Of a stretch of 64,000 nt of DNA, positions 1 to 64,000 are shown piece after piece. The notes under the pieces were generated by a model. The model was not told the origin of the DNA. It saw only the letters and a list, made by a program, of their open reading frames with translations, and did no database searches. The stretch spans positions 3,321,001 to 3,385,000 of the forward strand of contig NZ_CP041405.1 in NCBI RefSeq assembly GCF_007066085.1. Reading direction: 5' to 3'. Within the stretch, counting starts at the first letter, position 1. The number at the start of each line of letters is the position of its first letter. Position numbers and translations under genes: made by a program. This DNA is from Paenibacillus thiaminolyticus. GTDB taxonomy: Bacteria > Bacillota > Bacilli > Paenibacillales > Paenibacillaceae.

Positions 1-722
1 TTGACGTAAGCCGCCGCGCTTCCCAGATTGTCCATAATGACATTCAGATTGCTGCTGTAGATATAGTGACCGCCATCCGGGAAATCCGGATGGTTCGTGA
101 AGCCCGCGGTTACCGTCAGAATGACGAAGGCCACGAGCAGCAGGGCCGATCCGAGCCCATTATAGATAAGGAAGCGGTTCGCCGCCTTCTCCCGGTGCAT
201 CAATCCCCATATGCCGATGAGGAAGAAGGTCGGCACCAGCGTCCATTCGAAGAACATGAAGAATAGGAGCAGATCCCGCGCCAGGAAGACGCCGATCATC
301 CCGACCTCGAGCAGGAGGAAGAGGATGTAGTACGTTTTCCATCTTTTTGTGATGCCCAAGGAAGCGATGGCCGCCATCGAGGCCACAATCGTCGTCATGA
401 CGACAAGCGGCAGCGATAAGCCGTCAATCGCCAAATGATAATCGATGTTGAACGACCAGGATTGAATGCCGCTGGCGATCTCCAGATTCAGCGGAAGAGA
501 AATCCAGGCGTATTGCTCGGTTAATGACGCTCCCTTATCGACCAGATCATAGATGCCGTACACCGTAAGCGCCAGAATGAGCGGCAGGAGGGTCGCCGCG
601 ATGCCGATGATTTGAATCGCGCGCTTGCGGCCCTTCGGCACGAACAGCAAAATCAGCACGCCCAACAGCGGAGAGAAGGTCAGCAGTGTCAACAAGGGCA
701 GTGATGTAAGCCCGTTTACCAT
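1..722 (-). CDS. nuoM: NADH-quinone oxidoreductase subunit M (partial, N-terminal part)
   Basis: This is the first ~240 residues of a proton-pumping antiporter-like membrane subunit of complex I; the rest runs off the window. Translation from the ATG at 722 gives a hydrophobic protein starting MVNGLTSLPLLTLLTFSPLL, followed by several membrane segments and the conserved stretch FFMFFEWTLVPTFFLIGIWG, which is typical of NuoM. It starts one base before the nuoL stop codon region (nuoL ends at 723), so the two are translationally close. It belongs to the nuoABCDHIJKLM(N) operon. Family assignment is secure from context and motifs; the function of the missing C-terminal half cannot be judged. Confidence 0.93.
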   Translation of the reverse strand, partial: MVNGLTSLPLLTLLTFSPLLGVLILLFVPKGRKRAIQIIGIAATLLPLILALTVYGIYDLVDKGASLTEQYAWISLPLNLEIASGIQSWSFNIDYHLAIDGLSLPLVVMTTIVASMAAIASLGITKRWKTYYILFLLLEVGMIGVFLARDLLLFFMFFEWTLVPTFFLIGIWGLMHREKAANRFLIYNGLGSALLLVAFVILTVTAGFTNHPDFPDGGHYIYSSNLNVIMDNLGSAAAYV

Positions 723-2618
723 TTACCAGAACCTCCTTCCGAGCGCCAGGATGAACACGATGAGCGCAGCGAATCCGAACAGCGACATTAGCCCGTACGT
801 CTGCAGCTGCCCGTTCTGCAGCCGGGTCGACGTCTTCCCGATGCCAACCGCAGCTCCCGAGACGAGCCGGACCATCCCGTCGACAATCCACTTGTCGAAC
901 GCCTGCAGTACGCGGCCGAGGCCGGCAAGCGAGCGAACGAAGATCAGCTGATACATCTCGTCGATATAATACTTATTGGCCACTAGCCGATAGAACGGAT
1001 TGGACGCTTCCCGCGAACCGCCACGGCGGCTTCCGCGCGGCCCGTACCATATATAGCCCAATCCGATGCCGAGCACGCCCGCCAGCACCGATATAATCAT
1101 CGCGGCTGCATGGACGGAGGAGCCCGGTTCATCCCCGTCCAGCCACATGCCCAGTGCGCCGCTGAATGGAGTATGAACGAACCCGGCGACCGCAGCCAGT
1201 ACGGCCAGCACGATGAGCGGGAATATCATGGAAGCCGAAGATTCCCGGACATTCTCCGCAGCTGAACCGGCGGCAGGCGAACCGGTGAAGACTAGGAAGA
1301 ACAATCTCGCCATATAGAAGGCGGTGATGAATACGGTGACCGCTCCAACGATGAAGAGCAGCATATTTTGTTCCCAGGCAGCCGCCAGTATGGCGTCCTT
1401 GGACCAGAAGCCGGACAGCGGCGGAATACCGGACAACGCCAGGGCGCCGATGGCGAAGGTCCAGGCCGTCACCTTCATCCGGTTCCCCAATCCGCCCATG
1501 CGGAATATATCCTGTGTATGTATGGCGTGAATGACACTGCCTGCCCCAAGGAACAGCAGCGCCTTGAAGAAGGCATGGGTGAACAGATGGAATATTCCGG
1601 CCGTAATCGCGCCGAGTCCGAGCGCCATCATCATATAGCCAAGCTGACTGACCGTGGAATAGGCCAAGATTCGCTTCATATCCCGCTGCGCCGCGGCAAT
1701 CGATGCCGCGAAAATCGCGGTGAAGCCGCCTACGCCCGCGACGATCATCATCGCCGTCGGCGAGACCGAGAAAATATCAAAGGTCCGGGCGACCAAATAG
1801 ACGCCGGCCGCAACCATCGTCGCCGCGTGGATCAGCGCGGAGATGGGCGTCGGTCCCTCCATCGCATCCGGCAGCCACGTATGCAGCGGGAACTGGCCGG
1901 ATTTGCCGGCAGCTCCCAGGAAGATCAGCGCTGCGATCCAGGTGCCTAAGCCGGTGGAAATGCCGTACTGCGCCATGGAATCGGCATTGGCGAATACGTT
2001 GCTAATCATCGTAAAATCAAGCGCATGGTTCGGCATATGCCAGAACAGGATAAGAATCGCGACCAACAGCCCGACATCGCCGATGCGGGTGACGATGAAG
2101 GCTTTTTTGGCGGCGGCGCGCGCCGCCGGCCGCTCATACCAGAAGCCGATCAGCAGGAAGGAACAGACCCCGACCAGCTCCCAGAATATATAGAGCTGAA
2201 TGAGATTCGGCGACAGGACAAGTCCCAGCATGGCGCTCGTAAATAGAGCAATGTATGCATAGAACACCGTCTGCCGCTCGTCGCCCTCCATATAGGCTTT
2301 GGAATACACATTGACCAGCGTGCTTACCAGCGTAACAATCACGAGCATCAGCGCATTCAGGTTCGTGATGTCAAATCCGAACTCGAGACGGATGTCGCCG
2401 ATGCGGAACCATTCGAAGCTGCGGGTGTAGTCGTCAGGCGCACCTGTCATCCGCTCCCACAGGATGAGGACGGAGAGTACGCATGCGGCGAACGAGCTGA
2501 AGACGCCGAGCATGACGGCAACACCTTTCATCTGGCGGCCGAATGCCGTCAGCATGAGGAACGCGAGCAGCGGAATGACCGGGATCATCCATGCATATTG
2601 CGACAAGACGGATTCCAT
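723..2618 (-). CDS. nuoL: NADH-quinone oxidoreductase subunit L
   Basis: Largest membrane antiporter-like subunit of respiratory complex I, at the distal end of the proton-pumping arm. The 631-residue length is normal for NuoL. The conserved core includes YIFWELVGVCSFLLIGFWY and the LPDAMEGPTPISALIHAATM segment, which carries the lysine/histidine channel residues. The long C-terminal amphipathic region that follows the core is present. The ATG at 2618 is preceded by AAGGAGG with 8 bases of spacing, which fixes the start. It lies between nuoK (19 bases upstream) and nuoM (adjacent), consistent with one transcript. Confidence 0.97.
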   Translation of the reverse strand: MESVLSQYAWMIPVIPLLAFLMLTAFGRQMKGVAVMLGVFSSFAACVLSVLILWERMTGAPDDYTRSFEWFRIGDIRLEFGFDITNLNALMLVIVTLVSTLVNVYSKAYMEGDERQTVFYAYIALFTSAMLGLVLSPNLIQLYIFWELVGVCSFLLIGFWYERPAARAAAKKAFIVTRIGDVGLLVAILILFWHMPNHALDFTMISNVFANADSMAQYGISTGLGTWIAALIFLGAAGKSGQFPLHTWLPDAMEGPTPISALIHAATMVAAGVYLVARTFDIFSVSPTAMMIVAGVGGFTAIFAASIAAAQRDMKRILAYSTVSQLGYMMMALGLGAITAGIFHLFTHAFFKALLFLGAGSVIHAIHTQDIFRMGGLGNRMKVTAWTFAIGALALSGIPPLSGFWSKDAILAAAWEQNMLLFIVGAVTVFITAFYMARLFFLVFTGSPAAGSAAENVRESSASMIFPLIVLAVLAAVAGFVHTPFSGALGMWLDGDEPGSSVHAAAMIISVLAGVLGIGLGYIWYGPRGSRRGGSREASNPFYRLVANKYYIDEMYQLIFVRSLAGLGRVLQAFDKWIVDGMVRLVSGAAVGIGKTSTRLQNGQLQTYGLMSLFGFAALIVFILALGRRFW

Positions 2619-2637
2619 TGTCGTATCCTCCTTACGG

Positions 2638-2949
2638 TTATCTCTTCAATTCGTTATATTCGTCCACGTTGGCCGTGCCGCGGTTCCGATACAACGCGAT
2701 TAGTATGGCGACGCCGACCGCCGCTTCCGCCGCCGCGATCGCGATCGTGAAGAGCGAGAAGATCTGGCCCTTCAGATTCGGCACGACCCCGTACTTGGAA
2801 AAGGCAATCAAATTCAAATTGGCCGCATTCAGCATCAGCTCGATGGACAGAAGCACGATGACGGCATTGCGCTTCGTCAGCACCCCGTAGAGTCCGATGC
2901 AGAACAGAATGGCTGCCAGCGTAAGGTAGGAAGCCAGCATACTACCCAT
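2638..2949 (-). CDS. nuoK: NADH-quinone oxidoreductase subunit K
   Basis: Small three-helix membrane subunit (103 aa) of complex I, homologous to MrpC. The second helix holds the conserved glutamate in [15 protein letters not shown], part of the proton pathway. The start ATG at 2949 follows GGAGG with 8 bases of spacing; the nuoJ stop lies inside the same ribosome-binding region (nuoJ ends at 2950), so translation is probably coupled. Length and order (J-K-L) are standard. Confidence 0.97.
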
Positions 2950-3471
2950 TTAATCCGCCTCCTTCTTCGCGAGCACGATGGCCCCGATGAATGCGACGGT
3001 CAGCAGCACCGACAGCAGCTCGAACGGGATAACATGCTCCGTAAATATCTGCTTCCCGAGCTGGAGCGTGTTGTCCTGGGCCAGCCCCGCCGGCTCAGGC
3101 GCGGGGAAATCGGTGCCGCGTATCGTAAAGAACAGGACCCCGAACAAGGCCAGACAGCCAAGCGCGGCCAACGTCTCCCTTAACGGGCGCGATACCTCTT
3201 CATCCTGCCGATCATGACGGGTCATCATGATGCCGAAGATCATCAGAATCGAGATGGCTCCCGTGTAGACCAGCACCTGGACGAAGGCGACGAACTCGGC
3301 TTCCAGCATAACGAAGATGCCCGCGAGCCCGAGAAAGGCGAAGGCCAGCGATACGACCATATGAACAACCTTCGTAAAATTAAGCATCAATACCGATCCG
3401 GAAATGATACATATGGCAAGTACGAAGAAGGCTGCCGTTTCTCCCGTCCACTCGATGGAGAAGTTAAACAT
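2950..3471 (-). CDS. nuoJ: NADH-quinone oxidoreductase subunit J
   Basis: Five-helix membrane subunit of complex I, 173 aa. The third helix region with VQVLVYTGAISILMIFGIMM is the family hallmark; it contains the pi-bulge helix that couples quinone reduction to pumping. The start at 3471 overlaps the end of nuoI by 8 bases. A run of G (GGGGG) 11 bases upstream is the only ribosome-binding site visible, so expression may rely on coupling with nuoI. Confidence 0.96.
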   Translation of the reverse strand: MFNFSIEWTGETAAFFVLAICIISGSVLMLNFTKVVHMVVSLAFAFLGLAGIFVMLEAEFVAFVQVLVYTGAISILMIFGIMMTRHDRQDEEVSRPLRETLAALGCLALFGVLFFTIRGTDFPAPEPAGLAQDNTLQLGKQIFTEHVIPFELLSVLLTVAFIGAIVLAKKEAD

Positions 3472-3916
3472 TTTTTCTGGCGCCCCCTTTTGGCATGGCT
3501 GAATTGTTCTCCTGCCGTATATTCTGGTTGTTCTCGTTCAACCATTCCATGTTTTTGAACAGATCGTCGCGGCTGTACGCCGCCAGCTCGAAATTGTTCG
3601 TCATGACAATCGCTTCCGTCGGACATACCTCGGTGCACAAATCGCATAAAATGCAAATTTCAAAATTGAGGTCAAACGTATCGATAACCTTGCCCTTCTT
3701 CTCTGGATCCGGATTCGGCTTCCCGGTAAGCGTGATGCAATCCGTCGGGCAAATGCGCGCGCACATGTTGCAGACGATGCACTTGTCCGGATCGAAATAT
3801 TGAATGCCGCGGAACCGGTCAGGCAATTCCAGAGGCTTATCGGGATACGGATAGGTGACTTTTTTGGAAGTCAGCGCCTTCATCGTGACGCCCAGCCCTT
3901 TGAATAATCCTTTCAC
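3464..3916 (-). CDS. nuoI: NADH-quinone oxidoreductase subunit I (2x[4Fe-4S])
   Basis: Peripheral-arm subunit carrying two tetranuclear iron-sulfur clusters (N6a/N6b) that pass electrons to NuoB. Both ferredoxin motifs are intact: CIVCNMCARICP and CILCDLCTEVCP. At 150 aa it is of normal size. The start is a GTG at 3916, set 6 bases after a GGGGGGG ribosome-binding site. It lies 17 bases after nuoH and overlaps nuoJ. Confidence 0.97.
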   Translation of the reverse strand: MKGLFKGLGVTMKALTSKKVTYPYPDKPLELPDRFRGIQYFDPDKCIVCNMCARICPTDCITLTGKPNPDPEKKGKVIDTFDLNFEICILCDLCTEVCPTEAIVMTNNFELAAYSRDDLFKNMEWLNENNQNIRQENNSAMPKGGARKNV

Positions 3917-3933
3917 GTATTTCCCCCCCTAGC

Positions 3934-4950
3934 CTATTTGCTGAATAATTCGATATATAGCGCCGTCACGAAGACATTCAGAAGCGCCAGCGGCAGCAGC
4001 ACCTTCCATCCGAAGCTCATCAGCTGATCCACGCGAATGCGCGGCATCGTCGCCCGCAGCCAGAAGATGAAGAAGACGCAGAACGAAAATTTGAGCACGA
4101 ACCATAAAATCCCCGGAATAAAGTCAAGGAACGGAAATGGCGGATGCCAGCCGCCGAGGAACAGCACCGTCGTCAGCGCGGAGAGCGCGAACACGTACAC
4201 ATATTCCGCCAGCATGAAAAAGGCAAACCGGAAGCCGCTATACTCCACATGATAGCCGGCGACCAGCTCCGACTCCGCCTCCGGCAAATCGAAGGGAGTC
4301 CGGTTCAGCTCGGATATCCCCGCAATGAGGAAGACGACGAAGCCGATAATCTGCGGGAACAGATTCCATTCCCAGAAATAATTGCCCTGCCCTTCTACAA
4401 TGGTACGCAAACTGAGCGATCCATTCAATAGAATAATGCCAACGACGGAAATGACAAGCGGAATCTCGTAGCTGATCATCTGCGCTGCAGAGCGCATTCC
4501 GCCCAAAAGTGAATATTTATTGTTGGAGGCCCAGCCGCCGATAATGATGCCGATAGTCGTAATGCTGGAGAGAGCGGCGTAGTAGAGCAAGCCCACATTC
4601 AAATCGGCAAAGCCGAGCCGTTCACTGTACGGGATCGTCGCCAGGACGGCGAACGCGGGCACATAGGCGATGACGGGCGCGAGAATGAACAAGGCCCGAT
4701 CGGCTTTGCGCGGAATGGTGTCTTCTTTAATAAGCAGCTTGAATATATCCGCGACCGTCTGCAGCAGCCCGAGTGGACCGACCCGGGACGGGCCGTGGCG
4801 GTACTGCATCCAGCCGATCACTTTCCGTTCGAAATAGATCGCATACGTGACGAAGCCCAGAACGGCAAGCAGCATGACAATGGCCCAGCCCAGGAAGATG
4901 AAGGCATTCGTCCAGGTGAGCGATTGTTGGATTAGGTCTTGCACTAGCAA
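3934..4950 (-). CDS. nuoH: NADH-quinone oxidoreductase subunit H
   Basis: Eight-helix membrane subunit at the quinone-binding junction of complex I, 338 aa. Conserved loops are present: RKVIGWMQYRHGPSRVGP near the N-terminus and the acidic loop LNRTPFDLPEAESELVAGYH. The start is ambiguous. TTG at 4950 lies 4 bases after GGAGG, while GTG two codons further on (4944) lies 10 bases after it and directly abuts the nuoD stop codon. Either way nuoD and nuoH overlap and are probably coupled. Confidence 0.96.
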   Translation of the reverse strand: MLVQDLIQQSLTWTNAFIFLGWAIVMLLAVLGFVTYAIYFERKVIGWMQYRHGPSRVGPLGLLQTVADIFKLLIKEDTIPRKADRALFILAPVIAYVPAFAVLATIPYSERLGFADLNVGLLYYAALSSITTIGIIIGGWASNNKYSLLGGMRSAAQMISYEIPLVISVVGIILLNGSLSLRTIVEGQGNYFWEWNLFPQIIGFVVFLIAGISELNRTPFDLPEAESELVAGYHVEYSGFRFAFFMLAEYVYVFALSALTTVLFLGGWHPPFPFLDFIPGILWFVLKFSFCVFFIFWLRATMPRIRVDQLMSFGWKVLLPLALLNVFVTALYIELFSK

Positions 4951-6044
4951 TCCACCTCCCCGACGACGATATCAACTCCGCCCAATATCGTAATAAGGTT
5001 CGTCATCGTCTCTCCGACGAGCAGCTTCGGCAGGATTTGCAGGTTGACGAAGGATGGACGCCGGAACTTCAAGCGATAAGGCTCCTGCTTGCCCCGGGAT
5101 ACGATATAGCAGCCGATCTCGCCGCGCGGCGACTCAATCCGCGCATAGATCTCCCCTTCCGGCGGGCGGATGACGCGCGGCACCTTGCCCATCGTCTCGC
5201 CTTCACTCGGGAATTGTTCCACCGCCTGCTCCAGAATGCGCAGGCTCTGGCGAATCTCCTCCAGCCGGAGGACGTACCGCGTGTAGCAATCGCCGCCCGT
5301 CCCCACCGGGACATCGAATTCAAACCGATCGTACAGGCTGTATGGCTCATCCTTCCGCAGATCCCACTTCACGCCGGTGCAGCGAAGATTCGCTCCGCTC
5401 AGCCCATAGGCGATAGCGGTCTCCGCATCATAGGTTCCGATACCTCTGATCCGGGCCAAAAAGATCTCATTCCCGCTTACCAGCTTGTCGTATTCCTTCA
5501 ATCGCTTGCGCATGTAAGGAATGAAGTCGCGCACCTTGTCAATCCAGCCCGGCGGAGCGTCCCACTTGACGCCGCCGACCCGCATGTAGTTGTAGGTCAG
5601 CCGCGCGCCGCACAGCTCGTTGAACAGATCGATGATGATTTCGCGATCGCGGAACGCATACAGGAACGGGCTCATCGCCCCGATATCCAGCAGGTAGGTG
5701 CCCCACCAGACGAGATGGCTGGCCACGCGCTGCAGCTCCATTACGATCAGCCGGAGAAAGTCGGCGCGTTCCGGTATTTCCAACTGCATCATTTTCTCGA
5801 CGGCATGGACAAGCACATAGTTATTCGTCATCGCGGACACGTAGTCCATTCTATCAGTATAAGGGATAATTTGCGTGTAGTTGAGGTTCTCGGCCAGCTT
5901 CTCCGTCCCCCGGTGCAGGTAGCCCATCACAGGGGTCGCTTCCTTAATCACTTCACCGTCAAGCTTCACGACAATGCGAAAAACGCCATGCGTGCTCGGA
6001 TGCTGAGGACCGACGTTCAAGAGCAGTTCTTCTGTGCGAATCAA
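4944..6044 (-). CDS. nuoD: NADH-quinone oxidoreductase subunit D
   Basis: 49-kDa-type subunit of the complex I peripheral arm; together with NuoB it forms the quinone site. The conserved GPQHPSTHGVFR stretch contains the quinone-site histidine. The protein (366 aa) aligns with the family to its end VDIVVGEVDC. The only usable start is a TTG at 6044, with GGAGG 11 bases upstream located just past the nuoC stop. NuoC and NuoD are separate genes here, not a fused NuoCD. Confidence 0.96.
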   Translation of the reverse strand: MIRTEELLLNVGPQHPSTHGVFRIVVKLDGEVIKEATPVMGYLHRGTEKLAENLNYTQIIPYTDRMDYVSAMTNNYVLVHAVEKMMQLEIPERADFLRLIVMELQRVASHLVWWGTYLLDIGAMSPFLYAFRDREIIIDLFNELCGARLTYNYMRVGGVKWDAPPGWIDKVRDFIPYMRKRLKEYDKLVSGNEIFLARIRGIGTYDAETAIAYGLSGANLRCTGVKWDLRKDEPYSLYDRFEFDVPVGTGGDCYTRYVLRLEEIRQSLRILEQAVEQFPSEGETMGKVPRVIRPPEGEIYARIESPRGEIGCYIVSRGKQEPYRLKFRRPSFVNLQILPKLLVGETMTNLITILGGVDIVVGEVDC

Positions 6045-6050
6045 GGGTGA

Positions 6051-7106
6051 TTACACCTCCGAATCCAACGGCTCGTAGTCTTTGCGCAGCGGGTGGCCGA
6101 CCCAATCGTCCGGCATCATGATGCGGCGTAAATCAGGATGTCCGGTAAAATCGATGCCCAGCAGGTCATACACTTCCCGTTCACACCAATTCGCGGTAGG
6201 CCAGATCGGCGTTACTGAAGCAATGGACGGCTGCTCGCGATCGGTCTTGACATGAACGGCCGCCTCGGCCTTCGTAGATAAATTGATGAAATAGTACACA
6301 ACCTCGAGATGTGTCTCACGGTCTACGCCAGCCAGATTCCGTAAGTAACTGCAGGACCACTCCGGATGATGCCGAAGCAGGCTTGCACAAGCCAGCCAAT
6401 GCTCATTCTTCACGGTAATCGTCGGCAAATGCCCGTTCTCTTCATTGATGACAGCCTCCTCCACCGCATCCTCGGCCACCTCCGCCTTCAGCAGGGCGAC
6501 CAGCCCATCAAGTACGGGCTGCTTCGGAGAAGGCTCCTTCGGCTTCGGCGGCTCCTCGGTCGCCTTCGCCCGCGGCGCGCGTGCCGGCCGCTCAGGCTTG
6601 TCGCCGGCTGCGGCAGCCGCTGCCCGGGCAGGCCGTTCGCCCGCAGCTCCTGCGGCGTCCGCGCCTCCTTCGGCCGCGGCCTTCGCCTTCGCGGCGCGCC
6701 GCTCCTCCGCCCCCTTCAGGCGGGCGGCCTTCTCCTCCTCGCTAAGCGGCGCGCGCTTCGCCTTGTCCGCCGGCGCTGGCGGTTCAGCATCCTCCGGCTT
6801 CGGCGCAACTGCTTCCGCTAGTTCCGCTTCCTTCCCTTCCTGTGCGGCAGAAGGATCCTCGACTTTACCGCTGGCGGCAGCAATCTCATTCTCGTTGTGC
6901 CCGGCTTCTCTCACCTGTACATCTGTCTCGGCTTGATCGGTTTCCTTCACCCGTACGTCTTTTTTAGCTTGATCGGGTTCCTCAACCTTCACAGCCTTGC
7001 CGGTCTGATCTTCTTTCACGGCCTTGCCGGGCCTTGCAACCTTCTCTTCCTTCTCAGCTTCTATCGGCGGCTGAACCGCCTCCTGATCCTTCTTCTCCTC
7101 GCTCAC
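6051..7106 (-). CDS. nuoC: NADH-quinone oxidoreductase subunit C with long low-complexity N-terminal extension
   Basis: 30-kDa-type subunit of the complex I peripheral arm. The real NuoC domain is the last ~160 residues and ends with the signature [19 protein letters not shown] followed by [11 protein letters not shown]. In front of it are ~190 residues rich in Lys, Glu, Ala and Pro, with near-repeats of the type [13 protein letters not shown] / [11 protein letters not shown] and an arginine/alanine/proline-rich part. Bacterial NuoC is usually 150-200 aa, so 351 aa is unusual. The GTG start overlaps the nuoB stop (GTGA). The extension is predicted to be disordered; its role is unknown. Confidence 0.93.
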
Positions 7107-7621
7107 GCATCCGTCACCCGCTTTCCCGTCTTCGCTTCGTAGCGGATTTTCGCTTGCAGCTTGTTAATGCCGTAAATCAATGCCGCCGGATTCGGCGGGC
7201 AACCCGGTATGTAAATATCGACCGGAACAATCTGATCTACGCCTTTGATGACCGCATACGATTTGACATAAGGCCCGCCGGCCGTCGCGCAGGAGCCCAT
7301 GGCGATGACCCATTTCGGCTCAGGCATCTGATCGTACAGCCGCTTCAACAGCGGACCCATCTTCTTCGTTACCGTTCCGGACACGATCATGACATCCGAC
7401 TGGCGGGGAGAGGTCCGGAAGATGACGCCGAAGCGGTCCAGATCATAGTGCGAAGCACCGGTGCCCATCATCTCGATCGCGCAGCAGGCAAGACCGAACG
7501 TCAAAGGCCATAGCGAGTTGCTGCGCGCCCACCCCTTCAATTGCTCCAACGTCCCGAAAAAAACGTTGCGCTCCAGCTCCTGCCGTTCTTCCAACGTGAT
7601 TGATTCTAAAGAGAGTCCCAT
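7103..7621 (-). CDS. nuoB: NADH-quinone oxidoreductase subunit B
   Basis: Carries cluster N2, the last iron-sulfur centre before quinone. The cluster-binding cysteines are visible: the adjacent pair in [11 protein letters not shown], the cysteine in [13 protein letters not shown] and the one in YIPGCPPNP. Length is 172 aa. It overlaps nuoA by 16 bases at its start and nuoC by 4 at its end, so the three subunits are tightly coupled. Confidence 0.97.
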
Positions 7622-7980
7622 CGAAACACCTTCTTTTTCCAGGCGTAAATTAGACCAACCAACAGCAATCCGACAAAAATCAGCATCTCAACCAGCGCGA
7701 ACAGACCAAGCTGCTTGTACGCAACCGCCCACGGGTACAAGAAAACGGTTTCCACATCGAAAATGACAAACATAAGCGCAAACAAATAGTACCGAATGTT
7801 AAATCGAACTTGTCCCACACCAACCGGATCGTTACCGCTTTCATACGTTGTTTGTTTCATGTCTGTCGGCTTCTTCGGCCTGAGCAGCCGGCCTGCTGTC
7901 AGAGCGGCCACCGGCAGAAAAATCCCGAGTCCGATAAAAATGGCCACGATGACGTAATTGTTGATGTACTCCAAAGACAT
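7606..7980 (-). CDS. nuoA: NADH-quinone oxidoreductase subunit A
   Basis: Three-helix membrane subunit of complex I and first gene of the operon (124 aa). Conserved motifs [11 protein letters not shown] and [21 protein letters not shown] are present. The open frame extends 48 codons further upstream, but that part has no NuoA similarity and lies over the promoter region. The ATG at 7980 sits immediately after GGAGGGG, which is too close. The TTG two codons downstream (7974) has a better 8-base spacing from GGAGG and may be the true start. Confidence 0.95.
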
Positions 7981-8414
7981 CCCCTCCGTCGCAGCTATCG
8001 TATTACAGACAACCCTGTATTGAATTGTTCTAAACCCGCCACAATTATAACAAAACCTACCAATCCCGTCTATGCAATTCCTGGCATAATCTGTATTCCT
8101 TTTCGTAGAGCGGCAATTGGACATATTGATATATTTTATTCATCGTAACGGGCCAATAGAAGCATTTCAAAGAAGCTGTCGTGACAATATAGACATATTC
8201 GTTCGAATATAAATCCAGAGAGGTAAACCCTATTAATACTATCGGATTAGAAAGAATGATGTAAAAGAATGATGTGAGATTCATCGTTGAGGTAACGTTG
8301 TTGCGGAATGCTTGCATCGAATGTCCGCACCCAACGGAAGCCGGGGCGGCTGCGTTCCACTAACCTGGGGTCAATTCCGGCGGCAAGGCGACGCGCAAGC
8401 CCTCCGGATACAAA
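7981..8414. other. Intergenic region between the atp and nuo operons
   Basis: No convincing gene is visible in this ~430-base gap; the 86-codon frame on the minus strand has no ribosome-binding site and no recognisable family. Two sequence patterns stand out. ATATTCG-TT-CGAATAT at 8195-8210 is a near-perfect palindrome. The 12-mer AAAGAATGATGT is repeated at 8251 and 8264. Either may bind a regulator of the nuo operon. This is an inference from symmetry alone. Confidence 0.5.
8044..8052 (-). promoter_or_regulatory. Extended -10 promoter of the nuo operon
   Basis: On the minus strand the sequence reads TGTTATAAT, a perfect TATAAT with the TGn extension. It is about 65 bases upstream of the nuoA start. 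No good -35 hexamer is found at 17 bases, which is tolerated by extended -10 promoters. Confidence 0.6.
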
Positions 8415-8447
8415 TCAAGCCGAGACGCGAACAGCGCCTCGGCTTGA
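8415..8447 (-). terminator. Rho-independent terminator of the atp operon
   Basis: A 10-bp perfect inverted repeat (TCAAGCCGAG paired with CTCGGCTTGA) lies 6 bases after the atpC stop. On the minus strand it is followed by TTTGTATCC. It separates the ATP synthase operon from nuo. Confidence 0.8.
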
Positions 8448-8452
8448 GTCTA

Positions 8453-8875
8453 TTATCGTGACACGTTCCGTTGGGACACTTGGATCCGTGTTACGGCACG
8501 TTGGAGTGACAATTCCGCACGGCGGAAATCGACGTGATCCTGTTTGCTCCGTTGAGCCATTGCCAGGCGTTGTTCCGCACGCGCCTTTGCTGCCTTCGCG
8601 CGCTCGATGTCGATCTCTTCCGGCAGCTCCGCGCTTTCCGCAAGGACAACGACCTTGTCTCTGCGTACTTCCACGAATCCGCCATGAACAGCAAGCCATA
8701 GATCCTTGCTGCCTGTCTTAATCTTCATCGGCCCGACCTGCAGCGGCGTTACCATCGGGATATGTCCTGCCAAAATGCCGAGTTCACCTTCCACGCCCTT
8801 GACGGTAATCATGTTCACTTGATCCTCGAACACTTTATGCTCGGGTGTGACGATTTCCAATAAAAAGGTGCTCAC
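8453..8875 (-). CDS. atpC: F1Fo ATP synthase subunit epsilon
   Basis: Epsilon subunit of the F1 central stalk, 140 aa, an inhibitor and coupling element. The N-terminal beta-sandwich (FLLEIVTPEHKVFEDQVNMI and GELGILAGHIPMVTPL) and a C-terminal helical hairpin rich in Ala/Arg/Gln are both present. GTG start with GGAGG 7 bases upstream. Last gene of the operon, followed by a terminator. Confidence 0.97.
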   Translation of the reverse strand: MSTFLLEIVTPEHKVFEDQVNMITVKGVEGELGILAGHIPMVTPLQVGPMKIKTGSKDLWLAVHGGFVEVRRDKVVVLAESAELPEEIDIERAKAAKARAEQRLAMAQRSKQDHVDFRRAELSLQRAVTRIQVSQRNVSR

Positions 8876-8941
8876 TGCGGTTCCTCCTTCCGTTCCATCC
8901 GGAACTATCCGTTCCGGACAGCCCGTTTCACGTCAAGCCGC

Positions 8942-10384
<1,443 letters not shown>

Positions 10385-10391
10385 TTATCCG

Positions 10392-11252
10392 CTAAGCTTG
10401 AGCGTTCGCTCCAGCTACGATTTCAGAAATTTCCTGCGTGATCGCCGCTTGGCGCGCACGGTTATAAGACAATGTCAGCGAGTTGATCATCTTCGTCGCA
10501 TTCTTCGTCGCGCTGCCCATAGCGGTCATCTGCGCGCCGAATTCGCTTGCCTTCGCATCCAGCAGCGCGCTGTAGATGAGCGTCTCTGCATATTTCGGAA
10601 GCAGATCATGCAGCACCACCTCCGGCGAAGGTTCATACTCATAACTGGTGGCTTCTCCGCTCAATGCGTCATCATCCAATGGAAGAAGACGCTTCTCGAC
10701 CGGCACCTGCGTGATCGCGTTGACGAATTCGTTATAGAACAGGTTGAGCTCGTCGTACTGCTCTTCTTCGAAATATTTCACAGCTTTATAAGCTATCGTT
10801 TTAATATTCGCGAAGGTTGGGGAATCCGGCAGCTCCGTCACGACCTCCACCATCGGCATTTCCCGTCTGCGGAAGTAATCGCGGCCTTTGCGCCCGATGA
10901 CGAACAATGCATATTCATCTGGCGAACGGTGACGCTCGTTAATGACCTGCATCACTTTGCGGAGCACGTTGGCATTATAGCCGCCCTTCAATCCGCCGTC
11001 GGAAGTAATGACGAGATATCCCGTCTTCTTCACCGGACGCTTCGCGAGCATCGGATGCTGAATGCCTTGCGTGCCTGCGGCGATGCTGGAGACGACTTCC
11101 TTGAGCTTATCCGCATAAGGACGAGCCGCTTCCGCCTTCTCCTGCGCGCGGCGAAGCTTCGCTGCCGCAACCATCTCCATTGCCTTCGTTATCTGCCGTG
11201 TACTCTGTACACTCTTGATCTGACGTCGTATTTCGAGAATCCCTTTAGCCAT
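10392..11252 (-). CDS. atpG: F1Fo ATP synthase subunit gamma
   Basis: Central rotor shaft of F1, 286 aa. The N-terminal helix (LEIRRQIKSVQSTRQITKAM) and the C-terminal helix (MINSLTLSYNRARQAAITQE) that form the rotating coiled coil are conserved. About 100 bases of non-coding sequence separate it from atpA; I see no distinct structure in that gap. Confidence 0.98.
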   Translation of the reverse strand: MAKGILEIRRQIKSVQSTRQITKAMEMVAAAKLRRAQEKAEAARPYADKLKEVVSSIAAGTQGIQHPMLAKRPVKKTGYLVITSDGGLKGGYNANVLRKVMQVINERHRSPDEYALFVIGRKGRDYFRRREMPMVEVVTELPDSPTFANIKTIAYKAVKYFEEEQYDELNLFYNEFVNAITQVPVEKRLLPLDDDALSGEATSYEYEPSPEVVLHDLLPKYAETLIYSALLDAKASEFGAQMTAMGSATKNATKMINSLTLSYNRARQAAITQEISEIVAGANAQA

Positions 11253-11354
11253 TTACCTTCACCTGCCTTTCACACTTTGCGGAGGCAAAGCGGAATTCAT
11301 CCCTGTGCAGGCCGGGCCGCCATTGGCTTCCCGGCTTGCCTGTTTACTCTATAA

Positions 11355-12875
<1,521 letters not shown>

Positions 12876-12903
12876 TCACCCCATTCTTCCGTGCTTATAT
12901 CGT

Positions 12904-13446
12904 TTAACGTACTTGTGTTTTCAACGTTTTTTGAATACGTTCCAGTTGGCCGGACAAGCTTCCGTCATACAAGACGTCGCCGATGCGCACCTTCATGCCG
13001 CCGATGATCGAAGCATCGACCACATTGTGAACGCGGATCGTCTTGTTGAGCATCTGTCCGAACTGGGCGGCAACCTCTTGCTTCCCGGCCTCGTCCAGCG
13101 GAAAGGCAGTAGTCACGTAGGCATCAGTCACGCCGGTCGCTTCGCCGACGATGCGGACGAAGTGAGTCTCCAGCTCGGGAAGGATGCGGATGCGCCCCCG
13201 TTCCGTCAGGAGCAGCAGCGTATTCAGGACAATCTCGGATACTTCGCCTTCGAACGCCTGCCGAAGAATGGCCTGCTTCACGCTGACATCAATATTTGGC
13301 GCGGAGAACAGGACGTACAGTTCCGAAGTCGAGTTCATGACTTCAACGACAGCCTTCAACTGCTGTTCGGTCTCGGCAACGGCTTTGCGCTCAGATGCCA
13401 GATCGAACAACGCTTTGGCATAACGTTTCGCTATATCTTTGCTCAT
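12904..13446 (-). CDS. atpH: F1Fo ATP synthase subunit delta
   Basis: Peripheral-stalk subunit that connects the alpha/beta head with subunit b, 180 aa. The N-terminal start KDIAKRYAKALFDLA and the C-terminal KVRIGDVLYDGSLSGQL are family signatures. Its ATG overlaps the atpF stop (ATGA), so translation is coupled. Confidence 0.97.
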   Translation of the reverse strand: MSKDIAKRYAKALFDLASERKAVAETEQQLKAVVEVMNSTSELYVLFSAPNIDVSVKQAILRQAFEGEVSEIVLNTLLLLTERGRIRILPELETHFVRIVGEATGVTDAYVTTAFPLDEAGKQEVAAQFGQMLNKTIRVHNVVDASIIGGMKVRIGDVLYDGSLSGQLERIQKTLKTQVR

Positions 13447-13928
13447 TGTTTGCCCCCTACCTCTTTCAGGTACTGGCCAACCAATTGATCTTGATCCTTT
13501 TCATCCACCTGCTTCTGCAGAAGCTTCGAGGCGATGGCGACAGACATGCCGCTGACTTCATTGCGCAGGGCAGCCACAGCCTTGTTCTTCTCGCTCTCGA
13601 TATCGCGGGCTGCTTCTTCCTTCAAGCGTGCTGTCTCGGACTTCGCTTGACCGATGATATCGTCGGCCTGTCTAACGCTGGTCTGCTTCGCCTGCTCGAT
13701 AATGTCATAAGCTTCTTTGCGGGCAGAATCAAGAGCCTGCTTCTGCTCTTCGATGTAAGTCTGAGCTTGCGTCCGGCTGTTGGCAGCTTCGTCGAGCTGC
13801 TGCTTGACCAGCTCGCGGCGTTTCTCCATGACGCTGAACAAAGGCCCGAATGCATACTTTTGAAGCAAGAAATATAGGATGAGGAAAGCGGCAATCGCCC
13901 ATACGAAATTTTCCCACACGAATTTCAC
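13443..13928 (-). CDS. atpF: F1Fo ATP synthase subunit b
   Basis: Peripheral-stalk subunit with one N-terminal membrane helix (WAIAAFLILYFLLQKYAF) followed by a long charged helix that forms the stalk. The GTG at 13928 is chosen because AAGGAG lies 8 bases in front; the in-frame GTG three codons upstream overlaps that site. Product is 161 aa. There is one b-type gene, not a b/b' pair. Confidence 0.95.
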   Translation of the reverse strand: MKFVWENFVWAIAAFLILYFLLQKYAFGPLFSVMEKRRELVKQQLDEAANSRTQAQTYIEEQKQALDSARKEAYDIIEQAKQTSVRQADDIIGQAKSETARLKEEAARDIESEKNKAVAALRNEVSGMSVAIASKLLQKQVDEKDQDQLVGQYLKEVGGKQ

Positions 13929-14020
13929 TACAGTCACTCCTTTCCGTTAACATGACGCGCAAGTACAAAACGAAGGCGCGGATGGCATCGGCCTTCCCCG
14001 CCAGACCGTTTCACTATTCA

Positions 14021-14293
<273 letters not shown>

Positions 14294-14338
14294 TCACCCG
14301 AAGTAGCTCATCAAAAATGATGGATTCGGCAGAGTTTG

Positions 14339-15124
14339 TTAATGTTCTTCATGTATGGATGCTTGCCCGATGTACACCATCGTTAGCATCGTGAAGATAA
14401 AGGCTTGCAACGCGCCGATAAAGATACTGAAGCCTTGCCACGCCGCGAGGAACGGAAGACCGAAGATGCCCGCTCCGATAAGCGTCGATATCAGAATCTC
14501 CCCCGCGAAGATGTTCGCGTAAAGACGGATGCCAAGCGCGATCGGCTTCGCCAGATTCTCCACAATGTTCAATGGAAGGAAAATCGGGAACGGCTCGAGA
14601 TAATGCTTCAAGTAATGCTTGCGATTTTTCTTCAGGCCCAGGAAATTCACAATGACGAAAACCATGAACGCCAGACCGAAGGTTACGGAAACATCCGCTG
14701 TAGGCGACTTATACCATAGCAGGTGGACGTGCTCCGGTTTGCCTTTGGCAGCGAGGTCATTGAAGACCTCTTGGCTCGTCGTAATGATCTCCTTGCCGAA
14801 GATCGTTACCGGATGGTCCGCCTCCGTGATGACCGCGAACGGCAATCCCAGCAGGTTGGATACGAAAATAAACAAGATAAGCGTCATCCCCAAGGAGATG
14901 TATGCCTTCCCTTTCTTGAAATCCATTGCGCTGCCGATAATCCCCTGTACGAATTCGACAACCCATTCCATGAAGTTCTGCATTTTGGAAGGGTTCTCGA
15001 CCGACAGATTACGGACGGCCAATCGAGCAATGATGAATACGACGACTACACTGATGAGAAGCGTGAGTATGATGGATAAATCCAACTGTAGCCCGCCAAC
15101 CTCAATAATCGGTGATGAGTGCAT
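14339..15124 (-). CDS. atpB: F1Fo ATP synthase subunit a
   Basis: Membrane stator subunit that forms the two proton half-channels. The essential arginine lies in KPIALGIRLYANIFAGE, and the following C-terminal helices end in FIFTMLTMVYIGQASIHEEH. The ATG at 15124 is preferred because GGGGTGA is 8 bases upstream; a GTG four codons earlier overlaps this site. Product 261 aa. Confidence 0.96.
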   Translation of the reverse strand: MHSSPIIEVGGLQLDLSIILTLLISVVVVFIIARLAVRNLSVENPSKMQNFMEWVVEFVQGIIGSAMDFKKGKAYISLGMTLILFIFVSNLLGLPFAVITEADHPVTIFGKEIITTSQEVFNDLAAKGKPEHVHLLWYKSPTADVSVTFGLAFMVFVIVNFLGLKKNRKHYLKHYLEPFPIFLPLNIVENLAKPIALGIRLYANIFAGEILISTLIGAGIFGLPFLAAWQGFSIFIGALQAFIFTMLTMVYIGQASIHEEH

Positions 15125-15154
15125 AAATGTGTTCACCCCTTTCCAATAAGCTGC

Positions 15155-15532
15155 TTATTCACCTTTTCTCCATTCCATAATGACGCTGACGATAATGGTC
15201 ACGACTTGCATGAATATCAGTCCAACTATAGTCGATACGAGCGAGACCTGTTCGAACTTCATGCCGATCATCACGGCCAAGAGAACGATACACATTCTCG
15301 TAACGAGCCCAAGACTGAATCTTTGCCTTGTATGACTGGCGGCAAGTTCGGCCAATTGTCTCACCTTCATCGACAAATAGCGCGCATTAATGAGACCGAC
15401 GACGGTTCCTAGCGTCAAGCCGGCTGCATAAGGGCGGTGCTCCGGTGAAAAAGCCCATACGAGAAGGAACATCGACATCAGGATGAAGGCCACCCTGGTC
15501 ACGGCATGGACAATCGAAGTCATATCATTCAT
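15155..15532 (-). CDS. atpI: ATP synthase subunit I
   Basis: Small four-helix membrane protein (125 aa), the ATP-synthase-I family. Known relatives assist c-ring assembly and magnesium supply to the synthase. Hydrophobic segments occur near residues 12-28, 36-50, 75-92 and 98-118. It overlaps atpZ by 8 bases and sits right before atpB, the normal position. Confidence 0.9.
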   Translation of the reverse strand: MNDMTSIVHAVTRVAFILMSMFLLVWAFSPEHRPYAAGLTLGTVVGLINARYLSMKVRQLAELAASHTRQRFSLGLVTRMCIVLLAVMIGMKFEQVSLVSTIVGLIFMQVVTIIVSVIMEWRKGE

Positions 15533-15758
15533 CTTGTTCCCCCATGAACTTCCTTACAAAATAAATAATGTTCATGATGCCGAGACACATCCCGGCGATC
15601 ATGCCGACGGCCATCCACAGCTTGGGCCCGTCCAACATTTGCGCCAGCCATTTCCCCGCAAAGTATCCGATGACGATGTACACGGCGAGCGTGACACCGG
15701 CCCCGCCGATGCTGAGAGCGATGAACCAAGCGCTGTCATTGCGTTTCGAAGTCTTCAT
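15525..15758 (-). CDS. atpZ: AtpZ/AtpI family protein
   Basis: 77-residue protein with two membrane helices (VTLAVYIVIGYFAGKWLA and LWMAVGMIAGMCLGIMNIIY) joined by a short loop. It matches the AtpZ family, which is found at the start of many ATP synthase operons and is thought to cooperate with AtpI. It is the first gene after the operon promoter. The ribosome-binding site is weak (GGGA). Confidence 0.85.
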   Translation of the reverse strand: MKTSKRNDSAWFIALSIGGAGVTLAVYIVIGYFAGKWLAQMLDGPKLWMAVGMIAGMCLGIMNIIYFVRKFMGEQDE

Positions 15759-15777
15759 AGGCTAATAATTCCCATTC

Positions 15778-15807
15778 ATTTTACTGAACAATACGAGATT
15801 TTGTCAA
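15778..15807 (-). promoter_or_regulatory. SigA-type promoter of the atp operon
   Basis: On the minus strand TTGACA (15802-15807) and TAAAAT (15778-15783) are separated by 18 bases. The predicted start is ~15 bases upstream of atpZ. The -35 is perfect. Confidence 0.85.
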
Positions 15808-15884
15808 TTCGTTAAAACCTTGTATTTATAAGGATGAAAACGTTGTATTTTGTCTCTCGATGTCGTAAAAATCCGCGTAAACCG

Positions 15885-15899
15885 TACAGTATCACTGTA
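15885..15899. repeat. Short inverted repeat between mnaA and atpZ
   Basis: TACAGT-ATC-ACTGTA is a perfect 6-bp inverted repeat, 36 bases after the mnaA stop. It could be an operator or the core of a weak terminator; there is no T-run, so I do not call it a terminator. Confidence 0.4.
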
Positions 15900-15934
15900 T
15901 GCTGGTACGTTAGGGTATAGAAGATGCTCCGAAT

Positions 15935-17089
15935 TCAAATTGTGAACTTTGTGTGAAAAAACTCCGGACGCTCCGCTTGCCGCCCGAAACTGTGAAGAAT
16001 CGCACTGACAATACGCCGGGATGCTTTCCCGTCCCCGTATGGATTCGCCGCTTGGCTCATCCGGGAATATAGCTCCTGATCGGTCAACAATTGTTTGGTT
16101 CGGCTATACACCTTCTCTTCGTCCGTGCCGACAAGCTCCAGCGTGCCCGCTTCAATGCCTTCCGGGCGCTCGGTTGTGCCCCGAAGCACAAGTACGGGTA
16201 CGCCAAAGGACGGCGCCTCTTCTTGCATGCCGCCGGAATCCGTAAGGATAAGATGCGTGTGCGGATAGATGTTGTGAAAATCAGCGACATCGAGCGGCTC
16301 GATAAGCTTGATCCGCGGGTGATTGCCCAGCATCTCATGTGCCGGAACACGAACAGCCGGGCTTGGATGCACCGGATAGACAATCGCGATATCCTCGAAT
16401 TCGTCGGCGATGCGCCGCACGGCACGGAAAATATTGCGATGCGGCTCCCCTTGCGATTCCCGGCGGTGAGCCGTCATCAGCACGAGGCGCTTGCCCTGTG
16501 CCCATTCCAGCACCTCATGGGTGTAATCGGAACGTACTGTATATTGAAACACATCTGTTATTGTGTTGCCTGTGACATATATCGATGATTCTTTCTTGTT
16601 CTCCTGCTTCAGGTTGTTCGCGGACCATTCTGTCGGAGCAAAATGCAAGTCCGCCAACACCCCGGTCAACTGCCGGTTCATCTCTTCCGGATAAGGCGAC
16701 AGCTTGTTCCATGTGCGCAATCCCGCCTCGACGTGACCGACTGGAATCTGCTGCATGAATGCGGCATAGCTGGCCAAGAAGGTCGTCAGCGTATCGCCGT
16801 GCACAAGCACGATGTCCGGCTTCGCCTCCTTCAGCACCGGCTCCAGCCCTTGCAGCACCCTGATCGTAATATCGTTCAGCGACTGCTGGGCCTGCATAAT
16901 GTCCAAATCGTAATCCGGCCGAATGTTGAATACGTCCAGCACTTGATCAAGCATTTGACGGTGCTGGGCCGTCACGCAGACGATCGATTCGATCTGGTCC
17001 GGATGCTTTTGCAATTCCAGAATGAGAGGCGCCATCTTGATCGCCTCCGGGCGGACACCGAACACCGTCATCACTTTCAGTTTCGACAT
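15935..17089 (-). CDS. mnaA: UDP-N-acetylglucosamine 2-epimerase (non-hydrolysing)
   Basis: Interconverts UDP-GlcNAc and UDP-ManNAc, the precursor of teichoic-acid linkage units and other wall polymers; cytoplasmic. Motifs: GVRPEAIKMAPLI, VHGDTLTTF, GHVEAGLRT, and the UDP-binding LTDSGGMQEEAPSFGVPVL followed by RGTTERPEG. 384 aa is normal. The ATG at 17089 follows GGAGG with 8 bases of spacing; the upstream frame adds only eight residues. It sits between upp and atpZ, as in other Paenibacillus-type atp loci. Confidence 0.96.
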   Translation of the reverse strand: MSKLKVMTVFGVRPEAIKMAPLILELQKHPDQIESIVCVTAQHRQMLDQVLDVFNIRPDYDLDIMQAQQSLNDITIRVLQGLEPVLKEAKPDIVLVHGDTLTTFLASYAAFMQQIPVGHVEAGLRTWNKLSPYPEEMNRQLTGVLADLHFAPTEWSANNLKQENKKESSIYVTGNTITDVFQYTVRSDYTHEVLEWAQGKRLVLMTAHRRESQGEPHRNIFRAVRRIADEFEDIAIVYPVHPSPAVRVPAHEMLGNHPRIKLIEPLDVADFHNIYPHTHLILTDSGGMQEEAPSFGVPVLVLRGTTERPEGIEAGTLELVGTDEEKVYSRTKQLLTDQELYSRMSQAANPYGDGKASRRIVSAILHSFGRQAERPEFFHTKFTI

Positions 17090-17175
17090 TTCGCTCTCCT
17101 CCGCTATTTCCATATTATCGGCATGCTATTACCCTATTATCGGCATGTTATGCCACATTCTTTTAGCGATATGCC

Positions 17176-17805
17176 TTATTTCGTACCGAAAAGCCGGTCG
17201 CCCGCATCGCCCAATCCCGGCACAATGTAGCCGTGGTCGTCCAGACGCTCGTCCAGCGCGGCCAAATAAATATCGACGTCAGGATGCGCATCCTGAACCG
17301 CCTTGACCCCTTCCGGCGCCGCAATGAGGCACATCAGCTTAATCTGGGTGCATTCGCGATTCTTCAGCGCATCAATGGCAGCAATCGCCGATCCGCCGGT
17401 CGCCAGCATCGGATCGATGACGATAAGCGCCCGCTCATGCACATCGGTCGGCAGCTTCGTGTAGTATTCAACAGGCTTCAACGTCTCTGGATCGCGGAAT
17501 AGACCGACATGTCCGATTTTGGCCCCCGGAATCAGCTTCACTACCCCTTCCACCATGCCCAGGCCGGCCCGCAGAATCGGAATCAAGCCAAGCATGCGGC
17601 CGGAAATGACCTTGCATTCCGTCTCCGCCACCGGCGTCTCCACAGTGGATGTCTGCAGTGGAAGTTCGCGCGTAATCTCATACGCCATTAGTGTCGCGAC
17701 CTCGTCGACCAACTCGCGGAAATCTTTCGTGTTCGTGCGCTTGTCACGAATCAGTGTCAATTTGTGTTGAATCAAAGGATGATCGCAAATGATCAATTTG
17801 CCCAT
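17176..17805 (-). CDS. upp: Uracil phosphoribosyltransferase
   Basis: Salvages uracil to UMP using PRPP. The PRPP loop is visible as [20 protein letters not shown] and the uracil-binding C-terminus as [16 protein letters not shown]. 209 aa is the usual length. GGAGG precedes the ATG by 10 bases. It has its own promoter upstream and is separated from glyA by a strong terminator. Confidence 0.98.
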
Positions 17806-17884
17806 ATAACATGTCCCTCCGCTTTTTACTCATGTTGCTTGCTAGAAAATGTCCAGCGATTCTTATTCATCGTCAAACAGGCCT

Positions 17885-17893
17885 ATTATAACA
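17885..17893 (-). promoter_or_regulatory. Extended -10 promoter of upp
   Basis: Minus strand TGTTATAAT, about 80 bases upstream of the upp start. The -35 region (GTGCAG at 17 bases) is poor. The same extended -10 is seen in front of nuoA. Confidence 0.6.
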
Positions 17894-18070
17894 TTCCCGC
17901 CTTGTATCTGCACGTTTTCCAGATCACTTTATGACTCCCATTTGTCGCCTGACCGATCGTAACACATCGGCTCTATCCCTATTAGTGACATCCCAACCTC
18001 TGGTTATACCTGGATCAAAAATAAAGTTTGTGTCCTTTTTACATTTTCTCCGTCCAATCTCGTCTCTTTG

Positions 18071-18195
18071 TTATCCTTTGTGCCGCTCTCCCCTTGAGTC
18101 AGATTTATCTCCTTTGCCGCTCTTTACACTACTCTCCCATCTCGTCAGATGTATCGTCCCTGCCGTCCTTTACGCTGCTCTCCCATCTAATCAGG
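18071..18195. repeat. Imperfect 46-bp tandem repeat (about 2.7 copies)
   Basis: Units at 18104-18149 and 18150-18195 share about three quarters of their bases (both contain CTCTCCCATCT and CTGCCG/TTGCCG blocks); a third unit at 18071-18103 is shortened by 13 bases. The stretch lies in the 575-base gap between the upp promoter and the glyA terminator, which holds no convincing gene. Confidence 0.65.
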
Positions 18196-18314
18196 TTTGA
18201 AAAGGACAAGGGTTGGGAGGGAGCATACGAACCATACGAAGGCCAACTCGGTAAAGACGTCATTTATGAGCTGTGGGGATAGCGGCTATAAGGCTGACAA
18301 CCGCATTTCCCCCC

Positions 18315-18359
18315 ATAAAAAAATAGGCCCTCCCCAAAGCTGCCGCTTCGGGGAAAGCC
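18315..18359 (-). terminator. Rho-independent terminator after glyA
   Basis: Long GC-rich hairpin (GGCTTTCCCC...GGGGAGGGCC with inner GAAGC/GCTTT) followed on the minus strand by TATTTTTTTAT, 20 bases after the glyA stop. It ends the riboswitch-controlled rpiB-ywlG-glyA transcript. Confidence 0.9.
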
Positions 18360-18379
18360 GTACTACGTATCTATGCCGA

Positions 18380-19630
18380 TTAATATTTGAGCGTCTGATA
18401 CAGCGGGTATTGCGCCGTCAGCTCCTGCACCATCCGGCGCGCTGTCGCCAGCGTTGCTTCGTCGGCCGGGTTTTTCAGCGTCATGGCAATCACCTTGCCG
18501 ATCGTGCGCATCGCCTCGACATCCATGCCGCGCGAAGTCGCAGCCGGCGTGCCGATGCGGATGCCGCTTGTGATGAACGGACTCGTCGGATCGAACGGAA
18601 TCGCGTTTTTATTCACGGTAATGCCGACCGAGTCCAGCACCTTCTCCGCATCCTTGCCGGTAATGTTAACGTTGCGCGTGTCAATCAGCATCAGATGATT
18701 GTCGGTGCCGCCGGATACGATGTTCAGCCCTTCTTCGACCAGAGTCGCCGCCAGCACTTTCGCGTTCTCGATGACCTGTGCCGCATATTGCTTGAAGGAA
18801 GGCTGCAGCGCTTCGCCCAGCGCGACTGCCTTGGAAGCAATCACATGCATGAGCGGACCGCCCTGCGTGCCCGGGAAGACGGCTTTGTCGATCGCCTGCG
18901 CCCAGGCCGAACGGCATAGAATCATTCCGCCGCGCGGACCGCGAAGCGTCTTGTGCGTCGTCGTCGTCACGAAGTGCGCATGCGGAACCGGGCTTGGATG
19001 CAGACCCGCGGCCACCAGTCCGGCGATATGCGCCATATCGACCATGAACAATGCCCCTACGTCATTGGCGATGGAGCCGAGCGCTTCGAAATCGATGATA
19101 CGAGGGTAGGCGCTGGCGCCGGCAACGATCATTTTCGGACGATGCTTGAACGCGGCTTTGCGTACCTTGTCATAATCGATGAGGAACGTGTCCTCCTCTA
19201 CGCCATAAGCCACGAAGTTATACAATAAGCCTGAAGCATTGACCGGGCTGCCGTGGGTCAAGTGGCCGCCATGCGCCAGATTCATGCCAAGGACCGTGTC
19301 TCCCGGCTTCAATGCTGCCAGATAGACTGCCATGTTCGCTTGCGCGCCGGAATGCGGCTGCACATTCGCGTGCTCGGCCCCGAACAGCTCCTTCGCGCGG
19401 TTGCGCGCAATGTCCTCCACGATGTCGACATGCTCGCAGCCGCCATAGTAGCGCTTGCCTGGATAGCCTTCCGCATATTTATTCGTCAGGACGGTCCCCA
19501 TCGCTTCCATGACCGCTTCGCTTACGATATTTTCCGAAGCGATAAGCTCGATATTGTTCCGCTGACGCTGCAGCTCCAAATCCATCGCTTTCAGCACTTC
19601 CGGATCCGATTGTCGTAAATGTTCTACCAT
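18380..19630 (-). CDS. glyA: Serine hydroxymethyltransferase
   Basis: PLP enzyme that converts serine and tetrahydrofolate to glycine and 5,10-methylene-THF, the main one-carbon source. The PLP lysine is in [14 protein letters not shown]; 416 aa is normal. GGAGGG precedes the ATG by 8 bases. It is the last gene of the rpiB-ywlG-glyA operon. The ZTP riboswitch at the head of that operon links its expression to folate one-carbon shortage. Confidence 0.98.
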
Positions 19631-19702
19631 TAGCCAAGCCCTCCCATTTCATCGTTCATCATAATTAAAAATCAACCTTGCGAAAACAGGCCGCGAACCG
19701 CG

Positions 19703-20272
19703 TCAGTCGCATGAAGCTCCGCTATCGTCCAGCCAACGGTAGACCGCCCGCTCGCCGCCAATCAGCTTCGGCCGCGTCGACGCCATCGTCACCCTGGCCC
19801 TGCCGATGGCGCGGAGCTCCGTTCGCAGCGGAACGGCCACGCGGCGCAAATGCATGCCGATCAGCGTCTCGCCGATGTCGATGCCTGCATGCGCCTCGAT
19901 GGATTCGGCCAGACATGCGTCCGGCAGCATGCGGTACGCCTGTGCCGCCATTGAACCGCCCGCATGCGGGACAGGCACCGCGGCGGCCTCCTCCAGCCGG
20001 AATTGCTCCAGCGTGCGGCGCTCTACGACCAGCGCGCGGTTCAGGTGCTCGCAGCATTGAAAAGCGAGCTGCAGGCCGAACTCGGTCCGCAGCACATTCA
20101 GCCCGTCGAACAGCATTCGGGCCACGTCAAGCGTGCCGGCCGTGCCGATCCGCGCGCCGGCCACTTCGCTTGTGCTGCAGCCGATGACGACCAATTGGCC
20201 CGGAGCAAGCTTCGCTGCAGCTGCCAGTTCCCGGGCAGCCTGCTCGGCCTGCCGCTCATAAGAAGAATTCAT
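19703..20272 (-). CDS. ywlG: TIGR01440 family protein (YwlG-like)
   Basis: Conserved cytoplasmic protein of unknown function, 189 aa, found next to glyA and rpiB in many Firmicutes. Visible family features are GQLVVIGCSTSEVAGARIGT near the N-terminus, QCCEHLNRALVVE, and a histidine-glycine stretch VPHAGGSMA. GGAGG lies 7 bases before the ATG. The ZTP-riboswitch context hints at a link with folate or nucleotide metabolism; this is inference only. Confidence 0.9.
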   Translation of the reverse strand: MNSSYERQAEQAARELAAAAKLAPGQLVVIGCSTSEVAGARIGTAGTLDVARMLFDGLNVLRTEFGLQLAFQCCEHLNRALVVERRTLEQFRLEEAAAVPVPHAGGSMAAQAYRMLPDACLAESIEAHAGIDIGETLIGMHLRRVAVPLRTELRAIGRARVTMASTRPKLIGGERAVYRWLDDSGASCD

Positions 20273-20295
20273 GTCGCTTCCTCCTCGCTGATGCG

Positions 20296-20754
20296 CTACG
20301 GCGCCGGGTTGTACTTGCGCTCGGCTTCCACCACCTTGCGGATGCGGCCTGCATGGCGCTCCCCTTGACTGAATTCCGTGCCGAGCCAGACGCGAACGAT
20401 CTCTTCCGCCAGACCAGGGCCGATAACCCGTTCCCCCATGGCGAGCACGTTCGAATCATTATGCTCCCGCGTCGCCTTCGCGGAGAACAGATCATGTACA
20501 AGCGCGCAGCGCACGCCAGGCACCTTGTTCGCGGCGATGGACATGCCAATCCCGGTTCCGCAGATGAGAATTCCTCGATCAGCTTCGCCCGCAGCCACCT
20601 TCTCGGCGACAGGCACGGCATAATCCGGATAATCGACTGAATCGGTGCAATGGCAGCCAAGATCCTCCGTCTCATGCCCCAGTTCGCGAATGACCGCGAT
20701 AATACCATCCTTCAGCTTCACACCTGCGTGATCCGCTCCAATTGCAATTTTCAT
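20296..20754 (-). CDS. rpiB: Ribose 5-phosphate isomerase B
   Basis: Interconverts ribose 5-phosphate and ribulose 5-phosphate. Motifs: IAIGADHAGVKLK at the start, active-site cysteine in LICGTGIGMSIAANKVPG, and REHNDSNVLAMG. The frame is open 109 codons further upstream, but that part overlaps the riboswitch and terminator. The ATG at 20754 has GGAGG 8 bases in front and gives the usual ~150 residues (152). First gene of the riboswitch-controlled operon; a 200-base leader separates it from the attenuator. Confidence 0.96.
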   Translation of the reverse strand: MKIAIGADHAGVKLKDGIIAVIRELGHETEDLGCHCTDSVDYPDYAVPVAEKVAAGEADRGILICGTGIGMSIAANKVPGVRCALVHDLFSAKATREHNDSNVLAMGERVIGPGLAEEIVRVWLGTEFSQGERHAGRIRKVVEAERKYNPAP

Positions 20755-20953
20755 GTACGTTCCCTCCATCCCATCATTCCCTCGGGGAGGCCCAGGGCCC
20801 TCCAGGAAACAATATGCTGTCTGTCCATTATAACCAATTTTCGAACGGTTGGCCCGCATCTTCGACATCATTTTGCCGAAAGCTCGATTCTCTCCTGCTG
20901 GCATCGGAACAAGGGGGTGCATCCCTCCCGTATCTGCTTTGAACCACCTCTCG

Positions 20954-21078
20954 AAAAAGAAAAAAAGAGCATAGCATGGCCTTAACCATGCATTGCTCTT
21001 TCGCCCAGGCGACCGGCCGTATATCACTCGATGCTCCACCGTGGTTCTCCCACTTCCGTCGCCAGTTACACCGAGTGC
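20954..21078 (-). ncRNA. ZTP (pfl) riboswitch with transcription attenuator
   Basis: On the minus strand the conserved ZTP aptamer elements occur in order. P1 is CACTCGGTG (21069-21077) paired with CATCGAGTG. Next come AACTGGCG, a small hairpin GTGGGA...CCAC, and GGTGGAGC. Last is the 3' element TCGCCTGGGCG, whose CGCC can pair with GGCG of the ACTGGCG box as the known pseudoknot. Directly after it is a strong intrinsic terminator: AGAGCA-TGCATGG / CCATGCT-TGCTCT (20966-20999) followed by TTTTTTTCTTTTT. ZTP switches are ON switches that sense AICAR triphosphate, which builds up when 10-formyl-THF is short; glyA in the operon fits that logic. Confidence 0.9.
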
Positions 21079-21094
21079 CATTCATCTATTTCCG

Positions 21095-21123
21095 ATAATA
21101 AGGGATGCGCCGCAGAAATGCAA
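21095..21123 (-). promoter_or_regulatory. SigA promoter of the riboswitch-rpiB-ywlG-glyA operon
   Basis: TTGCAT (21118-21123) and TATTAT (21095-21100) separated by exactly 17 bases on the minus strand, directly after the ywlE stop codon. The predicted start (~21088) is 10 bases before the riboswitch P1 stem. Confidence 0.8.
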
Positions 21124-21717
21124 TCACTTTGTGTCAGGCGGGGCCAGCTTGTCCATCACGACGAGAAGCGCCTCCCGAATCTGCATCGCGGTCATCCGAT
21201 ATTCCTCCAGCGAACCGCCGAACGGGTCCGCGACATCCGGATTCGGGCAGAGCCGCTCCAGTTCGGCCAGCTTCGCCCGTTCCTCCGGCGTCGGTTCCTG
21301 TCCCAGCGCCTGCCTCAGCTGCAGCTCGGCGGCCAGTTCCTGCAGCCGATTGCGTTCCCCGGATCCACCTTCTCCCGGCTCCGCGTATTCCCTCAGTGTA
21401 TATGTCTTGTCGGCCGCAGCGGGGAATCGCTGCAGCACATGGCGCTTATGGCCGACGGTCAGCGTCAAGATGAGATCAGCCCAAGCCACCTCGGCTTCCT
21501 TCAGCGCCGTCGAAGCGAACGTCTCGTACCCCTCGACATGGTGCTCCTTCAGCACGGCGGCGGCATGATTCGACATCGGCGTCCCATCCCATGCCGATAC
21601 GCCCGCCGACTTGACCTCCAGCTCCAGCCCCCGTTCGGCGGCTAACTGGCGGAGCATCGCTTCCGCCATCGGACTGCGGCAGGTGTTGCCTGTACATACG
21701 AATAATATCCGGTTCAT
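21124..21717 (-). CDS. ywlE: Low-molecular-weight phosphatase, YwlE-type protein arginine phosphatase
   Basis: 197-residue member of the LMW phosphatase family. The catalytic loop is VCTGNTCRSPMAEAM with nucleophile Cys8 and Arg14. The threonine inside the loop (CTGNTCR) marks the arginine-phosphatase branch, which removes phospho-arginine added by McsB. The general acid is the Asp of VADPFGGSLEEYR. A ~30-residue charged insert (about residues 112-150) before that Asp makes it longer than B. subtilis YwlE (~150 aa). Substrate assignment rests on the Thr signature and on synteny. Confidence 0.88.
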   Translation of the reverse strand: MNRILFVCTGNTCRSPMAEAMLRQLAAERGLELEVKSAGVSAWDGTPMSNHAAAVLKEHHVEGYETFASTALKEAEVAWADLILTLTVGHKRHVLQRFPAAADKTYTLREYAEPGEGGSGERNRLQELAAELQLRQALGQEPTPEERAKLAELERLCPNPDVADPFGGSLEEYRMTAMQIREALLVVMDKLAPPDTK

Positions 21718-21748
21718 CGGCCGTCACTCCTTTGGATGGTATGTGATT

Positions 21749-21850
21749 CTATTTTCGGCAAGGCAGCACGGCTGCGAGCGTCCCGGCTCCCTGCTTATCG
21801 ATAACTCCGTCCACTGCATCAACGGCGGATGTTGTCACGTTCGTCGTCAT
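21749..21850 (-). CDS. Possible 33-residue small protein
   Basis: Between mntP and ywlE the minus strand has ATG (21850) 5 bases after GGGGGAG, with 33 codons to a TAG. The peptide starts MTTNVTTSAVDAVDGVIDK and ends in AAVLPCRK. I recognise no family. The good ribosome-binding site is the main support; it may also be chance. Confidence 0.3.
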   Translation of the reverse strand: MTTNVTTSAVDAVDGVIDKQGAGTLAAVLPCRK

Positions 21851-21923
21851 GACCACTCCCCCAAGGAGAGGGTCCTATCATCCATATCGTACCCGAATGT
21901 CTCTTCGATTCACAGTTCAACCG

Positions 21924-22487
21924 CTACGGCAGCAAAAAGAGAATGCCGAAGGTGAGCAAAATCACTCCTCCGACCGCTTCCCCGTACTCGCCGATAGTGG
22001 CTCCGACCCGCTGGCCGAGCACCAATCCAATCACAGACATCGCTCCCCCGGCCAGACCGAACGCAACGATGGTCACCATGAGATTCGTATGGAACATGCC
22101 TAGCGACACGCCGACGGAGAACGAATCGACGCTTACGCTCAAAGCGAACAGCAGCGTTCCCCAGATCGACATCTCATAGAAAGTGCCTGGGGAGCCGCTC
22201 CGAAAAGAACTTAAGATCATATGTCCGCCCAGCATAATGAGCAGCCCGCCGGCGGCCATCACCGCCACATGTCCAAGAATGGAGCTGACATAATGGCCCG
22301 TCAAGACGCCAAGCAGCGGCATCGCGACATGGAACAGCGCGATAATTCCGCTGATGCGGAGCATCTCCATCGAGCGCACCCCTCTCATGCCGAGGCCTAG
22401 ACAAAGTGAAAAGGCGTCAAAACCGAGTGCCACGGCCATGACGATTATTGTGATCCACTGACCTGCCGGTACTGCCGTCTCCCACAT
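21924..22487 (-). CDS. mntP: Manganese efflux pump MntP
   Basis: Six-helix membrane exporter of the MntP (DUF204) family, 187 aa. The two internal repeats each carry the conserved acidic motif: ALGFDAFSLCLGLG in helix 1 and SVSVDSFSVGVSLG in helix 4. The ATG at 22487 follows AGGGGAG by 6 bases; the open frame upstream adds 21 unlikely residues. I looked for a yybP-ykoY manganese riboswitch upstream and saw none. Confidence 0.9.
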   Translation of the reverse strand: MWETAVPAGQWITIIVMAVALGFDAFSLCLGLGMRGVRSMEMLRISGIIALFHVAMPLLGVLTGHYVSSILGHVAVMAAGGLLIMLGGHMILSSFRSGSPGTFYEMSIWGTLLFALSVSVDSFSVGVSLGMFHTNLMVTIVAFGLAGGAMSVIGLVLGQRVGATIGEYGEAVGGVILLTFGILFLLP

Positions 22488-22596
22488 CGCGTTCTCCCCT
22501 TGTCCATCGTCTGAGATCAGCGTATGCGGACAAGGAGGCAATGATGACAAGTCCTTGAAGGCGGGAGACGGGGAAGCCGGCGGGTATCCCGCTCGT

Positions 22597-23766
22597 TCAG
22601 CAGCGGATAACGCGGTGGCCGGCGGCCTTCAGCAGCCGGTTCATGACCGCCAATCCGATCCCTTCGGTGGAACAGGCTTCCGCCATAATGAAGCCGACCC
22701 CTTCCTCGTCGAAGCGGCGCAGCCCTTCATACAGCCGGTGCGCAGCCTCCTCCGGCGCGGACAAGCTGCCCAGCGGGACGACGACATCCGCGCGGTAGGC
22801 CGCGGCATGCTCGGTGAAGGCGAGCACGCCGGTGCGCTCCCCGCGCTCGCGGGCGGCGTCGAGCTCCGCCTGGATGCGGCGGGCCGCGGCTTCCGGCGAG
22901 GCGCTCTGCACGATCGCGAGTGTGCCTTGAGGCGCATAGTGGGCATATTTCATGCCCGGGGAGCGCGGCGCAGCTAACGTCCCGCCGGCTACCTGCGCCG
23001 CGGGCTCCGCCAGTGCGCCGACCGGATCGACAGCCGGGTCGATCGTGATATCGGCGGCAATCTCGCGCAGCATGGCGATCGTCACGCCGCCGGGGCGCAG
23101 CACATGGATGCGTTCGCCGTGCAGCTCCACGACGGTCGATTCGACGCCCACGCCGGTCGGTCCGCCGTCGACGATGCCGCCGATGCGGCCGTCCAGATCC
23201 TCGGCGACATGCTCGGCCCGCGTCGGGCTCGGGCGGCCGGAACGGTTGGCGCTTGGCGCAGCTACCGGGCAAGCGGCGGCGCGGATCAAGGCCAGCGCCG
23301 TATCATGCGCCGGCATGCGGACACCGACCGTATCGAGGCCCGCCGTCACCCGCGGCGAGACGGCTCCGGGGCGCGCCGGCAGCACGATCGTAAGCGGGCC
23401 GGGCCAAAAGCGGTCCATTAGGCGCCGCGCCGTACCGCCGAACGGCTCGACCAGCTCATCCAGCATCGCCATATCGGCGATATGCACGATGAGCGGATTG
23501 TCGGACGGGCGCCCCTTGGCCGCGAAGATGCGTTCGACGGCCCGCGTATCGCGCGCGTCGGCGCCGAGGCCGTAGACCGTCTCGGTCGGAAAGGCGACCG
23601 TCCCCCCCGCAGCCAGCAGAGCAGCCGCCTCCCTAATAGCCGGCTGTCCCTCCAGCGGCTGCGCGGCGTCGACCGTCCAGCGCTTCGTCGCTTCTTCCTC
23701 AAGGCCTGCCGTACCCTCCGCAGCCTGGTCCTGGTCGGCTAGCTTCGGTTCATTGAATCGATTCAT
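22597..23766 (-). CDS. ywlC: L-threonylcarbamoyladenylate synthase (TsaC/Sua5 type)
   Basis: Makes threonylcarbamoyl-AMP, the first step of the t6A tRNA modification at position 37. The YrdC/Sua5 core spans about residues 45-240, with GGTVAFPTETVYGLGADA, a KGRPSDNPLIVHI motif and the SANRSGRPSPT stretch. The long form includes the C-terminal Sua5 domain after a linker ending SPGMKYAHYAPQG. The ATG at 23766 is favoured by the AAGGA 9 bases before it. An unusual ~40-residue charged N-terminal stretch precedes the core. Confidence 0.93.
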   Translation of the reverse strand: MNRFNEPKLADQDQAAEGTAGLEEEATKRWTVDAAQPLEGQPAIREAAALLAAGGTVAFPTETVYGLGADARDTRAVERIFAAKGRPSDNPLIVHIADMAMLDELVEPFGGTARRLMDRFWPGPLTIVLPARPGAVSPRVTAGLDTVGVRMPAHDTALALIRAAACPVAAPSANRSGRPSPTRAEHVAEDLDGRIGGIVDGGPTGVGVESTVVELHGERIHVLRPGGVTIAMLREIAADITIDPAVDPVGALAEPAAQVAGGTLAAPRSPGMKYAHYAPQGTLAIVQSASPEAAARRIQAELDAARERGERTGVLAFTEHAAAYRADVVVPLGSLSAPEEAAHRLYEGLRRFDEEGVGFIMAEACSTEGIGLAVMNRLLKAAGHRVIRC

Positions 23767-23986
23767 GACGTTCATTCCTTATTCTCTCAGATGGGGATCA
23801 ACGCAAGAAAGATGCCAAAAGAGCTTCGGCATCTCCCAGTCCATCCCGTCGAATTGATGTCTTCTTCTAGTTGTACCATAATTGCCGAGAGCTCGTCCAG
23901 CATGCGGACCCGCCCCGCCCGCCCGCGACGGTCGGCAACCTAAGAAATCCGATAGCGAACCAATGGCATACAGAGGAACCTATAAT

Positions 23987-24778
23987 TTAACCGATAAGAG
24001 CATTCCACACCTCTGCCAGCCATTGCAGCAAGCTTACCAGCATATCCCACAAAAAGAAGCGCACTTCTGTTCCGCCATCCGTACTTGGCTCCGCTCCCGG
24101 ACCGGCAGAACCGCCGTCCACCCCGGCCGTCCCGCTGGCCTCGCCCGCTGAAGCTACATCCTGCCCCGTTGCTGCCGATGAGACGATTTCGCTTCCGGCA
24201 CCGGAGTCCTCCGCCTTCGCCTGGCCCGTATCGCCATCAATGAAGCAGAGCGGCGGGAACAGTACGCACCACCAGTTCTGGCCTTCCCCCGCGCCCAGCG
24301 TAACGAGCAGCGCTTCGTACATGCCCGCCGGATAAACCTGGCCGCCGTACAGCTTCGCTGGGAACGGCACCTCGCCTAGCGTCAGCCTCGCCGAATACGG
24401 CATGCCTTCATCCGCCAGCGTTCGGGCGACCGTGTTCTCCAGCTCCTTGAGATGGGCGGCGATGAATTCCCTGGCCTCCTCCCGCGTCTGCGGAGCGGTT
24501 TGCTGCCCTGTCCAGCCGTTCAATTCCTCGACGATGCCATCCCGCACCAGCCGCTTCACCCGCTGATCGTCGTCCGTATCCGAATTCGCCAGCACGCGCA
24601 GCCGAATCGCATCCTCGGGTATCGCCGCTGCCGTTGTCTGTCCGGCTTCCGCCGTTGTTCTCCCTGCCAAGCCTGATTCTTCCACAGCCGCTGCCGCGCG
24701 GCCTTGATCCCAACGCATCCACGTCCCTGCGGCGACGATGGCCAGCAGGAGACCGAGTACGAACATCCGTGATTTCAT
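23987..24778 (-). CDS. spoIIR: Stage II sporulation protein R
   Basis: Secreted forespore signal that activates SpoIIGA in the mother cell, leading to pro-SigE processing. An N-terminal membrane/signal segment (MFVLGLLLAIVAAGTWM) is followed by the family core AIRLRVLANSDTDDDQRVKR and NWWCVLFPPLCFIDG. After the core is a ~60-residue Gly/Ala/Ser-rich linker and a hydrophobic end EVRFFLWDMLVSLLQWLAEV. Known to be SigF-controlled; a SigF-like promoter is seen upstream. Confirms an endospore former. Confidence 0.93.
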   Translation of the reverse strand: MKSRMFVLGLLLAIVAAGTWMRWDQGRAAAAVEESGLAGRTTAEAGQTTAAAIPEDAIRLRVLANSDTDDDQRVKRLVRDGIVEELNGWTGQQTAPQTREEAREFIAAHLKELENTVARTLADEGMPYSARLTLGEVPFPAKLYGGQVYPAGMYEALLVTLGAGEGQNWWCVLFPPLCFIDGDTGQAKAEDSGAGSEIVSSAATGQDVASAGEASGTAGVDGGSAGPGAEPSTDGGTEVRFFLWDMLVSLLQWLAEVWNALIG

Positions 24779-24820
24779 GTTCTTCTACTCCTTGTGAGGT
24801 TGGGCGCGCCTCTTGTCTAT

Positions 24821-24849
24821 CAGTATGTCCGGCAGCGGCACGATTAAAC
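24821..24849 (-). promoter_or_regulatory. Possible SigF promoter of spoIIR
   Basis: Minus strand GTTTA (24845-24849), 14 bases, then GGACATACTG (24821-24830), which fits the SigF -10 pattern GGNNANANTR. The predicted start is about 40 bases before the spoIIR ATG. The -35 has one mismatch to GYATA. Confidence 0.5.
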
Positions 24850-24873
24850 GTCCTTGATTCACAATTCATAGAA

Positions 24874-24939
24874 TAAAAAAATAGAGTCCCTCCCCCCGGG
24901 CTCGCCTGGGAGACAGGCTGCGAAGGAAAGGAACTCTAT
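24874..24939 (-). terminator. Terminator after prmC
   Basis: ATAGAGTTCC...GGGACTCTAT hairpin with an internal CAGCCTG/CAGGC stem, followed on the minus strand by TTTTTTTATTC. It closes the prfA-prmC transcript before spoIIR. Confidence 0.8.
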
Positions 24940-25028
24940 CAAAAAGTAACATAATATTATCTAGAGATTTACACGCTTATAGGCATGCGTTGAAAGATTC
25001 GATCGATAGCCGCTCTTGGCTCCTGCGC

Positions 25029-26018
25029 TCAGCGGCCTGATTCTTCCGTGCCGTCTTCCGCTCCACCGCGGCCAGCCGCCTCCCCATCTTCCGGGCGCGA
25101 GGCGCGCACGCCGATGACATGGCGCTCGATGCCGGCCAGATCCGGCACGATGACGAGGCGCTCCCCGTACCCTGCCGCCTCCAGCAGCGCAGCGACATCG
25201 CGGGCTTGGCCCTGGCCGACCTCGAAGCCGATGAGGCGCGGCGGGCTGTCCAGCAGCGGCAGCATGGCGACGATGCGGCGGTACGGGTCGAGCCCGTCCG
25301 CTCCGCCGTCCAGCGCCGTGCGCGGCTCATAATCGCGCACCTCGCGCATGAGCCCGCCAATCTCGGCAGCCGGGATATACGGCGGGTTGGACACGAGCAC
25401 GTCCAATCCGCTGCCGGCAAGCGGCGCCAGCAGGTCGCCCTCGCGCCAGCTCAGGCGCGCCGCTACGCCAAGCTGCCCGGCGTTGGATTGCGCCATGCGG
25501 AGCGCCGCGGGCGAGATATCGGTCGCCGTCACCTGCCAGGACGGCCGAAGATGGGCCAGCGTGCAGGCGATGGCGCCGCTGCCGGTGCCGATATCGGCCG
25601 CCCGCAGCGCGGTCCCGGCCGGCCAGAGGCGATCCGCTTCGGCCATGATCGCCTCGACCAGCAGTTCCGTCTCCGGGCGCGGAATCAGCACGTCCGGAGA
25701 CACCGCGAACGGCAGGCCATAGAAATGCTGCTCCCCGATAATATATTGGGTCGGCTCGCCTCCGGCCCGCCGTTCCATCGCGGCCTCGTACGGACGGCAG
25801 GCCGCTTCGGGCATCGGATCGGGCAGCCGCACGAGATAGGCTGCCCGCTCCCATCCAAGCACATGGCGCAGCAGCAGCTCCGCATGATGCGGCGCATCCT
25901 CCACCCCGCCAGCCGCCAAAAAAGAAGAAGCCTGCACCCAGGCTTCTCTTATCGTTAACGGCCAGGCTAGGCGGAAGGAGCCCCGAGCTCCCTGCTCCGA
26001 TCCGCCGGGCCGGCTCAT
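25029..26018 (-). CDS. prmC: Release factor glutamine methyltransferase
   Basis: Methylates the glutamine of the GGQ motif in release factors RF1/RF2, using SAM. SAM-binding motif [16 protein letters not shown] and the diagnostic NPPY in [13 protein letters not shown] are intact; the N-terminal RF-binding domain covers about residues 20-95. The last ~30 residues are a Gly/Glu/Arg-rich tail beyond the family core. Its ATG overlaps the prfA stop (ATGA), so substrate and modifying enzyme are co-translated. Confidence 0.95.
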
Positions 26019-27088
26019 GCGTGATTCTCCCGCTCCATCAGCTCGGCCTGTTCGGTCAGCGTCAGCGCCTGAATAATCTCTTCCATATCCCCGTTCATCA
26101 CCTGATCCAGCTTATGCATCGTCAGGCCGATACGGTGATCCGTCACGCGGCTCTGCGGGAAGTTGTACGTGCGAATGCGCTCGCTACGATCGCCGGTGCC
26201 GACCTTGCTTTTCCGTTCGCCCGCATATTTGGCTTCCTCTTCCTGCCGCTTGATATCAAAGATCCGGGCCCGCAGCACTTGAAGGGCCTTCGCTTTGTTG
26301 TCGTTCTGCGACTTGCCGTCCTGACAGGTCGCCACGATGCCTGTCGGGATGTGGGTTACCCGCACGGCCGACTTCGTCGTGTTGACGGATTGCCCGCCGG
26401 CGCCGGACGAACAGAACGTATCGACGCGAATGTCCTTGTCGAGAATCTCCACTTCGACTTCATCGATCTCCGGCATGACGGCGACGGTCGAGGTCGAAGT
26501 GTGAATGCGGCCGCCTGATTCCGTCGCCGGAATGCGCTGCACGCGATGCGCGCCGCTCTCGTACTTCAGCTTGCTGTATGCGCCCTTGCCGGAGACGAGG
26601 AAGATAACTTCCTTGAATCCGCCCAGATCGCTGATATTCGCTTCCATCAGTTCCGTACGCCAGCCCTGGGCATCGGCGTAGCGTGTATACATGCGGTATA
26701 GATCAGCTGCGAACAGCGCCGCTTCGTCGCCGCCGGCAGCGCCGCGAATCTCGACGATGACGTTCTTGTCGTCGTTCGGGTCCTTCGGGAGCAGCAGCAC
26801 GCGGATGCGCTCCTCCAGCTTGACCTTGCGCTCCTCCAGCTCTTCGATCTCCATCTTCACCATTTCGCGCATGTCATCGTCCAGCTTTTCCTGCAGCATG
26901 GCTTTCGCCGCATCCAGCTCGCTTATTACGTTTTTGTACTCCATATAGGCTTCGTACGCAGGCTGTAAATCGGACTGTTCCTTCGAATAGTCGCGCAGCT
27001 TCTTCGGATCGTTCGCCACATCCGGATCGCACAGCAGCTCGCTCAATTTGTCATAGCGATCCGCCAAAGATTGCAGACGGTCCAACAT
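26015..27088 (-). CDS. prfA: Peptide chain release factor 1
   Basis: Recognises UAA and UAG and triggers peptide release. The codon-recognition PAT tripeptide is in [15 protein letters not shown], and the catalytic loop is [17 protein letters not shown]. 357 aa is standard. The ATG at 27088 follows AGAGGTGA by 7 bases; the frame is open 39 codons upstream but without similarity. Note that RF1 is intact, so the TAA in toxN is expected to be read as a stop. Confidence 0.98.
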
Positions 27089-27213
27089 ATCACGTTCACC
27101 TCTTTCTAATATGCAACTTTCTAACGTTCTATTTTCAATTACCCGATTACCCGGCTTGCCTGAGGCTACCAACAGCAATATGCCGCTGCCGGGCAATCGG
27201 CGCATGCTCTTAT

Positions 27214-28314
27214 CTATACATTGAACCGGAAGTGCATGACGTCTCCGTCCTGCACGACGTATTCCTTGCCTTCCAGCCGCAGCTTGCCTTGCTCCTTCAC
27301 AACGTTCATCGATCCGGCCGCGACCAGATCGTCATAAGACACCACTTCCGCCCGGATGAAGCCGCGCTCGAAGTCGGTATGGATGACGCCCGCCGCCTGC
27401 GGCGCCTTCATGCCCTTGCGGATCGTCCACGCGCGCACTTCCTGTACGCCCGCGGTGAAGTACGTATACAGCCCAAGCAGACGGTACGCCGCCTTGATGA
27501 GCCGGTTCAGACCGGACTCTTCCAACCCGAGCTCCTGCAGGAACATCTCCTTGTCCTCGCCGTCCAGCTCCGCGATCTCCGCCTCAACTTTGGCACTGAT
27601 CGGCACGACCTCCGCATTCTCCTGCGCCGCGAAGTCGCGTACTTGCTGCACATACGGATTAGCGTCCGCTTCCGTCACGCCATCCTCGCTTACGTTCGCC
27701 GCATAGAGCACCGGCTTCATCGTCAGCAGATGCAGATCGCGGACGAGCAGCTTCTCGTCATCGGTCAGTTCCAGGCTCCGTGCCGGCTGATCATTGTACA
27801 GCACTTCCTTGAGGCGCTCCAGGACATCGGCCTCCTGGGCGAATTTCTTGTCGCCGCTCTTCATGTTCTTCTTCGTCCGATCGAGACGCTTCTCGACCGA
27901 CTCAAGATCCGCCAGAATCAATTCCAGATTGATGGTCTGGATATCGCTAACTGGATTCACTTTGCCGTCCACGTGCGTAATATTCTCATCCTCGAAGCAG
28001 CGAACGACGTGAACGATCGCGTCCACCTCGCGGATATGAGCCAGGAACTTGTTCCCGAGCCCTTCGCCCTTGCTCGCGCCGCGAACAAGGCCGGCAATAT
28101 CGACGAACTCGAATGCCGTCGGCACCGTCTTGTTCGGCACGACGAGCTCGGTCAATTTGTCCAGACGCTCATCAGGAACCTCAACCACGCCGACATTCGG
28201 ATCGATCGTACAGAACGGGTAGTTGGCGGATTCCGCCCCCGCTTGCGTAATCGCATTGAACAATGTCGATTTGCCGACATTCGGCAGTCCGACGATACCA
28301 GCTTTCAAAGCCAT
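27214..28314 (-). CDS. ychF: Ribosome-binding ATPase YchF
   Basis: Obg-family P-loop protein, 366 aa. G1 is [15 protein letters not shown]; the usual NKxD is replaced by NVSE (ANVSEDG), which is the known basis for ATP rather than GTP preference. A C-terminal TGS domain ends [22 protein letters not shown] lies 12 bases before the ATG. Confidence 0.97.
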
Positions 28315-28450
28315 TTATAATGACAACTCCTTCATTCGATGTGCTCTATCCATAAGTCCATTGTGCCAGCAGGATTCAAGGCCTGCCCTATCATTGACCA
28401 TTACTGTATAAAAGACGCAAAAATTCCTTAACCATTATAACCAACAACAC

Positions 28451-28481
28451 AAAAAAAACCTAGTCATCGACTGGATTTTTT
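28451..28481. terminator. Bidirectional terminator-like hairpin
   Basis: AAAAAAAACC, then AGTC-ATC-GACT, then GG-ATTTTTT: a short hairpin with an A-run on one side and a T-run on the other. It lies upstream of ychF and before the small gene at 28622; no gene clearly ends here. Confidence 0.45.
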
Positions 28482-28621
28482 CCGAATTGTCTACATATTC
28501 CGGGTTCGGCTCCCTGTGCGCGGCGAGTGGATAAGTCATCCGACATCGGCAAAAAGTAAGAACCGGGCCTTGATAACCGCCCGTATCAATAAGCTTAGGA
28601 AGAAAAGAGGTGCAAGAGACG

Positions 28622-28765
28622 ATGGAAAATAAAACGCATCGCGGCAACTACAAAGGCACAACGAAAATGAAAGCCCAAAACCAGGACATGGCCTTCGTGA
28701 ACGATAACGTCGAAGTTGCCAAGTCGGTCAATCCGCTTCCCGATAAGCGGGCAAGAGACAAATAA
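28622..28765 (+). CDS. Small basic hydrophilic protein (47 aa), unknown
   Basis: ATG at 28622 is preceded by AGAGGTG at ~9 bases; the frame runs 47 codons to TAA. The product starts MENKTHRGNYKGTTKMKAQN and ends LPDKRARDK. It is rich in Asn, Lys, Gln and Asp with no hydrophobic stretch, like many small spore or stress proteins, but I cannot match it to a named Ssp family. It is a lone plus-strand gene among minus-strand genes. A hairpin follows at 28814-28842. Confidence 0.6.
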   Translation: MENKTHRGNYKGTTKMKAQNQDMAFVNDNVEVAKSVNPLPDKRARDK

Positions 28766-28813
28766 GAGGATTCTCCGCTTGCGGCCAACCGGCCACTGAT
28801 CACTCGAGCCGAG

Positions 28814-28842
28814 GGAAGGCGGGCCGCCTCAGGCGGCCTTCC
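28814..28842. terminator. GC-rich hairpin between convergent genes
   Basis: GGCCGCCT-C-AGGCGGCC with flanking GGAA/TTCC, between the end of the 47-codon gene and the end of the HEAT-like gene. No T-run on either strand, so termination strength is uncertain. Confidence 0.45.
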
Positions 28843-28880
28843 TGCAGCCGCAGCCGACGAGGTCTAGGTCAGGTAGAGGT

Positions 28881-30041
28881 CTAGGTCAGATAACGGTACA
28901 GACTCCGTATAAGACGGCTTGCTCCATAGCGCCCGGCATTCGGCATCTCCACCTGGTACTGCAGGCATAGCTTGAGCACTTTCGCGACGACGAGCGGCTC
29001 ATTTTCCGGTTCGATCTCGGGCTCCGTGCCGCGGCCCCCCGCGAACAAGGAGGACAGCATCCCGTCTGCGACCAGCATCGGCCCGTTCCAATTCCACTGC
29101 AGCCACTCTTCATCCCATTGCACTGTCGAGGCCCCGATTTCCCAGACGACTTGCCGGGAGCGCTGGCGGTGTGCCTGAATCGTCCGTTCCAATGCCTTCA
29201 TCCAAAATTCGGCCCGCTCCTCGCGCGATGCGGCTCGGGCAAGGGCCAGGCATGCAGCCTGGGCGCATACGGAAGAGATGGCGCCGTCTGCCCACGGGAA
29301 TTGAATCCGGTCGAGCCGCGGCAAGGCGCAGCCTCGAATCAGCTGCTCCCACTCGTTCCGTCCCAGTCCCTCCTGCCCGGTCAACGCCATGCAGATGGAA
29401 CGGACAGCTTCCTCGCTCGCATCGTCGCGGTGTTGACCGAACGCAAGCGAAGGATTGAACGGCTTATGAAGCCGGCGGCGGCAATCGGCAAGGGCAATTA
29501 GGCCGTTCAGCCTAACGCGGTGCGATTCCCCATGCAGAGAAGCGTCAAGCAGCATATCCTCTGCTTGCGGCGCTGCGTCCTGCATCAAGTGAATGACATA
29601 GATGGCCTGAATCGCCGTCTGCTCGTCTTCATGCAGGAGGGCGGTCCACTCTGCGAACCGATCCCGGAGGGCAGCCAGCCACCGTCCGGCCAACTGCTCC
29701 GCTTCATCCTCCCCTGCCTCGTCCCGGATCCGGGCGTTCGGCGTGACGCCGAACGGAAGCCGGCAGGTCGCCGTCACACGCAGCACCTGGGCAATGCCGT
29801 TCAAAATCGTCGCCTTGGCCACTGATTTGTTCTGCACGGTCAAAATATCGATCAGCGAATGGATCAACCCGCAGACGGCGATATCCATCTCATTGCCGTC
29901 GCTGCATAATTGTTCGAATAGCGAATGGGCCGCATCTGCCGATTGCTCCCGCGAACCGTTCTCCATCACGTTGAGCAATTCGGGCAAATAATCTCCAGAG
30001 CCGAACGCATGCAGCCATCCCGCATCATAAGCCGTCCCCAT
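28881..30041 (-). CDS. Uncharacterised alpha-helical (HEAT-like) protein
   Basis: 386 residues, cytoplasmic, no signal peptide or membrane helix. The sequence is made of alternating helices with Leu/Ala spacing, for example ILTVQNKSVAKATILNGIAQ and SHRVRLNGLIALADCRRRLH, which suggests a HEAT/ARM-type solenoid. I do not recognise a specific family. GGAGGAGAGAGTA precedes the ATG. It is transcribed alone; a terminator-like hairpin lies downstream. Confidence 0.75.
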   Translation of the reverse strand: MGTAYDAGWLHAFGSGDYLPELLNVMENGSREQSADAAHSLFEQLCSDGNEMDIAVCGLIHSLIDILTVQNKSVAKATILNGIAQVLRVTATCRLPFGVTPNARIRDEAGEDEAEQLAGRWLAALRDRFAEWTALLHEDEQTAIQAIYVIHLMQDAAPQAEDMLLDASLHGESHRVRLNGLIALADCRRRLHKPFNPSLAFGQHRDDASEEAVRSICMALTGQEGLGRNEWEQLIRGCALPRLDRIQFPWADGAISSVCAQAACLALARAASREERAEFWMKALERTIQAHRQRSRQVVWEIGASTVQWDEEWLQWNWNGPMLVADGMLSSLFAGGRGTEPEIEPENEPLVVAKVLKLCLQYQVEMPNAGRYGASRLIRSLYRYLT

Positions 30042-30428
30042 TACTCTCTCCTCCGTATGCCGCCCTTTCCATCGGGGCCGTGGTTTTAATTGCCATTATA
30101 TCACTTCAGGCCCGGGAAGTTACTGAAAAATATCGGAAAATGTCGAAAAGAAAATGCCCGTTGGCCATAGCTCCCCTTATTGCCCCCTTCAAAAGTGGAT
30201 AGAACTGCTGTTTCAATCGCCTGGGAAGCGGTGAAATCTATACTAGCATGACATTCTCCCCCTTTTCGAATAGATCGCACGGAACGCTCCCTGCAGCCTT
30301 GCGCCGCAGGGGGCGTTTCCATTGCGGGACGCATTCGGGATGTCCGGCATCCGAAGCAGGAACTCGCTGCTCCGTCGCGGGGCAAGACCGGATTATCCCC
30401 AAACCTTACCTTACATGAGGAAGACTCG

Positions 30429-30506
30429 CTTAACGTTCAAGAACATCAAGGACACGGCTAACGTTCCGGAGCATCAAAGACTCGCTAACGTTCCGGGGCA
30501 TATTGG
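30429..30506. repeat. Tandem repeat, 27-29 bp, three copies
   Basis: Units begin CTTAACGTTCAAGAACATCAAG, CTAACGTTCCGGAGCATCAAA and CTAACGTTCCGGGGCATATT (first 20 bases or so shown shortened here as shared core TAACGTTC..GA/GGCAT). Non-coding. Confidence 0.6.
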
Positions 30507-30649
30507 AAGATGCAAATATGCAGGATTTTCGCCGAAGCTGCCTAACGTGGCAGGGAAGCCTGCAAATCTACATCAATTTAATGCAATTATGGCTCTGAAC
30601 CCGCCGTTACAGGCGAAAGGCTGCACCTTCAACTGTACCATTTCCCTAG

Positions 30650-30825
30650 ACACGTCTATCCGGAAGGCGAAATCCGCAAAACTGCACATTTCTCCAGACA
30701 CGCCTATTGGGTAAGCGAAATCTGCAAAACTGCACGATTTCTACAGACACCTATTCAGTAAGCGAAATCTGCAAACTGGACGATTCTACACCTATTCAGT
30801 AAGCGAAATCCTGCGCAACTACAGC
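30650..30825. repeat. Tandem repeat of about 48 bp, 3.7 copies
   Basis: Units start at 30650, 30698, 30747 and 30788, each with ACAC..CTATT, then AAGCGAAATC, GCAAA and ACTGCAC. The third unit is shortened to 41 bp. One matching unit in opposite orientation is found in the related block near 47630-47680. Confidence 0.65.
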
Positions 30826-31010
30826 AATTCGATATGCACGACTTGACCAGAAAGGGAATCCTGCAAAACTGCAGGAATTTCACCCGTTTCGCTCCGGCTT
30901 GAAGCAAGAGGGCCTAAAATGATGTAGATTTGCAGCAATTCCTTGGGATGTGGACTCATTGAGCCGAAATTCCTGTAAAATTGCAGCAATTCCCTCCACA
31001 TATTCAAAAC

Positions 31011-31112
31011 CCAGGAGGCCACGATGCCCCCTGAAGGGCAACGATGCCTCCTGAAGGCAATGATGCCTCCTGAAAGGCAATGATGCATCTTGAAGGCAAT
31101 GATGCCCCCAGG
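31011..31112. repeat. Minisatellite of 19-20 bp, five copies
   Basis: Five near-identical units of the form CCTGAAGGCAATGATGC (minus strand GCATCATTGCCTTCAGG). The matching place in copy B (about 47345-47402) has three units, so copy number differs between the two blocks. Confidence 0.75.
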
Positions 31113-31456
31113 ATCCGACGCGGTCTCTTGAATCCCGTAAAATCAGGCCGTAGAAAAGTCCATGGGAATTTTCTCTACTTCATTTTTTATATGGTGATCT
31201 CGTCTCTCAGTAGGAAAAATCGACTGACAACGCTCCGAGTGCCAAGTTTTGATTAGGTAAGCGGAGATCTCCACCCATTCGTAAAAAACAGGGCTTTCCA
31301 CCAGCCTGACACTCGCAGGAATTGTTCAGAAGTCACCCTCCAACGCAATAAAAAACTGTAAAATTGCAGCTTTGGCCCCCATGCAGACGTTATCCAGAAA
31401 GCGGGGACGCAGGCGCATAAGCCTAAAATAGGGCTAGAATCTGGATAGAACATAGA

Positions 31457-31489
31457 ACAGTCCGGCCAGAATCACTCCGGCCGGACTGT
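31457..31489 (-). terminator. Terminator after the secreted repeat protein
   Basis: 11-bp perfect inverted repeat ACAGTCCGGCC / GGCCGGACTGT with an 11-base loop, followed on the minus strand by TCTATGTTCTATCC. Confidence 0.8.
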
Positions 31490-31531
31490 CTTCATCCGCC
31501 TGCTGGTTGGCGGCGGATGCCCAAAATAATT

Positions 31532-32515
31532 TTACTCCGTTACGACAATTTGGTAGGCATAGCTCATCGGCGGCAGGGACAAGGTCATAAATTGCGCATG
31601 GAAGCCGATAACTTTTTGGCCGGCCTTCAGCTCGCTTACCTTCAGCTCCTGGCCGTCCTTGGTCACGATCGTCGTATCCTTATTGATGGACAGCACCAAA
31701 TCGGTATTCCCGTCGGAATCCACATCCAGCCGAATGGACGCTTGATCGTCCTTTCCATTCACATCCAGAATCGTGCCTGTCTGGCGAACCGTCTCTTCCT
31801 TGACCACGATGCTGGTTGCATTGCTGATCGGAGGCAGGCTCCTCGTCATGACCGCACTGTAGCTGGCTTTCACGCGGACATTATTCTTGAGCGCATCGGC
31901 TGTCAGCTTGTTGCCCTTTTCATCCTTGATGACCGTCTTGTCGGTAATGTTCAGAATAACCGGGGTCTCGCCCAGCAGCTCGATGCGATCCTTGCTTGCG
32001 TTCACGATGATGCCATCCGTTTTCATTTCGTTCTTTTGCTCGTCATTGTCATTGCTTGGGCGCTCCACGACGATTTTTTCCGCCGTGCCTTGCGCCGGAA
32101 TGCTGCGGGTCAGCTTCGGACCGTACCAAGCGGTCACCGTCCAGCCTTTTTGCACCGCTTCGTGCAATTGCGCCTTGTTGCCGTTCTGATCGACAATCGC
32201 CGTATCCTCCGTCAAGGCCAGCACCACCGTATCTTGCGCGTTGGCCTGCACGCCCTCGCCAGTCACCGTGGCGTAAGCACCGTTCTTGTTGATGCGGATT
32301 TCTTCCATTGTGCCTTTCGTGGCGAGCCAGTCCTGTTGGATTGGCCGATCAAGATCCTGATGCTTGTTGTCTTGTTGAGAACGATCTGCCTGTTGGCTGA
32401 CGACCTGACCACTCACTTTGTTGATATTCTCTTGGGCCGCCGCAGTCAACGGCATGGCCGCCATCACAAGCATGCTTACTGTCAATATCATTTTTGTCCA
32501 TGTACGCTTTTTCAT
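31532..32515 (-). CDS. Secreted protein with three internal repeats
   Basis: 327 residues. Signal peptide: KKR followed by a hydrophobic core (MILTVSMLVMAAMPLTAAA), cleavage probably after AAA. The mature part has three related units of ~90 residues. Each has a strand-rich part with a D/N-x-D..V motif and ends in a similar motif: TRSIPAQGTAEKIVVE, TRSLPPISNATSIVVKE and TLSLPPMSYAYQIVVTE. It is exported and probably all-beta. I recognise no named family. The ATG at 32515 is set by GGAGG 7 bases upstream; the frame is open further but non-homologous. Confidence 0.82.
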   Translation of the reverse strand: MKKRTWTKMILTVSMLVMAAMPLTAAAQENINKVSGQVVSQQADRSQQDNKHQDLDRPIQQDWLATKGTMEEIRINKNGAYATVTGEGVQANAQDTVVLALTEDTAIVDQNGNKAQLHEAVQKGWTVTAWYGPKLTRSIPAQGTAEKIVVERPSNDNDEQKNEMKTDGIIVNASKDRIELLGETPVILNITDKTVIKDEKGNKLTADALKNNVRVKASYSAVMTRSLPPISNATSIVVKEETVRQTGTILDVNGKDDQASIRLDVDSDGNTDLVLSINKDTTIVTKDGQELKVSELKAGQKVIGFHAQFMTLSLPPMSYAYQIVVTE

Positions 32516-32681
32516 CTGAATTCCTCCCTGTCGCGTCCTGTTCCTGCAATTTCCGCGCTTCACCCGTTGCATATCATGCGGGAGAATTGCCGCGTTCATT
32601 GTTACAGACGGGCCCAGGTTGGCAGATGTTGCACTTCGCCGTCATTTTTTTTCGGATTAAAGGACAAGGGATCACAAGCTG

Positions 32682-34037
32682 TCACAATATGCCGATGGAG
32701 GAGAGGAAAATGAGAATAATCAAGATCGGCGCGACATAGCGCATCATCGTTCCCCACACCCGTCCCATCAACGGACGGAGCCCGGCTTCCTCCTTGGCGC
32801 CGGTCCAGACGAAGCCGATCAGCAGCGTCACGAACAAGCCGCTTAACGGCAGCATAATATTGGAGGTGACGAAGTCGAGCCAATCGAACAGATTGCGTCC
32901 GCCCGGCTTCCAATCCGTCAATACACCGCCGGCCGCCAGCGTCGCCGGGAGGGCAAGGACGTACACCGCGCCCATGACAAGCATCGTTGCCCAGCCGCGC
33001 TTCATCTCGAAGCGCCGGATAAGGAAGGCTACCGGAACTTCGAGCAGCGACAGGCAAGAGGTAAGCGCCGCGATGGCAAGCAGAATGAAGAACAGCCCCC
33101 CGAACCACTCGCCATACGGCATCGAGGCGAAGGCGGCAGGCAGCGCCGCGAAAACAAGGCCTGGCCCCGCATTCGGCTCGATTCCGAACGTGAAGATCGT
33201 CGGGAAAATAATGAGTCCGGCAATCAGCGCATACACCAGATCCCCGGCCCCCACCGCCAGAGTAGCCGCAGGCAACGACTGATGCGAATCCACGTATCCG
33301 CCATACGTAACCATCGCCCCTATCCCGAGAGAGAGGGAGAAGAAAGCCAGCCCCAGCGCCATCAGTGCGGATTGAAAAGTCAATTTTGAGAAATCGGGAT
33401 ACAAAAAATAGGATATGCCTTCGGCGGCACCCTCCAGCGTTAATGTCCACACCAGCATGACCAGCAAAATGATCAGCAGTCCGGGAATGACGATTTTATT
33501 GAACTTCTCAAGCCCTCCCGTAATGCCGCGGGCAATGATGTAGCCGGTCAGCAGAAGTACGGCCAACTGCCACAGAACCGGCCCCCAGCCGGCAGTGAAA
33601 GCCGTGAAATGACCTGAATAATCCGGATCGGCATACAGGACGCCCGTCAACGATTCAAAGGCATAATGAAGCGTCCACCCCGCAATGGTGCTGTAATACG
33701 TTAAAATGAGAAAGGGAGCAAGCACCGCAATAAATCCGATCGCGCCCCAGCTTCTCTTTCCGGACAGCTTGCGGAAGGCCGTGACCGGATCCCCTCTGCC
33801 CGCCCGGCCCACTGTCAGCTCGCCCAGCAGCACCGGAAGCCCTACCAGCACAAGGCAGAGAATGAACAGGAGGAAAAAGGCGCCTCCCCCATTTTGTCCG
33901 GTGACATAGGGGAACTTCCACATATTTCCCAGCCCTACCGAGCTCCCGATGGCTGCCAGAATAAACCCGGAAGAGCTGCTGAATTGATCTTTCTTCTTGT
34001 CGATGCGACGATAAGTTGATTTTTGTTGTCTTGACAT
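32682..34037 (-). CDS. Sodium-dependent transporter (NSS/SNF family)
   Basis: Neurotransmitter:sodium symporter fold, a sodium-coupled amino-acid importer. The hallmark TM1 reads AAIGSSVGLGNMWKFPYV, with the Na/substrate-binding unwound region, followed by NGGGAFFLLF. About 11-12 membrane segments are visible, consistent with LeuT-like bacterial members of ~450 aa. The ATG at 34037 is 14 bases after AAGGAG; a GTG five codons earlier overlaps that site, so the start is a little uncertain. Substrate unknown. Confidence 0.93.
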   Translation of the reverse strand: MSRQQKSTYRRIDKKKDQFSSSSGFILAAIGSSVGLGNMWKFPYVTGQNGGGAFFLLFILCLVLVGLPVLLGELTVGRAGRGDPVTAFRKLSGKRSWGAIGFIAVLAPFLILTYYSTIAGWTLHYAFESLTGVLYADPDYSGHFTAFTAGWGPVLWQLAVLLLTGYIIARGITGGLEKFNKIVIPGLLIILLVMLVWTLTLEGAAEGISYFLYPDFSKLTFQSALMALGLAFFSLSLGIGAMVTYGGYVDSHQSLPAATLAVGAGDLVYALIAGLIIFPTIFTFGIEPNAGPGLVFAALPAAFASMPYGEWFGGLFFILLAIAALTSCLSLLEVPVAFLIRRFEMKRGWATMLVMGAVYVLALPATLAAGGVLTDWKPGGRNLFDWLDFVTSNIMLPLSGLFVTLLIGFVWTGAKEEAGLRPLMGRVWGTMMRYVAPILIILIFLSSIGIL

Positions 34038-34352
34038 GCGTACCGATTGCACTCCTTGCTCTGCTCTATTTTTTCTAGGTTACCTGCAAACACCGGTCAC
34101 TGCAATAGTTATGCCAAAAAAAACAAAGGAACTGTCCCATCGAACGCTTATAAATGACAAAGAGACAGGACGGGATTGCGGCAAAATGTGGAAGAAGAGA
34201 AGATGGCGGGGCCATGCGGCAGAAAAGAGATGAGACAGTGAAATCTTGTATCAACTCTTTTTACGAAGGGGTTGAGATTGTCCAGCCATTTTCTAAACTC
34301 GGCTCTTAAAGCGTTTTAAACCGATTTTCTTCTGCTAGAGGAGATCTGCCAC

Positions 34353-34405
34353 ATAAAAAATGAAGTGCCGAATACTTCCCCTGGACTTTCTCAACAACCT
34401 GAAAG
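34353..34405 (+). repeat. Dispersed short repeat module (third copy)
   Basis: Contains ATGAAGTGCCGAATACTTCC then CTGGACTTTCTCAACAACCTGA. Matches parts of 47734-47779 (ATGAAGTGCCC..CTTGGACTTTCTCAACAGCCTGA) and, more weakly, 31139-31219 in inverted orientation. Confidence 0.6.
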
Positions 34406-34547
34406 CGCATCAATATCTCCGATTTTTGCTTTCTATCCATTGCTATGGCTGAGATTCCTGGGTTATGCAGAAAATGGATATCATATCCGAGAATGATTGA
34501 ACAAACGGGCTTGGCCGGCAAATGCGGTATTCTTCGTTCAACAGGCC

Positions 34548-34591
34548 GGGGCTGTCTCACGGCAGTCTAATACTGCTGATGAGACAGCCCC
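34548..34591. terminator. Strong hairpin after ecfT
   Basis: Perfect 12-bp inverted repeat GGGGCTGTCTCA / TGAGACAGCCCC with an inner CAGT/ACTG stem, 24 bases after the ecfT stop. There is no T-run, so it may act as a terminator or RNA stabiliser, or it may be the end of the MITE-like element. Confidence 0.5.
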
Positions 34592-34614
34592 GTTCGGTCC
34601 CGGCGCCGATCGCC

Positions 34615-35445
34615 TTAGGCGAAGGGATACCAGAATGTCCCGAATCCCTGAACGCGCGCTATAATCGCTACGATCAGCGCGACGGCGCTAATCGTTATAA
34701 TGACGTAATCCTCCCGCTGCCATACCGTGGCCGAATACCAGGTGCGGCGCGCATGCTTGCCGAAGCCCCTCAGATCCATCGCATTCGAGATCGTCTCGAT
34801 CCGATGGAGCGAAGACTGGACAAGCGGGATCGCGATCGAGATAAAGTGCTTCAGCCGCTGCGAGAACGAGCCTTCTCCCTTGCCAAAGCCGATCCCGCGC
34901 GCCTGCATCGCATTCGAGATGTTGCGGAATTCAGCCTGCATGTCCGGAATGTAGCGGAAGGCGATGCTGAACGCATAGGCGACCTTGTACGGCACGCCCA
35001 CCCGGTTCAGGCTGCTGGCCAGCCGCGTCGGATGCGTCGTATAGATAAAGAGCACCGTAATCGGCATAAGGGACATATATTTCATCGAGAGTGTCAATAC
35101 GTAGATGACCGTCTCCAACGTCAGCACGTTGTAGCCCAGATTGGCGATAACCGTCGTCGAACCGGTCACCACGCTCCCGTAAGCCGGTGTCACGACGAGG
35201 GTGAACAGCGAGTTGAACACATTGAAGACGATCATGAGCCAGACGAGCAGGCGAATGCGCCGCCACGGCAGCTTCGCGCTGACGAGCATGATGATGCCCA
35301 GCAGGAAAAGCGGCACGAAGACGCGCAGATCCTGGAACAAAAAGACGGCGACCGTCCACACGGCCAGCAGGAGCAGCTTGGCCGCCCCGTCCATCCGGTG
35401 GAACAGGGTGTTGCGGTCGATGTAGAGCATCCCCGCCTTACTCAT
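34615..35445 (-). CDS. ecfT: ECF transporter transmembrane subunit EcfT
   Basis: Scaffold membrane subunit of an energy-coupling-factor importer, 276 aa. Five to six hydrophobic segments, and the two coupling-helix signatures with the Ala-Arg-Gly / Leu-Arg-Gly motif: NAMQARGIGFGKGEG and NAMDLRGFGKHARRTWY. It overlaps the ATPase gene by 8 bases and ends the operon S-A-T. Confidence 0.93.
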   Translation of the reverse strand: MSKAGMLYIDRNTLFHRMDGAAKLLLLAVWTVAVFLFQDLRVFVPLFLLGIIMLVSAKLPWRRIRLLVWLMIVFNVFNSLFTLVVTPAYGSVVTGSTTVIANLGYNVLTLETVIYVLTLSMKYMSLMPITVLFIYTTHPTRLASSLNRVGVPYKVAYAFSIAFRYIPDMQAEFRNISNAMQARGIGFGKGEGSFSQRLKHFISIAIPLVQSSLHRIETISNAMDLRGFGKHARRTWYSATVWQREDYVIITISAVALIVAIIARVQGFGTFWYPFA

Positions 35446-37150
35446 GATGATTCACCTTCTTCTCATGTGCAATGAAATCGCGCACAAGCATCTCCGGGGC
35501 CGCGGCGCCCGTCAGCCGTGCCAGAGCGCCCAGCGATGTCTCCTTCAGATTCGCGCGCGCGATAGCGGATACATCCGTGAGCACCGATGCCGTCTCGCCG
35601 CAAGCGATGATGGCGCCGTCGCAGAGCACGGCGGCCCGCTCGGTATACTCCAGAGCGAGATGCATGTCATGGGTAATGAACAGGAACGACAGCCCGCTGT
35701 CCGCCAGCCGCGAGATGAAGCTCATAAATTCCGTATAATGCTTGTAATCCTGTCCGGCCGTCGGCTCGTCCAGAATCATCAGCCGCGGTTCCAGCGCCAG
35801 AATCGAAGCGATCGTAACGCGCTTCTTCTGGCCGTAGCTCAGAGCGGAAATCGGCCATTCCCGGTAGCCGTACAGACCGCAGATGCGGAGCGTCTCCTCG
35901 ACCCGGGCAGAGACGTCCTCCTCGCCAAGCCCGCGCACGCGCAGGCCCAGCGCGACTTCATCCCAGATCATCGCCTGGGTGATCATATGATTCGGGTTCT
36001 GCATGACGTAGCCGATCTGCTGGCCGAGGCGGCGAATCGACCAGCTGCGGGTGTCTTCGCCCAACAAGCGGATCGAGCCGGACGAAGGCTTCGCAATCCC
36101 GGTCAGCAGATGGGACAAGGTGGACTTGCCCGCGCCGTTATTGCCCAGCAGGGCCAGCCTCTCTCCTTGCCCAATCGTCAGGCTGACTCCGCGAATGACC
36201 TCGCGCTCGCCATCGTAGGAATAGCGGACATTGTCCATCTCGACCAGCGGTTCGCGATCAGGCAGCGGCTTCACCGAATCAGCCGCAGCGGCGAAGGCGG
36301 CCAGGCGGAAGCGGTTGTCCGGATCCGCGCTGACCCGCTCGAGCGAGGACGGGCGATCTTCCGGCGCCAGCTCGCAGCCGGCATATTTGAGCGCGGTCAC
36401 GTAGAGCGGTTCGCGCAGGCCATGCGTGCTCATGACGGAAGAAGCCAGAATCTCGTCAGGGGTTCCCGTCCGGACAATCCGTCCCTCTGCCATAATAACG
36501 ATGCGATCGACGGGCTGCTCCAGCACGTCCTCGACGCGGTGCTCGATAATGAGAATCGTCTTGCCCGTCTGCTGGTGAATGTCCTCGATCAAAGCCATCG
36601 CATGCTTGCCGCTGGCCGGATCCAGATTCGCGAGCGGTTCGTCGAAGAGCAATACGCCGGCCTCCATCGACAGCACGCCCGCGAGCGACACCCGCTGCTT
36701 CTGTCCCCCGGACAGCTCATGCGGGCTATGTCCGATATGAGGCAGCATGTCGACGATCTCCAGGGCGCGGGCGACCTTCGGCTTCATCTCCGCCACCGGC
36801 ATGCAATCATTCTCGAACGCGAAGGCGACATCCTCGCCGACCGACAGTCCGATGAACTGGCCGTCCTGATCCTGCAGAATCGTGCCGACGCTGCGGCTGA
36901 TCTCGAAGATGCTCAGATCGGCCGGACGGCGTCCTTGCAGGCTGTATTCACCGCTAATCGTCCCGCCGTACGTAAATGGAATCAGCCCATTGATGCAATG
37001 GGCCAAGGTGGACTTGCCGGAACCGCTCGGTCCGGCAATCAATATTTTCTCCCCCGGATAGATATCCAGGGTGATATTTTTCAAAGTCGGTTCGGACAAG
37101 CTGCGATATTGAAAGCTGAAATCCCGAAACGAGATAAGCGGTTCCCTCAT
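35438..37150 (-). CDS. ECF transporter ATPase, two fused ABC domains
   Basis: 570 residues holding two complete ABC ATPase domains in one chain, equivalent to EcfA1 plus EcfA2. Domain 1: Walker A AGPSGSGKST, signature LSGGQKQRVSLA. Domain 2: Walker A LGNNGAGKST, signature region LSYGQKKRVTIA. This fused form is typical of YkoD-type transporters. The ATG at 37150 has AGGAG 11 bases in front. It powers uptake by the S and T subunits encoded next to it. Confidence 0.93.
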   Translation of the reverse strand: MREPLISFRDFSFQYRSLSEPTLKNITLDIYPGEKILIAGPSGSGKSTLAHCINGLIPFTYGGTISGEYSLQGRRPADLSIFEISRSVGTILQDQDGQFIGLSVGEDVAFAFENDCMPVAEMKPKVARALEIVDMLPHIGHSPHELSGGQKQRVSLAGVLSMEAGVLLFDEPLANLDPASGKHAMALIEDIHQQTGKTILIIEHRVEDVLEQPVDRIVIMAEGRIVRTGTPDEILASSVMSTHGLREPLYVTALKYAGCELAPEDRPSSLERVSADPDNRFRLAAFAAAADSVKPLPDREPLVEMDNVRYSYDGEREVIRGVSLTIGQGERLALLGNNGAGKSTLSHLLTGIAKPSSGSIRLLGEDTRSWSIRRLGQQIGYVMQNPNHMITQAMIWDEVALGLRVRGLGEEDVSARVEETLRICGLYGYREWPISALSYGQKKRVTIASILALEPRLMILDEPTAGQDYKHYTEFMSFISRLADSGLSFLFITHDMHLALEYTERAAVLCDGAIIACGETASVLTDVSAIARANLKETSLGALARLTGAAAPEMLVRDFIAHEKKVNHHE

Positions 37151-37279
37151 TATTTCGATAGCTCCTGTCACATGCTGCATGCCAATCCATGTTCCACCTG
37201 GAGAAGGTCCTGCAGGAGGACTTCCGCTCCCGCCGCAGGCCCCCTCCTATGCTGTGGAACTCCATTCGTTTCTAGCAGC

Positions 37280-37843
37280 TTATTTAAGTACCCGCAAATT
37301 CGAATTGCGGCGGTTCAAACGGATAAGACCAAGCACGGCCGAGAGGCCCAGCACTAAGTGAACAGCGATGTTAGCCAAAGTCGAAGCAACGAACTGGAGC
37401 CACATTTTGTCCGGCGCCTCTCCCAGCAAATACACATCCAGGATGCTAGACAGTCCGAAGCCGGCAGCCAGCGCCAGCGAACCGGTGATCGCGAGCGTCC
37501 AGATGGCGCCCTTCGTCGAACGGCCTTCGTTGACATCGAAAGATTTGTTTATGTAGACGAGCCCCATTCCGAATCCGGACACCGCGGATCCAAGCACCCA
37601 TGTCCACCAGATCGTGCCGCCGCCCCAGGTCAAATCGGTAATGATATGACCGATGGCCCCGCTCAACAGACCGACGATCGGACCGAACATCGCCCCGAAA
37701 ATGGTCAGAATCGCTATGGCCGGGCGCAGGCCGGTCTGCGGTACCAGCGGAATCGTAATCGTGCTTAGCAGGCCGTATAAAGCCGCTCCGATCCCGATGG
37801 CAACAACCGTTTTGGTGCTAAAGTTGAACATCGATTGCTTCAT
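37280..37843 (-). CDS. ECF transporter substrate-binding S component (UPF0397 family)
   Basis: 187-residue membrane protein with six hydrophobic segments. The start [18 protein letters not shown] and the [20 protein letters not shown] stretch are typical of the UPF0397 S component, which normally sits next to a YkoD-type ATPase and a YkoC-type EcfT, as here. These are vitamin importers; database names often say riboflavin, but the substrate is not proven and the leader shows no known vitamin riboswitch. First gene of its operon. Confidence 0.88.
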
Positions 37844-38164
37844 GCTTCAACCCTTCTTTCCTGGTTTGATATGTATCGACATTCGCCCGTTCGGCAGGCT
37901 TAGGAGAGCGATATGCGTAAAATCCGAACGTTTGATTGTGATTCCGATAATAATATAAAGGATATTCCAAAGTAAGGGTACAGTTTTTATTTCCCATAAA
38001 TGAATGCGACTCACAGTTCTGGCAAGGCGAGCGGAACAAGCTGAGAGAGGTGCTTCACAGGCGCAGGTTGGACACCGCTCCGGGCCCGGTGAGCCGGGAG
38101 CATAAAGGAAGCCACAGGCTCGGGGTCTGTGGCCGCTGGATGTGTCCATTATAGCAGAGCTTGT
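37844..38164 (-). promoter_or_regulatory. Leader/intergenic region of the ECF operon
   Basis: Minus strand features in order: an extended -10 TGCTATAAT (38148-38156) inside the fni stop region; GGACAC (38142-38147), which can pair with GTGTCC (38070-38075); a hairpin GCCACAG/CTGTGGC (38111-38133); and a hairpin GCTCC/GGAGC with inner CCGG (38077-38101). Then comes ~200 bases of AT-richer sequence up to the S-component start. The first hairpin plus TTCCTTTAT probably terminates fni. I could not match the fold to a known riboswitch. Confidence 0.45.
38104..38133 (-). terminator. Probable terminator after fni
   Basis: Seven-bp stem GCCACAG / CTGTGGC followed on the minus strand by TTCCTTTAT, about 32 bases after the fni stop. 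Confidence 0.55.
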
Positions 38165-39214
38165 CTAATTTGGCATCAGCCGGTTCGTGGCGCGCAGCTC
38201 CCGAATGCTGCCCGCTCCGATGCCGAACATCGCGATGCGGAGCTCCAGCTCCACCTGCGCGAGCACCTCGTCCACCGCCTCCTCCGAATCGGCGGCGGCG
38301 GCCAGCAGGGAGCGTCCGAATCCGGCCAGATCCGCGCCGAGCGCGAGCGCCTTCGCCGCATCCACGCCGGTTCGGAGTCCGCCGCTGGCGATTAGCGGCT
38401 GATGCGGCAGCGCCGCCCGAATAAGCCGGACGCTCTCCGCCGTCGGAATGCCCCAGCCGGCGAAGGCTTCGGCCGCGCGGCGGCGAATCGGGTCGGCCGA
38501 GCGCAGCTTCTCGACCTGGCTCCACGACGTGCCGCCCGCACCGGCCGCGTCGATGAATGCCGCGCCGGCTTCGGCGAGCTGCCGCGCGGTATCGCCGGCG
38601 ATTCCCCAGCCGACCTCCTTGATGCCGACAGGAACGTCGAGCTGGCGGCATAATTCTTCAATACGACGCAGCAATCCTGAGAAGTTGACGTCTCCTTCAG
38701 GCTGGAACACTTCCTGCAGCGCGTTCAGGTGGAGAATTAAACCATCCGCTTCCACCAGCTCCACGGCGCGGAGGCATTCCTCGATTCCCATTCCCATGTT
38801 CAACTGCACGGCCCCGATATTCGAATAGATCGGCACCGTCGGCGCGATATCCCGAATGCGAAAGGTGCCCGACAATCCCGGATTCTCTACCGCCGCCCGG
38901 ACCGAGCCTACGCCCATCGCCCAGCCCCGAACCTCCGCCACCGCAGCCAAGCGGCGGTTAATCGGAGCAGCTATACTGCTGCCCCCGGTCATCGAGCTGA
39001 TAAGGAAAGGCGTGCGAATCCGCTTGCCCAGCCATTCCGTCGCCAGATCGATCTCCCGGAAATCCAGCTCGGGCAGCGCCTGGTGAAGAAAGCGGTAATG
39101 TTCGAGCCCTGTCGTGACCCCGACGCCATTCACCGCTTCCTCCAAACAAATGCGAATATGCTCCGTCTTGCGCTGCTCGGTTGCTCCTCCAGGATCCCGC
39201 TGCCGTTCTTCCAT
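38165..39214 (-). CDS. fni: Type 2 isopentenyl-diphosphate delta-isomerase
   Basis: FMN- and NADPH-dependent enzyme that interconverts IPP and DMAPP, the building blocks of isoprenoids. 349 aa. Typical motifs: RKTEHIRICLEEAV near the start, FLISSMTGGS, the FMN-phosphate region IDAAGAGGTSW, and SGGLRTGVDAAKALALGADL. GGAGG precedes the ATG. No isoprenoid neighbours, so it is a stand-alone gene. Confidence 0.95.
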   Translation of the reverse strand: MEERQRDPGGATEQRKTEHIRICLEEAVNGVGVTTGLEHYRFLHQALPELDFREIDLATEWLGKRIRTPFLISSMTGGSSIAAPINRRLAAVAEVRGWAMGVGSVRAAVENPGLSGTFRIRDIAPTVPIYSNIGAVQLNMGMGIEECLRAVELVEADGLILHLNALQEVFQPEGDVNFSGLLRRIEELCRQLDVPVGIKEVGWGIAGDTARQLAEAGAAFIDAAGAGGTSWSQVEKLRSADPIRRRAAEAFAGWGIPTAESVRLIRAALPHQPLIASGGLRTGVDAAKALALGADLAGFGRSLLAAAADSEEAVDEVLAQVELELRIAMFGIGAGSIRELRATNRLMPN

Positions 39215-39378
39215 TGTGAACCTCCTTCATCTTCTTCCTGTATCATGAATGCAACGAATGCCGCGAACAGGAACCCGTCCGCTGCCGTTTCTGTCGCCCG
39301 CAAAAAGCCACCTTCGGCGATTTTTCAGCATCATTAGCATAGCAAATATGGATGCTATCGTATACGTTCATATATTTT

Positions 39379-39426
39379 GAAAAAAGGCCTTCGAACCAGG
39401 AAGGCGTCCCTTCCGGTTCGAAGACC
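39379..39426 (-). terminator. Terminator after sdaAA
   Basis: Long hairpin GGTCTTCGAACC-GGAAGG / CCTTCC-TGGTTCGAAGGCC followed on the minus strand by TTTTTTC. Confidence 0.9.
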
Positions 39427-39498
39427 TCGCAGTCTGTCATCACGATGCGGCCAAGTCCTGTTCGTGGAGCCGGCCAACTCGCGCTGCGGTATTGGGCA

Positions 39499-40407
39499 TC
39501 ACTCCGTCTGATCGGAATTCGCCGCGCCGGATCCCGAATTGTCGCCGAAAATCTCCTTCTTCAGCCGAATGCCCGTCGGCGTCGCCGCCAGACCGCCAAG
39601 CGCCGTCTCCTTCATCGCCATCGGCATGCTCTGTCCGATGCGGAACATCGCTTCAATAACTTCATCGCACGGAATGACGCTCTCCACTCCGGCCAGCGCC
39701 AGATCGGCCGCCACCATTGCATTGGAGGCCCCCAAAGCGTTACGCTTCACGCACGGCACCTCCACTAACCCGGCAACCGGGTCGCAGACCAGGCCAAGCA
39801 TATTTTTCAGCGCGATAGCCATCGCGTTCGCCGCCTGCCGCGGCGTGCCCCCGGCCAGCTCGGCAATGGCCGCCGCCGCCATGCCCGCCGCCGAGCCGAC
39901 CTCGGCCTGGCAGCCGCCCGCCGCTCCGCTGATGGATGCATTGTTCGCCACCACAAGGCCGAACGCGCCAGCCGTGAATAGAAACTCAACCATCTGCTCC
40001 CGAGTCGGGTTCAGCTTCTCCTTGAGCGCGAACAGCGTCCCCGGGACGACCCCCGCGGCGCCGGCCGTCGGCGTCGCGCAGATCAGCCCCATGGCCGCGT
40101 TCACTTCATTCGTCGCCATCGCCTTGCTGACCGCATCGAGCAGCGTGATGCCGCTTAATGCTTTACCGGCGGCGATATATTGCTGGACCTTGACGGCGTC
40201 TCCGCCCGTCAGGCCCGAATGGGACTTCACGCCTGATAACCCCCGGGCGACCGCTTGCTCCATCACATCGAGGTTGCGCTCCATCTGGGCGATGACCGCC
40301 TCGCGCGTCATTCGCTTCACTTCCATCTCTTGCTCTATCATCACGTGCGCCATTTTGCACGATCGTTCCTCTGCCAGCGCGACCAGCTCAGCCACATTGC
40401 GGAACAT
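39499..40407 (-). CDS. sdaAA: L-serine dehydratase, iron-sulfur-dependent, alpha subunit
   Basis: Deaminates L-serine to pyruvate and ammonia; the [4Fe-4S] catalytic subunit, 302 aa. Cluster cysteines are seen in GLICATPTAGAAG, GLVCDPVAGLVEVPC. Downstream of sdaAB and separated by ~34 bases; a terminator follows. Together with glyA it ties the window to serine/glycine metabolism, though in a separate transcript. Confidence 0.96.
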   Translation of the reverse strand: MFRNVAELVALAEERSCKMAHVMIEQEMEVKRMTREAVIAQMERNLDVMEQAVARGLSGVKSHSGLTGGDAVKVQQYIAAGKALSGITLLDAVSKAMATNEVNAAMGLICATPTAGAAGVVPGTLFALKEKLNPTREQMVEFLFTAGAFGLVVANNASISGAAGGCQAEVGSAAGMAAAAIAELAGGTPRQAANAMAIALKNMLGLVCDPVAGLVEVPCVKRNALGASNAMVAADLALAGVESVIPCDEVIEAMFRIGQSMPMAMKETALGGLAATPTGIRLKKEIFGDNSGSGAANSDQTE

Positions 40408-40441
40408 GCTTCATCACCTCTCCCTTAGATTGGACAGCGCA

Positions 40442-41104
40442 TCAATCTTCCATGCGGAGCACTCGGTTCACGCCGGAAAGTCCGCGAATCTGCTCGAACA
40501 TCGCTTCATCGATCATTTCGTCGGTCTCAATCACCATCAGCGCCATTTTGCCCTTCTCCTTGCGGCTGACCTCCATATGGCCGATATTGACCCGGGCATC
40601 GCTCAAAATCCGCGTCACCCCCGCAATGACGCCATAGCGGTCATGGTTCAATATAAGGATGGCCGGACACTGGCCGGACAGCTTCAGCTTGAATCCGTTC
40701 AGCTCGACAATCTCCACCTTCCCGCCGCCGATGGAGATGCCGCTCACTTCCATGTCCTCCTGGTCATCCGACAAGCGGATACGAGCTGTGTTCGGATGCT
40801 CCGGCACCGCATCTTCGGCCGTTATCTCGACCGTCATCCCGGCTTCCTCCGCCAATTGGAGCGACTGTGGAAGCCGGGCGTCATTCGTATCAAAATCGAG
40901 CAGACCGGCCACGAGCGCGACATCTGTCGCATGGCCTTTGTAAGTCTCCGCGAAGGAGCCGTACAGGAAAATATGAACCTTCTTCGGCTGTCTCCCGAAT
41001 ATGCTGCGGGCCAAGCGGCCAATCTTGGCAGCGCCCGCCGTATGTGAACTGGACGGTCCAACCATAATCGGACCAATGATGTCAAACACGCTGCGATATT
41101 TCAT
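40442..41104 (-). CDS. sdaAB: L-serine dehydratase, iron-sulfur-dependent, beta subunit
   Basis: Partner subunit of SdaAA, 220 aa. The N-terminal domain has GPIMVGPSSSHTAGAAKIG; the last ~75 residues are an ACT domain (LILNHDRYGVIAGVTRILSD) that may sense serine. The frame is open 73 codons further upstream, but GGAGG 7 bases before the ATG at 41104 decides the start. Confidence 0.96.
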   Translation of the reverse strand: MKYRSVFDIIGPIMVGPSSSHTAGAAKIGRLARSIFGRQPKKVHIFLYGSFAETYKGHATDVALVAGLLDFDTNDARLPQSLQLAEEAGMTVEITAEDAVPEHPNTARIRLSDDQEDMEVSGISIGGGKVEIVELNGFKLKLSGQCPAILILNHDRYGVIAGVTRILSDARVNIGHMEVSRKEKGKMALMVIETDEMIDEAMFEQIRGLSGVNRVLRMED

Positions 41105-41298
41105 CGCGATTCCTCCTTCTACGCGTATCCATGATCGAATCCGGCTCCGCACGTCATATGATAGGATACGCAGCAGGGAGCGCATCCTGTACGGCGAATG
41201 ATGAAATGAAAGCACTTTCAGCATCACCCTACCAATCCGGCGGCCGGAAGGCAAGCCCTCTTTCCGGCTAGATGTCCATCTAGAGGGGATTTTCGCAT

Positions 41299-41331
41299 AA
41301 AAAAGACCGCTTTGCACGAACAAAAGCAGTC
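41299..41331 (-). terminator. Terminator after the MFS transporter
   Basis: GACTGCTTT / AAAGCGGTC hairpin followed on the minus strand by TTTTTT. Confidence 0.88.
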
Positions 41332-41388
41332 CGAATTGTCTGCCCGGTTACGGGCGGCTGTGCCGTGACGCCCCCACGCAGCCCACGA

Positions 41389-42615
41389 TCACATCGAAGG
41401 ACTTCCCGGATCCGGCATCGCCTCCAGCGGACGTTCCGGTATGCGGGAAGAGCGGACATAAGCGTAGATGATAAATAATGCCGACAGTCCGCCGAATACG
41501 AGGACCATATAAGAAAGCCCGATCGTATCGAGCATAAAGCCCGTCGCGAGCAACACGACCTGGAACATGACCCGGTCCAGCATCGTGCGGAACGAGAAGA
41601 AGCGGCCGTGATATTCCTTCGGGATCGTCTTCTGAAAATATGTCGATAACAGCGGGAAGAAGAAGCCCGCCGCGAGACCGAACAAGCCGAAGGCGAACAG
41701 TGCCATCCCGCGAATATCGGCAAAGAACAAGAGCGAATGTCCCAGCGCGCTCAGGAGAGCGAACAGACACAGCAGCTTGAGCAGTCCGCCCTTGCCCGAG
41801 ATGCGCTTGACGAAGAAGGCGGCAGCGATGAAGCTAATCCCTTCGACCGCATACAGCCACCCTTTGATCTGGGTGTCATGATGAATCTCGCTGATGTTGA
41901 TGACCATCAGATTGAAGCCGCCGATGAACAAGCCCGGTATGAATGACAGCCCAAGCGCCATGACCGCGACCGGCATCCGCTTGAGCATCGGCACGATCTC
42001 CTTGAAGCCTCCGCCCTTCTTCTTCCCTGCGGAGGCCGCCTTGCCGGACGGCAGATCCTCTTGCACGTTCAGGAAGAACGTCGATACGAGCAGCAGCGCA
42101 TAGCCGACCATGGAAGCCACATAGAGCGACGCGAGGCTCATGACCGTCAGCATCATGCCGGCCAGCACGGTGCCGATAATCCGGGCGATGGTGGAGGCGT
42201 TCATATGGACGCCGTTCAAGGTCAGCAGGTCTTTGTCAGCTACGATGCGCGGAATCACGGATTGAAGCGCAGGGAAATAGAATGCCGCCGAGATCTGCAG
42301 CGTAATGTTGAACAGCACCATCCACAGCACGGAGTCGGTCGCCAGGGCAATGAACATGAAGCAGACGCCGGCCATCCGACCGAGACCGGCATAGATTAGC
42401 ACCAGCTTCTTGCGCGACGAATCGATTACTTTTCCCGCATAGGGGCCGATCAGAACGCCTGCCAGCAAGCCGATGAACAGAATGATCGACTTCATGAAAT
42501 CCGAAGGCACCCGATGCTGCATAAATTCAAGATTGGCAATAATGGAAGTCCATAGACCGAGGCCGGCCACGAACTCGCCACAGAGCACAATCCATACATT
42601 CCGATTCGTCCACAT
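41389..42615 (-). CDS. Major facilitator superfamily transporter
   Basis: 408 residues with about 12 hydrophobic segments and a charged central loop (KAASAGKKKGGGFKE). Similar in layout to drug/macrolide efflux-type MFS proteins; substrate unknown. The loop GPYAGKVIDSSRKK between helices 2 and 3 is a variant of MFS motif A. The ATG at 42615 is set by GGAGAGG 6 bases upstream; the TTG five codons earlier overlaps this site. A solo gene with its own terminator. Confidence 0.88.
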   Translation of the reverse strand: MWTNRNVWIVLCGEFVAGLGLWTSIIANLEFMQHRVPSDFMKSIILFIGLLAGVLIGPYAGKVIDSSRKKLVLIYAGLGRMAGVCFMFIALATDSVLWMVLFNITLQISAAFYFPALQSVIPRIVADKDLLTLNGVHMNASTIARIIGTVLAGMMLTVMSLASLYVASMVGYALLLVSTFFLNVQEDLPSGKAASAGKKKGGGFKEIVPMLKRMPVAVMALGLSFIPGLFIGGFNLMVINISEIHHDTQIKGWLYAVEGISFIAAAFFVKRISGKGGLLKLLCLFALLSALGHSLLFFADIRGMALFAFGLFGLAAGFFFPLLSTYFQKTIPKEYHGRFFSFRTMLDRVMFQVVLLATGFMLDTIGLSYMVLVFGGLSALFIIYAYVRSSRIPERPLEAMPDPGSPSM

Positions 42616-43092
42616 CCGAATCCTCTCCAATTCTATGTACAGATGGACTTATCATACCATGTTCACGCCCATGACAGGTAATGGTTCCATGCCGCTCAGC
42701 GCCGCCTCCCTGCGGCGTCAGACGGCCCCGTTCGGCTTTTCTAAGCTCAGGCCAAAAAGGCCAGCGGCCTTCCCTCCGATGACCTCTCTCGCGTCTATCC
42801 TGCATTCCATCATCATGCTCATCGCGTCGAGAGCGAGGCTCGACCCATTATCCCTAATCGGTGACGAGCAGATTGTTCCCCTGGCATTCGTGCTTCCATT
42901 CACACCGGTCGCCGCATTTCCGCCCCTTGCCGCGCGGAACGCACACCTCCGTGCCGAACCACATCGCACGGAGAGCCGGGCCAATCACGCTCGCCCGTGC
43001 CCTTGATCCGGGCTGCCCCGTTCGCCACGGATCGGCAAGAGATCGCGGGCGGTGCCCCGCCAATCGCGGCCCCGTCAGACTCCCGCCTCCAC
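42616..43092. other. Intergenic region between cls and the MFS gene
   Basis: GC-rich, ~475 bases. Several overlapping frames exist on both strands, none with a ribosome-binding site or a recognisable product. One minus-strand frame ends with a cysteine-containing stretch (RKCGDRCEWKHECQGNN); I do not consider it supported. Confidence 0.5.
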
Positions 43093-44673
43093 CTACAGCA
43101 GCGGCGAGAACAAGCGGGCTGCCGACTCGAGGAAGCGGGTAATGACTTTTTTGTTGGCAAATTGTTCATCCGAGATCTGCACGGCCGACTCCAAATCCTG
43201 CTGAAACTCCCGGGTCAGCTGTTCGACGCTCTCGGTCCGGATCAGCAATGCATTCACCTCGAAGTTAAGGTGGAAGCTGCGCATATCCATATTCGCGGTG
43301 CCAATCGTCGCCACTTCGCCGTCCACGATGATGAGCTTCGAATGGAGAAAGCCTTTTTCATATTCGTAGATTTGAACGCCCGCCTCCAGGAGACCAAGGA
43401 AATAGGAATGGGAGGCCAGGAACGGCAGCCATTTATCAGGCTTGCCCGGGAACAGCAGCTTCACCTCGATGCCGCTCAAGGCCGCTACCCGCAGCGCGGT
43501 AAAAATGTCCTCATCCGGAATGAAATACGGCGTCGCTATCCAGATCGAGCGCCGGGCCGAGGTCAGCATGGAGAAGAAGAGATTCTTCATCGTCTTGAAT
43601 TCCTGATGCGGCCCGCTCGCGATCATCTGCACCGCGCCCGCCGTCGCCTCCACCGGTTCAGGCCGGAGATATTCCACCCCATAGAGCGCTTCTCCGCTCG
43701 TATGGGCCCAGTCTTGCAGGAAAATGATCTGCAGCGTCTGCACCGCGTCGCCGCGCACGATCATGTGCGTATCCCGCCAGAAGCCGTATGTCTTATTGCG
43801 GCTCAAATATTCATCCCCGACATTGAGGCCGCCGATGAACGCGACGTTGCCGTCAATGACAACAATCTTGCGGTGGTTCCGGTAATTGACCCGATTGGAG
43901 AAGATCGGGAACTTCACATTGCCGAAGACAGCCACCTGCACGCCGGCATTCCGAAGCTCCTGCAGGAAGGGCTTGCGCAGCTGCATGCTCCCGACCGTAT
44001 CGATCATGAACCGGACCTCGACGCCGGCCCGGGCCTTGTCCATCAAAATCTGGGCAATGCGGCTTCCAATGTCGTCATCGCGGTAAATATAATATTCCAT
44101 ATGAATATGATGCTGGGCCTGATTCAGCTCCGCAAGCAATGCCCCGAACGTCTCTTCGCCGTTGTTCAGAATGCGCGTGTCCGACGCAAATGTAATCGGG
44201 CTCTTGCTGATGCGGCTGGTCAAGCGGAGCAGATGGCGCTGATCCGGTGTCATGGAAGCCAGCGCCTCCTCCCGCAGCTGCTTCGGCTCATTCTCCACGA
44301 AGGTATAGGTATGCTTGTCCTGCTGCGCCTTCCGGGTATACCGGCGGCGCTTGCGGTAATTTTGGCCGAACACGAGATAAAAGATGAAGCCGACGACAGG
44401 CACCACCGCCAGCACCAATAGCCAGGCGACCGTGCTGGAGGGATTCCGGTTCTCCATAAAAATGATGATAGCCAGCGTAACCACCGCGAGCGTCGTCATA
44501 ATGCTCAGCGCCGTCGTGATATTTTGGCCAATCGTGCCATTCGCATAATAACCGAAAGCAAGTAACAAGATAAGAAATAGTCCAACTTGCAGCGCTCTTC
44601 TCATGACGAGGCCCCCATTCACGCCAATACGGCGCTTCTCTCTCAGGTATTTGTGAAGCATCTTGCGCGGCAT
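43093..44673 (-). CDS. cls: Cardiolipin synthase
   Basis: Phospholipase-D-family membrane enzyme that joins two phosphatidylglycerols into cardiolipin. Two N-terminal membrane helices (about residues 27-45 and 52-70 of the long form), then two HKD motifs: HRKIVVIDGNVAFIGG and HSKLIIVDGEVATIG. 526 aa from the ATG at 44673, which has no clear ribosome-binding site. The internal ATG at 44604 (503 aa) has GGGGG 7 bases in front and matches the usual length better. Confidence 0.95.
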   Translation of the reverse strand: MPRKMLHKYLREKRRIGVNGGLVMRRALQVGLFLILLLAFGYYANGTIGQNITTALSIMTTLAVVTLAIIIFMENRNPSSTVAWLLVLAVVPVVGFIFYLVFGQNYRKRRRYTRKAQQDKHTYTFVENEPKQLREEALASMTPDQRHLLRLTSRISKSPITFASDTRILNNGEETFGALLAELNQAQHHIHMEYYIYRDDDIGSRIAQILMDKARAGVEVRFMIDTVGSMQLRKPFLQELRNAGVQVAVFGNVKFPIFSNRVNYRNHRKIVVIDGNVAFIGGLNVGDEYLSRNKTYGFWRDTHMIVRGDAVQTLQIIFLQDWAHTSGEALYGVEYLRPEPVEATAGAVQMIASGPHQEFKTMKNLFFSMLTSARRSIWIATPYFIPDEDIFTALRVAALSGIEVKLLFPGKPDKWLPFLASHSYFLGLLEAGVQIYEYEKGFLHSKLIIVDGEVATIGTANMDMRSFHLNFEVNALLIRTESVEQLTREFQQDLESAVQISDEQFANKKVITRFLESAARLFSPLL

Positions 44674-44761
44674 TGCCGCATTTTCATCAGTTTCTTCTTT
44701 TTCCTATTATATTCGACAAGCGCTCCCTTGAATATGGGAATGAAATCCCTGAAAAACATAT

Positions 44762-44787
44762 AAAAAAGACCTTTCCGCAGAAAGGTC
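44762..44787 (-). terminator. Terminator after the TorD-like gene
   Basis: GACCTTTC-TGCG-GAAAGGTC followed on the minus strand by TTTTTTA. Confidence 0.9.
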
Positions 44788-44855
44788 CTGTATATCTGAA
44801 TCGATTCCTTGACCGGTGTTCTGTATCTATGGCGGTACTTCCTGCGCGCCGCCGC

Positions 44856-45530
44856 TTACGCCGCCTGCCCGGCCCGCTCAGCCTCGCTGGCCATGAACTC
44901 CACCAGCAGACGCCCGATCGCGCGGTAGAGCGGATGATCCGCATGCCGCGCCAAGTCTTCGCCGAAGCGCGGAGCCCAGCGTGTCAGATGATCCAGCACG
45001 AAGCGCCGCTGTCCGTCCATGTAACGGTGGTAACGCTCTTCGGTCATGACATTGCCGAGCATTTTGCCAATCAGGACCGCCATGAACTCCAGCTCGATGG
45101 CGATATGATCATCCGGCTCGCCGTTCATCTTCTTGAAGTAGAGGCTGAATTCGGCGTAATGCTGCCGTACAATCTGAGCGTAGCTCTTCGGCAGCTTCTG
45201 TTCGTTGGCACGGTACATCGTCTCGCAAGGCGTGACAGGCAGCTGTCCCGAGCTTCCGAATAAGCGGTAATAGTCATCGCGCAAGGAAGAGAATACGGCG
45301 TACAATTCGCTTACCGACAAAGTATCCAACAACGAGCACAGGTCGCGGGCAGCCTCGGAATGGCGGCATAACCGCTTCATCCCTTCATGATTCCGCCAAG
45401 ACATCAAGACATCGAGCGTTGGCATGTGACCCAGGAAATCGGCCAGCAATTGATATGCCGCCATCCGCGTCTCCAGCCGTTCAACAGTCTCTTCATTCCA
45501 CTGTGCCGGTCGATCTGCCGCTAACAACAT
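44856..45530 (-). CDS. TorD/DmsD-family molecular chaperone
   Basis: 224-residue all-helical protein. Family marks: the central DDYYRLFGSSGQLPVTPCETM and the PDDHIAIELEFMAVL motif, which bind twin-arginine leaders of molybdoenzymes. Relatives insert cofactor into DMSO/nitrate/formate-type oxidoreductases. No such enzyme lies nearby, so the client is encoded elsewhere. GGAGG is 9 bases before the ATG. Confidence 0.87.
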   Translation of the reverse strand: MLLAADRPAQWNEETVERLETRMAAYQLLADFLGHMPTLDVLMSWRNHEGMKRLCRHSEAARDLCSLLDTLSVSELYAVFSSLRDDYYRLFGSSGQLPVTPCETMYRANEQKLPKSYAQIVRQHYAEFSLYFKKMNGEPDDHIAIELEFMAVLIGKMLGNVMTEERYHRYMDGQRRFVLDHLTRWAPRFGEDLARHADHPLYRAIGRLLVEFMASEAERAGQAA

Positions 45531-46049
45531 TGTCCGTCCCCTCCATATGATGATGAATTCCCTTACTTAACCATATTGTCCCATATCCGGTTGTGGAAAG
45601 CTGTGACGAAACACAAACATTCCCGCGCTTGAAAGCGCTGCATGTGAATCTTGTGTGAACAGCAGGGAATCTCAAGATTTTGCGTCACCGATTGGACAAA
45701 CTTCCGTTCGATCACACGGCTATCTATTTTACCAGATTCAGGACATTGCGCCTACATGTAAAAAGTGGAACAAGGCCTTTCAGATGAAGCAATCAATATA
45801 GCCGATATAGCATTTTACCATATGAACGTTCTGATGAACATTCAGCAAGGGCAGTCCGGGATGCACCCGGGCTGTCCTCTTCGTTGCTGCCCTCTTTTTC
45901 CCGTCACGTCATGCCCTGTTAGCCAGGCCCCTAATAAACCTGCAATCTTCAGACGCGGATGATGCAAATGTACTCGCACGGGAAGCCATACTTATGATAT
46001 GGTCAATGAAGAATAATGACTCGCCGCACTACGGAAAGGATGAAAAGCT
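45531..46049. other. Divergent intergenic region with a terminator-like structure
   Basis: Between the divergent torD-like and pepQ-like genes. At 45849-45899 the plus strand can form GGGCAG...CTGCCC closed around an inner GGGCAGTCCGGG / CCCGGGCTGTCC stem. The outer stem is followed by TCTTTTT. The two stems share the same GGGCAG, so they exclude each other, as in an attenuator. No gene is evident before it. Confidence 0.45.
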
Positions 46050-47141
46050 ATGAACGAGTCCTGGAACAGATTACGCACGGCAATGGATCAGGAGGGCCAT
46101 GACGCCCTGCTCATTACCGATCCGAAGCATGTCTATTACTTGACCGGTTTCGCCTGCGATCCGCATGAGCGCTTCCTCGGCCTCGTCATCCAGCGGGATG
46201 CCGAGCCGACGCTGATCGTACCGGCCCTGGATGCGGACAAGGCTGCGTCCGCCTCCTCCGTCAAGAACATCGTTACCCATACGGATACGGACAATCCTTA
46301 CGATGTGTTGAAGCCTTGCCTACCCGCCGGGCTGATGCAGCTGGCCTTCGAGAAGAATCATATCTCTGTCGCCCGGTTCGAGGCATTGGCCGCAGCGCTG
46401 GACGCCAAGCGCTATGCCGATGCGGGACCGATTCTGCAGGAGCTGCGCGTCATCAAATCCCCGGAGGAAGTGGAGCGGCTGCTGGAAGCGATCCGGGTGA
46501 TTGAAGCGGTGCTGCTGGAAGGCGTAAGCCGCGTGCGTCCCGGCATCACCGAGCTGGATGTCGTCGCGGAGCTGGAATATTTGATGAAGAAAAAGGGCGC
46601 GGAACGGCCATCGTTCGACACGATGGTGCTGGCGGGCGAGAGGGCCGCGCTGCCGCATGGCGTTCCGGGCAATCGCGTCATCCGCGAAGGCGAGCTGCTT
46701 CTGTTCGATCTGGGCGTCTACGTGAACGGATACGCTTCCGACATTACCCGTACCTTCGCCGTCGGTGAAGTGAACGAAGAGAGCCGCCGCATCTACGATA
46801 CCGTATTGGCGGCGAATGAAGCGGCCATTGCCGCCGTCAAGCCCGGCGTCACCTTCGGCTCACTGGATCGCACGGCGCGGCAGACAATCGAAGATCGGGG
46901 CTATGGCCCTTACTTCACCCACCGGCTCGGACACGGGCTCGGCATGGATGTGCACGAGTATCCATCCGTGCATGGCCGGAACGAGGATGTGCTGAAGACG
47001 GGCATGGTCTTCACGATCGAGCCGGGCGTCTATGTGCCGAACGTGGCGGGTGTGCGCATCGAGGATGACGTCATCGTCACGGAGGATGGCGTGCGCGTGC
47101 TCACGTCCTATCCGAAGGAACTGACCGTCATCGGGGGATAG
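46050..47141 (+). CDS. M24-family Xaa-Pro aminopeptidase/dipeptidase
   Basis: Dinuclear metallopeptidase of the pita-bread fold, 363 aa, removing N-terminal residues next to proline. The N-terminal creatinase domain spans about residues 1-130. Metal ligands are visible: Asp in LLFDLGVYVNGYASDITRTF, His in THRLGHGLGMDVHEYPS, Glu in FTIEPGVYVP and in GVRIEDDVIV. AAAGGA lies upstream of the ATG at 46050. The exact choice between PepP and PepQ is not certain. Confidence 0.93.
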   Translation: MNESWNRLRTAMDQEGHDALLITDPKHVYYLTGFACDPHERFLGLVIQRDAEPTLIVPALDADKAASASSVKNIVTHTDTDNPYDVLKPCLPAGLMQLAFEKNHISVARFEALAAALDAKRYADAGPILQELRVIKSPEEVERLLEAIRVIEAVLLEGVSRVRPGITELDVVAELEYLMKKKGAERPSFDTMVLAGERAALPHGVPGNRVIREGELLLFDLGVYVNGYASDITRTFAVGEVNEESRRIYDTVLAANEAAIAAVKPGVTFGSLDRTARQTIEDRGYGPYFTHRLGHGLGMDVHEYPSVHGRNEDVLKTGMVFTIEPGVYVPNVAGVRIEDDVIVTEDGVRVLTSYPKELTVIGG

Positions 47142-47280
47142 CGGCTTCTCTTGCCAATGCTGCAGAAATACAGTTTTTCCACGGGCGCCGGAGTGAGTAA
47201 AGGGGATTCCTGCAAATGTACATTAATTTCCGCCGTTACCGCTTCGATAGGAGAGAAAATAGGCGAAAAGATGCAGATTT

Positions 47281-47705
47281 CAGGCTGTTGGAAAACCCCT
47301 GTTTTTTTCGGAGGGGTGATTACCTAATCGAGACTTGGCATTCAGAGCGTCATCGCCTTCTGGAGACATCATTGCCTTCAGGAAGCATCGTTGCCTCGTG
47401 GGGCTTGAACGTGTGGAGGGAATTGCTGCTATTTTACAGGAATTTCGGCTCAATGAGTCCACATTTCGAGGAATTGCTGCACAGCTACATCATTTTAGGC
47501 CCTTTTGAGCTAAGTCGAAGAGAAACGGGTGAAATTGCTGCAGTTTTACAGGATTCCCTTTCTGGTGAAGTCGTCCCTATCGAATTGCTGTATTTGAGCA
47601 GGATTTTGCCTACTGAATCAACGTATCTTGAGAAACCGTGCAGTTTTGAGGACTTCGCCTATCGGATAGACATTTCATTGTGCAGTTTTCAGGCACTTCG
47701 ATTCA
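47281..47705 (+). repeat. Dispersed repeat block, copy B
   Basis: Inverted relative to copy A (30640-31320). An open frame of 164 codons (47216-47710) covers this block and resembles the translation of copy A, but the similarity is at DNA level over non-coding parts too, and no ribosome-binding site precedes it. It contains a three-unit version of the minisatellite and one copy of the 48-bp unit (about 47628-47680). Confidence 0.8.
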
Positions 47706-47709
47706 GATA

Positions 47710-47790
47710 AAATTTTTCTACTGAGAGACAAGTCCTGATGAAGTGCCCAAAAATCCTTGGACTTTCTCAACAGCCTGAGATTTTCAGGAT
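47710..47790 (+). repeat. Dispersed short repeat module
   Basis: TTTTTCTACTGAGAGACAAG, ATGAAGTGCCC, TTGGACTTTCTCAACAGCCTGA. In copy A the same module (31139-31219, opposite strand) lies inside the block; a third partial copy is at 34353-34405. The rest of 47142-47952 holds no gene. Confidence 0.65.
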
Positions 47791-47911
47791 TTTCACAGCA
47801 TTTCGCTTCGTTAGAGCCAAAATACTGCATAAACGCAGGATTGAGCAATTCAGCCGCTATATTCAGTTAGTTAAAGCCTTCTTCTCCTTTACCGCCGCTA
47901 TATGGCGCAAA

Positions 47912-47947
47912 CAAGCCCTCCCAAAGCCAATGCTTCGGGAGGGCTTG
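47912..47947 (-). terminator. Terminator after the GH38 gene
   Basis: Perfect 11-bp stem CAAGCCCTCCC / GGGAGGGCTTG, 5 bases after the stop codon, followed on the minus strand by TTTGCG. Confidence 0.8.
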
Positions 47948-47952
47948 GTCAT

Positions 47953-50670
47953 TTAATTCTTCATGCCGAGCGTGAAGATTTCCGCTGCGCCGAGCTCAAC
48001 GCTGACGCTGCGCTTGTCGCCGGAGGCGAGGTCTTCGCCCTTCACTTCCATGATGCTGCTGCGGTAGAAGCCGCTGCCTGCCTGCGGAAGAGAGACATTC
48101 AGCGTGTTCGCTTCATGCGCGAAGTTGACCCAGCGGCCAACCATGTCGCCGGTCTGCTCCGCCATCTTAATCGAGGAGAACGCGATGCCTTCGCCGTCCC
48201 ATGCCAGGAACGCATGGTTCGCTGGCAGCTTGCCGGCATGCACCTCAGCCTGGCGGACAATCCACGGCACCTGGAACGCGTGCGCTTCCTTGTATGCGCC
48301 GGAGGCCACGACATCACCCGCATGCGGAATAATCGCATATTCTGCGGTGTACGTGCCCAGGCATTGCGCTTCCGGCGTAGGGAAGACGCCCCAGTCGCCG
48401 AGCTCGCCGGAGGAGCGGAGCAAGGTGACCGCCATCGTGTTGCGGCCGTCGCGCAGCACTTCATATTCGTACAGCCCTCGGTTGGCAATGGTCAAGCCGA
48501 GTTGGCCGTCGCTTACGCTGGCGAACGTATGCTGATGCTGATCGTTGCTCGGATTCTCCCATTCCGGAGCCGGCTGTGTATTGCGGCGGGCCACCTCGAA
48601 GATGGATTCCGCCTGGTGCGTCTCCGTCTGCAAGGCCGTCGGGAACAGCGCGCGCAACCGGTGATCCTTCGCTTCGTTATGAATGGTCACCTGCACTTCG
48701 ACGCGCTTCGCACCGCGATCGAGCGTGTAGCGGGTCACAAGCCGGAACGGCACCATTGCTGTGGAACGCTGTGCCGTACGTCTTGGGAAGTCTACCAGCT
48801 CATTCATCTCTTCCTGCAGCTTCTCGTCGGCGGAAGCCGGAATCTCCCATTGGTGAGCCGCTTCGATGACGGCGCGGTACGGCGCGTCTTCGACGACGCG
48901 GATATCGGCCGCCAGACCTGCCGTCGTGAGCGGCACCTCGCCGTTCGGCTTGCGGAACATGTACTCGTTCCCGATGTCTCCGCTATCTTCGTACACATTC
49001 AGCCCGCTGAACGTATGTCCCGTCGCTTTGTCAGTCAGCGTCAATGAACCGTCCGCCTCGACGACCGCCTTCAGATGTTCGTTCTCGAGCGTATTCAGCC
49101 CGTTCGACAAGCTGGCCGCTTGCGGAGCTTCTCCGCCCGCCACCCAGGCGAAGGTCTGATACGCGAAGGCCGGCATGCCGCTTGCCTGCAGGCGAACCTT
49201 CACGCAGCGCGCCACATAAGGCTGGCGGAACTTGTCCTTCGGCAGGTCGTAGCCGAACTGAACGCCGGCGTCTTCCCATTCGCAGACGACCGCATTGCCA
49301 TTCGCATCGATAACCGTGCCCGGCACAATCGGCTCCTGCTTCAGCTCCCGCGCCAGCTTCGTCGGATGCCCTTCGCGGAAGTAGCGGCGCTTCAGCTCCA
49401 GCGTCACTTCGACGACGCCGCTGCGCTCATAGCCGGCCGTGTTGAATACGACGAACGGCACGCCTTCCTTGGCCCCATAGGCCGAGGTATCGATCTGCTT
49501 CACGAGGCTGTCAACGGTCTCGTTAATAATCATCTCGGTCATATGCTTCGATTTCTCGAAGCGCGTCACCATCTCGCGGTGGACTTCATCGACGCTGCAC
49601 CCGCAGATGCTGTCATGCGGATGGTTCTGCATCAATGTCTTCCAGGCATAGACGAACAGGTGATGCGGATATGGCTTGCCCGCCTGGTCAGCGAATGCCG
49701 CCAGCGGCTCTGCCACCTTCTCCAGGAGCGTCTGGTTCTCCGCGTTCATCTGCTTGAGGTAGACGCGGGAAGACGCGGTATTGACCAGCGTATACCATCC
49801 GTCGGTGCGCTGGCTGCGCAGTTCGCCTTTGACCGTCTGCAGATTCTCAGGCAATTCCTGTCTCAGCACATCCACATAGTAATTGAAGTTGGAGTGTACG
49901 AAGTCCACATCCGGGAACAGCTTCTTCGCCACTTCAATCGCTTTGGACAGATCCGTCTGAATCGGCTGATGGTCGCAGCCGTTCATGAACAACAGATGCG
50001 GGGTGGAAGCGAATTTCTCCGCATTGTCGATATTCTTCTCCCAATAAGCAATCGCTTGCTGCTCGTCGACCGGCACTTCCATGCCGTTGCAGTACCAGTT
50101 CGCGAACAGAATGCCGATGACGCGCGAGCCGTCCGGCGATTCCCAGATCATTTCCGAGAACGGGGACTCGTATGCGGCATCTTCGGATACCTGATTGTTG
50201 AAGCCGGTCGGCTTCACGCCGCGTCCGAACACGGCGACATCGATATTGGCCTGCTGGAGCATCTGCGGTGCCTGGCCCATATTGCCGAACGAATCGGGGA
50301 AATACCCGATCTTGGAGATGGTGCCGCCGTAATGATTGGCATCGCGATGTCCGATCTGCAGGTTGCGCACGTTCGCCTCGCTGCTCGTCAGGAACTCATC
50401 CTGCAGAATGTACCAAGGACCGATATGAATGCGGCCTTCGCGGATATATTTCTCCAGCTTGTCCTTCATTTCCGGACGGACCTGGAGGTAATCTTCCAGC
50501 ATAATCGTCTGGCCGTCGAGATGGAAGCTCTTGAAGCCCGGATCGTTATCGAGCGTATCCAGCAGCGTGTCCATCAATTCGATCAGCAGCGCATGGTGAT
50601 ACTCGTAAGGCATATACCACTCGCGATCCCAGTGCGTATGAGAGATGATGTGGGCCGTTTTTTTCGTCAT
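47953..50670 (-). CDS. GH38 alpha-mannosidase
   Basis: 905-residue cytoplasmic glycoside hydrolase that cleaves alpha-mannosides with retention. The N-terminal catalytic domain starts AHIISHTHWDREWYMPYEYH, whose His and Asp bind the active-site metal. The nucleophile aspartate lies in GYFPDSFGNMGQAPQML. A GH38 middle domain and a long C-terminal beta domain follow. No signal peptide, so substrate must be imported. It is 26 bases after the GH125 gene in the same operon. GAGAGGGACAGAAC precedes the ATG. Confidence 0.96.
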   Translation of the reverse strand: MTKKTAHIISHTHWDREWYMPYEYHHALLIELMDTLLDTLDNDPGFKSFHLDGQTIMLEDYLQVRPEMKDKLEKYIREGRIHIGPWYILQDEFLTSSEANVRNLQIGHRDANHYGGTISKIGYFPDSFGNMGQAPQMLQQANIDVAVFGRGVKPTGFNNQVSEDAAYESPFSEMIWESPDGSRVIGILFANWYCNGMEVPVDEQQAIAYWEKNIDNAEKFASTPHLLFMNGCDHQPIQTDLSKAIEVAKKLFPDVDFVHSNFNYYVDVLRQELPENLQTVKGELRSQRTDGWYTLVNTASSRVYLKQMNAENQTLLEKVAEPLAAFADQAGKPYPHHLFVYAWKTLMQNHPHDSICGCSVDEVHREMVTRFEKSKHMTEMIINETVDSLVKQIDTSAYGAKEGVPFVVFNTAGYERSGVVEVTLELKRRYFREGHPTKLARELKQEPIVPGTVIDANGNAVVCEWEDAGVQFGYDLPKDKFRQPYVARCVKVRLQASGMPAFAYQTFAWVAGGEAPQAASLSNGLNTLENEHLKAVVEADGSLTLTDKATGHTFSGLNVYEDSGDIGNEYMFRKPNGEVPLTTAGLAADIRVVEDAPYRAVIEAAHQWEIPASADEKLQEEMNELVDFPRRTAQRSTAMVPFRLVTRYTLDRGAKRVEVQVTIHNEAKDHRLRALFPTALQTETHQAESIFEVARRNTQPAPEWENPSNDQHQHTFASVSDGQLGLTIANRGLYEYEVLRDGRNTMAVTLLRSSGELGDWGVFPTPEAQCLGTYTAEYAIIPHAGDVVASGAYKEAHAFQVPWIVRQAEVHAGKLPANHAFLAWDGEGIAFSSIKMAEQTGDMVGRWVNFAHEANTLNVSLPQAGSGFYRSSIMEVKGEDLASGDKRSVSVELGAAEIFTLGMKN

Positions 50671-50695
50671 GTTCTGTCCCTCTCTTCTTGTCGGA

Positions 50696-51979
50696 TTAGG
50701 CTTTCAACCAATATTCACGGTAGATTAGTTCAGAGAACAAGCTGTTCGACCAGGCGAACCATTCACGAGTGAATTGGGCCGGATCGTCCACATGGAAGCC
50801 TTCATGCATATAACCGGTTCCGGCATCCGTCGCCGTCAGCAGTTGAATCAAGCTGTCGATCTCTTCCTGCGAGCCGGCGGTCAATCCCTGCATCGACAAG
50901 GCGATATGCCAGATGTATTGGTCAGGGGTATGCGGGCTGCCGATGCCCTGAGCGGCCTTGCCGGAATAATAGTAAGGATTGTCCTCGCTCAGAATGAAGC
51001 GGCGCGTATTCTGGTAGATCGGATCGTCCTCCGTCGTATAACCGAGATAAGGAATGGCCAGCAAGCTAGGCACGTTCGCATCATCCATCAGATTATAGTT
51101 GCCGAAGCCGTCGGTTTCATAGGCATAGATTTTTCCGTATTTCGGGTGATGAAAGATGCCGTAATTGCGAATGCCGTCTTCGATCTCTTCACACAGCGCG
51201 CGGGCCTTGGCCGCGAATGGCGCATCCTCGTAGACAACCGTCGCGATCTCCTCCAAATAACGAAGCACGACAACGGCGAACATATTCGAAGGAATCAGGT
51301 AACCGAAGGTGCACGCATCGTCGCTTGGCCGGAAGCCGGACCACGTCATGCCCGTGTAGTTGACCGGCATGCCTTGCCCGTTGTTCTTGAGCGTGTCCGT
51401 CTTACGGCAGTCCATGCGCGAGAAGCGGTAAGGCGATTGCTCGAAATGACGCTGCTCTGTCGTCCACAGGTTCATGATGATATGCGCTACCGTCTTGTAC
51501 TCGCCATCGAAGAGCGACGTATCGCCCGTCTCCTTCCAGTACAAATAGCTCAATTGGATGGGGTAGCACAGTGAATCGATCTCATATTTCCGTTCCCAGA
51601 CCCAGCCGTTCAATTCCGTCTGATCCCGGTGATGAATCTGATCGAGCGGAATTTCTTTTTCATTGAATGCATTGGCGTACGGGTCGATTTGAATATATTT
51701 CATCTGCTTGCGCACCAGCCCGGCAATGATGCGGCGAATATCCGCATCCTCCTTGGCAAGCGGCATATATTGGCGCACTTGGGCGCTGGAGTCGCGCAAC
51801 CACATGGCGGGAATATCTCCGGTGAAGACATAGGACGTGCCGTCTTCATGCAATTTGGTTGTCGTCTGCAGCGTATTCGGGAAACAGTTCAAGAACAGCT
51901 GCTGCAATTTCGGGTTGTCCGCTAATCGGGTCTTGGCTTCTTCCATCACGCGAAGCACGGCTTGCGGTAGGCGTTCCAT
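50696..51979 (-). CDS. GH125 exo-alpha-1,6-mannosidase
   Basis: 427-residue inverting glycoside hydrolase with an (alpha/alpha)6 fold. Typical stretch: VFTGDIPAMWLRDSSAQVRQ (substrate-binding), then NPYYYSGKAAQGIGSPH and DQYIWHIALSMQG near the catalytic residues. Cytoplasmic, no signal peptide. Start at 51979 is set by AAGGAG 9 bases upstream. With GH38 it can dismantle imported alpha-mannose oligosaccharides such as those from N-glycans or yeast mannan. Confidence 0.95.
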   Translation of the reverse strand: MERLPQAVLRVMEEAKTRLADNPKLQQLFLNCFPNTLQTTTKLHEDGTSYVFTGDIPAMWLRDSSAQVRQYMPLAKEDADIRRIIAGLVRKQMKYIQIDPYANAFNEKEIPLDQIHHRDQTELNGWVWERKYEIDSLCYPIQLSYLYWKETGDTSLFDGEYKTVAHIIMNLWTTEQRHFEQSPYRFSRMDCRKTDTLKNNGQGMPVNYTGMTWSGFRPSDDACTFGYLIPSNMFAVVVLRYLEEIATVVYEDAPFAAKARALCEEIEDGIRNYGIFHHPKYGKIYAYETDGFGNYNLMDDANVPSLLAIPYLGYTTEDDPIYQNTRRFILSEDNPYYYSGKAAQGIGSPHTPDQYIWHIALSMQGLTAGSQEEIDSLIQLLTATDAGTGYMHEGFHVDDPAQFTREWFAWSNSLFSELIYREYWLKA

Positions 51980-52097
51980 GTCAGTTCTCTCCTTCTCCAT
52001 CCATCAAATATAAGTAATCGTGTAAGCCTTCAAAGCAGTCGGGTAAGCCGTCTTTTCCGGGTATTACATTATTTATTACATTAGATATGTCCATCAT

Positions 52098-52126
52098 ATT
52101 GTATATAAGGCTTGTGCAAAATTCAA
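52098..52126 (-). promoter_or_regulatory. Promoter of the GH125-GH38 operon, with leader direct repeat
   Basis: Minus strand TTGAAT (52121-52126), 17 bases, TACAAT (52098-52103). Just downstream of the predicted start the 10-mer TAATGTAATA occurs twice, 12 bases apart (52062-52071 and 52074-52083), a possible operator or regulator site. Confidence 0.65.
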
Positions 52127-52170
52127 CCAACAATCGTACCTATTCCGAAGTCTTAAGCGCGAATAGCAGA

Positions 52171-52202
52171 CAGTCAGGTGAAGCCTACGCTCCACCTGAC
52201 TG
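52171..52202 (-). terminator. Hairpin after the solute-binding protein gene
   Basis: 10-bp stem CAGTCAGGTG / CACCTGACTG, about 70 bases after the stop. No long T-run; partial terminator. Confidence 0.55.
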
Positions 52203-52272
52203 CACAGTTGCGGCGATTCATTGCTGGCGGCAGCAAGCTGCCTTCATCCAGCGAATGGAACGATGCCGTTAT

Positions 52273-53754
52273 TTATTTTCTGGATGCTTTCCACTCTTCC
52301 AGTTGTTTTTCCATTTCGGCTTGCACTTTGTCCAATCCAGCCGCTTTGAACTTCTCGACTGCCTTCGGCACGTATACTTTCGGATCTACCGAGCCGGTGA
52401 ACAGGGACGCATAGAACTCGTCTTTTACGTTCGTCAGCGCAGTCATTTCCGTTTTTACGCTGTCTGCATTGAAGTGGAAGCCAAGCAGCGGCGCATTTTT
52501 CGCATTGTCATTGAATTGAGCGAACTGCTCCCATTTATCTTTCGGGTCGGCAGGAAGCTTATCCAAGATGAAGAAGTTACCCAGTGTAAAGGTTGCCATG
52601 TCATACGCTTCCGTTTTTGCTGGCAAATACTCCACCGTTTCGTCATCAATGCGTTTGTAATGAACGTCTTCGATACCGTTGTTCACCAGGTTGCGCAGGT
52701 AACGATCCGAGTTCAGCAGGTTCAGGAATTGCATGGCTTTCTCCGGATGCGGGCTGTTCGCGGAGATCGCGTGCATGGAGCCCATTACGGACCAGTTATA
52801 GACGTATGGCTCGGTATAAGGAACCGATTCAACCGGATAGCCCAAAGATTGAGACCACAGGTTGTCGGCGAACGGCTGCGTATCCGGCATATCTACGAGC
52901 CATTTTCCGGTTTTCATTTCATCCCCGCCGGAAGCGGTCGCGGCATCCTTCTTCAAGTAGCCTTTTTTGTAATAGTCATGCATCGTCTCGAAGCTTTTCA
53001 TAATGTCCGGCTGTTCGAGAATGTTGACGATTTTGAGATCGTTCGTGTCTGTCAATGCGACGCCCAATGGCAGGTTCTCGTTCACCAGGTCGTAAGGAAC
53101 GGCAAATTTGAATTGCTTATCCGCCGACAATGGGTACAGTCCTGACTCGCCCTCTTTGACCTTCGCAAGCAGCGGCTCCAGATCTTCCAATGTCTTCACG
53201 CTGTTGATGTCCAGATCGTATTTGTCAACCAGCCCTTTGTTGAAGCGGAATACCTTTTGCGCTGGCAATTCTTTGTTAACTGGAATCGCATACGTTTTCC
53301 CGTCGATCTTAGCGCCTTCGAGGAACGAAGGGTGAACCAGCTTTTTAATGTCTTGACCATACTGATCCATCAAGTCATCAAGCTCGTAGAATGCGCCTTT
53401 CTTCGCATTGGCAACGTATTCAAAAGCCCACGAAGAAGTAAATGCGATATCAAACGGTTCGCCGGAAGCGGCGATAACGCCCATCTTTTGGTTGTAATCG
53501 CCCCAGTCGAACATCTTCATTTTGACGGTAACACCGATTTTTTCCTTGGTGTACTCGCTAACCTTTTCCATGACCTTGTCCAAATCTTTTTGCGGCGGTC
53601 CGATGGAATACCAGACCAGCTCAACCGGCTTCTCGCTCGTGCCTGCTTCTGCTCCGCCCGCTTCCTCCTTCTTGCTGCCGCAGCCAGCCAGCGCCAGCGA
53701 AGCGACCAGGACAAGACAGAAGGTCATGAGCAACAATTTTTTTGCCTTAGCCAT
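52273..53754 (-). CDS. Sugar ABC transporter solute-binding lipoprotein
   Basis: 493 residues. Lipoprotein signal with lipobox LALAGC (lipidated Cys25), then GSKKEEAGGAEAG linker and a family-1-type solute-binding fold (start VELVWYSIGPPQKDLDKVMEK). The C-terminal part resembles the LipO/LplA group found in Paenibacillus. It sits downstream of two permease genes and upstream of two mannosidase genes, so the ligand is probably an alpha-mannose oligosaccharide. No ATPase in the operon; a shared MsmX-type ATPase elsewhere is expected. Confidence 0.93.
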   Translation of the reverse strand: MAKAKKLLLMTFCLVLVASLALAGCGSKKEEAGGAEAGTSEKPVELVWYSIGPPQKDLDKVMEKVSEYTKEKIGVTVKMKMFDWGDYNQKMGVIAASGEPFDIAFTSSWAFEYVANAKKGAFYELDDLMDQYGQDIKKLVHPSFLEGAKIDGKTYAIPVNKELPAQKVFRFNKGLVDKYDLDINSVKTLEDLEPLLAKVKEGESGLYPLSADKQFKFAVPYDLVNENLPLGVALTDTNDLKIVNILEQPDIMKSFETMHDYYKKGYLKKDAATASGGDEMKTGKWLVDMPDTQPFADNLWSQSLGYPVESVPYTEPYVYNWSVMGSMHAISANSPHPEKAMQFLNLLNSDRYLRNLVNNGIEDVHYKRIDDETVEYLPAKTEAYDMATFTLGNFFILDKLPADPKDKWEQFAQFNDNAKNAPLLGFHFNADSVKTEMTALTNVKDEFYASLFTGSVDPKVYVPKAVEKFKAAGLDKVQAEMEKQLEEWKASRK

Positions 53755-53856
53755 GTTTTTCCTCCCCTTTTTGTGACCAAGTTGTTGTGTATATTATTTC
53801 CGGAGCGGCGGCCTGCTTATATACCGCCGCCCGGGAATAATCGAAGGTTGACTTGC

Positions 53857-54771
53857 TTATTCTTTGACAGCACCAATCGTCAAGCCTTGAACGAAGTAGC
53901 GCTGGAAGAACGGATACGCACATGCGATCGGCAGCGTGGCCAGGACGACGAGCGCCATCCGTGTCGATTCTTGCGGCAGCGTCCGCATCAATTCAAGCGT
54001 CTGACCCGATGCATTGAGCTGCGCATTGTTGAGCAAGAATTGCATACTGTTCTCGATCCGCATCAACATCGATTGCAGCGGAACGAGTGCAGGGTTGTCG
54101 ATGTACAGCAAGGCGTTGAACCAGTCATTCCAGAAACCAAGCGTGGCGAACAATCCAATCGTGGCAATCCCCGGCAAGGAGATGGGCAGCACAATCGTAA
54201 TGAATGCCCGCAATTCCCCGGCTCCGTCAATCTTGGCCGATTCGATGATCGCATCCGGTACCGTAGTATTATAGAACGTTCTCATGATAAGGACATAGAA
54301 CGCATTCATGATAAGCGGCAATATGAGCGCCCAGATCGTGTCCTTCAAATGCAACACTTGCGTTAGAACCATATATGTCGGTACTAATCCGCCATTGAAC
54401 AGCATCGTAAAGAAGGCGATAAAGGAGAAAAATCCCCGATATTGGAAGTTCTTGCGCGAAATCGCGTAAGCGTATAGACAAATTACCGCCAAGCTGATAA
54501 GCGTCCCCACAACCGTAATCAGGATGGTGACTCCATAGGAGCGAAGAAGCTGATCGCCGGCCTTGAAAATGTATTCATAAGCGGAAAAGCTCCATTTCTC
54601 CGGGAATATGGAATACCCGTTCTGTGCGAGCGCCTCCTCATTCGTCAATGAAATCACAATGACGAACAAGAACGGGTAGACGCACAGGAAAGCAAACACA
54701 CCGGCAATCAGGTTGAAAATCAGGTTGGTGCCTCTCGATAAATTGTGGAAATCTCGTGTTTTTTTTCTCAA
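53857..54771 (-). CDS. Carbohydrate ABC transporter permease (MalG/LplC type)
   Basis: 304 residues, six membrane helices, with the cytoplasmic EAA loop (AIIESAKIDGAGELRAFITI) that docks the ATPase. The protein ends RYFVQGLTIGAVKE, typical of this subfamily. No ATG fits: TTG at 54771 follows AAGGGGGGG by 6 bases and yields MRKKTRDFHN. Thirteen bases after the other permease gene. Confidence 0.92.
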   Translation of the reverse strand: MRKKTRDFHNLSRGTNLIFNLIAGVFAFLCVYPFLFVIVISLTNEEALAQNGYSIFPEKWSFSAYEYIFKAGDQLLRSYGVTILITVVGTLISLAVICLYAYAISRKNFQYRGFFSFIAFFTMLFNGGLVPTYMVLTQVLHLKDTIWALILPLIMNAFYVLIMRTFYNTTVPDAIIESAKIDGAGELRAFITIVLPISLPGIATIGLFATLGFWNDWFNALLYIDNPALVPLQSMLMRIENSMQFLLNNAQLNASGQTLELMRTLPQESTRMALVVLATLPIACAYPFFQRYFVQGLTIGAVKE

Positions 54772-54784
54772 TGTCGTCCCCCCC

Positions 54785-55723
54785 TTAGAACAGCGCGTTG
54801 TCCTTGTCCACTTTACGCACAATCCAGTTCGATGTCATAACGAGAATGAATCCGACCAGCGACTGATACAGGCCTGCGGCCGTACTCATCGAGATTTCTC
54901 CTGTTGCCTTCAGTCCCCGGTATACATACGTATCGATAACGTTCGTTACGCTGTATAACGGACCGGAGTCCCGTGGAATCTGATAGAACAACCCGAAATC
55001 CGCGTAAAAGATTCTGCCGATGGCCAGCAATGTCAGAATGGTCATCAAAGGCGTAATCGCAGGTATCGTAATATGGCGAATCTGCTGCCACTTGTTGGCC
55101 CCGTCAATCATTGCAGCCTCATAATAAGTCTTGTCAATCCCGACAATGGCGGCCAAATAGACGACGCTGGAATATCCGATTCCTTTCCATAGATTGAGGA
55201 ATACGAGAATATAAGGCCAATACGTGGTATCGGAATACCAGGAGACCGGATCTTTTCCTAACCAAGTCAGGAATTGGTTCAGCACCCCTTTGTCGACGCT
55301 CAGGAAGCTGAACGTGAAATAACCGACGATGACCCACGACAAGAAGTGAGGAAGGAACATCCCGGTCTGATATATCTTCGCCAGCCGCTTGTTCACAATC
55401 TCGCTCAAAATGATAGCCATCGCCACGGCCCCGACCAGACCCAGCACGATAAACACCATGTTGTACAAAATTGTGTTGCGCGTAATGACATATGCGTCAT
55501 TGGTACCGAAAAGATATTCGAAATTTTTAAAACCTACCCATTCACTTTGCTGCAAGCTGGCAAGGAAGCCGTCTCTGCTAAAACGATAATCCTTGAAAGC
55601 GATAACAGTCCCGAACATCGGCAGGTAGGAGAAGAACAAAAACCACAAGGCTCCCGGAAGAACCATGATGAGAAAAATCCAGTTGCGGTTTAAGCTCCGA
55701 AAAACGTTCTTGATGGATTGCAT
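54785..55723 (-). CDS. Carbohydrate ABC transporter permease (LplB type)
   Basis: 312 residues, six membrane helices; EAA loop TYYEAAMIDGANKWQQIRHI. The N-terminal segment NRNWIFLIMVLPGALWFLFF is typical of LplB. The ATG at 55723 has GGGGG 9 bases in front; another ATG three codons earlier overlaps it. First gene of the importer operon, which faces the same way as the response-regulator gene upstream. Confidence 0.92.
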   Translation of the reverse strand: MQSIKNVFRSLNRNWIFLIMVLPGALWFLFFSYLPMFGTVIAFKDYRFSRDGFLASLQQSEWVGFKNFEYLFGTNDAYVITRNTILYNMVFIVLGLVGAVAMAIILSEIVNKRLAKIYQTGMFLPHFLSWVIVGYFTFSFLSVDKGVLNQFLTWLGKDPVSWYSDTTYWPYILVFLNLWKGIGYSSVVYLAAIVGIDKTYYEAAMIDGANKWQQIRHITIPAITPLMTILTLLAIGRIFYADFGLFYQIPRDSGPLYSVTNVIDTYVYRGLKATGEISMSTAAGLYQSLVGFILVMTSNWIVRKVDKDNALF

Positions 55724-55884
55724 CAGATTCATCCCCCGTTGCTATGTTGTAACTATAGCGTAACCCAATTGATGCGCTTCCAATAGTCAACAAACTTTAG
55801 ATTTGGTGTACAAAATAAAGGAAGGGCTTTCACAGTTGCCACATTTTCATGTGACACCGTGGAACCCCTTCCCAGTAATGTATT

Positions 55885-57456
55885 TCATACGATTTCATTT
55901 CGGTTTGCATGGAATTCTCTGTATTCTTTGGGGGAGACGCCGACATACTTCCGGAACTGCTTATAGAAATAACTTTTATCCCAGTAACCTACATTAGAAG
56001 CAATATCGGTCATGCGCTGATTCGTATTGACGAGCATTTCCTTCGCCATTTTGATGCGGGTCTTGTTCAAATAATCGGAGAAGGTGGACTGAACCTCCTT
56101 CTGGAACAATTGTCCTAAATAAACCGGGTTAATATTATACACCTGGCTCAATGTCTTCAGCGACAGTTCCTCCGCATACCGGCCTTGAATATCATGCAGC
56201 ACCTGCTTGATGACCGGGCTCATATGCTCCGGCTCCGCGAGCTGCCCCATGATTCTATAGCCGACTTGAAGCACATGATCCTTCAGCACTTCCAGCGTCT
56301 GAATATGGTAGACCTCGTCGAACCAGTCCCGCTCCTCCTCCAACAAATAGTGGGCAGTATCCTTGACCGACTGCTTCCAGGCGATAAGCAATTCGACGGC
56401 GAAGTTGCGAATATCCCGCGGCGTAACGCCTATCGTCGCCGAGAGCTGTTCGAAATCGGCCTCCAGCTGCTTCCGCAGCTGTTCCTTGTCCCGGTCGTAC
56501 AGCAGCTTCACGTAAGGCTCGGTCTCCGGCTGCACGTCTGCCGGGCGGGACGAGCGATAGTCGGCGATCTCATCGGCGTCGACCCATTCGTCATCTGCAC
56601 GGACAAGATGGTAGGGCTGGACCCGCTTCGCGTGCAAGTAGCTTGCCGAAGCATGGGCATATCCTTCCTGGACACTCCCCAGCGTAATCTGCAGGGAGGT
56701 GCTCAGCATTCCCTCTACCTCCCGCTTCCACTCTCGCAGCCGGCCCATCAGCTCTTCCTTGTCCCCGCTCCGGTACAGACCGAAAATGATCGCGGTCTCT
56801 CCATCCCATTCCGGGACGCAAAATCCGCCGTTCGCCTGCTTCAACAGGCGTCTTGCGTGACTAACGACCTCTTCCTGCTTATCATAATCTGCCTCATGAT
56901 CCATTTGCGGCTCGGGGCGAACCAGGACAACCATATAATAAGGATGGATAAAATGGATATCAAGCAGATCTGCCCGTTGCTGCAATTCTTCCAGATGGAT
57001 GAGATCACGCAGCCAACGGTACAGCACATTGTCACGCAAAATATCCCGATTGTGCTGCTCCGCCATCCGATGAACCCGGGACTGGTCGATCTTCTGCACG
57101 GTCGTCTCCAGCGTGGAGCGGAACTCTTCAATATTGATCGGCTTCAGCAAGTAGTTCTCGACACCCAGCTTGATGCCTTCCTTCACATACATGAACTCGT
57201 TATAGCCGCTCAATATAATGAACCGGGTCTGAGGATGAGCCTCCTTTACTTTCTCAATCAGCTGGAGGCCGGTCATGCGCGGCATCATAATGTCGGTAAT
57301 AATCAAATCAACCGGCTGCTGCTGCAGCTTCTCCCACGCATCCTCCCCATTCTCTGCCGTTCCCGCCACGCTTAGCCCGTAATCGTTCCATTCCAGAATC
57401 GTCTGCAAGCCTTCTATAATAAATGGTTCGTCATCTACTAAAAATACTCTGTACAT
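55885..57456 (-). CDS. YesN-type response regulator with AraC-type DNA-binding domain
   Basis: 523 residues. Receiver domain at the N-terminus with phospho-acceptor Asp55 (LIITDIMMPRMTG) and Lys in LLKPINIEE. The middle region is helical. The last ~100 residues form two helix-turn-helix units (TLSQVYNINPVYLGQLFQKE and DIASNVGYWDKSYFYKQFRK). Such regulators with a YesM kinase control nearby sugar operons. Directly upstream is a relic of a kinase gene rather than an intact one. Confidence 0.94.
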   Translation of the reverse strand: MYRVFLVDDEPFIIEGLQTILEWNDYGLSVAGTAENGEDAWEKLQQQPVDLIITDIMMPRMTGLQLIEKVKEAHPQTRFIILSGYNEFMYVKEGIKLGVENYLLKPINIEEFRSTLETTVQKIDQSRVHRMAEQHNRDILRDNVLYRWLRDLIHLEELQQRADLLDIHFIHPYYMVVLVRPEPQMDHEADYDKQEEVVSHARRLLKQANGGFCVPEWDGETAIIFGLYRSGDKEELMGRLREWKREVEGMLSTSLQITLGSVQEGYAHASASYLHAKRVQPYHLVRADDEWVDADEIADYRSSRPADVQPETEPYVKLLYDRDKEQLRKQLEADFEQLSATIGVTPRDIRNFAVELLIAWKQSVKDTAHYLLEEERDWFDEVYHIQTLEVLKDHVLQVGYRIMGQLAEPEHMSPVIKQVLHDIQGRYAEELSLKTLSQVYNINPVYLGQLFQKEVQSTFSDYLNKTRIKMAKEMLVNTNQRMTDIASNVGYWDKSYFYKQFRKYVGVSPKEYREFHANRNEIV

Positions 57457-57484
57457 CGTATCCTCCCTTAAGCACTTCCCAGCG

Positions 57485-57567
57485 TCAATTCAAAGGCACA
57501 CGAATGGTGACCGTGTTGCCGGCACCGAGAACGCTTTCCAACGTTCGGGTCAGTTCCAGATAACGGG
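57485..57567 (-). pseudogene. Remnant of a YesM-type histidine kinase gene
   Basis: Minus-strand translation reads PRYLELTR joined in frame to TLESVLGAGNTVTIRVPLN and a stop. The intact kinase at 59352-61256 has RRYLELTR at about residues 496-503 and TLESILGAGTTVTIRVPLN at its end. The relic therefore preserves two separate pieces of a kinase gene with more than 100 codons removed between them. Its stop is 28 bases before the response-regulator ATG, the position a cognate kinase would occupy. Confidence 0.85.
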
Positions 57568-57601
57568 GGCAAGATGGCCTGCGCTATCTCATGCCCCCGG
57601 A

Positions 57602-57633
57602 TGTAATCGGTTTACGCATCTATTATCATACCA
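57602..57633 (-). promoter_or_regulatory. Duplicated promoter/operator in front of the kinase relic
   Basis: Minus strand has an extended -10 TGGTATGAT (57625-57633), then the operator-like CGTAAACCGATTACA (57602-57616). The same arrangement is in front of the intact kinase (61306-61336); the surrounding ~65 bases are also similar. The operator has the centre CG and GTAA/TTAC arms of LacI/CcpA-family sites. It probably now drives the response regulator directly. Confidence 0.65.
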
Positions 57634-57812
57634 TAACTCGATGGACCCGTTTGATAGCGCCCAAGAGTCCGCATCATATTATAAAATCCAAAAATAACCT
57701 TGTAATGAATGATTTGGAGGATATAATGAAGAATATAGGAGCTTTGAAAAGGCTCTCATTACATTCCAATACCACTTTTTGTTACCAATCTGCTCTTGGA
57801 TTTCGACTCTAT

Positions 57813-57841
57813 TTGTAATAAAGTAAAGAATGTTGCATAAT
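57813..57841 (+). promoter_or_regulatory. Promoter of the YjiH-type gene
   Basis: TTGTAA (57813-57818), 17 bases, CATAAT (57836-57841), about 30 bases before the start codon. Confidence 0.6.
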
Positions 57842-57872
57842 TATACCGTAATCCAAGGAGAATTATTCATAT

Positions 57873-59258
57873 ATGGCAGCGAAGAACGATAATACGCAAC
57901 GAAAACTTGCGCACACACCGCAATTGAATCTCAGAGGGCTGCTGCATTTTTCCATTCCCTCTTTACTTGGGCTGCTTCTCTTCGTCATTCCCGTTCCGAG
58001 GAACGGAGAAGTGACCGTGCCCATTGCATTCCTGACCAACGCGCTCACCCAAGGGCTTGCGCCCTGGCTCCCGGCAGCGGTTACGATTATCATCGTGCTC
58101 GCCTGGCTGGGAACCGCTTATACCCGCTGGTTCAGACCGGACAAGCTGCTGGATATGCCGCTATGGAATGCGCTGTTCAACATTTCTCCCTTCTGGTTCG
58201 CCGCACGGACGTTGGGGGTCATATTTGCGATACTTGCCTTTTTCCGGGCCGGCCCAGAATGGATATGGTCAGAAGACACGGGAGGCATGCTGCTCTCCGG
58301 TCTTATCCCAGGCTTGTTCGTTGTCTTCTTGCTGGCGGGACTTCTGCTGCCGCTGTTGGTCGATTTTGGCCTGCTTGAGTTTTTCGGCACACTCATGACC
58401 CGGATTATGCGCCCCATCTTTACTTTGCCGGGACGCTCCGCTATCAATTGCATGGCATCCTGGCTTGGAGACGGCACCATTGGCGTCATGATGACGAGCA
58501 AGCAATATGAATCCGGATACTACACGAAGCGCGAAGCCGCCGTCATCGGCACGACATTTACGGCAGTATCCATTACGTTCAGTTTCATCGTGCTGAGCAA
58601 TGTCGGGCTGGGGCATATGTTTCTTCCTTTTTATGCGACGGTAACCTTTGCCGGGATGGCGGCAGCCGTCATCATGCCGCGGATTCCGCCGCTGTCGCGC
58701 AAGCCGGACACATATTCACCGGGCGCCACGCCTGCGGAAGAAGAGGTCATCCCAGCCGCATGGAGCCCTTGGCGTTGGGGGCTGCACCAAGCCGTCGGCA
58801 AGGCGCGCCAGCACGGGGGAGTAAGCTCCTTCCTTCGGGACGGCTGCAAAAACATTGTCGACCTGTGGATCGGCGTTATTCCTGTTGTTATGGCCATCGG
58901 CACACTGGCTGTGGCCATCGCCACATACACGCCAATCTTCAAATGGCTCGGCTTGCCATTCATTCCGCTGCTGCAGCTGCTCGGTATTCCTGAAGCGGAA
59001 GCGGCTTCCCAGACCATTCTTGTCGGATTCGCGGACATGTTCCTGCCTACGGTGCTGGCCTCCGGCATTACAAGCGACATGACCCGCTTCGTCATTGCGG
59101 CATTGTCCGTCACCCAACTCATCTATATGTCTGAGGTCGGCGGATTGCTGCTAGGCTCGAAGCTGCCTGTAAGCTTCAAGGATCTGGTTGTCATTTTCCT
59201 GCTCCGTACCTTGCTTACATTGCCGATTATCGCGATGATCGCGCATCTTCTATTTTAA
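57873..59258 (+). CDS. YjiH family membrane protein with nucleoside-recognition (Gate) domains
   Basis: 461 residues, ~10 hydrophobic segments. The Gate-type stretch SAINCMASWLGDGTIGVMMTSKQYE and the C-terminal GFADMFLPTVLASGITSDMTRF are typical of YjiH proteins, putative transporters of unknown substrate. AAGGAG precedes the ATG by 12 bases. It is the only plus-strand gene in the mannose locus and lies exactly between the kinase gene and the kinase relic, so it probably arrived by insertion or rearrangement. Confidence 0.88.
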   Translation: MAAKNDNTQRKLAHTPQLNLRGLLHFSIPSLLGLLLFVIPVPRNGEVTVPIAFLTNALTQGLAPWLPAAVTIIIVLAWLGTAYTRWFRPDKLLDMPLWNALFNISPFWFAARTLGVIFAILAFFRAGPEWIWSEDTGGMLLSGLIPGLFVVFLLAGLLLPLLVDFGLLEFFGTLMTRIMRPIFTLPGRSAINCMASWLGDGTIGVMMTSKQYESGYYTKREAAVIGTTFTAVSITFSFIVLSNVGLGHMFLPFYATVTFAGMAAAVIMPRIPPLSRKPDTYSPGATPAEEEVIPAAWSPWRWGLHQAVGKARQHGGVSSFLRDGCKNIVDLWIGVIPVVMAIGTLAVAIATYTPIFKWLGLPFIPLLQLLGIPEAEAASQTILVGFADMFLPTVLASGITSDMTRFVIAALSVTQLIYMSEVGGLLLGSKLPVSFKDLVVIFLLRTLLTLPIIAMIAHLLF

Positions 59259-59278
59259 ATCATACTCACATGCGATAT

Positions 59279-59327
59279 GGCCCTATCTTGCGAGATTCCC
59301 CCAAGCTTCTCCATGATTAGGGCCTTT
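59279..59327 (+). terminator. Terminator between the converging yjiH and kinase genes
   Basis: GGCCCTATC ... GATTAGGGCC with TTTGTC after it on the plus strand. Confidence 0.6.
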
Positions 59328-59351
59328 GTCTTGGAACCGGGTAACCCTTCG

Positions 59352-61256
59352 TCAATTCAAAGGCACCCGAATGGTGACCGTCGTGCCGGCACCAAGAATA
59401 CTTTCCAACGTAATCCCGTACTCGTCTCCATACAATATCCGCAGGCGGTCATGGACATTTTTGAGCCCCAATGAACCGTGCTCCTGAATGGCCGACTGTC
59501 TTAGTTCCTTTTGAATCTGCTGCAGCCGCTCAGGCTCGATCCCTTTCCCGTTGTCGGCAATCCGAATCACCAAGTCCTCTTCAACAGACTCTACTTCGAT
59601 GATGATATGGTTGTCCGTCCGGTCCAGCCCGAGCCCATGCACCAGGTAGTTCTCGATTATAGGCTGTACCGAGAGCTTCATTATATTATACCCGCCCAGA
59701 CGCTCATCCATATAGATGGAGTACTGCAGCTTGTCCCGGTAACGGATTCGGGTCAGCTCCAAGTAACGGCGGCAATTTTCTATCTCTTCATTTAAGGTAA
59801 TCGTTGTCTTGTCCTTCACCATATGCCGGAACATGGACGCCAGATTATAGATCATATCGCCGACATCGTTCGCGCCCTGCGAGATGGCCCGCATCCGAAT
59901 AACCTCCAGCGTATTGTACAGAAAATGAGGCTTAATTTGAGACTGAAGCGCTACCAGCTCCGCATTTTTCTGCTTGAGCTCCGATTTATAGACTTTATTG
60001 ATATACTGCTGCAAATCTTCGCACATTTGGTTGAAGCTGAGCGCGATAAGCCCAAGCTCGTCTTCCCGATCCACCGGAAGCTTCGTATTGAGGTAACCCT
60101 CTCTTACCTTCTTCATCCCTTTGATGACCGTCTGCGTGCGGCGCGATAGATGAAGAACGGAGAAGTAGGTTACCACAAGTACCGTTATAATGCATAGCAA
60201 AGTAATAATGCCAATCGTATTGCGAATTCCCGACAGCCGGTCGGTAATCGCTTTCTCCGGAATGGCGTTGACGACCACAAGTCCCAATTTATTCGTCTCC
60301 GATACCATGACATATGACTTCTGTCCGTTCAGGTTCACTTGTTCCGACTTGTTGCGCGGCATAGACAGCAATTCACTGTAATATTGCGCGGTGACCGGAA
60401 GCGACGAACGTTCCGAATGGTATACCGTGTGGCGGTTGGAATCAAGCACGAGCCATTGCTCACCCGGCATTTGCTCGCCAATCTGCCGTGATATTCCGGC
60501 GGCGTTGAAGTCAATTGTAATATCTCCGGCCGTCGCCAGCGTCTCGGGATTACTGATCCGATTAGTTACGCTCAGCAGAGAGAGCGGCTCAGCCGTCTGA
60601 TCGGGCTCAAAGGGCGGCACATTCACGATCTCCTCAATAGGCTTCGTAGATATGTCGTGATCCGTACCGGCCGACTGATGGGAGTCCCCCATCTCCGGCG
60701 AGTATCGCTTGTTCGGAATGGCATAACGGTTATTCAACCATAGCTGCTGCGCCTGGCTGTTCTCGTTCCAGTCATAGTAGCCGCGATAGAATCCGCCTTT
60801 ATAGTAGATGTAGGCAAATTTCTTCTTCATGCTAATCAGGCTAATATTTTGCAGATCTTGATCCTTGACGAACTGCGTAGAGAAGAAATCGTGCATATTT
60901 CGGATATAGAAGCCGTTGCTCGAACTGAAGCTGTCCAGCCGATAGCGGATGAAATTCTCCAGCCCTTCATTGAGTAAATAAACCGTCTCCTTCACGAGAA
61001 TGGTGTCCTGGTATACTTGCTGAATGATAGCCTGGGCCGTATCATACTTCTGATCAAGAAAGCGGTTGATCGAATCCACATTTCGCTGCTGATCGAACAA
61101 CGCATTGTTGACGTTGTTATATACAAAAAATTGATACGCCGAGACAGACAACGTAACCAGAGAAGCGACGGCAATAAGCGAGTAGACGACAATCAGCTTA
61201 ATGAACAGCTTTTTCTTGAAGTGCTTCATATATATCTGTTTGATTGCCTTGAGCAT
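59352..61256 (-). CDS. YesM-type sensor histidine kinase
   Basis: 634 residues. Two membrane helices (about 15-37 and 340-365) flank an extracellular sensor domain of ~300 residues. A HAMP-like linker is followed by the His_kinase motif LQSQIKPHFLYNTLEVIRMR with phospho-acceptor His444, and the ATPase domain (RIADNGKGIEPERL, GSLGLKNVHDRLRILYG). GGAGAGG precedes the ATG by 7 bases. Probably partner of the response regulator 1.9 kb downstream, despite the YjiH gene between them. Confidence 0.95.
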   Translation of the reverse strand: MLKAIKQIYMKHFKKKLFIKLIVVYSLIAVASLVTLSVSAYQFFVYNNVNNALFDQQRNVDSINRFLDQKYDTAQAIIQQVYQDTILVKETVYLLNEGLENFIRYRLDSFSSSNGFYIRNMHDFFSTQFVKDQDLQNISLISMKKKFAYIYYKGGFYRGYYDWNENSQAQQLWLNNRYAIPNKRYSPEMGDSHQSAGTDHDISTKPIEEIVNVPPFEPDQTAEPLSLLSVTNRISNPETLATAGDITIDFNAAGISRQIGEQMPGEQWLVLDSNRHTVYHSERSSLPVTAQYYSELLSMPRNKSEQVNLNGQKSYVMVSETNKLGLVVVNAIPEKAITDRLSGIRNTIGIITLLCIITVLVVTYFSVLHLSRRTQTVIKGMKKVREGYLNTKLPVDREDELGLIALSFNQMCEDLQQYINKVYKSELKQKNAELVALQSQIKPHFLYNTLEVIRMRAISQGANDVGDMIYNLASMFRHMVKDKTTITLNEEIENCRRYLELTRIRYRDKLQYSIYMDERLGGYNIMKLSVQPIIENYLVHGLGLDRTDNHIIIEVESVEEDLVIRIADNGKGIEPERLQQIQKELRQSAIQEHGSLGLKNVHDRLRILYGDEYGITLESILGAGTTVTIRVPLN

Positions 61257-61305
61257 CCTGATGCCTCTCCTTTATTCGACTGCGTGATCCGCAGCCCATC
61301 CACCA

Positions 61306-61336
61306 TGTAATCGGTTTACGCATTTCTATCATACCA
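61306..61336 (-). promoter_or_regulatory. Promoter and operator of the histidine kinase gene
   Basis: Extended -10 TGGTATGAT (61328-61336) followed by CGTAAACCGATTACA (61306-61320) on the minus strand. The operator overlaps the expected transcription start, a position typical for repression. Confidence 0.65.
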
Positions 61337-61590
61337 TAATCGATATATCCGGTTGATGAGGCCCATTAATTAGCATAGAAGCGAGTTCCCTAGTTGAGGA
61401 CTGGCTGCTGTAGGCGTGTAAAGTGAGGGGATATGCCGCTGAAATTTCAACAGTTTTCGCTAAAATATGATATATACTGCATTAAAATTAAACCAAATAT
61501 CAATTCAATATTCTATACATCTTGGCTTATACTAAAAGAAACCACCTCAAAAAATATCCATTAATTGAAAATTAACCAAACATTATTTCA

Positions 61591-61614
61591 CCTATACATA
61601 TGATGAACTATAGG
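61591..61614. promoter_or_regulatory. Inverted repeat upstream of the HTH regulator
   Basis: CCTATA-N12-TATAGG, 20 bases before the regulator start codon, in an AT-rich leader. A candidate autoregulatory site. The rest of 61337-61633 is AT-rich with no gene seen. Confidence 0.4.
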
Positions 61615-61633
61615 AACAAGGGGGATCTATAAA

Positions 61634-62956
61634 ATGGTATTCGATTATCATTTGGCACCAAAGATACTCCGACAATATTTACAAGAGGAACTTATCAAGA
61701 AGGGATGGAAGCAAAAAGAGTTGGCGGAAGCCACGGGAATCGATTGTTCTACCATTAGCAACATTTTCAACCACAAGCAATCCCTTATGCTTCCCCAGCT
61801 TCACGCTATCAATCAAGCTTTCGGATTGCCGAACGATGCCTTCTATGAACTGTTTATCGGGGAATGCTGCGGTGAGAGCGGACGGTTCAAGCCAGAGAAG
61901 ACGAGCGATTTCCTCCTTCATTGCATCCCGGTCGAAAAATACGAAATTGTTAAACAGGTTGTTCAGCTTCTTCATGAAGAATCAAGCCGTTCCAAAATGA
62001 TCGACACTACCTTCAAGATTGCGGAGTATATTTTTCAATCGGGAAAACGCAACTACTCCCTCCCCTTCTACGATATCATCACCCAGAACGGATACAGTCG
62101 AAGCGAGAAATTGGCGATCTCTTATTACAGAAGATTTCTTATCCTCAGAGACCTGGATACTTGCGAGGCCGGTAACGAAGCCTTATGCCAGTTGATTGAA
62201 TATTTGCCATTACTGCCGGATGACATCAGACTTGATGCCTACTACCGTATCCTAACTTTTTATAATGTAGTAGAGAACTGGCCAAAGTTGCACCTGTATG
62301 CCCAAGAACTAAGGAGCATTGCGCTGGCCGAAGGACATAATGACTATTTGGCTGAAAGCTGGTTGTATGAATCATTTGCCTTAAAAGGCATGAAAAATTT
62401 CGAAAGCGCCTTAAAAGCAACGGTAGCATATAGGGGATATGGGGAGCATTACGCGTGGTTATCCAAATGCAACGAACTTTATATTTCTATTGAAATGAAG
62501 CAAATCAAACCAATAGAAGAACTTATGGGCATGCTGAAGGGCCCTCAAGCGCTTCTTGTGCTCCCGGTTGCCTTGGACACTTACCTCGACAACAATGCGC
62601 TCATCGAAGCGAGAGGATACCTGGAACAGTATAAAAGCTATGTGGACGACCTGTTATCCCGAGAAGATCCGTTTCATTTGAAGCATAAACTGCGGCTGAC
62701 GCAAGCTTTGAGTCAGTACTATTTCAGATGCGGACAATATGATACCGGGTTCGATTATAACGCTGATTCTTTGAAAATGGCGTTGAATCTTAAAAATATG
62801 CATCGTGTAGGAATGGCCGTCGTTTCATTTCAAGAACATGAAAAGCAGGCTTCAGCAGAACATAAGGAACGTTTCATAAGTATCCTATTGAGTATGAATC
62901 ACAATATCCATGGCTCTTTTCTTGTTCAGTATTACAGGAGTGTCGTCGCTGGGTGA
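61634..62956 (+). CDS. HTH regulator with helical (TPR-like) ligand domain
   Basis: 440 residues. An XRE-type helix-turn-helix covers about residues 10-62 (GWKQKELAEATGIDCSTISN). The remaining ~370 residues are helical hairpins with Tyr/Leu spacing, as in RNPP-type peptide-sensing regulators (PlcR, NprR, AimR); this likeness is structural and inferred. AAGGGGG is 9 bases before the ATG. The gene is AT-rich compared with its neighbours. Its stop TGA overlaps the GTG of a 24-codon ORF. Confidence 0.85.
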   Translation: MVFDYHLAPKILRQYLQEELIKKGWKQKELAEATGIDCSTISNIFNHKQSLMLPQLHAINQAFGLPNDAFYELFIGECCGESGRFKPEKTSDFLLHCIPVEKYEIVKQVVQLLHEESSRSKMIDTTFKIAEYIFQSGKRNYSLPFYDIITQNGYSRSEKLAISYYRRFLILRDLDTCEAGNEALCQLIEYLPLLPDDIRLDAYYRILTFYNVVENWPKLHLYAQELRSIALAEGHNDYLAESWLYESFALKGMKNFESALKATVAYRGYGEHYAWLSKCNELYISIEMKQIKPIEELMGMLKGPQALLVLPVALDTYLDNNALIEARGYLEQYKSYVDDLLSREDPFHLKHKLRLTQALSQYYFRCGQYDTGFDYNADSLKMALNLKNMHRVGMAVVSFQEHEKQASAEHKERFISILLSMNHNIHGSFLVQYYRSVVAG

Positions 62957-63027
62957 TATTGGAGGTGGTTGGCTCGTCCACGATATTGGAGGTGGTTGGT
63001 AAGCAGAGAGCTGCTCCAGTTGCTTAG
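62953..63027 (+). CDS. Possible 24-residue peptide ORF coupled to the HTH regulator
   Basis: GTG at 62953 overlaps the regulator stop (GTGA); 24 codons to TAG. The peptide has ILEVVG twice, because the 18-mer GATATTGGAGGTGGTTGG is repeated with a 27-base (nine-codon) period. AGGAG is 12 bases upstream of the GTG, a little far. No signal peptide. It lies before the transcript's terminator. It could be a leaderless signal peptide for the regulator or simply a duplicated stretch. Confidence 0.3.
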   Translation: MILEVVGSSTILEVVGKQRAAPVA

Positions 63028-63068
63028 CATTTCAGTTACACATACTTTATTCGATAGCATAAAGTAAT

Positions 63069-63104
63069 ATGAGCCGTGAAACGATTTCGACGGCTCATTT
63101 TTAT
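63069..63104. terminator. Bidirectional terminator between the HTH regulator and toxN
   Basis: ATGAGCCGT-N12-ACGGCTCAT, followed by TTTTTATTG on the plus strand and ATTACTTTATG on the minus strand. On the minus side it directly follows the TAA at 63101, the end of the extended toxN frame. Confidence 0.85.
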
Positions 63105-63235
63105 TGTTGGTTACTATTATTTTCGCTGCTGGCAGGTGCTGCTTCTTCGGCAGTGACAGGTGATATGGTGCCGAATTGCAAGGCCATTTGTTCTAATAAG
63201 AGAAAATCGCAGCAGCGGGCATTTAATTTGGGTTG
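63101..63235 (-). pseudogene. In-frame 3' continuation of toxN after the TAA
   Basis: Immediately after the TAA at 63236-63238 the same reading frame stays open for 44 codons to a TAA at 63101, just before the terminator. It begins QPKLNARCCDFLLLEQM. The CCDF..LE segment is the conserved C-terminal helix of ToxN/AbiQ toxins, so this is the original tail of the toxin. Whether it is ever translated depends on readthrough. Confidence 0.8.
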
Positions 63236-63649
63236 TTACCGGCTCTTCACGATTTGATACAATCGTTTTGCTTTTTTCTTGATTGCTTCTTCATTTTTCC
63301 GAACATACAACATTTGTTTCATCAATAATTGCCGATACCGATGATCGGGTTCACGCGCAATATGAATCGGAATGATGACAGGCGGAAGGACGGGAATCAT
63401 ATTATTCAAATTAATAATCCCCAATCTTCCACGCTCTATTTTAATGACATCAGGTGCGGTGTCAGCTATAAACTCGTGTTTTGGTTTAGGAGAAGACAAG
63501 GGAGCATAATAAGAAAAATTATTTACCTCAAGCAGGATTCCAACAAACTTCCGATTTTGAGCCGGATCCTTACTGACAACTCTATCGAATTCTCGAAGAT
63601 AATCTAAATACACAGATTGAACTCCACAAATTTTTATTGTTGTCCTCAT
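63236..63649 (-). CDS. ToxN/AbiQ-family type III toxin, truncated by an in-frame stop
   Basis: 137 residues up to TAA. Family marks of this endoribonuclease: YLDYLREFDRVV near the start, KFVGILLEVNNFSYYAPLSS followed by PKPKH (Ser52, Ser53 and Lys55 match the active-site T/S-S-x-K of ToxN), RLGIINLNNMIPV, and the helix LLMKQMLYVRKNEEAIKKKA. Intact relatives have about 165-180 residues and end with a CCDF helix, which here lies after the stop. AGGAG is 7 bases before the ATG at 63649. The antitoxin RNA and terminator lie directly upstream, the standard type III order. Confidence 0.88.
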   Translation of the reverse strand: MRTTIKICGVQSVYLDYLREFDRVVSKDPAQNRKFVGILLEVNNFSYYAPLSSPKPKHEFIADTAPDVIKIERGRLGIINLNNMIPVLPPVIIPIHIAREPDHRYRQLLMKQMLYVRKNEEAIKKKAKRLYQIVKSR

Positions 63650-63660
63650 TTCAATTCTCC

Positions 63661-63690
63661 TAAAAAAATAAGGGTAGCATAAGCTACCCA
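63661..63690 (-). terminator. Terminator between antitoxin RNA and toxN
   Basis: GGGTAGC-TTAT-GCTACCC followed on the minus strand by TTATTTTTTTA. In type III systems this leaky terminator sets the RNA-to-toxin ratio. Confidence 0.9.
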
Positions 63691-63703
63691 TTCTACCTTT
63701 TTT

Positions 63704-63781
63704 CGTCCCTCACTTATACGGCAGAGGATCTCCGGCTTCTTTCGTTCCTCACTTATACGGTAGAGGATCTCCGGCTTTTTC
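63704..63781 (-). ncRNA. ToxI-type antitoxin RNA: two tandem 39-nt repeats
   Basis: Two full units (63704-63742 and 63743-63781) differing at four positions, plus a short partial unit toward the terminator. On the minus strand each unit has an A-rich junction (GAAAAAGCC / AAAGAAGCC), where ToxN-type enzymes cut. Each can form an H-type pseudoknot: CGG pairs with CCG and, interleaved, CCTC pairs with GAGG. Known type III antitoxins have 34-41-nt repeats of this kind. Confidence 0.88.
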
Positions 63782-63807
63782 AGGAACAATCATGCCCCTT
63801 AAGCTTC

Positions 63808-63836
63808 ACTTTAAGGGATACATTGGAAGTTGTCAA
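63808..63836 (-). promoter_or_regulatory. Promoter of the type III toxin-antitoxin locus
   Basis: Minus strand TTGACA (63831-63836), 17 bases, TAAAGT (63808-63813). The start should be ~20 bases before the first antitoxin repeat. ACTTAAGG-like symmetry (TTAAAGTGAAGCTTAAGG) surrounds the -10. Confidence 0.75.
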
Positions 63837-63905
63837 GGTGCTGAATTGCAATTGTGTTATTGAAAGGTACCCAAGGCAAGGGAACTATTATCCAAGTCCG
63901 TCCTT

Positions 63906-64000
63906 CTATTTCACCGCACCCGCGGCAATGCCCTTAATAATATACTTCTGCGCGAAAATATAGAAGATGACAATCGGGATGATCGTGAGCGTCAGCCCGG
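63906..64000 (-). CDS. Carbohydrate ABC transporter permease (C-terminal end only)
   Basis: Last ~31 codons of a MalG-type permease: PIVIFYIFAQKYIIKGIAAG followed by AVK and TAG. This ending is typical of sugar permeases. The rest lies beyond the window. It shows that a second sugar importer flanks the accessory segment. Confidence 0.8.
   Translation of the reverse strand, partial: GLTLTIIPIVIFYIFAQKYIIKGIAAGAVK

What the first reader, a model, noticed from the sequence alone, without database searches (positions are those of the whole stretch)
63101..63836. Complete type III toxin-antitoxin locus (ToxIN/AbiQ type) with 39-nt antitoxin repeats
Seen: promoter (TTGACA-17-TAAAGT), two near-identical 39-nt repeats, a terminator hairpin with T-run, then a gene whose product carries ToxN/AbiQ motifs (YYAPLSSPKPKH, RLGIINLNNMIP). 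Known: this order is diagnostic for type III systems, where a repeat RNA inhibits an endoribonuclease and many members block phages. The two-repeat array is near the small end of the known range and the repeat sequence may be a new antitoxin variant.
Basis: partly seen in the sequence, partly recalled or inferred. Interest (0 to 1): 0.85.

Follow-up and report, generated by a model that had tools for sequence, protein, structure and literature searches.

The report
Type III toxin-antitoxin, toxin gene interrupted
This is a known kind of bacterial RNA-antitoxin/protein-toxin locus whose toxin gene is cut short by a stop codon, so it is probably a recently switched-off copy; some related bacteria still carry the antitoxin repeats although the toxin gene is damaged or gone.

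Summary
In detail: on the minus strand lie a promoter-like site, two 39-nt tandem repeats (92% alike), a terminator and a ToxN/AbiQ-family gene (Pfam PF13958, E=5.4e-38). The repeats belong to the ToxI pseudoknot family: both stems hold across related loci, and the second shows double-sided changes. What is wrong is the word 'complete': the toxin frame has an in-frame TAA after codon 137. The 44 codons beyond it hold a conserved RCC..LLE motif and, in an intact relative's model, two C-terminal helices. The interruption looks recent (dN/dS about 0.1 on both sides of the stop).

Across 394 genomes of the family, a model of this repeat rings strongly in 12. At the array the toxin is full-length in 5, broken in 2 (this window and one relative) and absent in 5. 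Over all 20 ToxN or array loci, arrays of three units go with intact toxins (10 of 11 against 2 of 9). I read the window as a ToxIN member that has lost, or is losing, its toxin. Whether leftover arrays still work as solitary antitoxins is open: they are conserved, but not measurably more than the toxin remnant beside them. A new member of a known kind, of modest interest.

The parts
63808..63836 (-). promoter-like site, -35 TTGACA, 17 nt, -10 TAAAGT
   Evidence: in four related loci TTGACA or TTGATA with TAAAGT, TAAACT or TAACGT
63736..63774 (-). antitoxin (ToxI) repeat unit 1, 39 nt
   Evidence: pseudoknot stems kept
63697..63735 (-). antitoxin (ToxI) repeat unit 2, 39 nt
   Evidence: pseudoknot stems kept
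63662..63689 (-). terminator hairpin (7 pairs) with T-run between array and toxin
   Evidence: fold z-score -3.7
63236..63649 (-). toxN reading frame: 137 codons and in-frame TAA; ribosome site AGGAGA upstream (by eye)
   Evidence: PF13958 E=5.4e-38 over profile 2-135 of 159; PADLOC AbiQ E=1e-34
63101..63235 (-). distal toxN segment (44 codons and stop) in the same frame, cut off by the TAA; holds the conserved RCC..LLE motif
   Evidence: motif columns in relatives; no Pfam or PADLOC match on its own

Best explanation
A chromosomal ToxIN-family (type III) toxin-antitoxin locus of a Paenibacillus near P. dendritiformis, caught not long after its toxin gene was interrupted. In intact relatives the repeat RNA would be transcribed, cut by ToxN in the A-rich linkers and bound back as pseudoknots that hold ToxN inactive; phage infection would free the RNase (inferred from studied ToxIN systems). 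Here the array, its promoter and terminator look intact, but translation stops at codon 137, before two conserved C-terminal helices, so the protein is probably unstable or inactive and the RNA has no working partner. Shown: anatomy, family, interruption, relatives in further stages of loss. Inferred: transcription, loss of activity, former phage defence.
Against: The residues named for catalysis lie in the first 137 codons, and the truncated piece still gives a confident model, so residual activity cannot be excluded by sequence. The dN/dS values average over both lineages and do not date the stop closely; against G008 the ratio is 0.35 on 9 changes. NCBIfam gave no match for the 137-residue piece at E<=0.01. 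A single assembly could carry a wrong base. No expression data.
Confidence: 0.8

Rival explanations
1. The locus is functional as it stands: the 137-residue protein is an active, shortened ToxN held by the two-unit antitoxin.
For: The residues named for catalysis are in the 137-residue piece; the core is modelled well; two units is inside the workable range reported for AbiQ (at least 1.8 of 2.8; PMC5086642 section 5, read); a full-length ToxN with two units exists (L023), and L007 and L009 also show two units (completeness of their toxins not checked).
Against: The distal segment is conserved in the aligned relatives and has been under constraint (dN/dS 0.13), which a dispensable tail would not be; for ToxI of Pectobacterium 2.5 repeats were needed; three of the four neighbours with an array show toxin damage or loss.
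Confidence: 0.1
2. The stop is an assembly or sequencing error and the locus is an ordinary intact ToxIN.
For: The frame is otherwise open on both sides of the stop; only one genome of this species was available, and the closest of 103 proteins found is 93% identical, so no near-identical copy could be checked.
Against: It is a substitution, not a homopolymer indel, in a one-contig 6.6 Mb assembly; three neighbours with an array have other, plain lesions or deletions.
Confidence: 0.08
3. Array retained for use: the repeats now act, or in toxin-less relatives act, as a solitary antitoxin RNA that neutralises ToxN brought by plasmids, phages or other incoming elements.
For: Five of 12 strong array matches in the family have no toxin beside them; in G007 against G016 the array with promoter and terminator differs at 6 of 143 sites, against 14 of 66 in the upstream spacer, 27 of 135 permease 4-fold sites and 37 of 145 regulator 4-fold sites.
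Against: The toxin remnant and intergenic DNA next to it are about as little changed (3 of 42, p=0.43), and divergence along the locus is patchy, as after recombination; four of the five toxin-less arrays have only one or two units; one of them (G314) has a broken stem pair (by eye).
Confidence: 0.15

Closest known systems
ToxIN of Paenibacillus sp. 2.1 (L002/L012, G009), same chromosomal site
   Same: same promoter, near-identical 39-nt repeat, terminator, toxin 92% identical over 137 residues, same neighbouring permease-like gene
   Different: three repeats and an uninterrupted toxin of about 180 residues
ToxIN of Pectobacterium atrosepticum, E. coli and Bacillus thuringiensis; AbiQ of Lactococcus (PDB 2xd0, 7d8o, 4ato, 4glk)
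   Same: array-terminator-toxin order, pseudoknot repeats, ToxN fold and active-site residues
   Different: repeat 39 nt here against 36 (Pectobacterium), 34 (Bacillus) and 35 nt (AbiQ) (PMC5086642); here the toxin frame is interrupted
ToxIN on Sutcliffiella horikoshii plasmid NZ_CP020881 and Fusobacterium polymorphum plasmid NZ_CP084160
   Same: closely similar repeat core (CGG..CCGTATAAGTG) and pseudoknot, period 39 and 37 nt
   Different: plasmid-borne, three and four units, toxin annotated as a gene without interruption

Membership tests
Type III TA, ToxN/AbiQ family (PF13958) | toxin protein of the ToxN/AbiQ family | tested here: met
   137-residue piece: PF13958 E=5.4e-38, 131 bits over a cut-off of 25; PADLOC AbiQ E=1e-34. 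NCBIfam: no match at E<=0.01
Type III TA, ToxN/AbiQ family (PF13958) | uninterrupted, full-length toxin gene | tested here: not met
   in-frame TAA after codon 137; profile covered only to 135 of 159 before it
Type III TA, ToxN/AbiQ family (PF13958) | tandem nucleotide repeats upstream of the toxin | tested here: met
   two 39-nt units, 92% identical
Type III TA, ToxN/AbiQ family (PF13958) | Rho-independent terminator between array and toxin | tested here: met
   (prediction)
Type III TA, ToxN/AbiQ family (PF13958) | repeat RNA forms an H-type pseudoknot | tested here: met
   pairing and covariation over 18 units, carried by stem 2 (three pairs with double-sided changes); stem 1 has none. Two of five measures do not exceed shuffles. 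Structure not measured
Type III TA, ToxN/AbiQ family (PF13958) | toxin is an RNase neutralised by its repeats; complex assembly; anti-phage activity | not testable with these tools
   needs experiments
Curated RNA family (Rfam 15) | match to a curated RNA family | tested here: inconclusive
   three matches at E<=10, all below gathering score, best E=0.22 to PrrB/RsmZ; none at gathering score in five loci with toxin-less arrays

The most novel reading that the evidence does not exclude
Toxin-less ToxI arrays in Paenibacillaceae are working solitary type III antitoxins: small pseudoknot RNAs kept to disarm ToxN carried by incoming elements, so that this window shows the birth of one.
Probability: 0.13. 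Interest if true: 0.6.

Novelty: new member of a known kind. Interest (0 to 1): 0.27.

Why it matters
As a type III locus it is ordinary. Its value is in the comparison: one chromosomal site in one genus shows intact, interrupted, half-deleted and toxin-free states of the same system, with the RNA antitoxin outlasting the protein. That makes two things testable: whether loss of the toxin leads to shrinkage of the repeat array, and whether leftover antitoxin RNAs protect cells against incoming ToxN. It is also a caution: the window's toxin passes the Pfam cut-off easily although its gene is interrupted, so profile hits alone can count a dead toxin as a working system.

Tried and rejected
Rfam gave no family for the array or for five loci with toxin-less arrays. 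No phage record resembled the array DNA at E<=0.01 and no viral contig held an exact match to one degenerate repeat-core pattern, so there is no sign of a phage-borne mimic of this repeat; two phage records encode a distant ToxN. A test of selection on the toxin-less arrays looked strong against flanking sites (p from 2e-4 to 2e-7), but the adjacent toxin remnant is about as conserved (p=0.43), so I do not claim selection. First counts for that test were made by hand as 5 of 141 and 3 of 45; one search counts 6 of 143 and 3 of 42. Programmed stop-codon readthrough was considered; I found no support but ran no specific test. Literature: searches (Paenibacillus + type III + ToxN; ToxN + ToxI + truncated + pseudogene) found 0 papers; the rows listed (15 of 1,365; 10 of 69) show no title on solitary type III antitoxins. 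Letter case is ignored, so 'ToxIN' and, by word start, 'ToxI' also matched 'toxin', which blurs them. Papers such as PMC10790755 that hold the phrase 'orphan antitoxin' were seen in the listing only. Papers opened: PMC5086642 (sections 5 and 17 and passages), PMC8860590 (passages), PMC7425212 (passages). One search failed (a search term too short) and was repeated with other terms. One search translated the small peptide in the wrong frame; one search is the right one.

Full report
WHAT IS THERE. The window is part of a one-contig 6.6 Mb genome (G000:C1:3321001-3385000). Its closest named neighbours at this locus are Paenibacillus sp. 2.1 and P. dendritiformis G25-126. Near the right end, on the minus strand, lie in order a sigma-70-like promoter (63836-63808), two 39-nt tandem repeats (63774-63736 and 63735-63697, 92% identical), a 7-pair hairpin with a T-run (z -3.7), a ribosome site, and a ToxN-type gene. 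The repeat is not chance: it is the only tandem pair of period 30-60 nt with 90% identity or more in the 64 kb, against none in 5 mononucleotide shuffles.

RECENT INTERRUPTION. Against the intact copy of G009 the ratio dN/dS is 0.11 before the stop and 0.13 after it, so the distal piece has been under constraint for much of the time since the two diverged. Against the broken copy of G008 it is 0.35, on 9 changes. Intact copies exist in G009 (Paenibacillus sp. 2.1) and as two database proteins of 181 and 182 residues, 93% and 92% identical.

THE REPEAT IS A ToxI PSEUDOKNOT. Units from the window, three other genomes of the genus, three further genomes of the family, a Sutcliffiella plasmid and a Fusobacterium plasmid share two interleaved stems, CGG/CCG and CCUC/GAGG. 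On 18 distinct units 94.4% of cells form standard pairs (shuffled 87.1%, 0 of 500 as high; 46-61% when slid), 12 cells have double-sided changes (shuffled 2.8) and the covariation score is 0.345 (shuffled 0.193). The evidence comes from stem 2 (three pairs with changes on both sides); stem 1 varies on one side only. Two measures are not above shuffles: pairs with a double-sided change (3 against 2.1) and further pair types (8 against 8.0). The units were picked by eye as one family and not all units of each locus were entered, so the alignment leans towards the structure. Ordinary (pseudoknot-free) folding of single units was not clearly better than shuffles (z -1.1 and -0.3), as expected if the fold is a pseudoknot but no support in itself. 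Unit lengths of 34-36 nt are given for the studied systems (PMC5086642, section 5 read); 39 nt is slightly longer but occurs beside full-length or annotated toxins in L002, L014, L017, L018 and L019.

THE SAME SITE IN RELATIVES. In the 19 genomes held for the genus (own included), PF13958 rings in 3. The array DNA gives strong matches in 5 (E<=4.4e-34); all 19 have some match at the loose limit used, the next best E-value being 0.0017. G009 has 3 units and an intact toxin; the window has 2 and a stop; G008 (L003, P. dendritiformis G25-126) has 1 and a toxin without its first ~32 codons plus a frameshift; G007 has 3 and G016 has 1, with only a few dozen bases of toxin left. G007, G008 and G016 appear to share the left deletion end (by eye), so these are not three independent losses. 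Database fragments P0062, P0075 and P0099 (76-99 residues) may be further broken copies.

A WIDER COUNT. A covariance model of the repeat rings in 39 genomes at E<=0.1; I count only the 12 with E<=1.5e-9, because the other 27 start at E=0.005 and look like chance (not examined). The search used strict filters and scored at most 15 candidates a genome, so more divergent arrays can be missed. Of these 12 arrays, 5 precede a full-length toxin (G009, G026, G093, G184, G222), 2 a broken one (window, G008), and 5 have none beside them (G007, G016, G299, G300, G314 contig 20). G314 has a full-length ToxN on another contig; G299 keeps what looks like the first codons of a toxin (by eye). Three or more units go with an intact toxin in 5 of 5 against 1 of 7 (p=0.015), and over all 20 loci in 10 of 11 against 2 of 9 (p=0.005). 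Units were counted by eye, divergent last units included; TRF's own copy numbers are lower for several loci. Shared ancestry makes these p-values too small. A full-length toxin with two units exists (L023), so two units alone do not mean a dead system.

ARE LEFTOVER ARRAYS USEFUL? Between G007 and G016, both without toxin, the stretch from -35 to terminator differs at 6 of 143 aligned sites, against 14 of 66 in the upstream spacer, 27 of 135 four-fold sites of the permease and 37 of 145 of the regulator gene. Only one repeat unit could be aligned, as G016 has one. But the toxin remnant and intergenic DNA next to it differ at 3 of 42 (p=0.43), and sliding windows are patchy, as after local recombination. 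Selection on the leftover array is therefore not shown, and not excluded. No match to the array in phage records or to the repeat-core pattern in viral contigs was found.

VERDICT. A real ToxIN-family locus with an interrupted toxin, in a lineage where the toxin is damaged or lost more than once and the RNA antitoxin lingers. Known kind; the comparative series is the interesting part.

Noticed in passing
61634-63002 (+): Next to the toxin, convergent: a 440-residue HTH regulator (PF01381; weak sub-cutoff AimR-model match E=0.004) whose 3' end overlaps, in another frame, a 30-codon frame ending in two DIGGGW copies (62910-63002). This looks like a peptide quorum-sensing pair of the RRNPP/Alo kind known in Paenibacillus (PMC7425212, passages read; 'GGGW' was not found in that text).
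   Followed up: partly
62955-62999 (+): Two exact 18-nt copies GATATTGGAGGTGGTTGG encode the DIGGGW repeats; G008 has three copies. In G007 and G016 the peptide frame starts further upstream with MKK (by eye); the window, G008 and G009 lack about 24 bases there.
   Followed up: partly
   Followed up: no
locus L015, 1460-2530: The Fusobacterium plasmid array holds three near-identical units and a divergent fourth whose stem-2 arms still pair (by eye); its ToxN is annotated at 873 bp, longer than any of the homologues listed (at most 234 residues).
   Followed up: no
63915-64000 and beyond (-): The gene upstream of the array looks like a sugar ABC-transporter permease by its sequence (translation); by eye, no family search.
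   Followed up: no
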